From Hymenobacter sp. (GTDB lineage Bacteria > Bacteroidota > Bacteroidia > Cytophagales > Hymenobacteraceae): a stretch of 34,945 nt of DNA. Both the position numbers and the translations under genes were made by a program. The notes beneath the pieces are model-generated. The model worked only from the letters and a program-made list of their open reading frames with translations. It made no database searches and had not been told where the DNA came from. The stretch covers positions 1 through 34,945 of the forward strand of contig JANXNW010000065.1 in NCBI GenBank assembly GCA_025353905.1, given 5' to 3'. Positions 1-34,945 of the stretch are shown here, in pieces; the stretch's first letter is position 1, and the number at the start of each line of letters is the position of its first letter.

Positions 1-1
1 G

Positions 2-631
2 AGCCAGGCCAAGACGGTGCTTTACGTGGCCGTGGCGGGCCAGGTAGTGGCGCTAGTGGGCGTGGCCGACACGGTGCGCGACACGTCGAAAGCCGCGATT
101 CAGCGGCTGCAACGGCTGGGCATCGAGGTGGTGATGATGACCGGCGACAACCCCCAGACAGCCGCGCAGGTGGCCGCGCAAGTGGGCATCACGCGCTACT
201 TCGCCGAAGTGCTGCCCAGCGGCAAGGCCGGCAAGGTCAAGGAGCTGCAAGCCGAGGGGCGCATCGTGGCGATGGTGGGCGATGGCATCAACGACGCGCC
301 CGCCCTGGCGCAAGCCGATATTGGCCTGGCGATGGGCGGTGGCACCGACGTGGCAATGGAAGCGGCCGGCATCACGCTCATGCGCTCGGATTTGCAGGGC
401 GTGGTGACGGCCATTGACTTGTCGCGCCAAACCATCCGCACGATTAAGCAAAACCTGTTTTTTGCCTTCATCTACAACGTGCTGGGCATTCCCATCGCGG
501 CCGGGCTACTGTACCCGGTATTCGGCTGGCTGCTTTCGCCCATGCTGGCGGCCGGAGCCATGGCGCTCAGCTCGGTGTCGGTGCTCACCAATTCGCTGCG
601 CCTGCGCGGCTTTCAGCCAGTTAAGAGTTAA
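2..631 (+). CDS. copA: Heavy-metal (copper) translocating P-type ATPase, C-terminal part (5' truncated by window edge)
   Basis: ORF open to window start; MTGDNPQTA and [18 protein letters not shown] motifs, followed by C-terminal TM pair typical of P1B ATPases. Confidence 0.9.
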
Positions 632-720
632 AAGTTAAGAGTGAAAGGTATAACTGTTTTAACCTCTTGCCTCTAAATTATTAAACCCTTAACTCCTAAC
701 TCTTAACTCTTAACTCCAGA

Positions 721-1098
721 ATGGATGCCGCTGAAATCATCGTAACCGCCGCTGGCCTGGCATTGGCCGGCTTCGTCGTCTGGTACTTCTTCCTGGCCGC
801 GCGCGAAACGGCCGTGGCGGTTTCGACCTCGGGTGGGGTGCAGCAGGTGGACATTCACGTGAAAGGGGGCTACTCGCCCGACGTGATTGAGGTCGAGCGC
901 GGCCGGCCGGTGCAGCTCCACTTCTTCCGCGATGAGGAAAACACGTGCTCGGAAGAGTTGCTGATGCCGGATTTTAATATTCGGCGCGACCTTCCGGCCT
1001 TTCAAACGACGCTGGTTGAGCTGCTGCCCGAGCAGGCCGGCCGCTTCGAGTTCACTTGCGGAATGCACATGCTGCGCGGCAGCCTGGTGGTGAAATAA
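721..1098 (+). CDS. Membrane-anchored cupredoxin-domain protein
   Basis: N-terminal TM helix, then YSPDVIEVERGRPVQLHFFR...FTCGMHMLRGSLVV, a cupredoxin_1-like pattern with Cys/His/Met ligands; downstream of CopA. Confidence 0.8.
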   Translation: MDAAEIIVTAAGLALAGFVVWYFFLAARETAVAVSTSGGVQQVDIHVKGGYSPDVIEVERGRPVQLHFFRDEENTCSEELLMPDFNIRRDLPAFQTTLVELLPEQAGRFEFTCGMHMLRGSLVVK

Positions 1099-1297
1099 TT
1101 TTGGGGTAAAGTCGTACTTCAGCCGTTGTGAACGCAGCGACTCGTCGTTCGGCGCCGCCCCAAAAGTTTGGTGGCTTACCCCGACGAGCTGCTGCCGGGT
1201 CTTGCAGGCAGGGGCGTGGCTCGAAAACTACCGGGCGGCAACCACAGGAAGCATAAAATGGCCCCGGCCCCGCGCCTGAGCCTGAATCCGCGCCGAA

Positions 1298-2296
1298 TCA
1301 ACTTCCGCCAGCCAGCGCCCCCAGCTTTGTGGCCAGCACCTCCACGTCCCCGCGTCGGGCCAGGCCCGCCAGCCACTGCTTCGGAATAGCTGCTTCTCCA
1401 TACGCCAGCCCAGCCAGGCCACCGGCTACCGCGCCGGTCGTGTCGGTGTCGTCGCCCAGGTTCACGGCCGCCAGCACGGTGGCGGCGTAGGTGTCATGGC
1501 GCAACAGGCACCACAGGGCCGCTTCGAGCGTGTGTACCACGTAGCCCGACGAAGAAATCTGGTTTTCTGCCCGCGTGGGTAAAGTCCCGTCGAGCAGGGT
1601 CGCGTAGGCCGGCCACTGCTCAAAAACCTCCGCTTTGGCCGGGGCCTGAAGCCAGGGGTTGACCGCCGCGCGCATTCGCTCGTAGGCCCCGGCCGGCGCG
1701 TGGCCGCGCAGCAGCTCGCGGGCCACCAGCAAATACAAAAAGCAGCCCAGCGACGAGCGCGGGTGGCCGTGCGTAACGCCAGCCACGGCGTGGGTCAGGG
1801 CGAAGGCGGCGTTCAGGTTTAACTCGTCGGCCTGCCAGCTTTGATGAAAGACGAGCGGCAGGATGCGCATGAGCGCGCCGTTACCGTTGGCCGTTTCGGC
1901 GGTGCTGCCGGCGGTTTCGGGCGGGCGGTGGCCCTGGCGCAGCCGGCCAATAGCGTCGCGAGTAGCTCCGCCCACGTCGAAGGTGTCGCCGTGGGCCGTC
2001 CAGTAGCCATTATCGAGCCAATTCACGCAGCGGCGACCGAAGTCGGCCAGGTCGGGCAGGCCGCTCAAGCCGCCGGGCCGGGCCAGGGTTTCAGCCAGGC
2101 AAAAGGTGAGTGAGGCATCGTCGGACCAAGTGCCGGCCGGCTGGTGATGAGTGCCGTAGGCGCGCATACCGAGCACCGGGTTGGCGCGGCGCGCGGCGCG
2201 GGGCTCGAACTCGACGGGTACGCCCAGGGCGTCGCCCACGGCCAGGCCCAGCAGGGCGGCGCGAACGGCGGATACGTTGATTGAAATAGTCTGCAT
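1298..2296 (-). CDS. ADP-ribosylglycohydrolase family protein
   Basis: AALLGLAVGDALGVPVEFEP...DDASLTFCLAETL...GDDTDTTGAVAGGLAGLAYG motifs; start chosen at MQTISINV. Confidence 0.9.
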   Translation of the reverse strand: MQTISINVSAVRAALLGLAVGDALGVPVEFEPRAARRANPVLGMRAYGTHHQPAGTWSDDASLTFCLAETLARPGGLSGLPDLADFGRRCVNWLDNGYWTAHGDTFDVGGATRDAIGRLRQGHRPPETAGSTAETANGNGALMRILPLVFHQSWQADELNLNAAFALTHAVAGVTHGHPRSSLGCFLYLLVARELLRGHAPAGAYERMRAAVNPWLQAPAKAEVFEQWPAYATLLDGTLPTRAENQISSSGYVVHTLEAALWCLLRHDTYAATVLAAVNLGDDTDTTGAVAGGLAGLAYGEAAIPKQWLAGLARRGDVEVLATKLGALAGGS

Positions 2297-2399
2297 GATG
2301 ACTATGAATAAAATAAGCGGAACGCTGCCGGGCGGCAACCGCGCCGGATGAGCCAGAAGCGGTGAGGCACCTACTTTAGCTGCCGTAAAAACCCCGACC

Positions 2400-2996
2400 A
2401 TGCACAAAGGACGCGTTGAAGCTTTCAGCGACGGCGTTATCGCCATCATTCTCACCATCATGGTGCTCGAAATCAAGGTGCCCCACGGTGCCGACCTGGC
2501 CGCGCTGCGCCCACTGCTGCCCGTGGTGGGCTCCTACGTGCTGAGCTTTCTCTACATCGGCATCTACTGGAACAACCACCACATGCTGCTGGCCGCCGTG
2601 AGCCGGGTGTCGGGCGGGGTGCTCTGGGCGAATCTGCACCTGCTATTCTGGCTCTCGCTCGTGCCGGCCGTCACCAACTGGATGGGCGAGAACCACTTCC
2701 AGGGCCTCACGCTCACGCTCTACGGCGCGGTGCTGCTAATGGCCGGCTTCGCGTACTGGATTTTGCAGCGCCTCATCATCGTCGCCAACGGCCCCGACTC
2801 GGTGCTGGCCCGCGCCGTCGGGCGCGATGTCAAGGGCAAGCTCTCGGTGGCACTCTACTGCCTGGGCATCGGGCTGAGCTTCGTGAGCGCCTGGCTGGCG
2901 GGCGGCATCTACCTGGCCGTAGCCCTGATGTGGCTGCTGCCCGACCGCCGCATCGAGCGCCAGCTGGCCCAGCCGCGCGAGGCCACCGCGGCCTGA
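2400..2996 (+). CDS. TMEM175-like (DUF1211) integral membrane protein, putative K+ channel family
   Basis: KGRVEAFSDGVIAIILTIMVLEIKVP signature, multiple TM helices. Confidence 0.88.
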   Translation: MHKGRVEAFSDGVIAIILTIMVLEIKVPHGADLAALRPLLPVVGSYVLSFLYIGIYWNNHHMLLAAVSRVSGGVLWANLHLLFWLSLVPAVTNWMGENHFQGLTLTLYGAVLLMAGFAYWILQRLIIVANGPDSVLARAVGRDVKGKLSVALYCLGIGLSFVSAWLAGGIYLAVALMWLLPDRRIERQLAQPREATAA

Positions 2997-3038
2997 GCGC
3001 CACCCGGCCCGACGGCACCGAAAACCGGGCTGCGGGCG

Positions 3039-4520
3039 CTACCGCTGGGCGTAGGTCGGGCGCTGCTCCGCTCCCACCGTCACCAGCGCGCCGCCCAGAA
3101 ACTCGCCGTACCAGCGGCCCGAGTCCTTCACGACCCGCTCCTGGGTGGCGTAGTCCACGTGCACGAGGCCGAAGCGGGGACGGTAGCCTTCGGCCCACTC
3201 GAAATTGTCGGTGAAGCTCCACGGGAAGTAGCCGTTCACCCGCACCCCGGCCTGGCGGGCACGCAGCACCTGCCCGATGGCCGCCTGCAAATACGCCTGC
3301 CGGCCGGCATCGGGCACCCGCCCGCCCGCCGCCGAGGGCTGGAGCTGGTCGGGGAAGGCCGCGCCCGACTCGGTTACGACCAGCTCGGGCGCGCCGGGGT
3401 AGGCCCCAAACTGGCGCAGCATCTCGTAAATGGACTCGGGATAAACTTCCCAACCCATCTCAGAAAACGGCACGCCGCGCTCGCGGGCCGGCACCAGGGC
3501 CGCGCCGAGCAGCGGCAGCCAACTTGCGCGCCGCACTACCTCGCGGGTGTAGTTCTGCACGCCCCAAAAGTCGAAGTCGAACTTCATCCGCGCCTCGTCG
3601 CCGCTCTGATGGTAGCGGCGCAGCAGCCAGGCCAGGGTGGGCAGCTCCTGCGTCGGGAAACCGAGGCCGAGGGCGGGCTCCACGAAAAAACGGTTGAGCA
3701 GCGCATCGACCCGGCGCGTAGCGGCTTCGGTAGGCGCGTGGCCGGGGCGGTCGGGCGTGAGGTACGAGCACGAAAAACTGGTGCCGACGCGGGCCGTGGC
3801 CGGCAACACCGCCCGCAGCGCCCGCCCGCCCTCGGCCTGGGCCAACGCGGCGTGGTGGCTGGCCGCCAGAAACGCGGGCAGGCTGCGCCGGCCCGGCGCG
3901 TGGATGCCCAGCAAATGCCCGGCTCCGACGAACACCATCGGCTCATTCAGCACCAGCCAGTGCCGCACCCGGTCGCCGAGGCGGCGGGCCAGCACCTGGG
4001 CGTAGTCGGCGAGCCAGCCCACCACGGCGCGGTTCGTCCAGCCGCCTTTGGCTTGCAGCGCGGCCGGCAAATCCCAGTGATAGACCGTGAGCCAGGGCCG
4101 CAGCTCACGCTCCAGGCAGGCATCGACGAGGCGGTCGTAGTAGTCCAGGCCGCGGCGGTTTACAAGGCCGGTGCCTTCGGGCAGCACCCGCGGCCACGAC
4201 ACCGAAAAACGGAAGTCAGTCAGCCCCAGGACCTGAGCTAGATCGAGGTCGGCCTCGTAGCGGTGAAAAAAGTCGCAGCCCACCCGCGCGTGCTCGCCCC
4301 GGGCGATGGCCCCCGGCCGCCGCACGAACTCGTCCCAGATGCTCGGCCCCTTGCCCTGCTGCTGCCAGCCGCCCTCCACCTGGTACGCCGCACAGGCGGC
4401 CCCCCAGTGAAAATCAGCCCCAAAATCGGCGCGGGAAAATGAAGCGGGTGCGGATTCAGGGAAAAAAGCCGACGGCAGCGCAGCCGGGTCAGATGAGGTT
4501 AGAATAACGGAAGCGGACAT
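3039..4520 (-). CDS. GH1 family beta-glucosidase
   Basis: FHWGAACAAYQVEGGWQQQGKGPSIWDEF, VLNEPMVF, VVTESGAAF, NGYFPWSFTDNFEWAEGY motifs. Confidence 0.95.
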   Translation of the reverse strand: MSASVILTSSDPAALPSAFFPESAPASFSRADFGADFHWGAACAAYQVEGGWQQQGKGPSIWDEFVRRPGAIARGEHARVGCDFFHRYEADLDLAQVLGLTDFRFSVSWPRVLPEGTGLVNRRGLDYYDRLVDACLERELRPWLTVYHWDLPAALQAKGGWTNRAVVGWLADYAQVLARRLGDRVRHWLVLNEPMVFVGAGHLLGIHAPGRRSLPAFLAASHHAALAQAEGGRALRAVLPATARVGTSFSCSYLTPDRPGHAPTEAATRRVDALLNRFFVEPALGLGFPTQELPTLAWLLRRYHQSGDEARMKFDFDFWGVQNYTREVVRRASWLPLLGAALVPARERGVPFSEMGWEVYPESIYEMLRQFGAYPGAPELVVTESGAAFPDQLQPSAAGGRVPDAGRQAYLQAAIGQVLRARQAGVRVNGYFPWSFTDNFEWAEGYRPRFGLVHVDYATQERVVKDSGRWYGEFLGGALVTVGAEQRPTYAQR

Positions 4521-4629
4521 TTAAATAAGATAATTTGCTTGTTGCTGATTGTTTGTTGTTTGAAATAACTGTCATGGCGAGCACAGCAAAAAATTGACCG
4601 ACAAGACATTAAACATTAATTACTGACCA

Positions 4630-5652
4630 TTAACCACTAACCATTACCCCAAGCTGCTCGCTCAGCAACTGGTCGAGCACGGCCCCGGTGCGGTCGGGGT
4701 AGTCCACGGGCACGGGCTGGCCGGTGCGCAGCCACTCGTCCACGCCGGCCAGGTGCTTGTCGCGCAGGCCGCGCACGACGGGCACGCCCATCTTAGCCAG
4801 CGCGGCCGCGTTGCACTGCTGCTCGTACTGCTGCCTCATGGGCACCACGAGCAGCTTTTTGCCCAAAAACAACGCCTCGGCGGGGGTTTCGAAACCGGCC
4901 CCGCAGAGCACGCCCTGGGCGCTGGCCAGGCTGTGCAGGAAATCACCCCCGCCCACTGGCCAGACCCGCACGTTGTCGTACTCGGCCGGCTGCTGCGAGT
5001 GCTTGCTGAACACCTCCCAGCGCACCGTGCGGCTCAGGTAGCGCAGGCGGCTGACTAGGGTTTGCTCATCAAACGCGGGCAGATACACCGTGTAGTGGCC
5101 TTCGTCGGTGGGGGTGAGCGCGCGCACCTGCTGCCGAATGACGGGCGTACTGATGCCGGGCGCATACGCCTGAAAGTGAAAGCCGTACTGGGCCGTGCTC
5201 GGCGCGTAGTGGCGCAGTACGGCCCGGCCGGCGGGGTCTTCGCGGCCGGGGCGCGGCGCGGCCGGGTGCAGCACCGCGCTTTGGTGACTCAGGGCCACGC
5301 AGGGCTGGTGCCGAAACCGGCAGGCCCAGGCCGAGACCGGCTCGAAGTCGTTGATGACGAGCGAGTAGTCGCGCACGGGCAGGTGCTGAATGTCGCGCAC
5401 AAAGTCGGGCGCGTCGAACTGCCGGAAGGTCTTAACGAAGTTGATGCCGCCCTTCTTGCCGAATAAAAAACCCATCCCGCCCGCCCGGTAGCGCACGGCG
5501 AAGGGCAAGGATAAATCGGCCGGCGGCCCGCTGACGAGCAAGTCCAGCTCGCCGCCCAGCGCCGCCACCCGGCTCTGCAGCAGCGGCACCACGTCGAGCG
5601 CCCGGCTCAGGTGCCCGTTGCCGGTGCCCTGGATAGCGTAGAGGATTTTCAT
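4630..5652 (-). CDS. Glycosyltransferase family protein (MJ1255/GtrB-like)
   Basis: MKILYAIQGTGNGHLSRALDVVPLLQ N-terminus and GFETPAEALFLGKKLLVVPMRQQYEQQCNA C-terminal nucleotide-sugar motif. Confidence 0.85.
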   Translation of the reverse strand: MKILYAIQGTGNGHLSRALDVVPLLQSRVAALGGELDLLVSGPPADLSLPFAVRYRAGGMGFLFGKKGGINFVKTFRQFDAPDFVRDIQHLPVRDYSLVINDFEPVSAWACRFRHQPCVALSHQSAVLHPAAPRPGREDPAGRAVLRHYAPSTAQYGFHFQAYAPGISTPVIRQQVRALTPTDEGHYTVYLPAFDEQTLVSRLRYLSRTVRWEVFSKHSQQPAEYDNVRVWPVGGGDFLHSLASAQGVLCGAGFETPAEALFLGKKLLVVPMRQQYEQQCNAAALAKMGVPVVRGLRDKHLAGVDEWLRTGQPVPVDYPDRTGAVLDQLLSEQLGVMVSG

Positions 5653-5782
5653 TTTGAGGATTAAGGATTGAGGATGCAGGATTAGAGATTAGGGACCTCG
5701 TATTTGCAAAGATTGGGGAGCGACCGGCAAGATTGTCCATAAACGCCCAAGTCCTCCATCCCTAATCCCTAATCCAAATACC

Positions 5783-6775
5783 CTAATCCTTAATCCTCAT
5801 CTCGGCCAGCAGCCCTTGCAGCAGCGCGGCGGGGGCAGCATCGGCGGCGAGGTCGTCGGCCTCGGGCGCGTCGGGCGCGTCGCCGGGTTGGGGCTGCATC
5901 CGCGGGTCGTTGGCGTAGCGGTACAGCTCCCAGCCAGCTTCGGGCGTGTATTCGAGGGCGGTCAGGTTTTCGACCCAATCGCCGGAATTTAGGTAGATAA
6001 CCTCGCCCTGGGCGGTAGGCAAGGTCTTGATTTCGGGCTGATGGATGTGGCCGCACGCCACGTAGCGGTAGCCCTGGTCGGCGGCGATGTTGGCGGCCGT
6101 TTGCTCGAAGTCGCTCATCACGTTCACGGCCGATTTCACCCGATTTTTCACCGCTTTCGACAAGGCCACTTTGGGCCGGCCTAGCTTTTGGAGCACAAAA
6201 TTGACCAGCCGATTGAGCAGGATGAGCAGGTCGTAGCCCTTGCCGCCGAGCTTGGCCAGCCAGCGCGCGTGGCGCATGGTCACGTCGAACACGTCGCCGT
6301 GAAACAGCCAGGTGCGGCCGTGGGGCAGGTCGAGCACGAGCTTGTTGTCGAGCTGAAACTGCCCGAGCTTCAAGCCGGCAAACTTGCGCAGCAGCTCGTC
6401 GTGGTTGCCGGTCAGGTAGTGAATCCGGGTGCCTTTGGCGGCCAGCCCGGCCAGGTAGCGCACCACGCGCATGTGGGCCGGCGGCCAGTAGTTTTTCGAG
6501 AACTGCCAGATGTCCACGATGTCGCCATTGAGCACGAGCACCTGCGGGCGAATGCTTCTAAGGTAGCGCAGCAGCTCTTTGGCGTGGCAGCCATAGGTGC
6601 CCAAATGCACGTCGGAGACAACGGCCACGGCGAGCCGGCGTTTTTTGGGGCGGCGGCGGGCAAGCGCCGCCGCAGCGTTGTCGGGGGCGGCGGAAACGGC
6701 GGCGGGGGGCAGCGGCAGGAGCGGCGGGAACGAAGGCGGCGGGGACGAAGGCGGCGGGAGCGCCGGACTACTCAT
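5783..6775 (-). CDS. UDP-2,3-diacylglucosamine diphosphatase-like metallophosphoesterase
   Basis: VVSDVHLGTYGCHAKELLRYL...LNGDIVDIW...LTGNHDE...FHGDVFD...CGHIHQPE; start chosen at MSSPALPP. Confidence 0.85.
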   Translation of the reverse strand: MSSPALPPPSSPPPSFPPLLPLPPAAVSAAPDNAAAALARRRPKKRRLAVAVVSDVHLGTYGCHAKELLRYLRSIRPQVLVLNGDIVDIWQFSKNYWPPAHMRVVRYLAGLAAKGTRIHYLTGNHDELLRKFAGLKLGQFQLDNKLVLDLPHGRTWLFHGDVFDVTMRHARWLAKLGGKGYDLLILLNRLVNFVLQKLGRPKVALSKAVKNRVKSAVNVMSDFEQTAANIAADQGYRYVACGHIHQPEIKTLPTAQGEVIYLNSGDWVENLTALEYTPEAGWELYRYANDPRMQPQPGDAPDAPEADDLAADAAPAALLQGLLAEMRIKD

Positions 6776-7017
6776 GCGGCAGCGGAATAAGGTGGGCGCG
6801 GGACGCGGCGAGCGGGGCGCGGCGCTTTGGGACGGCGCGGCCGGGTGGGTGGCCCCGCTGGCAGCCAGGTACTTACGCCACGTAAGGCCGAGCGCAAACC
6901 CCGCCGTAGCGGCAGGCCCAGCACCAGCCACCAGCCCAGCGTCAGCAGCCAGGGCAAGCCCGCCCCAGCGAGCCGCCAGCCGAGCGCCGAGCGCCAGAAA
7001 TAGGAGAGCTTTAGCAT
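6772..7017 (-). CDS. Possible small membrane protein, 4-nt ATGA overlap with the downstream phosphoesterase
   Basis: 81-aa ORF with one hydrophobic segment; its TGA overlaps the ATG of the phosphoesterase; Arg/Pro-rich C-terminus could be spurious. Confidence 0.35.
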   Translation of the reverse strand: MLKLSYFWRSALGWRLAGAGLPWLLTLGWWLVLGLPLRRGLRSALRGVSTWLPAGPPTRPRRPKAPRPARRVPRPPYSAAA

Positions 7018-7180
7018 GAGTCAAAGCTCGCTTTCCACTATCACGGGCGCGTTACGACTGGGTTAAGTTTCGGCTAACTTATGGGCGGCCAAAGCGGGCG
7101 GCAGGTTTTCGGCGGCGGGGGCCGTTCTTTGCAAATATGGTCGGGTATTTGTCCCGGCCAGCTTTTTTTGCTTCCTGCAT

Positions 7181-7753
7181 ATGCGGTTTACCACTTTGTC
7201 GCCCGCCGTGGCGCTGCTAACCTTACTTCTGCTTGCGCTGGCTCCTGCAGCTCACGCGCAAGCGCGCAAACGGTATATGTTTGCCCAGAAAAACCCGGAG
7301 TGCCCGGCCGTGGCCAACCTCACCAAAAACACCGACGAAGATGCCGAGGTGTCGGCCTCCTACACCCACCTCTGCTACCGCTCGCCGGCCGAGCTGCTGC
7401 TCGAAATCAACGAGCTGCGCAAGATTCACGCCTGGGCTGACTCTACCTACCAGCGGCGGTTGGCCCGGCTGCCCGCCGGCGGGCTGCTCGTGCTCACTAT
7501 CCACCGCCAGGGCGCGACCAATGCCGACCCGTCGCTGCTTACGCTCAGCGCCCGCGACAAAGACGGCAAAGAGCTATTCAAAGCCACGCCCCGCCCCGGC
7601 ACCGGCCGCTTTTTTGGCCGCGACCTCTACCAGAGCAAGCAGAATATTCCGTTCGTCAAGCTTGACCCCGCGGCTGGTCCCTTCCTGCTCCTCGTGAACG
7701 ACAGTCGCCTGCGCCAGCAGTTCGAGTATCAGCTCACGCCCGGCAAGGAATAA
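7181..7753 (+). CDS. Secreted hypothetical protein
   Basis: Signal peptide MRFTTLSPAVALLTLLLLALAPAAHAQA followed by a plausible globular sequence. Confidence 0.75.
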   Translation: MRFTTLSPAVALLTLLLLALAPAAHAQARKRYMFAQKNPECPAVANLTKNTDEDAEVSASYTHLCYRSPAELLLEINELRKIHAWADSTYQRRLARLPAGGLLVLTIHRQGATNADPSLLTLSARDKDGKELFKATPRPGTGRFFGRDLYQSKQNIPFVKLDPAAGPFLLLVNDSRLRQQFEYQLTPGKE

Positions 7754-7757
7754 ATTA

Positions 7758-7866
7758 CCCCGTCATTGCGAGCGTAGCGAAGCAATCGCACCAGCGCGGC
7801 GTGTCAGGAAGGCACCCGAACGGGCTGAACAGGTGCGATTGCTTCGCTTTGCTCGCAATGACGGGG
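7758..7866. repeat. Palindromic intergenic repeat (CGTCATTGCGAGC...GCTCGCAATGACG; 'LLRFARND' family), copy 1
   Basis: 35-nt near-perfect inverted arms 7758-7792 / 7832-7866. Confidence 0.9.
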
Positions 7867-7868
7867 AG

Positions 7869-8390
7869 TTACTCCTTACGTTTCAGCTGCACCCAGAGCA
7901 CCGCCAGCAGGGTTTTCGCATCCTGAAACGGATAGCTCACCAGCTTCTCGCGGCTCAGGCGCACGATTTCGATTTGTTCGTGCTCGGCGGCCAGGCCCCC
8001 ACCGGGCGCGGACTGGCGGCTGGCTTCGGCGTAGTAGACGGCGATGGTTTCGGCACTTACGCCGGGCGAGGTCCAGACGGTCGCTATCTCGGTGAGCTGG
8101 TCCAGCTCGTAGCCCAGCTCCTCCATCACCTCGCGACGCACGGCCGTTTCGGGGCTCTCGCCTTCGTCAATCATGCCGGCGGCCAGCTCCAGCAGCTCGC
8201 GCTCGGCCCCCACCCGAAACTGGCGCGTGAGCACGTACTCGCCGCGCGCAGTGTCGAAAACGAGCGCCGCCACGGCGTGGCCGGGCGCGAACTGCTCGCG
8301 GGGCAGGTGCTCGCCTCCAGGCGTGGTCAGGGTGAGTTTGTTGAGCTTGAAATGGCCGTCATAGACGCGCTCGCGCTGGGTTATTCGCAT
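7869..8390 (-). CDS. NUDIX hydrolase (ADP-ribose pyrophosphatase-like)
   Basis: Nudix box-like GMIDEGESPETAVRREVMEELGYE; start chosen at MRITQRERVYDG. Confidence 0.9.
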   Translation of the reverse strand: MRITQRERVYDGHFKLNKLTLTTPGGEHLPREQFAPGHAVAALVFDTARGEYVLTRQFRVGAERELLELAAGMIDEGESPETAVRREVMEELGYELDQLTEIATVWTSPGVSAETIAVYYAEASRQSAPGGGLAAEHEQIEIVRLSREKLVSYPFQDAKTLLAVLWVQLKRKE

Positions 8391-8424
8391 GAGTGGTTGT
8401 TGATTGGTGTATATTTTCGCGTCA

Positions 8425-8458
8425 GTCATTGCGAGCATGTTACGCGTCAAGCAATGAC
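8425..8458. repeat. Short degenerate relative of the GTCATTGCGAGC repeat
   Basis: gtcattgcgagc ... gcaatgac, short stem only. Confidence 0.5.
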
Positions 8459-8687
8459 CGAATCAGAAACCAGAAACTAGGCGGTACCTTTACGGCCGAA
8501 GGTAGCCCGGCAAATCGGACCGGCTGCCGGCCGCCGCCCCCGGATACGGATAGTCGCGGCCAAGCGCTCAGCCGGCCGCCTCACGCGCCGACGGGCTTCA
8601 CTCCCCACCCCTTTCCTGTATTGGTGCCGGCAACCGATGGCCGGCGCATCCGCCGCCGCTCTGCTTGAGTAGGCGGCTCCCTTTCGT

Positions 8688-10130
8688 ATGACCTTCAACG
8701 ACTTAAATCTGATTGAGCCCCTGCTCCGCGCCCTGAGCGACGAGGGCTACACTACCCCCACCCCGATTCAGCAGCAGGCCATTCCGCAGGTGCTCGAAGG
8801 GCACGACCTGCTCGGCGTAGCCCAGACCGGCACCGGCAAAACGGCCGCCTTCTCGGTGCCCATCCTGCAAATCCTGCATCAGAAAGACCAGACCAGCAAA
8901 GCCGGCCAGGGGCCGCGCGGCCGCATCCGCTGCCTCGTGCTAACGCCCACCCGCGAGCTCGCCATCCAAATTGCCGAGAGCTTTAAGGCGTACGGCCGCC
9001 ACCTGCCGGGCCTGCGCTCGACCGTTATCTTTGGCGGCGTGGGCCAGGGCCCGCAAGTGTCGGCGCTGCAGCGCGGGGTCGAAATTTTGGTGGCCACGCC
9101 CGGCCGCCTGCTCGATTTGATGAACCAGGGCTATGTCCACTTGCAGCACCTCGAAGTGTTTGTGCTTGACGAAGCCGACCGGATGCTCGACATGGGCTTC
9201 ATCCACGACATCAAGCGGATTCTGCCCAAGCTGCCAGCCAGCCGCCAGAGCCTGTTTTTCTCGGCTACCATGCCGCAGGCCATTCGCGAGTTGTCGGCCA
9301 CCATCCTGCGCCCCAACCCGGTGCAGGTGGCCGTTACACCGGTGTCGAGCACGGCCGACACGGTGACGCAATCCGTGTTTCTGGTCGATAAGAACGACAA
9401 GCCGGCCCTGCTGCGCCACGTGCTGCAAGACCCCGCCATCCGGCGCGTACTCGTCTTCACCCGCACCAAGCACGGGGCTAATAAGGTGACTGAGACGCTG
9501 GAAAAAGCCAGCATCCCGGCCGAGGCCATCCACGGCAACAAGAGCCAGACCCACCGCCAGCGGGCGCTGGCCAACTTCAAGTCGGGGGCCACGCGGGTGC
9601 TCGTCGCGACCGACATCGCCGCCCGCGGCATCGACGTGGACGACCTCACGCACGTCATCAATTATGAGGTGCCCAACGAGCCCGAAACCTACGTGCACCG
9701 CATCGGCCGCACCGGACGGGCCGGCAACTTCGGCACCGCATTTACATTTGTGGAGGACGAAGAGCGTGCGTATCTACAAGATATTCAGAAGCTTATTCGC
9801 CGGCAGCTCGACGTAGACGTGGCCCACCCCTACACTACTTCCCGCGTAGCCCCCGTCTCGCTCAACGGCAACGAGCGCATCATCCGGCCCAAAGGCCCCG
9901 CGGGCCGGCCGGCCCGCGACGGGCGCGGCAGCAGCGGCCCGAGCCAGGGCCGAAGCGGCGGCGGCAACGGCAGTGGCCGGGGCGAGCATCGCAGCAGCGG
10001 CCGCCCACCGGGTGGTGAGCGCTCGGGCGCGTCGGCAGGCGGCTCGGGGGGCGGTTCGCGGAGCGGTGGCGGACGCTCGTCGTGGTCGGGCGGGCGCAGC
10101 GGCGGCGGCGATGGCGGCGGTCGTCGCTAA
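8688..10130 (+). CDS. rhlE: DEAD/DEAH-box RNA helicase, RhlE-like, with Gly/Arg-rich C-terminal tail
   Basis: [33 protein letters not shown] motifs; [23 protein letters not shown] tail. Confidence 0.93.
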
Positions 10131-10467
10131 GCGGTTGTTTGAATTAGCCGATTCAGCCGTTTCCAGGTGAGAACTTAGAGCTAAGACCTTAGAGCTTAAC
10201 TCTTACTAGCTCAAATCATCTTCCTTGTTGTGGGTCTGACATCTCAGCTCTAGGCTCTAAAACCTATTTAAAACCTGATGGCTTCTTACGCTGCTTTAGC
10301 GCAATAGCTGGTCCCGGCTGGGGCGGGCGAGTCGGTTTCATCGGCGCGCTCGTCTTGGCCGGGACTACTTTTTTGGGCACGGGTAACAACCAGGGCAAAC
10401 AAAGGCAGGCGGCTCGCGCTTTTCTGGCTGGTTTTTGGATTCATCATCCCGTAATTTCGCTTTCGCT

Positions 10468-10971
10468 ATGACGTCCCGCGTTTCTTTTTCCCTCATTGAG
10501 GCCCTGCGCGACACGGCCCGCCGCCTGGCCACCGAAGCGCCCTACCAGTGGGGCCACATGGGCAGCTGCAATTGCGGCCACCTGGCCCAGACCATCACCC
10601 AGCTCAGCAAGGCGGAAATTCACGCGCAGGCCCTGCAGCGCCACGGCGACTGGGAGCGTCAGCTTGTGGACTACTGCCCCACCAGCGGCCTGCCCTTCGA
10701 CCAGACCATCGACGAGATGCTCGCCCTGGGTTTTTCGCGCGAGGACCTCACCCACCTCGAAAAACTCGGCGACCCGACCGTGCGCCAAGCCATTCCATTC
10801 GAGCGCCGCAACGCGCTGCGCCACAACCAGCGCGACGACGTGGTGCTCTACCTGCGCACCTGGGCCGCCTTACTGACGGAGCAGCTCGTGAGTACCGTAC
10901 CGCTGTCCTTACCCAGCTTCGCCAAGGCCGAAGCGACCGCGAGCCGGCACCGCGAGCTGGTCAACGCCTGA
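10468..10971 (+). CDS. Conserved-looking hypothetical protein with CNCGH motif
   Basis: ORF MTSRVSFSLIEALRDTARRL...MGSCNCGHLAQTITQLSK; consistent coding character. Confidence 0.75.
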   Translation: MTSRVSFSLIEALRDTARRLATEAPYQWGHMGSCNCGHLAQTITQLSKAEIHAQALQRHGDWERQLVDYCPTSGLPFDQTIDEMLALGFSREDLTHLEKLGDPTVRQAIPFERRNALRHNQRDDVVLYLRTWAALLTEQLVSTVPLSLPSFAKAEATASRHRELVNA

Positions 10972-10996
10972 CGCGGCCAGCCTGTTCACCAAAAGA

Positions 10997-11057
10997 GCGC
11001 CTCAAACCAAAGTCCCGCCCACGCCATCAGCGTGGGCGGGACTTTGGTTTGAGGCGC
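10997..11057. terminator. Very long perfect hairpin (28-bp stem, 5-nt loop) between convergent genes
   Basis: gcgcctcaaaccaaagtcccgcccacgc-catca-gcgtgggcgggactttggtttgaggcgc. Confidence 0.75.
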
Positions 11058-11096
11058 CTTGCGTTAGAATAACGACGAGCCGCGTCCGGAGCTCGA

Positions 11097-11270
11097 TTAG
11101 TAGCTCACGTTGCTTTTCTGCGCCTCACGATAGCCTTCGGTGCGATGGGCCCGCTTGTAGGCGGCATCGGCACTAGGGTCTTTTTCGGCGTCGGGGGCCT
11201 GCGAGCAGGCGCCTAGCAGCAGGGCCGCGCCAGCGGCCAGCAGGATGGAGTACGTGCGCAGGCTTTTCAT
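11097..11270 (-). CDS. Small lipoprotein (57 aa), below the ORF-track length cut-off
   Basis: MKSLRTYSILLAAGAALLLGACSQAPDAEKDPSADAAYKRAHRTEGYREAQKSNVSY; lipobox LLGAC. Confidence 0.75.
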   Translation of the reverse strand: MKSLRTYSILLAAGAALLLGACSQAPDAEKDPSADAAYKRAHRTEGYREAQKSNVSY

Positions 11271-11274
11271 GGGT

Positions 11275-11282
11275 CAAAGATA
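11275..11282 (-). promoter_or_regulatory. TAnnTTTG-type -7 box (TATCTTTG) just upstream of the small lipoprotein
   Basis: caaagata on + strand, 4 nt from the start codon; Bacteroidota -7 consensus. Confidence 0.5.
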
Positions 11283-12211
11283 CGGAAGCCGCCCGCAAAC
11301 GGATAAGACCACGCAGTTAGCAGTGGTCCAGAGCGCTCGCGAAGGACCCCGCTTACAATGGCCCGCCCGCACCGAACGAGACCAGCCCTGCCCAATCGGA
11401 CCCGCATCAGGCCGGCAGTTGGCCAGAGGCAGCTGATTTACATTTGTCAAGTCTATCAGGACGGTATTTATCGGCCGTTGTTTACTGATTTGGGATGCCC
11501 GGCCACATTAGCAAGCCCGCCTGGCTGACTAACGCGCTTGGCGGCATTTGGGCGCGACAGAAAAGGCCGTTTTATCCGGCCAGACGGGCTTGGCAGCGCC
11601 CGATACAGCACCTGGCTTGCGTAAGTAGTTGGCAGTCTAAATTTATACTTTACGACGCGACGCGCATGGCAACTCATTTAGTAGGCCGGCATCTGATATG
11701 AGGGCGCTAACCATATTACCACATGTTTCATTTTAAATTTATTCGGCCAACTGTGCAGAGGGCATAATTTTATTGAATCAATAGAAGACTAAAACAATTG
11801 CAAATTGTTGAAAAACAATAGATTATTAAATTTAAAAGACTGATTCTAGAACGAGCTAATGGGCTACCTACTTAGTATTACTATTCCCAGAAATAGGGCA
11901 GACCAATCTTATCGCGTTATAGAGCTCAGGAGTCGTATTTAACCGGTTGAAACCGTGCTGGGTGGGTGCCGACTTAATAAAACTTATCAGCGAATCAGCG
12001 TGGCAAAACGCATTAGCTCTCGCCCGAATTGCCCCTGACCAATGGAATAGTCCCGCAGAGCCGGACCAGCCAAGCGCATTAGTCAAGTAAAGAGCCGTAC
12101 ATACGCGGCAGTTTCAGTCTCAAAACTTTCTTTTTCAGAACGATGGCTGTTTGCTCGACAAAACTGCCGTCAGTTACCAATCAACTACCAAGTGGCAATG
12201 GGTTACCGGGA

Positions 12212-12907
12212 CTACTGCTCGGGCAGATAGTCGGAAAAGGAGCCGTCGCGGTAAAAAATGACAATGCGCCGAATGGCTTTGCCGGGCTCGCCCAGAAAAG
12301 CCAGTGGGCTTAGGTCGGCGGGAGCTGAACCCGTGGCCATCGCCGCAGCTCCGGCCCCAATGGGAAGCGATACGGCAATCGGCGCATGGCCCGAAGCCGC
12401 CAAGGGCGACGGCGCGGAAGCCGCCAGCACGGGTGTTTCATCCGGGCGTAGCGAACGCAGAGGGTTAGCGGCCGCTGATGCGGCCGACGAAACCGCCGTC
12501 GCGGCCAGCCCTGGCCGCGGCGAAACTGGACTGGGAGCCTGACTAGGAGCCTGACTGGGGGCTGGCATGGGAGCAGCCGGAGCAACCGGAGCCCGCCCGG
12601 ACTGCGCGGGGGCTGGCTCAATGGCTGCTTTGCGCTCGCGGGGCACGGACGACCGGGCGGGAGGAGCCGCTGATGGCCCCGCAGGCGCGCCCCCGCCAGT
12701 ACCTAACATGTCGCCCGTGCCTTCCAGCAGCCATTCTAGCGAGATTTCAGGAAACGCCCGGCGGATGTGTAAAGCTACTTCCAGGCTGGGCTTGTTGCGC
12801 TCGCTCAAGATGTGGCTCACCACGGGCCGGCCCACGCCGATGCGGTCGGCGAACTGCGTGGGAGTGAGCTGACGTAGCTCCAGAAGTTGACGGATGCGCG
12901 CGACCAT
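12212..12907 (-). CDS. XRE-family helix-turn-helix regulator with long Pro/Ala/Ser-rich linker
   Basis: RIRQLLELRQLTPTQFADRIGVGRPVVSHILSERNKPSLEVALHI HTH; linker PAPSQAPSQAPSPVSPRP. Confidence 0.88.
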   Translation of the reverse strand: MVARIRQLLELRQLTPTQFADRIGVGRPVVSHILSERNKPSLEVALHIRRAFPEISLEWLLEGTGDMLGTGGGAPAGPSAAPPARSSVPRERKAAIEPAPAQSGRAPVAPAAPMPAPSQAPSQAPSPVSPRPGLAATAVSSAASAAANPLRSLRPDETPVLAASAPSPLAASGHAPIAVSLPIGAGAAAMATGSAPADLSPLAFLGEPGKAIRRIVIFYRDGSFSDYLPEQ

Positions 12908-12909
12908 AA

Positions 12910-12932
12910 GTGAAATTTATTTCACAAATGTG
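12910..12932. promoter_or_regulatory. Two overlapping dyads immediately upstream of the XRE start codon (candidate autoregulatory operator)
   Basis: gtgaaat-tt-atttcac (12910-12925) and caca-aa-tgtg (12923-12932). Confidence 0.45.
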
Positions 12933-13069
12933 CGAATTAATCCCCGAACCTACTCTGACCCCACCGCCGCGTTCGACACTCACTACCCCCGAAAACATAG
13001 GCACCGGATTGATACAATTGTTTGTTCTTGTCTAATTCGACAATTAAGTAATACAAATGTTACTTCACA

Positions 13070-13094
13070 TATGGGGTTGCCCGGAAACCCCATA
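13070..13094. other. Stem-loop in the region upstream of the XRE gene
   Basis: tatggggtt-gcccgga-aaccccata, perfect 9-bp stem. Confidence 0.6.
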
Positions 13095-13182
13095 CCAATA
13101 CAATTGTAATCAGTCTAATGCCTACGTCATGCCCCTTCACGCGGGTGGCCGCGCGCCCAATGAGCGGCAATTTTCCTCCAGG

Positions 13183-14970
13183 CTATCCCTTAAAATAAAC
13201 TTTGGCCAGGGTCCGGTCGTGGCCATAAATGTCATCGCGAAAGTGCGCGTGGCCGGCGGTATCGGCCCAGGCCGTGAAATAAACCAGGTAAACGGGCAGC
13301 GGCTGCCGCAGGGTAATATAGCGCTCGCGGCGCCGGGCAATAGTATCCTGAACGGCGCGCCGGCCCCAGCCGGGCGCGTCGCGCAACAGGTAAGTTGCCA
13401 GCCGGACCGGCTCTTCCAGCCGGACGCAGCCGTGGCTGAAATCGCGCCGCGACTCGGCAAAAAGCTGGCCGTGGGGCGTGTCGTGGAGGTAGATGTCGTC
13501 GGAGTTGGGGAAGATGAATTTCACGTCGCCCAGGTCGTTGCGGGGGCCGGGGCGGCGACGCAGGGTGTAGCGAAAAGTAGCCGCCGTGAGACGAGCCCAG
13601 TCGATATTGCCCGGGTCCACGACGGTGGCCCGGCGGCCCGAGCCGCGCACTACTTCCATGTCGTAGCGGGCGAGGCAGGCGCGCGGGTTGGCGATGAGCT
13701 GCGGGCGCAGCTCCTTTTCGATAATGCTAAACGGCACGTTCCAGTACGGGGCCAGCACCACGTATTCGAGCTTATCGGAAAAAACCGGGGTGGCCGTGAG
13801 CGCCTTGCCCACGATGACGCGCATGGTGAGCGCCTCGCGACCCTGCGTGAACACGCGCAGCCGAAATTCGGGGATATTGACGAGCAGGTAATCAGGCTCG
13901 AATTTCTTGGGCAGCCAGCGCCAGCGCTCCAGGTTGAGAATCACCTGGCGGATGCGCTCGTCGAGCGGCACGTTGAGCGCACGCAGGGTTTCGCCCCCCA
14001 CCACGCCGGTGGGGCGCAGGCCATAATCGGCCTGGAAGCCGCGTACCGCCGCCACCAGCTCCGCGTCGTAGGTGGCCGTGGCGACGGGATTGGCCGCGGC
14101 AATCGGACTGGCATTTGCCACATTAACCAAGCTGACTTTCAACGCGCTATCCCGGCTACTGTCGGCAGGGTGAGCGACGGCCGCAGCGCGCAGCCGCTGC
14201 CGCAACAGCGCCACCACGAGGCCATCTACCGCACCGGGCCGCAGCAGCGTCGCCGACGGCAGGCGGGGCCAGCCACCGGCGGCTTGGTGGGCCCGCAGCT
14301 CGGCCAGGGCCTTTTTGAGGTAGCCGTACTGCGGGTGCAGGGGGGAAAAATCGGCGTAGGCGTAGGAGCTGACGCGCTCGCCCAGGGTGGCGGCCAGGGC
14401 GTGGTCGAGCTTGATTTTGTTGCGCTTGACCCGCCAGGCGGTGTTGCGGGTGTCGGCCGGGTTGGCCACGCCACGATAGAAGTCGGAGGCCCAGGTAAAA
14501 TACAAGCCCGAGAGGCCCACGTCGAGGCCGCGCTCCAGGGCATTGCGGCGGGTGGTGTTGGGGCTTCCCCCGGCGGCGGCCAGCTTCTCGAAAACGCGCA
14601 GGCTGTCTTGCACGGCCCGCACAGGGTAGCGGCGCGGGTCGAGACCATCGTCGGCGGCGCGGGCCACGGTGGCGAGCAGCGTGGCGGCCGGCGGCACGAG
14701 TCGGTGCTGCCGAAACCAGGCCAGCCGGAACTGCCGCTCGCGGTAGAACTTGCGGGCCCAGCGCTCCTGCGCCCGGAAGCGCGCTTCGGCCTGCAGCGCC
14801 CGCACCACGAAGGGACTGTCGAGACGGGGGGCGGGGTCGGCGGCGGGGCTCAGCGCCGAGCCCGTCGCGGCCGTGTCCGGCGGGCGCTTACTGCCGCAGC
14901 CGGGCAGCAAGGCCAACAAGCCCAGGCTGGCCAACAGGGCCAGCAGCACGAATCGAAAACCAAGCAACAT
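13183..14970 (-). CDS. L,D-transpeptidase (YcbB/ErfK-YbiS type), lipoprotein signal
   Basis: MLLGFRFVLLALLASLGLLALLPGCGS lipobox; peptidoglycan-binding-like segment; catalytic FSHGCVRLEEPVRLATYLL. Confidence 0.93.
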   Translation of the reverse strand: MLLGFRFVLLALLASLGLLALLPGCGSKRPPDTAATGSALSPAADPAPRLDSPFVVRALQAEARFRAQERWARKFYRERQFRLAWFRQHRLVPPAATLLATVARAADDGLDPRRYPVRAVQDSLRVFEKLAAAGGSPNTTRRNALERGLDVGLSGLYFTWASDFYRGVANPADTRNTAWRVKRNKIKLDHALAATLGERVSSYAYADFSPLHPQYGYLKKALAELRAHQAAGGWPRLPSATLLRPGAVDGLVVALLRQRLRAAAVAHPADSSRDSALKVSLVNVANASPIAAANPVATATYDAELVAAVRGFQADYGLRPTGVVGGETLRALNVPLDERIRQVILNLERWRWLPKKFEPDYLLVNIPEFRLRVFTQGREALTMRVIVGKALTATPVFSDKLEYVVLAPYWNVPFSIIEKELRPQLIANPRACLARYDMEVVRGSGRRATVVDPGNIDWARLTAATFRYTLRRRPGPRNDLGDVKFIFPNSDDIYLHDTPHGQLFAESRRDFSHGCVRLEEPVRLATYLLRDAPGWGRRAVQDTIARRRERYITLRQPLPVYLVYFTAWADTAGHAHFRDDIYGHDRTLAKVYFKG

Positions 14971-15394
14971 AAAAACGGAGCAAACAAGCGGCGGGCACGG
15001 CCCTCAGGGAGAAGAGGCCGGCGCGGGAGAAGGGCCGCTTTGCGCAAAGTACGTTGCCAACCGACTGCCAGCCGCACGTTCCTCGGTCGCGCGAGTCGGC
15101 GAGTAAGGGCGCGCGGGTCGGCACGGGGGGCCCGGTTTGTGGTAGTCGCCACGGACTAGTGGCAGCGACTACCAGCTAATTAACAAATGTGTTCAGGTAC
15201 GACCTGCGCGAAAGCCAATCTGTGCTGGGGTGGTGAGCGCTAAACATGACCGTCCGGGATTTGAAATCTTTTATAACAAATGTTAATCAATGTCGCCGAA
15301 TTCAGTCGGAATGGTTATGTGAATTTAGAGTTACCGCCAGCGTTACAAATGTACCGAGTCTTACCCTGGCAGCCAGGTAGGTGCCAGCAGGGCT

Positions 15395-15402
15395 TACTTT
15401 TG
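15395..15402 (+). promoter_or_regulatory. TAnnTTTG -7 box (TACTTTTG) upstream of cyanophycinase
   Basis: Match to Bacteroidota -7 consensus about 45 nt before the likely GTG start. Confidence 0.45.
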
Positions 15403-15446
15403 CCTCGTTCTCTAAAAACAACCTCACTCCCCCGTATTTGCCAGTA

Positions 15447-16346
15447 GTGAAAAATTCCCTCCCTCCTCATGGCAAGCTGCTGGCCGTGGGGGGCAACGAA
15501 GACAAGGGCACCTACCCTTCGGTGCGCTCGAAGCGCAAGTACTACCTCAACTTTTTTGAGCTGGGCATCCTCAAACGGGTCGTGTCGGAGTCGGGCCTCA
15601 CCGACCCGCGCATCGAAGTCATCACCACGGCCTCGATGATACCGCACGAGGTGGGGCCAGTGTACACGGCCGCCTTCGCCATGCTCGACTGCCACCGGGT
15701 GGGGGTGCTCGACATCGGGCAGCCGGGCCAGGCCGACCAGCCCGAGCACCTGGCCCGGCTGCGGGCCGCCGACGTAGTCATGATATCGGGCGGCAATCAG
15801 TCCCGCCTCACTCAGATGTTTGGCGGCACCGAGTTTCTGGCGGTGCTACGCCGGCGCTACCTCGCCGAGCCGAACTTCGTGGTGGCCGGCACCAGCGCCG
15901 GGGCCATGGCCATGTCGGCCCACATGATACGCGGCGGCTCGGTGCCCGACGCGCTGCTGAAAGGGGCCGTGAAGATGGGCGCGGGCCTGGGCCTGCTGCC
16001 AGGGGCCATCATAGACTCACACTTCGTCAAGCGCGGGCGCTTCGGGCGGCTCATTGAGGCCGTGGCCCTGCACCCGGCCCTTATCGGCATCGGGCTGGGC
16101 GAAGACACGGGCGTGCTCATCACCGAAGGCCGCTGGGTCGAAACGGTGGGGTCGAACCTGGTCATTATCCTCGACGGCCACTCGCTGGGCCACAACAACG
16201 CCGCCGCCGTGGGCAAGGGCAGCGCGCTTTCCATCGAAAATTTCCGGATGCACGTGCTGGCCAAAGGCAACGTGTATGATTTGCGTGAGCGCAAATTCTA
16301 CGTCAGCCACGCCCCGCTCATGCTCCCCGACCCAGCCAAGGAGTAG
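15447..16346 (+). CDS. cphB: Cyanophycinase (peptidase S51 family)
   Basis: HGKLLAVGGNEDKG and nucleophile motif VVAGTSAGAMAMSAHMI; GTG start chosen (ORF is open from 15381). Confidence 0.88.
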   Translation: MKNSLPPHGKLLAVGGNEDKGTYPSVRSKRKYYLNFFELGILKRVVSESGLTDPRIEVITTASMIPHEVGPVYTAAFAMLDCHRVGVLDIGQPGQADQPEHLARLRAADVVMISGGNQSRLTQMFGGTEFLAVLRRRYLAEPNFVVAGTSAGAMAMSAHMIRGGSVPDALLKGAVKMGAGLGLLPGAIIDSHFVKRGRFGRLIEAVALHPALIGIGLGEDTGVLITEGRWVETVGSNLVIILDGHSLGHNNAAAVGKGSALSIENFRMHVLAKGNVYDLRERKFYVSHAPLMLPDPAKE

Positions 16347-16364
16347 CGCCCACCCCGCCCGGCC

Positions 16365-16664
16365 TCAGCCCCCGGAGCGGCCGGGGTCACGGCGGGTGTC
16401 CACGACGGCGAGCACCTCGATTTCATTCTGCTCGGCGGCGTACTGGTAGTAGAGGCGCGTGGTTTTGTTGGCCAGCCACTCGCGGGTAGCCGGTCGCTGG
16501 GGTGAAAGCTTGCCCAGCTCAGGCATAACGGTCAGGGCCGCGCCCGCTTTGGCTACGTCGGCCAGGAAACTCGTTTTGGCGCTCTGCGAGAAGTGCTCTG
16601 CCAGCCAAGCGGCTTGTAATTCAATGTTGGCCAACGCTTCGGGAGAAATACTGAGTTTTGTCAT
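16365..16664 (-). CDS. Type II toxin-antitoxin RelE/ParE-family toxin
   Basis: MTKLSISPEALANIELQAAWLAEHFS...ELGKLSPQRPATREWLANKTTRLYYQY...EIEVLAVVDTRRDP pattern. Confidence 0.8.
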   Translation of the reverse strand: MTKLSISPEALANIELQAAWLAEHFSQSAKTSFLADVAKAGAALTVMPELGKLSPQRPATREWLANKTTRLYYQYAAEQNEIEVLAVVDTRRDPGRSGG

Positions 16665-16677
16665 GTACCCCGACTGA

Positions 16678-16962
16678 CTACTGCTGCATAAGTTTAGCCA
16701 TCGCCTCTTCAAAAGGAATACCTTGCCCGGCGGCGAGGCTTTGCTCGCTGCGCAAAATCAGGTCCTGGGTCGCTGGGCTGAGGTCGTTCCAGAAATCTGC
16801 TTCGGCCACTGACGCTTCAGCCTGGGTTTGCAGCAGGGCCGCCACGGCTTGCAGAAACGCGGCATTGTCGACGCGCTCAGTCAAGGCGTGGACGGTTTGC
16901 CGCACGGCGGCCAAATCGGGCGCGGCGGCGGCGGCGACGGGAGCAGGAACGGTCGGGGTCAT
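16678..16962 (-). CDS. Putative antitoxin paired with the RelE/ParE-like toxin
   Basis: Small ORF 13 nt upstream of the toxin; SEQSLAAGQGIPFEEAMAKLMQQ C-terminus. Confidence 0.65.
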   Translation of the reverse strand: MTPTVPAPVAAAAAPDLAAVRQTVHALTERVDNAAFLQAVAALLQTQAEASVAEADFWNDLSPATQDLILRSEQSLAAGQGIPFEEAMAKLMQQ

Positions 16963-17072
16963 AGCGTAAATGTAAAAAGCGTCTTGTAAAAAACTTCGGC
17001 CTCCGCGCCCTCTGCGCAACCCTCTGCGCCCTCTGCGGGCTAAAACAACGTTGCAACGAGCCGATACGAAAC

Positions 17073-18005
17073 CTAATAAATAGCCACCCGCTCCTCCCCC
17101 GCCGCGTCGCACCAGGCCCGATACATGCCGCCCGAATTGAAGGGCAGGGCCAGCTCGCCGGCCGCGCTCACGGCAATCAGGCCGCCCTCGCCGCCAACCG
17201 GGGCGAGCTTGTCGTGGACGACCACGCGGCAGGCTTCGGCCAGGCTCAAGCCTTTGTAGCGCATCAGGCACGAGACGTCATAGGCGGCCACGGCCCGCAT
17301 GAAGTCCTCACCGTTGCCGGTGCAGCTGATGGCCACCTCGGCGTCGGCCCAGGTGCCGGCCCCGGGCAGGGGCGTGTCGCCGATGCGCGAAAACCGCTTG
17401 TTAGTCATGCCGCCCGTACTGGTGGCGGCGGCCAGGTTGCCGTGCTGGTCGCGGGCGACGGCCCCCACGGTGCCTTTTTTCCAGTTAGCATCAACGACTG
17501 GCGCGGAGCCGGCGTGGTCGAGCTGCATTCGGCCGGCGGCGATGGCCTGCTGCAACTGGTCGAAGCGGCGCTGGGTGAAAAAATAATCGGCCGGCTGGGT
17601 GGGCAGCCCGTGCAGGCGGGCCAGCTCATCGGCCCCCGGATAGCCGAGCAGCACGTGCTCGGTGTGCTCCATGACGAGGCGGGCGGCGCGAATCGGGTTC
17701 TGGATTTCGCGCGCGCCGGCCACGGCCCCGACCCGGCCGCTGGCCCCGTCCATGAGGGCCGCGTCCAGCTCGTGGTGGCCGTCGTGGGTAAACACAGCCC
17801 CGCGCCCGGCGTTAAATAACGGATTGTCTTCGAGGCAGATGACGGCGGCCTCGACGGCGGCCAGCGCGGGCGCACCCTCGGCCAGCAGGCGGCGGCCGGC
17901 GGCCAGCGCGGCTTGCAGGCCGGCGCGGTAATCGGCTTCGAGGGCCGGGGTCAGCTCGGCGCGGGCAATGGTGCCGGCACCGCCGTGAATGGCAAGGGCG
18001 TACAT
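17073..18005 (-). CDS. iaaA: Isoaspartyl peptidase/L-asparaginase (Ntn-hydrolase, IaaA type)
   Basis: MYALAIHGGAGTI; NAGRGAVFTHDGHHELDAALMDG; autoproteolysis Thr in GTVGAVARDQHGNLAAATSTGGMTNK. Confidence 0.93.
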   Translation of the reverse strand: MYALAIHGGAGTIARAELTPALEADYRAGLQAALAAGRRLLAEGAPALAAVEAAVICLEDNPLFNAGRGAVFTHDGHHELDAALMDGASGRVGAVAGAREIQNPIRAARLVMEHTEHVLLGYPGADELARLHGLPTQPADYFFTQRRFDQLQQAIAAGRMQLDHAGSAPVVDANWKKGTVGAVARDQHGNLAAATSTGGMTNKRFSRIGDTPLPGAGTWADAEVAISCTGNGEDFMRAVAAYDVSCLMRYKGLSLAEACRVVVHDKLAPVGGEGGLIAVSAAGELALPFNSGGMYRAWCDAAGEERVAIY

Positions 18006-18011
18006 GAGGAA

Positions 18012-18177
18012 AGTAGGGCGGGTCTCCGACCCGCTGATGAATGTGGGGAGCGAGCACAAAGAAACGGCCGGTTATGACCAAGCGGGCGCTGCATCGGCTT
18101 GACGGCTTTAGGCAGTTAGCTGGGGTTTCGGCAACTTTCTTTTGGAAATCAGCGGCGGGTCGGAGACCCGCGCTACC
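18012..18177. repeat. Inverted pair of GC-rich palindromes (GTAGnGCGGGTCTCCGACCCGC)
   Basis: gtagggcgggtctccgacccgc and gcgggtcggagacccgcgctac; each arm is itself a hairpin. Confidence 0.7.
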
Positions 18178-18241
18178 GCTCACTACGGTTTTTTTTCGTA
18201 GGTTTGGGCTAAAGTTCTTTTTACCTAAAAATCCCTCCCCG

Positions 18242-18667
18242 ATGCCTTACGACGTAACCGGCCGCCTGCACGAGATATTCGACGAACAGCAGGTCAGCGA
18301 CAAATTCCGCAAGCTTGAATTCGTGCTCGAAGTGCAGGACGGGCAGTTTCCGCAGCAAATCAAGCTCCAGCTCACCCAGGACAAAACGGCACTCATCGCC
18401 CCTTACAAAGTGGGCGACGAGGTGAAAGTAACCTTCGACCTGCGCGGTCGGGGCTTCAACAAGGAAGGCAAGATGCTCTACTTCACCAACCTTGAAGCCT
18501 GGCGCATCGAAGGCGGCGCCGGCGGCGGGTCTTCGTATGGCGGCGGGCAGCAGCAACAAGCCGCGCCGCGCCCGGCCGCGCCTCAGCAAAACCAGAACCC
18601 CGGCCTACGCGCCCAGCCCACGGCTCAGCCCATCGCCGGCGACGACGACAACGACCTGCCGTTTTAG
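18242..18667 (+). CDS. DUF3127 domain-containing protein
   Basis: MPYDVTGRLHEIFDEQQVSDKFRKLEFVLEV...PYKVGDEVKVTFDLRGR..., disordered tail ending DDDNDLPF. Confidence 0.88.
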   Translation: MPYDVTGRLHEIFDEQQVSDKFRKLEFVLEVQDGQFPQQIKLQLTQDKTALIAPYKVGDEVKVTFDLRGRGFNKEGKMLYFTNLEAWRIEGGAGGGSSYGGGQQQQAAPRPAAPQQNQNPGLRAQPTAQPIAGDDDNDLPF

Positions 18668-18790
18668 TTTCTGGCTGTTGGCTATCGGCTTTTAGCTGAT
18701 GGTTTTTTCGGCCTTCCAGTTGTGCCGTCTTCCGCTGGAAGGCGGCACATTTGCGTTTAAACGTCTATCCTGCGCGTCCGGCAACACCGG

Positions 18791-18817
18791 CAGCCCTCAG
18801 CCCTCAGCCCTCAGCCC
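18791..18817 (+). repeat. Tandem heptamer (CAGCCCT)x3 plus CAGCCC directly abutting a start codon
   Basis: cagccctcagccctcagccctcagccc|ATG. Confidence 0.85.
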
Positions 18818-19453
18818 ATGAACAACCTGCGCGCCCTCATCGCCCAAGGAGAGGGCGAGCAGCTTGAATTCAAGAAGAAAACCACCCACCCGACCCGCAT
18901 CTCGCGCACGCTGACCTCGCTGGCCAACACGCGCGGCGGGCAGGTACTGGTGGGCGTCGACGACGACGGCCGCGTGGTGGGCGTACGCGACGCGGAAGAG
19001 GAAAAATTTATGCTCCGCGAAGCCGCCGCCCACTACGTGGACCCGCCGCTGACCTTGCACTTTGAAGAGGTCGAAACCGACGACGAGCGCATCGTGCTCG
19101 TGGTGCGCGTGGCCGAGAGCCAGACCAAGCCCCACCGCGCCCAGGTGGCCCCCGGCGAGTGGCTGCCCTACGTGCGCGTCCGCGACGAGAGCGTGCAGGC
19201 TAGCACCCTCACCGAGCGGCTGCTCGAACACCAGCCGCCGCCCGAAATCCGTCTCGAAAAACTGCCGCTCAACAAGGACGAGCTGCGAGTGCTCGACCAC
19301 TTGCGCGCCCGTCAGCCGCGCATCACGGTCGCCGAATTCGCCGACCTGGCAAACATCAGCCGCCGCCGCGCCTACCGCACCCTGATGAAGCTCACCCTGC
19401 ACGGGTATTTGCGGTACCACGACCGCGAAAAGGAGCCGTTTTATACGCTGTAA
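18818..19453 (+). CDS. AlbA_2 (Schlafen-type AAA_4) putative DNA-binding protein with C-terminal helical domain
   Basis: EGEQLEFKKKTTHPTRISRTLTSLANTRGGQVLVGVDDDGRVVG signature. Confidence 0.85.
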   Translation: MNNLRALIAQGEGEQLEFKKKTTHPTRISRTLTSLANTRGGQVLVGVDDDGRVVGVRDAEEEKFMLREAAAHYVDPPLTLHFEEVETDDERIVLVVRVAESQTKPHRAQVAPGEWLPYVRVRDESVQASTLTERLLEHQPPPEIRLEKLPLNKDELRVLDHLRARQPRITVAEFADLANISRRRAYRTLMKLTLHGYLRYHDREKEPFYTL

Positions 19454-19534
19454 TTGTTTGGCTGATAGCTGTTAGCTAATGACTGGTAGCTGTTTCGTTT
19501 TGAACTGGCTGTTGAAATACAAGCTGAGCAGCAT

Positions 19535-19566
19535 AAAAAAAGCGACCCGTTGGAGTCGCTTTTTTT
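19535..19566. terminator. Bidirectional intrinsic terminator
   Basis: aaaaaaagcgac-ccgttgga-gtcgcttttttt. Confidence 0.88.
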
Positions 19567-19639
19567 CAGATACTGTGGGCATTTGTGCGCTGAAAGTCAT
19601 CAGCTAACAGCTAAAGCCATTGGCCAGACATCAGCCAAA

Positions 19640-20089
19640 CTAAGCCGCGCTACGCAACGCCTTGATGGCGTCGTGGGCCTGCTTGATGCCTTGCGACTGG
19701 TGCTGGAGCACGGCTTGGACGCCGGCGGGCAGGTCCTGGGCTTTAAGGGCGGTTTCGAAGACCATCTTGGCGTGGTCTTCGCCGCGCTCGCACTCGTCAA
19801 GAATGGCGTTACGGTCGTGACCAGTAACGAGCGACTTCAGGTCGATGAAGGCGCGATGAGCGGCGGCAACTACCCCCGAGCCTTCGTCGGTATCGGGCTT
19901 GAGGTCGAGCTTGAACATCTGGTCCTCAATCTCGGTGATGTAGCCGGCGCGCTGCGCGGCGTATTTCATAAACGTGTGCTTCAGGTCGGCGTCCTTCACG
20001 TCCACCATCGCGTCAGCGTAGCCCTTCTGGCCTTCCTTGAGGGTGGTGATGACTTCGTTAAGCAGGGCTTGGGTGGCTTTGGCGTCCAT
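19640..20089 (-). CDS. PA2169-family four-helix-bundle protein (DUF2383)
   Basis: LLNEVITTLKEGQKGYADAMVDVKDADLKHTFMKYAAQR...ECERGEDHAKMVFE. Confidence 0.88.
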   Translation of the reverse strand: MDAKATQALLNEVITTLKEGQKGYADAMVDVKDADLKHTFMKYAAQRAGYITEIEDQMFKLDLKPDTDEGSGVVAAAHRAFIDLKSLVTGHDRNAILDECERGEDHAKMVFETALKAQDLPAGVQAVLQHQSQGIKQAHDAIKALRSAA

Positions 20090-20170
20090 GTTCGGAAAGG
20101 GTTTGGGGGTGAAACTGATACGCCTCAGTGTACTGCCCTGGTGAGGTTAAGGTTGCGTTGGGTGAGTGGT

Positions 20171-20288
20171 GGAGGGGCGTCTGTCATGCTGAGCGAAGCG
20201 AAGCATCTTGCTTGCTTCGTTGTAGACGTTTGAGTTTACTGCACCGCGCAAGATGCTTCGCTTCGCTCAGCATGACAAACGCCCCTCC
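20171..20288. repeat. Palindromic intergenic repeat (TGTCATGCTGAGCGAAGCGAAGCATCTTGC; 'HAERSEAS' family)
   Basis: 41-nt arms 20171-20211 / 20248-20288 with one mismatch. Confidence 0.9.
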
Positions 20289-20289
20289 A

Positions 20290-21549
20290 TTACCGCCCAC
20301 TCATTGCCTGCCCGGCCAAAAAGCCCGTCGTCCAGGCGGCCTGGAAATTGAAGCCGCCGGTGATGCCGTCGAGGTCGAGCACTTCGCCGGCGAAGAAAAG
20401 ACCCGGCACGAGCCGGCTCTCGAACGTGCTCAGGCTGACCTCGCTGAGCGAAATACCGCCGCAGGTCACGAACTCGTCCTTGTGGGTGGTTTTGCCGCGC
20501 ACTTCGAGCGGGGTGCGCAGCAGCAGTTCCAGCAGGCGGCCCTGGGCGCGGGCGGGCACCTCGCTCCAACGGGTGTCGGGGCCGAGGCCCGCTTCGGCCG
20601 TGAGCGTGCGCCAGAGCCGAGCCGGCAGCCCGAACGGCGGGTGGGCGGCGACTTGCTTTTTGCCGTTTTCGAGCCGGAACGCCAGCGCCCAGGCCCGAAG
20701 CGAGTCGTCGGTATGGGTGGGCAGCCAGCTGATGAGGGCCGTGCCGTGGTAGCCCAGCTCGTGGAGGCGGCGCGCGCCCCAGGCCGAAAGCTTGAGCACG
20801 GCCGGCCCGCTCACGCCCCAGTGCGTGATGAGCAGCGGGCCTTCGTAGTGCAGTTTTTCGCCCGCCAGCAGCACCCGCGCATGCGGCACGCTCACGCCCG
20901 GCAGCTCGCGCAGGGGCGAAGCCGGCACGTTGAATGTGAACAGCGACGGCACCGGCTCGGCCACACCGTGGCCCAGCGCCCGCAGCCAGTCGTAGGCACC
21001 CGACTTCGGGTTCCCGCCCGTGGCGACCAGCAGCCGCGCCGCGCGCAGCTCCTCCCCGACCGCCGTCGCGCCTTCACCGTTAATTTTCAATAAAAAACCG
21101 CCTCCGGGCAACACCATAATCTCGTCGGCGGCCGTGCGCGTGAGCACTCGTACGCCGGCCCGCCGGGCGGCCTCTTCGAGGGCGCGGGCGACGGTTTCGC
21201 TGCTGTCCGTGACGGGGAACATGCGCCCGTCGGCTTCGGTCTTGAGCGCCACGCCGCGCGCCGCGAACCAGGCCACCGTGTCGGCCACGCCGAAGCGGCG
21301 AAACGCGTCCTTGAGCTGCCGGCCGCCGCGCGGGTAGTGCTGCACGAGCTGCGCCGCCGACTCGCAGGCGTGGGTCACGTTGCAGCGCCCCCCGCCCGAA
21401 ACGCGCACCTTACCCAGCAGCTTGGGCGTTTTTTCCAGCAAAAAAACCGGCCGGCCGGGGTTGGCCTCGGCGCAAGCAATAGCCCCGAAGAAGCCCGCCG
21501 CCCCGCCGCCGAGCACCACGACGGGTAGATTTTCCAAGTCAGTTGCCAC
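20290..21549 (-). CDS. NAD(P)/FAD-dependent oxidoreductase (HI0933/BaiN family)
   Basis: VVVLGGGAAGFFGAIACAEANPGRPVFLLEKTPKLLGKVRVSGGGRCNVTH; FAGEVLDLDGITGGFNFQAAWTTG; likely GTG start (ORF open to 21609). Confidence 0.92.
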   Translation of the reverse strand: MATDLENLPVVVLGGGAAGFFGAIACAEANPGRPVFLLEKTPKLLGKVRVSGGGRCNVTHACESAAQLVQHYPRGGRQLKDAFRRFGVADTVAWFAARGVALKTEADGRMFPVTDSSETVARALEEAARRAGVRVLTRTAADEIMVLPGGGFLLKINGEGATAVGEELRAARLLVATGGNPKSGAYDWLRALGHGVAEPVPSLFTFNVPASPLRELPGVSVPHARVLLAGEKLHYEGPLLITHWGVSGPAVLKLSAWGARRLHELGYHGTALISWLPTHTDDSLRAWALAFRLENGKKQVAAHPPFGLPARLWRTLTAEAGLGPDTRWSEVPARAQGRLLELLLRTPLEVRGKTTHKDEFVTCGGISLSEVSLSTFESRLVPGLFFAGEVLDLDGITGGFNFQAAWTTGFLAGQAMSGR

Positions 21550-21573
21550 CCCGTAAAGGTACGGCAGGGTGTA

Positions 21574-21600
21574 ACGTGGACTCGCAGAGTCCGCGCTACG
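21574..21600. repeat. Small GC-rich palindrome (GGACTC-GCA-GAGTCC followed by GCGCTAC)
   Basis: Same architecture as the 18012-18177 palindromes. Confidence 0.5.
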
Positions 21601-21602
21601 GC

Positions 21603-22469
21603 TCAGCAATCGGCCAGGGCGGCCAGCACGTCATCATGCTGAAATTCATACGGCACCACCGCACGTAACCGGCTGCTTTCGATGAGCTTACCACCCGCAC
21701 TGTCGGCCAGGAACGTGGGTGGCTCCAGACCCAGCAGGCGGGCAGCGGCGGGGTAAAACTCGCGGCGCGGCGGGTGGCCCTGGGCGCACACGTTGAGCGT
21801 GTGGCCCCAGATGCCGCGGCCGACGACCGTGCCGAGCACGCCTACCGCATCGGTGAGGTGCAGCAGGTTCACGGGCGCGTCGCCGAGGGGCAGCTCGCGG
21901 CGGCCAGCCAGGAAGCGCCCCGGCGCCCGGCCCGGCCCGAACAAGCCGCCCAAGCGCAGCACCGTGCTCTGCCACTGCCCGTGGCGGGGTACGAAGTGGC
22001 CTTCGGTGCGCAGCACGTCCGAGGCCGCGTCGCGGGTGCTGAGCGCGTCGGCCTCGCGCATCAGGCGCGGCTCGTCGGGATAAACGCCCGTCGTGGACAC
22101 GAACACGACCGCCCGCAGGCCGGCGGCCGCTACCGCCCGGTGCAGCGGTCGCAGCAGGCGCGGGTAGCCCCCGGCCACGGCCGCGCGCGGCGGCACGTTG
22201 ATAACCAGTACGCTGGCCTGACTGAGCCAGGCTATGAAATCGGCTTCTTCGGCTGGCTCCCAGGCCGGACCAAGCTGGAGCAGCCGCGCCTCGATGCCGG
22301 CCCGCGCGAGCGGCGGCAGCTGCTCGGGCGTGGTGGTGGTGCCCAGCACCCGGTGGCCCCGCGCCAATAAATGCCGCGCCAGCGGCAAACCCAGCCAGCC
22401 GCAGCCGACCACCGCCACGGTGGACAAGTTTTCGGACGGAAATGGCGGAAGCGTAGAATCTGATTTCAA
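21603..22469 (-). CDS. NAD(P)-dependent epimerase/dehydratase-like (YeeZ-type) protein
   Basis: VAVVGCGWLGLPLARHLLARGHRVLGTTTTPEQ; VFVSTTGVYPD. Confidence 0.85.
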   Translation of the reverse strand: MKSDSTLPPFPSENLSTVAVVGCGWLGLPLARHLLARGHRVLGTTTTPEQLPPLARAGIEARLLQLGPAWEPAEEADFIAWLSQASVLVINVPPRAAVAGGYPRLLRPLHRAVAAAGLRAVVFVSTTGVYPDEPRLMREADALSTRDAASDVLRTEGHFVPRHGQWQSTVLRLGGLFGPGRAPGRFLAGRRELPLGDAPVNLLHLTDAVGVLGTVVGRGIWGHTLNVCAQGHPPRREFYPAAARLLGLEPPTFLADSAGGKLIESSRLRAVVPYEFQHDDVLAALADC

Positions 22470-22619
22470 ATGCGAAAATTAAAAAGTTCAGGAGAGCGAA
22501 TGCAAATAAGAACGACGCAGCCAACGGGCAGGGCCAATTACCTTCGGCCTTTGATGGGGCTGACTATCCGCTGACCATCTTTGTAATTCACCATCTCAGC
22601 GCTTCAACCCAGACAAGCC

Positions 22620-23492
22620 ATGTCCAACCCCTACGCCCAACCCATGCTCCGCGACAACGCGCTGGCCGGCAAAACCATCATCGTAACCGGCGGCGGCACC
22701 GGCCTGGGCCGGTCCATGACTACATATTTCCTGCAATTAGGCGCCAACGTGGTCATTAGCAGCCGTAAACTCGCCGTACTGGAGCAAACCGCCGCCGAAC
22801 TACGCGAGCAGACCGGCGGCCGGGTGCTGGCCGTGGCCTGCGACGTACGCAAGTACGACGAGGTGGAAGCCATGCTGGCGCGCACCATCGCCGAGTTCGG
22901 GCGGGTGGACGTGCTGCTCAACAACGCGGCCGGCAACTTCATCAGCCCCACCGAGCGCCTGAGCCACAAAGCGTTCGATGTCATCGTGGACATCGTGCTG
23001 CGCGGCTCCTACAACTGCACCCTGGCCCTGGGCAAGCACTGGATTGCGGCCAAGCAGCCGGGCACTATTTTGAGCATCGTAACAACCTACGCATCAGTAG
23101 GTTCGGCCTACGTCGTACCCTCGGCGGCCGCCAAAGCCGGCGTACTGGCCATGACCCGCTCGCTGGCCGTGGAGTGGGCCAAGTACGGCATCCGCTCGAA
23201 TGCCATCGCCCCCGGCCCCTTCCCCACCGAGGGTGCCTGGAGCCGCCTTTTCCCCGAGCCGCTGGCTAGTAAGCTCGACCCCGCCGCCAACGTGCCGCTC
23301 AAGCGCGTCGGCGAGCATCAGGAGCTGGCCAACCTGGCCGCCTACCTCGTGTCCGACTTCTCAGCCTATGTGAACGGCGAAGTAGTCACCATCGACGGCG
23401 GCGAGTGGCTCAACGGAGCTGGCGAGTTCAACAAACTCGAAATCCTGACTCCGGAGATGTGGGACCAAATTGAGAAAACCATGCGGCGCTGA
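22620..23492 (+). CDS. SDR-family oxidoreductase (2,4-dienoyl-CoA reductase/PECR-like)
   Basis: IIVTGGGTGLGRSM, LLNNAAGNFISPTERLS, ASVGSAYVVPSAAAKAGVLAMTRSLAVEW. Confidence 0.92.
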   Translation: MSNPYAQPMLRDNALAGKTIIVTGGGTGLGRSMTTYFLQLGANVVISSRKLAVLEQTAAELREQTGGRVLAVACDVRKYDEVEAMLARTIAEFGRVDVLLNNAAGNFISPTERLSHKAFDVIVDIVLRGSYNCTLALGKHWIAAKQPGTILSIVTTYASVGSAYVVPSAAAKAGVLAMTRSLAVEWAKYGIRSNAIAPGPFPTEGAWSRLFPEPLASKLDPAANVPLKRVGEHQELANLAAYLVSDFSAYVNGEVVTIDGGEWLNGAGEFNKLEILTPEMWDQIEKTMRR

Positions 23493-23523
23493 TTTGTCGG
23501 TGATTTCTAAATGATTAATTACT

Positions 23524-23635
23524 CGTTCGTCATTGCGAGCAAAGCGAAGCAATCGCACCTGTTAAGCGCGTTAGAAAAGCCTGTCAGACGTGACCTAGCA
23601 GGTGTGATTGCTTCGCTTTGCTCGCAATGACAACG
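23524..23635. repeat. Palindromic intergenic repeat ('LLRFARND' family), copy 2
   Basis: cgttcgtcattgcgagcaaagcgaagcaatcgcacct ... aggtgtgattgcttcgctttgctcgcaatgacaacg. Confidence 0.9.
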
Positions 23636-23647
23636 AAAAACTACCCA

Positions 23648-23947
23648 CTAATTAAGGCTGATTGCGGGGAAGCGCGCCGATGAGCTGTCAAAAATAAATA
23701 GCTCGTCAATTTCCACATCCACGTAAAACTCGAACAAGGGCAGGCGGCCAACGAGCGCCCGGACACTGGCCTCATTTTCGGCGTGAACCGTCATCCAGCC
23801 GCGGCCCCGGTCGGCGCTCACGGCGTAGGTTTCCATGACGTGCTCGGCCAGCAATTGATTGACGAAGGCACGATGGCGCGGGATGCGCGCCACAAACTCC
23901 TCATCAAGCGCGTCGGGCAGGCGTACGGAAACGACGAACGTAGGCAT
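23648..23947 (-). CDS. Small hypothetical protein, possibly ferredoxin-like (YCII/muconolactone isomerase-like)
   Basis: MPTFVVSVRLPDALDEEFVARIPRHRAFVNQLLAEHVMETYAVSADRGRGWMTVHAENEASVRALVGRLPLFEFYVDVEIDELF. Confidence 0.7.
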   Translation of the reverse strand: MPTFVVSVRLPDALDEEFVARIPRHRAFVNQLLAEHVMETYAVSADRGRGWMTVHAENEASVRALVGRLPLFEFYVDVEIDELFIFDSSSARFPAISLN

Positions 23948-23980
23948 AAGCAAACGACTGTGTGCCAGCCGGTAAATTAT

Positions 23981-24472
23981 TTAGGAATGGCCCAGCTCAG
24001 CCACGGCCGGCAATTGCCGGTCGCCGGTGGCGGGCTGTGGCGCGGGCAGCTGAACGGTGCGCGTCTCCCAATCCCGAAACTTCAGCAGCTCCTGCTGAAA
24101 CTTGCCCACGAACCAACTCACCAGGCTCAAATCGTCGAGCCAGCCCAGCACGGGGATGAAATCGGGAATCAGGTCGATGGGCGAAAGCACGTAGAGCAGT
24201 ACGGCCAATCCCGACACGATGGTGCTGGTCGGGATGGCCCGGTAGTCGCCGCTGGCGTAAGCCCGCACGAGGCGCACGAGCGTGAGCGCCGACATGAATA
24301 ATTGCTTGAACTTATGGTCTTTACTGCTAGCATCGGCCAATTTATCAGCCGTTTCGTTGAGTATCGTCAGCACCTTAAAGGGGCGACCCAGCAGGCTCGT
24401 AGCCCGGCTAACGAACATGCTAAAAAGGGCGTTTTTAGAAATTTGCAGACCGCGTTGATACAGCGTAGGCAT
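23981..24472 (-). CDS. YkvA family (DUF1232) membrane protein
   Basis: SGLAVLLYVLSPIDLIPDFIPVLGWLDDLSLVSWFV. Confidence 0.88.
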   Translation of the reverse strand: MPTLYQRGLQISKNALFSMFVSRATSLLGRPFKVLTILNETADKLADASSKDHKFKQLFMSALTLVRLVRAYASGDYRAIPTSTIVSGLAVLLYVLSPIDLIPDFIPVLGWLDDLSLVSWFVGKFQQELLKFRDWETRTVQLPAPQPATGDRQLPAVAELGHS

Positions 24473-24545
24473 GGAACAATGGGGGAAAAGTAAAGTGCCT
24501 GATACGGCCCGTTGCGCGCCGGGTTAGCCTCGGCCGGACGGGAGC

Positions 24546-25736
24546 TTATTTTTCAAACAGTGGCGTGGTTCCGCCCACCCAATCCTTATCCTTGTTGAAG
24601 TCCACCCCAATCATCTCGCCCCGACTCAGGCGGGCCAGTCCAGTAAGCAACTTCGGCTCAGCCTGTCCGTGAGGCCAGATGTAAAGCAGGCGTATCTCGC
24701 ACTTAACCAGTCCAGTAGGCGACAGTACTACCGGCTCGTACTGCACTTTGCGCTGCAACAGGTAATTACTTTTGTCGGAGAGCGCATCCAGGTTAGCGGC
24801 GGTAATGTGCAGCTTCACACCTGCCCCGGCGAACGAGAAAAGTGGCTTCAGCACATAATTCTCCAGGTCGGCGGGGTAATTTTTTAACTCCGATAAAAAA
24901 TAACTCGGTGGCGCATACTGACTTTTGATAAATGGCAGCGTGTATTTACTCACGCGAAAAAACCAATTGGGATGACCTACCCAGGTGACATCCAAGTCAT
25001 CAATCAAGTTAAACTCGGGGTGCAAATCCGGATAGCGTACCAGCTCATCGAAAATAACACGGTTATAAATCCGTTTGATGCGAATTTCGCGACCGTCTTT
25101 TTCGTAGAATAATTCGCGGCCGCGCCGACGCACGTCGGGTAGCGATAGGGCTTGTACGCCCCAGAATTTCTCGGTCAAATAAAAATCAATGCGCGTTTTT
25201 TGCTGCTTCGGAAACAGCTCCAGCAAAATAACGTTTTCCGGGTTTTCACCCGCTAAAATCAGCTGCTTCATTTCGACGTGGTAGGCCACCGCGTCGGGCA
25301 CGTCGAGAAAAGCCGACACCGAATCAGGAATCGGGTAGTGCGCGGAAAACACCTCGGGCAGATACGACTGAAACGCGTACAGCGACGGAAATCCCTGCAT
25401 CTCAATGAGCTGTGGCTCCAGCTCGCCGTGCGCGTCGCGGCATACGGCGAAATCGAACGTCAGAAATTCAGCGTGCGCATCCTCGTTCGGCACCCGCTGC
25501 CCGGCCGGAATAGCCGCCTCGGTGAGCTGCTTAAAATCGGGACGCTGCAACACGTCAATTATGTCGCGGCCCGCCCGAATTAATTTATCCCGCAAACCGG
25601 CTGGCACGAATACCGGCGACTCGGCCACCCGAAAATCAAGCTGCCCCGGAAGCTGCTGGTCCACGTCGGCCAACATTTGCTGGTAGCTTTCGGGGCTGAA
25701 CGCGGCGTTGAACTGCTGACGAGGCGTGAGTATCAT
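24546..25736 (-). CDS. ATP-grasp-like hypothetical protein of the amidoligase cluster
   Basis: FLTFDFAVCRDAHGELEPQLIEMQGFPSLYAFQ...YVLKPLFSFAGAGVKL...CEIRLLYIW; ATP-grasp-like layout. Confidence 0.7.
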   Translation of the reverse strand: MILTPRQQFNAAFSPESYQQMLADVDQQLPGQLDFRVAESPVFVPAGLRDKLIRAGRDIIDVLQRPDFKQLTEAAIPAGQRVPNEDAHAEFLTFDFAVCRDAHGELEPQLIEMQGFPSLYAFQSYLPEVFSAHYPIPDSVSAFLDVPDAVAYHVEMKQLILAGENPENVILLELFPKQQKTRIDFYLTEKFWGVQALSLPDVRRRGRELFYEKDGREIRIKRIYNRVIFDELVRYPDLHPEFNLIDDLDVTWVGHPNWFFRVSKYTLPFIKSQYAPPSYFLSELKNYPADLENYVLKPLFSFAGAGVKLHITAANLDALSDKSNYLLQRKVQYEPVVLSPTGLVKCEIRLLYIWPHGQAEPKLLTGLARLSRGEMIGVDFNKDKDWVGGTTPLFEK

Positions 25737-25753
25737 GAGTCAAATATTACGTC

Positions 25754-25786
25754 AAAAAAAAGGCGCGAACCGGGTCGATTCGCGCC
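25754..25786 (-). terminator. Intrinsic terminator 18 nt upstream of the ATP-grasp-like start codon, inside the cluster
   Basis: minus strand: ggcgcgaa-tcgacccgg-ttcgcgcc-TTTTTTTT. Confidence 0.75.
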
Positions 25787-25812
25787 ATTAAAATTAAAGT
25801 AAGCCGCAGAAT

Positions 25813-26637
25813 TTAGCCAGCGGGTACCAACTCCATAAGCCCGGCTAGCGCCTGTCGCAAAAACGTAGGCACGATAACCGCTTCGGTCGCTTCAATGGTC
25901 GTCGGGTCAGCGAGCAGGCCCACCATCTCATCGTATTTACTCGCGCCGTAGGTAGTAATAACCTGCTGCTTGCGCTCTTCAGTGCGCATATAGCGCAACA
26001 TCCCGTCGCCGTCAGCTTCAGGGTGGAATTGCGTGGCGAGCACTTCGGGCGAAATGCGTAAGGCCATCACGGCGCGAGCCAATGGGATGCGCGGGCGCTT
26101 TTTCTCCAGCACCAGCACTTCTACACCCAGCTCCGTCAGGCGCTCGGCGTGCAAGTTAGTGAGCTGATAGTCACGCGAATCGACGGCATAAAACGGGTCA
26201 GACAGCTCGCCCAGCACGGAGTCGGCCCGCCCGGCCCTGGTGAGGTGCATGGGCAGCACGCCGAAGGAAGTGGACTTGCGGCGGCTCACTTCGCCCAAGC
26301 CCAAATGCAGGGCGACGAGCTGAAACGAGTGACAAATAAGCAGCAGATGTTTTTTGCGGTCGGCCGTTTTGTTGTGCGCCAACAGCGCGTCGATAAACTT
26401 AAAATAACGTGGCTCCCAGGCCGCGCCGGATTCGAGCGGGCTGCCGGGGCCGCCGCTCGAAATATACACGTCGTGGTCCAGGCCCGGCACTTCGTTTCGG
26501 CCGCGCACGTCGAAGCTCATTACGCTAAACGTCAGCTCATTTTCTGCTTCGGCGCGGCTCAATAGTTTGCGGATACAGCGCATTCCTTCGTTGGTCACGC
26601 CATCGTACATATCCAATATGGCAACTTTAATCAACAT
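25813..26637 (-). CDS. Class I glutamine amidotransferase-like protein
   Basis: Nucleophile region LLLICHSFQLVALHLGLGEV and ATQFHPEADGDGM (Cys/His/Glu triad); start chosen at MLIKVAILDMYDG. Confidence 0.88.
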   Translation of the reverse strand: MLIKVAILDMYDGVTNEGMRCIRKLLSRAEAENELTFSVMSFDVRGRNEVPGLDHDVYISSGGPGSPLESGAAWEPRYFKFIDALLAHNKTADRKKHLLLICHSFQLVALHLGLGEVSRRKSTSFGVLPMHLTRAGRADSVLGELSDPFYAVDSRDYQLTNLHAERLTELGVEVLVLEKKRPRIPLARAVMALRISPEVLATQFHPEADGDGMLRYMRTEERKQQVITTYGASKYDEMVGLLADPTTIEATEAVIVPTFLRQALAGLMELVPAG

Positions 26638-26691
26638 AAATTTACGTAAGCTCGGCGATTGAATGAAAAATAATTTGGGCGGAGCAAGCGG

Positions 26692-26699
26692 CAAAAATA
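26692..26699 (-). promoter_or_regulatory. TAnnTTTG box (TATTTTTG) upstream of the amidotransferase gene
   Basis: caaaaata on + strand, 55 nt from the start codon. Confidence 0.4.
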
Positions 26700-26722
26700 C
26701 GTCGAATCCAGCTTTTTGTTGG

Positions 26723-27826
26723 CTACAATCCGTGGGTAGTTTCGCTCATGATGAAGTCCACGACCTTGGTCAGGTCGCCGGTTTGCTGGAATACGGCAAG
26801 CTGTCGGTCGGCTCCGGTACCCATTTCCAGCATTTGGAGCACGTATTCGGCCTCGTGGCGGCTACCCAGCTCGTCAAGCACGTCGTCCACGAAATCGAGC
26901 AATTCGAGGATGAGCTGCCGGGCGGGTTTTTCTTCCTGCGAGCCGAAATCAATCAGATTTCCCTCGATACCGTAGCGCGCGGCGCGCCATTTATTTTCCT
27001 TAATAAGCGCACTGCGGTAGAGTCTGAAATTCAGGTTTTGCTTTTTAAGCTTGTAAATTTTCGCTACCAAAGCTTGCATAACGGCGGCCACGGCGATGGT
27101 TTCGTCAGAGCGCATCATCATGTCGCAAATACGGTATTCGATGGTATCGAAAAACGGGTGCAGGCGCAAGTCCCACCATATTTTCTTGCCGTTGTCGATG
27201 CAGCCGGTTTTGATGAGCAACGCGATATACTCATCGTATTCCGACGCGCTGTTGAAATAACCCGGGATACCGGTGCGCGGAAACCGTTCGAACACTTTAG
27301 TCCTGAACGACTTATAACCCGTTTCACGCCCTTCCCAAAACGGCGAGTTGGTGCTCAGCGCAAACAAATGCGGCAGAAAATACCGGAGCGCGTTCATCAT
27401 GTACACGCCAATATCACGGTTTTCGATACCCACGTGCACGTGCATCCCAAATACGAGATTCGAGCGGGCGGCCTCCTGCAACTCCTCCACTATTTTGCTG
27501 TAGCGCGGGTCGGGCGTGATGGTCTGGTCCTGCCAGCGCGAAAACGGGTGAGTGCCGGCAGCGGCAATTTTTAGCCCCACACGGTCGGCCAATTCGATTA
27601 CCTGCCGCCGCAAATGCAATACTTCCACCCGCGCCTCGTCAATATTCTGGCAGATGTTGGTGCCGACTTCCACCACCGACTCGTGCATTTCGGCCTTCAC
27701 CTGCTCGTGGAGCGTGATTTTGCCGTCCTCCACGATTTTCGACATGTGTGAGCGCAACTCCCGCGTTTCGGGGTCAATCGTTTGAAACTCCTCCTCGATA
27801 CCGAGGGTAAACGTGGGCGTTGCCAT
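26723..27826 (-). CDS. Carboxylate-amine ligase, GCS2/YbdK family
   Basis: TLGIEEEFQTIDPETRELRSH; GMHVHVGIENRD; DLRLHPFFDTIEYRICDMM. Confidence 0.92.
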   Translation of the reverse strand: MATPTFTLGIEEEFQTIDPETRELRSHMSKIVEDGKITLHEQVKAEMHESVVEVGTNICQNIDEARVEVLHLRRQVIELADRVGLKIAAAGTHPFSRWQDQTITPDPRYSKIVEELQEAARSNLVFGMHVHVGIENRDIGVYMMNALRYFLPHLFALSTNSPFWEGRETGYKSFRTKVFERFPRTGIPGYFNSASEYDEYIALLIKTGCIDNGKKIWWDLRLHPFFDTIEYRICDMMMRSDETIAVAAVMQALVAKIYKLKKQNLNFRLYRSALIKENKWRAARYGIEGNLIDFGSQEEKPARQLILELLDFVDDVLDELGSRHEAEYVLQMLEMGTGADRQLAVFQQTGDLTKVVDFIMSETTHGL

Positions 27827-27836
27827 GTTTTTATTT

Positions 27837-27929
27837 AGCTGTTGGTTTGTAGCTGTTAGCTGATAGCCGGTTTATTATTGAAATCGATAAACTGAAAGTT
27901 ATCAGCCAACAGCCCAAAGCCAATAGCTA
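27837..27929. repeat. Imperfect inverted repeat of AGCTGTTAGCTGATAGC-type words between GCS2 and ATP-grasp genes
   Basis: tagctgttggtttgtagctgttagctgata vs reverse complement tagctattggctttgggctgttggctgataa. Confidence 0.7.
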
Positions 27930-29057
27930 CTTTTTCGGCGTGGCTTTGCGGACTTTCGCGGCTGTATCGGTGGGCTTGTCGGCGCCCTTGTCGGTGGTTT
28001 TTCTAGCGGCGGGGCGGCGCGTTTTCGGGGCAGGCGTGGTGGCCGTGCCGCCGTGCAGCTCGTGGATGGGGCCGCCCATTTGCACGTCGCCCGTGCCGAA
28101 AGCGGCCGTGCCGCGCGCCGAGCGCTGCACATAGGTGCCCCAGGTCAGATTATCCTGGCCGGGGCGCTGCACCTGCGCCCGCTCGATGGCCAGCAGCGCG
28201 GCGTGCTCGACCACCCACTCGAAGTTTTCAGCCCCAACCGAATGAATGTCGGCATCGGGCGCGGGGTTGCCGAAGTCGATGGCGATGGGCACCCCGCCGC
28301 GCACCGCAAACTCCACGGTGTTAAAATCATAGCCCAGACCCTGGCACAGCCGGAGCACGTAGTCCTTGATGGTGGCGAGCAGTTGCTTGCCGGCCTCGCC
28401 CTGGGTTTTCATCGTGGTCTGGTAACGCTCGTGCGGGGCGTTGCGCGGCTCGTAGGGCATGATGAGTACGTGCTTGCCACCGAGGCAGTAGCAGCGGAAA
28501 TAATCGTCAAAATCCACGGCTTCCTGGTAAAGCATGACGAGCTGCCCGGTTTCGTCGTAAGCCCGGAAGGCTTCGTAGGGATTGTCCACCTTGTAGACGC
28601 TCTTCCAGCCGCCGCCGGCGTGGGGCTTCATAAAGGCCGGGAAACCAATGTGTTCGAAGGCTTTGTCCCAGTCGAACATGGCCAGGTTGCGAAACGAGTT
28701 TTCGCTCGTGTCCGTGGGCCGCGCCTTGCTAGGCAGCAGCAGCGTTTTGGGCACCGGCACGCCGAGCTGCACGGCCAGCGCATTGTTGAAAAACTTCTCG
28801 TCGGCGCTCCACCAAAACGGGTTATTAATAACGGCCGTGCCCGTGAGGGCGGCGTTTTTCAAGTAAGCCCGGTAAAAGGGCACATCCTGCGAAATACGGT
28901 CGATAATAACCGCGTAATCCGTGGTCACAGCTTGCTCGACTTGTTCAATTTTGACGAACTCGGCCGTAATGCCGTCCACGTTTTTATGGTTTACGCGGTC
29001 AATGAATGCTTGCGGAAAAGTATTTTCCTGGCCGAAAAGAATGCCGATTTTTTTCAT
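27927..29057 (-). CDS. RimK-like ATP-grasp ligase with Lys/Ala-rich C-terminal tail
   Basis: GFPAFMKPHAGGGWKSVYKV; EFAVRGGVPIAIDFGNPAPDAD; tail KTRRPAARKTTDKGADKPTDTAAKVRKATPKK. Confidence 0.85.
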   Translation of the reverse strand: MKKIGILFGQENTFPQAFIDRVNHKNVDGITAEFVKIEQVEQAVTTDYAVIIDRISQDVPFYRAYLKNAALTGTAVINNPFWWSADEKFFNNALAVQLGVPVPKTLLLPSKARPTDTSENSFRNLAMFDWDKAFEHIGFPAFMKPHAGGGWKSVYKVDNPYEAFRAYDETGQLVMLYQEAVDFDDYFRCYCLGGKHVLIMPYEPRNAPHERYQTTMKTQGEAGKQLLATIKDYVLRLCQGLGYDFNTVEFAVRGGVPIAIDFGNPAPDADIHSVGAENFEWVVEHAALLAIERAQVQRPGQDNLTWGTYVQRSARGTAAFGTGDVQMGGPIHELHGGTATTPAPKTRRPAARKTTDKGADKPTDTAAKVRKATPKK

Positions 29058-29112
29058 ATAGAGTTTGGTTTGGGGAAAATGCCGAAGACGGCAAAATAGA
29101 ACAAGTAAATGG

Positions 29113-29424
29113 TCAGCGTGAAATGGTAATTAAGGTAAAAATCAGGCTCAGCAGAGTCAGTATCAAGCCAATTAAAAAGTTAGCGTAACCAATGTCCTTC
29201 TTCTCATCATCGCCATGCTGACTTGCTCGCCGCCAGCCGAATACCGACAAAACAGTACCTGCTAAGTGGGAAGGAAATAGACTAATCAAAAATAGGTAGA
29301 CGAAGTATTCCGAAACAGAGCAGAGTGGTATAAAAACAAAAGGTATTGCGTAACAAGCCAGCGCCCAGCGATAAAGTCTCGTTACTTTTAGTCGGTAAAC
29401 GAGGTCATCGGGCGTGGTTTTCAT
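29113..29424 (-). CDS. Small multi-pass membrane protein of unknown function
   Basis: 103 aa, about three hydrophobic segments; 3 nt downstream of the esterase stop codon. Confidence 0.75.
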   Translation of the reverse strand: MKTTPDDLVYRLKVTRLYRWALACYAIPFVFIPLCSVSEYFVYLFLISLFPSHLAGTVLSVFGWRRASQHGDDEKKDIGYANFLIGLILTLLSLIFTLITISR

Positions 29425-29427
29425 CTC

Positions 29428-30183
29428 TTAAAATATCGTGCTCACATACTCCGGAAACATCTCGCGCCATACCGGCCAGTCGTGGTCGCCGAAGGGCTTC
29501 ACGTCGAGGCGGTGCGGAATATTCTTGCGCGATAAAATCTCCGACATTTGAAAATTAGAGCCTTTGCAGAAGTCGTGTTCGGCGGTGCCGAGAATAATAT
29601 TCATTTTGTAAAAATATTCGCTCTGAGCGTTGGGGATAAAATCAGGCGGGTTATGGAAATACGCCTGCTCGTCGTAGTGCCCGCTCAGAAACTGCTTGAT
29701 ATCGAACGCGGCTCCCATCGTGAAGAGGTGCGCGACTTGGTCGGGGTGCCTAAATGCAAAATTAAGGGCCTGATAGCCACCGAGCGAGCAGCCGACCACG
29801 CCCACCTTATCCACCTGACACTCTTGTTGCAGGCGCGGCAGCAGCTCCTCGCTCAACATGCGGTCGTAAAGGCCGTGGTTGTGGACGCGCACGGCCGGGT
29901 GCAGATGCTTGGCGTACCAACTCCATTTGTCGCCCGAATCCACGCAAATTAATTTAATAAGTCGGTTTTCGACAAACCAGCGCACGGCCCCGACCAGGTG
30001 AAAATCTTTGGCTTCGTGGTAGCGGCCGTTGGAAGTAGGGAAAATAATAACCGGGTAGCCGTAGTCGCCCACCACGAGCAGCTCCATGTCGAGACCGAGG
30101 TGTTGGGAGTGGAAGCGGCGGTATTCTTCGTGCACGATAAAAAGGCGGCTGGGGAGAGCAGTAAGTACCCGAACCGGCTGCAA
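29428..30183 (-). CDS. Alpha/beta-hydrolase, esterase (PF00756-like) family
   Basis: GYPVIIFPTSNGRYHEAKDF; nucleophile elbow VGVVGCSLGGYQALNFAFRHPD; FGDHDWPVWREMFPEYV. Confidence 0.88.
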   Translation of the reverse strand: MQPVRVLTALPSRLFIVHEEYRRFHSQHLGLDMELLVVGDYGYPVIIFPTSNGRYHEAKDFHLVGAVRWFVENRLIKLICVDSGDKWSWYAKHLHPAVRVHNHGLYDRMLSEELLPRLQQECQVDKVGVVGCSLGGYQALNFAFRHPDQVAHLFTMGAAFDIKQFLSGHYDEQAYFHNPPDFIPNAQSEYFYKMNIILGTAEHDFCKGSNFQMSEILSRKNIPHRLDVKPFGDHDWPVWREMFPEYVSTIF

Positions 30184-30250
30184 ACTAAGCCGGAAAACCC
30201 GAACCGTAAGCCCGCCCGTATCGCGGCGAACCCGTTTCTTTGCGGCCTTT

Positions 30251-31903
30251 ATGAGTTTATTACGCTTTCAATCGCCGCGCGGCAAGACCGTCATCGTCCT
30301 CCGCGATGAGACGTTGCTTTCCATCGCGCTGGGCCGGCTCGTGCGCTTCGACGTGGTGCTGCCGCCTGGCCATGACCCAGCCGCTAATCTGACTACCAGA
30401 CGCGCTTATCCGGTGCTGTATCTGCAAGACGGCCAAGACCTTGACCGGCTGCGGCTGCCCGCCACGCTCAACCGCCTGTACCGGGCCGGGGCGTTGCGGC
30501 CGTTCGTGCTGGTGGCGGTGCGGGCCGCCGACCGCCTGCGCGAGTACGGCGTGGCCGCCCGGCCCGACTACCTGGGGCGCGGCGACCGGGCGGGGCAGTA
30601 CACTGAATTTATGCTCAACGAGTTGCTACCGCTGGCGCAACGCCGTTACGGCGTGAGCAACGACCCGGCCGAGGTAGCCGTGGCGGGCATGTCGCTGGGC
30701 GGCCTGACGGCTTTCGACCTGGCCTGGCACCACCCGGAAGCGTTCGGGCGGGCGGGGGCGTTCAGCGGCTCGTTCTGGTGGCGCGGGCGCGGGCTGAACG
30801 ACGGCTACACCGATGCCGACCGGCTGATGCACAGCCTGGTACGCGCCCGTCCGGTGAACCTGGGCCAGCAGTTCTGGCTGCAAACCGGCACCCTGGACGA
30901 GACCGGCGACCGCAACCACAACGGCATCATCGACGCGATTGAGGATACGCTCGACCTCATCGCGATGCTGAAGCGGCAGGGCCTGCCACCAGCCGCCGTG
31001 CGCTACCTCGAAGTGCCCGGCGGGCATCACCACCCCGATACGTGGGCGGCCGTATTGCCCGATTTTCTGCGCTGGGCTTTCGGCACTGGGCCGCTGGAGC
31101 CGGCCCCGGACGCGGCGCGGCGGCCGTTGCCGGGGCGACAGCGCGGACCGCTGGCCCGGCTGCATCGACCGCAGGGCGCGCGGCGGTGGGTGGCTCAGGC
31201 CACGCTGGCCCATTCGCGCCGGGCGGCTACCTTTACCGCCATGCCGCCTGCCCCTACTCTGACCCGGCCCACGCCCGGCGCGTACCTGCCCTTCTACCAG
31301 ACCTACCTGGACTTGGTGCCCGCCGGCGAGGACCCGCTCACGCTGCTCCAGGCGCAAGCCGCCGAGCTGAGCGCCGCGCTCGCCCCGCTAACGGAGGCTC
31401 AAACGCTGCTGCGCTACGCCCCTGGCAAGTGGACTCCGAAGGAAGTACTGCTGCATTTAATTGATGCTGAGCGCGTTTTCACGTATCGTGCCCTGCGCTT
31501 TGCCCGCGCCGACGCGCAAGACCTGCCCGGCTACGACCAGGATGCGTTCGTGGCTAACAGCGAGGCCAACCACCGCTCGCTGTCCGATTTGCTGACTGAA
31601 TACGCGGCCGTGCGCGCTGCTACCTGCGCTTTTTTTGGCAGCCTGAGCGTCGAGCAGCTCGACCGCGCCGGTCGTGCTAACGGCGGCCCGGCCACCGTCC
31701 GCGCCTGGCTCTACATCATCGTCGGCCATGAGCGCCACCACCTGAACCTGTTCAGCGAGCGCTACTGGCCGTTGCTGACGGGCGCGCTCGCCGCCACCAT
31801 AGCCACCACGACTGAACAGCAAGCCGAACACGAAGCCCAACAGCATGCCGGGCAGCAGACCGAACAGCAAACTCCACAACAAGCCCCAATCGAAGCGCGT
31901 TGA
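30251..31903 (+). CDS. Single ORF: esterase (PF00756-like) domain followed in frame by DinB-like domain (fusion, or two genes lacking an intervening stop; DinB ATG at 31241)
   Basis: AVAGMSLGGLTAFDLAWHHPEAFG elbow; then MPPAPTLTRPTPGAYLPFYQTYL...GKWTPKEVLLHLIDAERVFTYRALRFAR...IIVGHERHHLNLFSERY (DinB His pattern). Confidence 0.65.
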   Translation: MSLLRFQSPRGKTVIVLRDETLLSIALGRLVRFDVVLPPGHDPAANLTTRRAYPVLYLQDGQDLDRLRLPATLNRLYRAGALRPFVLVAVRAADRLREYGVAARPDYLGRGDRAGQYTEFMLNELLPLAQRRYGVSNDPAEVAVAGMSLGGLTAFDLAWHHPEAFGRAGAFSGSFWWRGRGLNDGYTDADRLMHSLVRARPVNLGQQFWLQTGTLDETGDRNHNGIIDAIEDTLDLIAMLKRQGLPPAAVRYLEVPGGHHHPDTWAAVLPDFLRWAFGTGPLEPAPDAARRPLPGRQRGPLARLHRPQGARRWVAQATLAHSRRAATFTAMPPAPTLTRPTPGAYLPFYQTYLDLVPAGEDPLTLLQAQAAELSAALAPLTEAQTLLRYAPGKWTPKEVLLHLIDAERVFTYRALRFARADAQDLPGYDQDAFVANSEANHRSLSDLLTEYAAVRAATCAFFGSLSVEQLDRAGRANGGPATVRAWLYIIVGHERHHLNLFSERYWPLLTGALAATIATTTEQQAEHEAQQHAGQQTEQQTPQQAPIEAR

Positions 31904-31997
31904 GCCGAGCTGATTAAATTAATTAAAATCGACAACTCAATCAGACCAGTACTTTTACCACTCTACTCCTTCTTTTCACCTCAACCCGTTTTCACTC

Positions 31998-32114
31998 ATG
32001 GCCAAAGCTCAGGATGCCCGCAAGGAAAAGAAAAAAGAACCCGCCAAGTCGCTCAAAGAAAAGAAAGCGCTGAAGGAGGAAAAGAAAAAGACCAAAGAAA
32101 GCCGCTCCGAATAA
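31998..32114 (+). CDS. 38-aa Lys/Glu-rich small protein
   Basis: MAKAQDARKEKKKEPAKSLKEKKALKEEKKKTKESRSE*; below ORF-track cut-off, followed by a terminator. Confidence 0.65.
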   Translation: MAKAQDARKEKKKEPAKSLKEKKALKEEKKKTKESRSE

Positions 32115-32115
32115 A

Positions 32116-32362
32116 GAACGCGGATTTTGCGGAAAGCTCGTCTGGTGTTGGATTCCTCGTCAAGAGTTGGATTCAGACGTGCCCTAAATTATTTTTTAAT
32201 AAAAAAGCCGCCTTATTAGGCGGCTTTTTTATTTGCAACTTTTTATTTTTCCTACGCTCGCTGCTCGACCGATTTACTCACGTGCGCAAGCAGCTTCACG
32301 TCCGAATCCAACCCTTGACGAGGAATCCAACACCAGACGAGCTTTCCGCAAAATCCGCGTTC
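32116..32362. repeat. 66-bp inverted repeat (2 mismatches) around a 114-nt spacer containing a terminator
   Basis: Arms 32116-32181 and 32297-32362; each begins right after a stop codon of a convergent gene. Confidence 0.93.
32201..32230. terminator. Bidirectional intrinsic terminator
   Basis: aaaaaagccgcc-ttatta-ggcggctttttt. Confidence 0.92.
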
Positions 32363-34516
32363 TTATTCGTCGTAATTCTCGCGTTTCGCACCGTAGCCGC
32401 CGCTGCTCTCGCGCTTCGCGCCGTAGCCGCCGCTGTTGCCACCCTGACCGCCGCCGTCGCGGTTGCCCTTGTAGCCGCCGCCCTGGCCACCGCGCTGATA
32501 GCCACCGCCTTGGCCACCCTGACCGCCGTCACGGTTGTTGCCATAAGGCGGACGGCTGCTGTTGCCGTAGCTACTGCCGCCGCCTTCGCGGTTGCCCTTG
32601 TAGCCGCCGCCCTGGCCGCCGCTGTAGCCGCCTTCACGACGCTCACCGCCGCCGTAGCTGCTACCGCCGCGGTTGTTGCCGTAGAGCGGGCGGCCGCCTT
32701 CGCGGCGGTCGCCCCGGTCGCCGCCGCCGAACGCGGGGCGCTCAGGACGGTTGAAGCCTTCTTCTTTGGCGGCCGCGTCCTGCACTGGGGTGGCGATGCT
32801 GAACGTAACCGGCTGACCCTGAATGGTACTGCGACCGAGCTGACCCACTACCTCGTCGGCAAACTCGCTCGGTACTTCCACGAAGCTGAACTTGTCGTAG
32901 AGGGCGATATCGCCGACTTTGTTACCGGGCAGGTTGGTGCTCTCGCCAATCAAGTCCACGATGTCGCGCGGGTGCAGGCGGTCTTTTTTGCCCATGCTGA
33001 TGAAGATGCGCGTGTAGCCGGGGCGCGAGGCTCCTTTTTCACGGCTCGCGTCGAGGCCCTGCTCGTTGCGCTTGTCTTCCTTCATCGTCATTTTGAGCAA
33101 CGCGGCAGCGATGTCGAGCGACGTGATTTCCTCGCTTTGGTCGAGCAGGCGCTGCACCCGGCCGATGTATTTATCGAGGGTGCCTTTATCAATGACATCC
33201 TTGATTTGATTCAGGAAAAGCGTGGTTTTTACCTCCGACACATCGGCGAACGACGGCACCTGAGCCAATTTAATATTGGCTTTGGTGAAGCGCATAATAT
33301 CGCGCAATTTATAAATATCACGGCCGCTCACGAACGTAAACGCGCGGCCCGACTTACCGGCCCGGCCAGTGCGGCCGATGCGGTGCACGTAATATTCCTC
33401 GTCGGCGGGCAAGTCGTAATTAAATACGGCTTCCACGTCGTCCACGTCAATACCGCGGGCGGCGACGTCGGTAGCAACCAGAATTTCGAGCGTGTTCTTG
33501 CGGAATTTGTCGAGCGTGTTTTGGCGCTGGGCCTGGCTCATGTCGCCGTGCAGACCGTCGGCGAAATAGCCTTTGGCTTGCAAATCACCCACGATTTCGT
33601 CCACCATGCGCTTGGTATTGGCGAAAATGATGCTCGATTTGAGGCTGTACATGTCGAGCACCCGCGTGAGCACGTCCTTTTTCTGGGGACCGCGCACCTC
33701 GAAATAGCTCTGCTCGATGTTGGACACCGTCATTTCCTGGTGATTGACCTTCACTACCTGCGGGTCGCGCTGGTATTTTTTGGTCATCTCCATAATCGGC
33801 TTGCTCATCGTGGCTGAGAAAAACACCGTCTGGTGGTTCTGCGGCATCTTACTGAGCACGAACTCGATGTCCTCCCGAAAGCCCATGTCGAGCATTTCGT
33901 CGGCTTCGTCGAGGATAATTTTCGTGGCCTTGTCGAGCTTGAGCGTGCCGCGCTCGATGTGGTCCATGACGCGGCCGGGGGTACCAATCACGATTTGTAC
34001 GCCGCGCTCCAGGGCGCGGAACTGGCGGTCGTAGCTGGAGCCGCCGTAAATCGGCACCACGGCCAGGCCGCGCTTGTACTTACCGAGCTTCTGGATTTCG
34101 CCCGATACCTGCACGGCCAATTCGCGCGTGGGGCAGAGCACGATAACCTGCACGTCACGCGAATCGCCGTCCACGGCCTCGATGGCGGGAATGGCGAAAG
34201 CGGCCGTTTTGCCGGTGCCGGTTTGGGCCTGGCCGATGACATCGCGGCCGGCGAGCAGCACCGGAATGGCCGCCGCCTGAATCGGCGAGGCTTCCTCGTA
34301 GCCCATCTCGGTAATGGCGCGCTGCACTTCGGCCGATAGGTTCAACTCATCGAAGCGCACTTTGGGCTTTTCCGAATTTTTGTCGCCGCTCTTAGTAGCA
34401 GGCTTGTCCGTGCTTTTGTCGGCACCTTTGTCAGCGCCTTTCTTCGGGCTGGTTTCGGCGCTCGTATCGACCGGGCTTTCAGCGCGTTCGACGGTTTCGA
34501 ATTCTTCGTTTTCCAT
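32363..34516 (-). CDS. deaD: DEAD/DEAH-box RNA helicase (DeaD/CsdA-like) with DbpA-type RNA-binding domain and Gly-rich repeats
   Basis: [77 protein letters not shown] tail; start chosen at MENEEFETVER. Confidence 0.93.
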   Translation of the reverse strand: MENEEFETVERAESPVDTSAETSPKKGADKGADKSTDKPATKSGDKNSEKPKVRFDELNLSAEVQRAITEMGYEEASPIQAAAIPVLLAGRDVIGQAQTGTGKTAAFAIPAIEAVDGDSRDVQVIVLCPTRELAVQVSGEIQKLGKYKRGLAVVPIYGGSSYDRQFRALERGVQIVIGTPGRVMDHIERGTLKLDKATKIILDEADEMLDMGFREDIEFVLSKMPQNHQTVFFSATMSKPIMEMTKKYQRDPQVVKVNHQEMTVSNIEQSYFEVRGPQKKDVLTRVLDMYSLKSSIIFANTKRMVDEIVGDLQAKGYFADGLHGDMSQAQRQNTLDKFRKNTLEILVATDVAARGIDVDDVEAVFNYDLPADEEYYVHRIGRTGRAGKSGRAFTFVSGRDIYKLRDIMRFTKANIKLAQVPSFADVSEVKTTLFLNQIKDVIDKGTLDKYIGRVQRLLDQSEEITSLDIAAALLKMTMKEDKRNEQGLDASREKGASRPGYTRIFISMGKKDRLHPRDIVDLIGESTNLPGNKVGDIALYDKFSFVEVPSEFADEVVGQLGRSTIQGQPVTFSIATPVQDAAAKEEGFNRPERPAFGGGDRGDRREGGRPLYGNNRGGSSYGGGERREGGYSGGQGGGYKGNREGGGSSYGNSSRPPYGNNRDGGQGGQGGGYQRGGQGGGYKGNRDGGGQGGNSGGYGAKRESSGGYGAKRENYDE

Positions 34517-34786
34517 GTCGGAAAGGGAATGGGGTTTAGGGCCGGCGGGCTGTACACAACAGCACCAACAACCAAAAGGGGGAAAGAGACTACGCTCTGA
34601 AAACAGCCGGCTCAACAGCGGCGGCGCTTCTTCCCCCTCAACCTTCCTGACTTAACGACAAAGGCGGAAAAAATACGACCGAAACAACGGGAACTACTCG
34701 GCAGCCAACTTCTTAGGTTTTGATTTCCTGCCAAAACCCTGGGCCACCCCGGCCACTCAATTAGGGACCGTTCTCAAACGCGGGTG

Positions 34787-34794
34787 CAAAGATA
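34787..34794 (-). promoter_or_regulatory. TAnnTTTG box (TATCTTTG), about 270 nt upstream of the deaD start
   Basis: gtgcaaagatacgg on + strand; Bacteroidota -7 consensus. Confidence 0.45.
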
Positions 34795-34843
34795 CGGATT
34801 TCCGGGGGTAATAGCTAACGAGTGGTCAGTATTTGGTCGGGAA

Positions 34844-34945
34844 GTTCCCGCAGAGGTACGCGGTGGTAAAGCGCGGTGGTACGCGGAGAACAACGTCCGC
34901 GCTCAGCGTACCTCTGCGAGAATCACAGCGTACCTCTGCGGGAAC
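34844..34945. repeat. Palindromic repeat built of GCGTACCTCTGCG words, reaching the window edge
   Basis: gttcccgcagaggtacgc (34844-34861) vs gcgtacctctgcgggaac (34928-34945), extra copy at 34906-34920. Confidence 0.75.

Follow-up and report, generated by a model that had tools for sequence, protein, structure and literature searches.

What does a bacterium make with three unlike C-N ligases encoded almost side by side? The question is raised by a contig from a Hymenobacter species (JANXNW010000065.1), the whole 34,945-nucleotide stretch of which is called the window here. An earlier note on this DNA had read the genes between 24546 and 31903 as a candidate pathway for a small non-ribosomal peptide or modified amino acid. 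We find that the cluster is real, conserved and functionally coherent, and that its three ligases probably serve to couple amino acids or amines, giving a small molecule of peptide-like character.

Composition of the cluster

All of the open reading frames named previously were recovered at their positions, and the cluster and its immediate surroundings can be listed as follows.

24546..25736, minus strand: aG2, a divergent ATP-grasp-type ligase with the predicted fold of eukaryotic glutathione synthetase and glutathionylspermidine synthetase (model, Foldseek and conserved residues)
25813..26637, minus strand: class-I glutamine amidotransferase (GATase) or gamma-glutamyl hydrolase-type protein (PF00117 and triad)
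26723..27826, minus strand: GCS2/YbdK-family carboxylate-amine ligase, PRK13515 (NCBIfam, PF04107, motifs and PDB relatives)
27927..29057, minus strand: RimK/Ddl-like ATP-grasp ligase with a Lys/Ala/Pro-rich tail (fold match and invariant residues)
29113-29424: 3-TM gene, found in the window alone
29428..30135, minus strand: est1, a PF00756-type serine hydrolase (PF00756 and invariant triad)
30251..31903, plus strand: est2, a divergent PF00756 esterase with a C-terminal DinB domain (PF00756 and PF12867)

Judged from relatives, three genes probably start inside their open reading frames: the GATase at 26637 (the frame reaches a TTG at 26694), est1 at 30135 (a TTG at 30183) and est2 at about 30251 (the frame runs from 30086).

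The GCS2/YbdK assignment proves secure, since the protein scores 543 bits against the NCBIfam equivalog PRK13515 (cut-off 371, residues 2-366) and 231 bits against Pfam PF04107. Its EEE motif and H129/H131 are invariant across 19 sequences, and its PDB relatives include 1r8g and 1tt4. The RimK-like call is weak by sequence, falling below the family threshold of TIGR00768 (34 bits against a cut-off of 143.4), but is upheld by fold: in a model of pLDDT 70 with a disordered tail, the core matches Ddl, ArgX, RimK and PsnB (Foldseek E 5e-13, prob 1.0). K144, the G-loop GGGWK, E249, D261 and N264 are invariant, a set that comprises the catalytic Lys and three metal-ligand positions. On the evidence of the model, then, this protein is RimK/Ddl-like in fold only.

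The third ligase, aG2, matches no Pfam or NCBIfam family and had been guessed to be a divergent ATP-grasp protein. Its predicted structure (AlphaFold, from an alignment of 22 relatives; pLDDT 91, pTM 0.91) bears this out, the top Foldseek matches being 3n6x, human and yeast GSS, YjfC and Cp1B (E 2e-14 to 1e-9). Matches to glutathione and glutathionylspermidine synthetases span E 2e-14 to 1e-12 with TM scores of 0.59-0.64, and the best of all in the PDB is 3n6x, a putative glutathionylspermidine synthase (E 2e-14). By its modelled fold aG2 is therefore an ATP-grasp-type enzyme, and a subtype can now be assigned to it. At the level of sequence it falls outside the glutathione and glutathionylspermidine synthetases (best PDB sequence match YgiC, E 0.2). 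Among the 22 relatives E112-x-Q114, K264, K297 and the G-loop SFAGAG are conserved, with K264, K297 and E112 invariant; on our reading of the alignment, E112-x-Q114 would occupy the position where relatives read E-x-N. The G-loop Glu, which binds metal in characterised glutathione and glutathionylspermidine synthetase relatives, is replaced by Ala303 (KPIFSREGANV of YgiC aligned to KPLFSFAGAGV). Because this Glu (REG) of YgiC-type enzymes is absent, the active site appears not wholly standard and the activity of aG2 is not assured.

The GATase exceeds the PF00117 cut-off (30.3 bits against 22.8), and the Cys (ICHSFQ), His and Glu (QFHPE) whose retention had been remarked upon are invariant across 25 sequences. 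Both proteins previously called esterases match PF00756, est2 with 97 bits and with a further 79.5 bits to PF12867; in est1 the Ser (GCSxGG), Asp and His are invariant among 22 relatives. Since the GATase triad, the GCS2 signature residues and the est1 Ser-Asp-His triad are all unvarying, these three proteins look like active enzymes. The fusion of est2 to DinB is common to other Hymenobacter, and other genera have the esterase without DinB. On plasmids of Pararhizobium and Peptoclostridium, relatives of est1 (30% identity) are neighbours of an ATP-grasp_4 gene, so this esterase family is found beside an ATP-grasp ligase outside Bacteroidota as well.

Conservation of gene order

We compared 80 named loci from GTDB genomes together with same-genus genomes, carrying out the neighbourhood check that the earlier note had suggested. 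Gene order is kept in at least 19 genera or higher groups, and est2 divergent from est1-RimK-GCS2-GAT-aG2 recurs in Cytophagia, Saprospiria and Flavobacteriia, for which reason the arrangement is not due to chance. This form is found in Hymenobacter, Larkinella, Dyadobacter, Arsenicibacter, Telluribacter, Emticicia, Arcicella, Lacihabitans and others, est2 keeping its divergent position; in Algoriphagus and Cryomorpha the five genes stand in a row with est2 not nearby, and GCS2 is missing from the locus in several Saprospiraceae. When open reading frames of at least 60 aa were compared all-against-all, the same six families (est2, est1, RimK, GCS2, GAT and aG2) were conserved in most genera. 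The other recurrent frames were antisense shadows and a downstream class-III aminotransferase (ArgD-like), the latter in 21 loci from 8 genera or groups.

The block of six same-strand genes described earlier must accordingly be redrawn: est1, the RimK-like gene, GCS2, the GATase and aG2 do share a strand, with est2 divergent, but the 3-TM gene, once counted as a pathway member, was rejected, since none of the relatives' loci examined contains a counterpart. A DUF1232 gene (23981-24472) and a small frame at 23648 were likewise set aside, being neighbours in Hymenobacter only. Plasmid searches with RimK and aG2 gave no match; GCS2 matches on plasmids reach about 42% identity or less, and the two examined lie outside such clusters.

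Co-inheritance and variant loci

Presence and absence were profiled over 349 Bacteroidota genomes, with GCS2 counted at E below 1e-120 (104 out of 115 matches listed). RimK occurs in 118 genomes, GCS2 in 104, aG2 in 103 and the GATase in 75, and the ligase set is found in close to 30% of the genomes sampled. The families travel together (both, first only, second only, neither): 98/5/6/240 for aG2-GCS2, 100/18/4/227 for RimK-GCS2, 99/19/4/227 for RimK-aG2 and 74/44/1/230 for RimK-GAT. Fisher p is at most 1e-42 for all four pairs, a statistic that ignores phylogeny. This worry is reduced because joint presence and absence varies at close range: of 37 genomes of the window's own genus, 21 have RimK together with aG2 and 16 lack both, and families f21, f23, f24 and f26 each mix genomes with and without the set. 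In 28 genomes, moreover, the three ligases are present yet unlinked, with no pair within 6 kb and the GATase absent, so that their co-occurrence is more than mere linkage. A lack of co-occurrence elsewhere, which would have told against the earlier reading, is clearly not what the aG2-GCS2 counts display. These data support the view that three distinct C-N ligases and a GATase form a conserved, co-inherited functional unit, of which the core is the RimK-like, GCS2 and glutathione/glutathionylspermidine-synthetase-fold ligases, the GATase being a common addition.

Three types of locus can be distinguished. Type I has linked ligases with the GATase. Type II comprises 39 genomes with three ligases, mostly scattered, and no GATase; here 11 genomes have aG2 beside an Amidohydro_3 gene and 8 have RimK beside a gene for an aromatic/histidine ammonia-lyase, neighbours that may reflect family-specific synteny. 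In type III, RimK and the GATase occur without aG2, and in 6/6 regions read a circularly permuted CP_ATP-grasp gene (PF14403) lies between them, followed in 3/6 by another esterase. By sequence this CP_ATP-grasp protein is homologous to 3n6x (E 1e-9), the entry that is also the best fold match of aG2. Direct comparison of the two by hhalign gave a probability of 1.6% from shallow profiles, leaving 3n6x, the common relative, as the sole tie. We infer that type III has exchanged one glutathionylspermidine-synthetase-fold ligase for another at the same step. Finally, in 5 genomes the operon is broken into RimK-GCS2 and GAT-aG2 pairs, which suggests two sub-steps.

A proposed pathway and its alternatives

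We consider it likely, at a probability of roughly 60%, that the cluster directs successive, NRPS-independent, ATP-dependent ligations leading to a small pseudopeptide or peptide-amide. Stepwise synthesis of this kind is suggested because fold relatives act on small molecules and linked ligases act in succession: YgiC and YjfC, both fold neighbours of aG2, join peptides to spermidine (PMC12568646), Cp1B links an epoxy-diacid to an amino acid to give a pseudodipeptide (PMC12568646), and linked unlike ligases often work successively on one small peptide (PMC4431377). In the scheme that we envisage, GCS2 would act first, coupling an amine to a carboxylate, which family precedent suggests is the gamma-carboxyl of glutamate. 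A second residue would then be attached by the RimK-like enzyme, and aG2 would complete the C-terminus with an amino acid or with an amine, for instance a polyamine. In those lineages that have it, the GATase might trim or exchange a gamma-glutamyl or amide group or supply ammonia, and est1 and est2 may deblock, release or recycle the compound. The scheme is built on enzyme families, catalytic residues, gene order and co-inheritance; its substrates, step order and product are conjectural. The earlier reading as a small non-ribosomal peptide pathway survives in outline, for the co-inherited ligases and GATase, and not for its 3-TM member. Amidation or ammonia supply by the GATase is not essential to the core, because the three ligases persist in 39 genomes that have no GATase. 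It is also possible that the scattered ligases could serve separate pathways under a shared lifestyle.

Several other functions have been weighed against stepwise pseudopeptide synthesis. PuuA and PuuD constitute a gamma-glutamyl amine pathway, a gamma-glutamyl ligase acting with a class-I GATase-fold hydrolase, and a comparable amine utilisation or detoxification route might be imagined here, with GCS2 gamma-glutamylating an amine and the GATase hydrolysing the processed product as in putrescine degradation. The invariant GATase triad and the downstream aminotransferase would suit it, but two more ligases are tightly co-inherited, no conserved oxidase or dehydrogenase is seen in the neighbourhoods compared and the GATase is dispensed with in type II genomes, all of which makes such a route improbable. 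The presence of GCS2 and a glutathione-synthetase-type fold within one set, together with the thiol-transferase-like DinB domain of Hymenobacter est2, might instead point to a low-molecular-weight thiol, GCS2 making gamma-Glu-Cys and aG2 finishing a glutathione analogue. We think this unlikely: the bacillithiol synthase BshC is present in 18/18 cluster-positive and 18/18 cluster-negative genomes, so the cluster is not a stand-in for the general thiol, and its role as a bacillithiol substitute was rejected. Strong GshB-type matches occur in cluster-positive and cluster-negative genomes alike, with no clear anti-correlation between GshB and the cluster.

A protein or the ribosome could also be the substrate, residues being added by the RimK-like enzyme and its partners in the way that RimK modifies S6, or in the way suggested for the Anbu operon. 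The RimK fold and the type III circularly permuted ATP-grasp, of a kind seen in tagging proposals, would fit. This too seems doubtful, because Anbu, proteasome, alpha-E, transglutaminase and tag peptide families are all absent from the conserved neighbourhood, whose members are the cluster genes and sometimes the aminotransferase, and because characterised relatives of GCS2 and of the glutathione-synthetase fold use small molecules. Least probable of all, and very remote in our estimation, is a RiPP (graspetide) cluster whose precursor peptide was overlooked. The RimK-like model does resemble the graspetide ligase PsnB, among many ATP-grasps, but gaps between the genes are short (medians 14-98 bases), no short frame is conserved across genera, and the widely recurrent short frames in gaps are pieces of the downstream region only. 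The intergenic short-frame search thus located no conserved precursor peptide beside a ligase and, as had been noted at the outset, no NRPS accompanies the cluster. The six cluster proteins gave no match to PADLOC defence models.

A gene set that is inherited together even where scattered, and that close to 30% of the sampled Bacteroidota genomes carry, points to a shared, unnamed metabolite. More tentatively, and with odds that we place well short of even, the cluster may represent a widespread and ancient Bacteroidota pathway to a small non-ribosomal peptide or peptide-polyamine conjugate, an undescribed general metabolite of cofactor-, osmolyte- or redox-like character. The three ligases of defined fold lend themselves to assay, the clean presence and absence pairs inside one genus suit comparative metabolomics, and the swap for a circularly permuted ATP-grasp provides an independent handle on the reaction.

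Comparison with known systems

The pathway to E-64 (Cp1B, an ATP-grasp enzyme, and Cp1D, an amide synthetase; PMC12568646) resembles our proposal in assembling amides stepwise and independently of NRPS, and Cp1B is among the fold neighbours of aG2. It is, however, fungal, its second enzyme is adenylating, and it is without GCS2, GATase or RimK-like components. An Anbu operon with an ATP-grasp protein (PMC6376114) shares with the type III variant the circularly permuted family PF14403, whereas the cluster is without Anbu, alpha-E and transglutaminase. Glutathione synthesis by a GCS2-type first ligase and a eukaryotic-type glutathione synthetase shares that first ligase with the cluster, and the fold of aG2 is that of GSS, GspS and YjfC. 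Set against the glutathione and glutathionylspermidine systems and E. coli YgiC/YjfC, on the other hand, aG2 has about 10-15% identity, no sequence-level membership and no G-loop Glu, and the cluster has in addition a RimK-like ligase, a GATase and esterases. PuuA/PuuD, too, combines a gamma-glutamyl ligase and a hydrolase of the class-I GATase fold, but the ligase families differ, two additional ligases are present and there is no oxidase or dehydrogenase.

In the literature searched, a comparison that did not extend to the 2009 predictions discussed next, no account of this gene order turned up and no pathway already assigned to it. Predicted amidoligase operons were reportedly set out by Iyer, Abhiman, Burroughs and Aravind in 2009 (Mol BioSyst 5:1636), work to which PMC4431377 and PMC6376114 refer. 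Like the present cluster, these are said to link ATP-grasp and COOH-NH2 (GCS2-type) ligases and are thought to make small peptides; here, by comparison, there are three ligases, one with a glutathione-synthetase fold, a GATase and two esterases. The present gene set appears to be an unassigned member of a kind already known in outline, the amidoligase operons.

Variable extensions and gene neighbours

Two proteins of the cluster carry additional segments. The RimK-like ATP-grasp ligase has a variable Lys/Ala/Pro-rich tail (window 27927-28112), which most Hymenobacter relatives also possess and which is short or missing in the other aligned genera. In the divergent esterase, est2 (window 30086-31903), the additional segment is a fused domain of the DinB superfamily (thiol-transferase-like); other Hymenobacter keep this fusion, and other genera lack it.

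The neighbouring genes vary between loci. A class-III, ArgD-like aminotransferase lies downstream of aG2, the divergent ATP-grasp-type ligase, at L141 (15269-16495) and 20 other loci, spanning 8 genera or groups. Where all three ligases occur without the GATase (type II), two further genes recur:

L230-L235, L242, L243, L266, L215, L217: Amidohydro_3-type gene immediately before aG2 (11 genomes)
L214 7726-9231; L270, L274, L283: aromatic/histidine ammonia-lyase gene after RimK (8 genomes, all one family)

In all six regions read that have RimK and GATase but no aG2 (type III), a PF14403 circularly permuted ATP-grasp lies between these two genes (L207 5643-9031; L208-L212), followed in three of the six by a third esterase. 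Finally, on Pararhizobium and Peptoclostridium plasmids, a relative of the PF00756 esterase est1 adjoins an ATP-grasp_4 gene as a two-gene pair (L200 4840-6768; L201 4791-6756).
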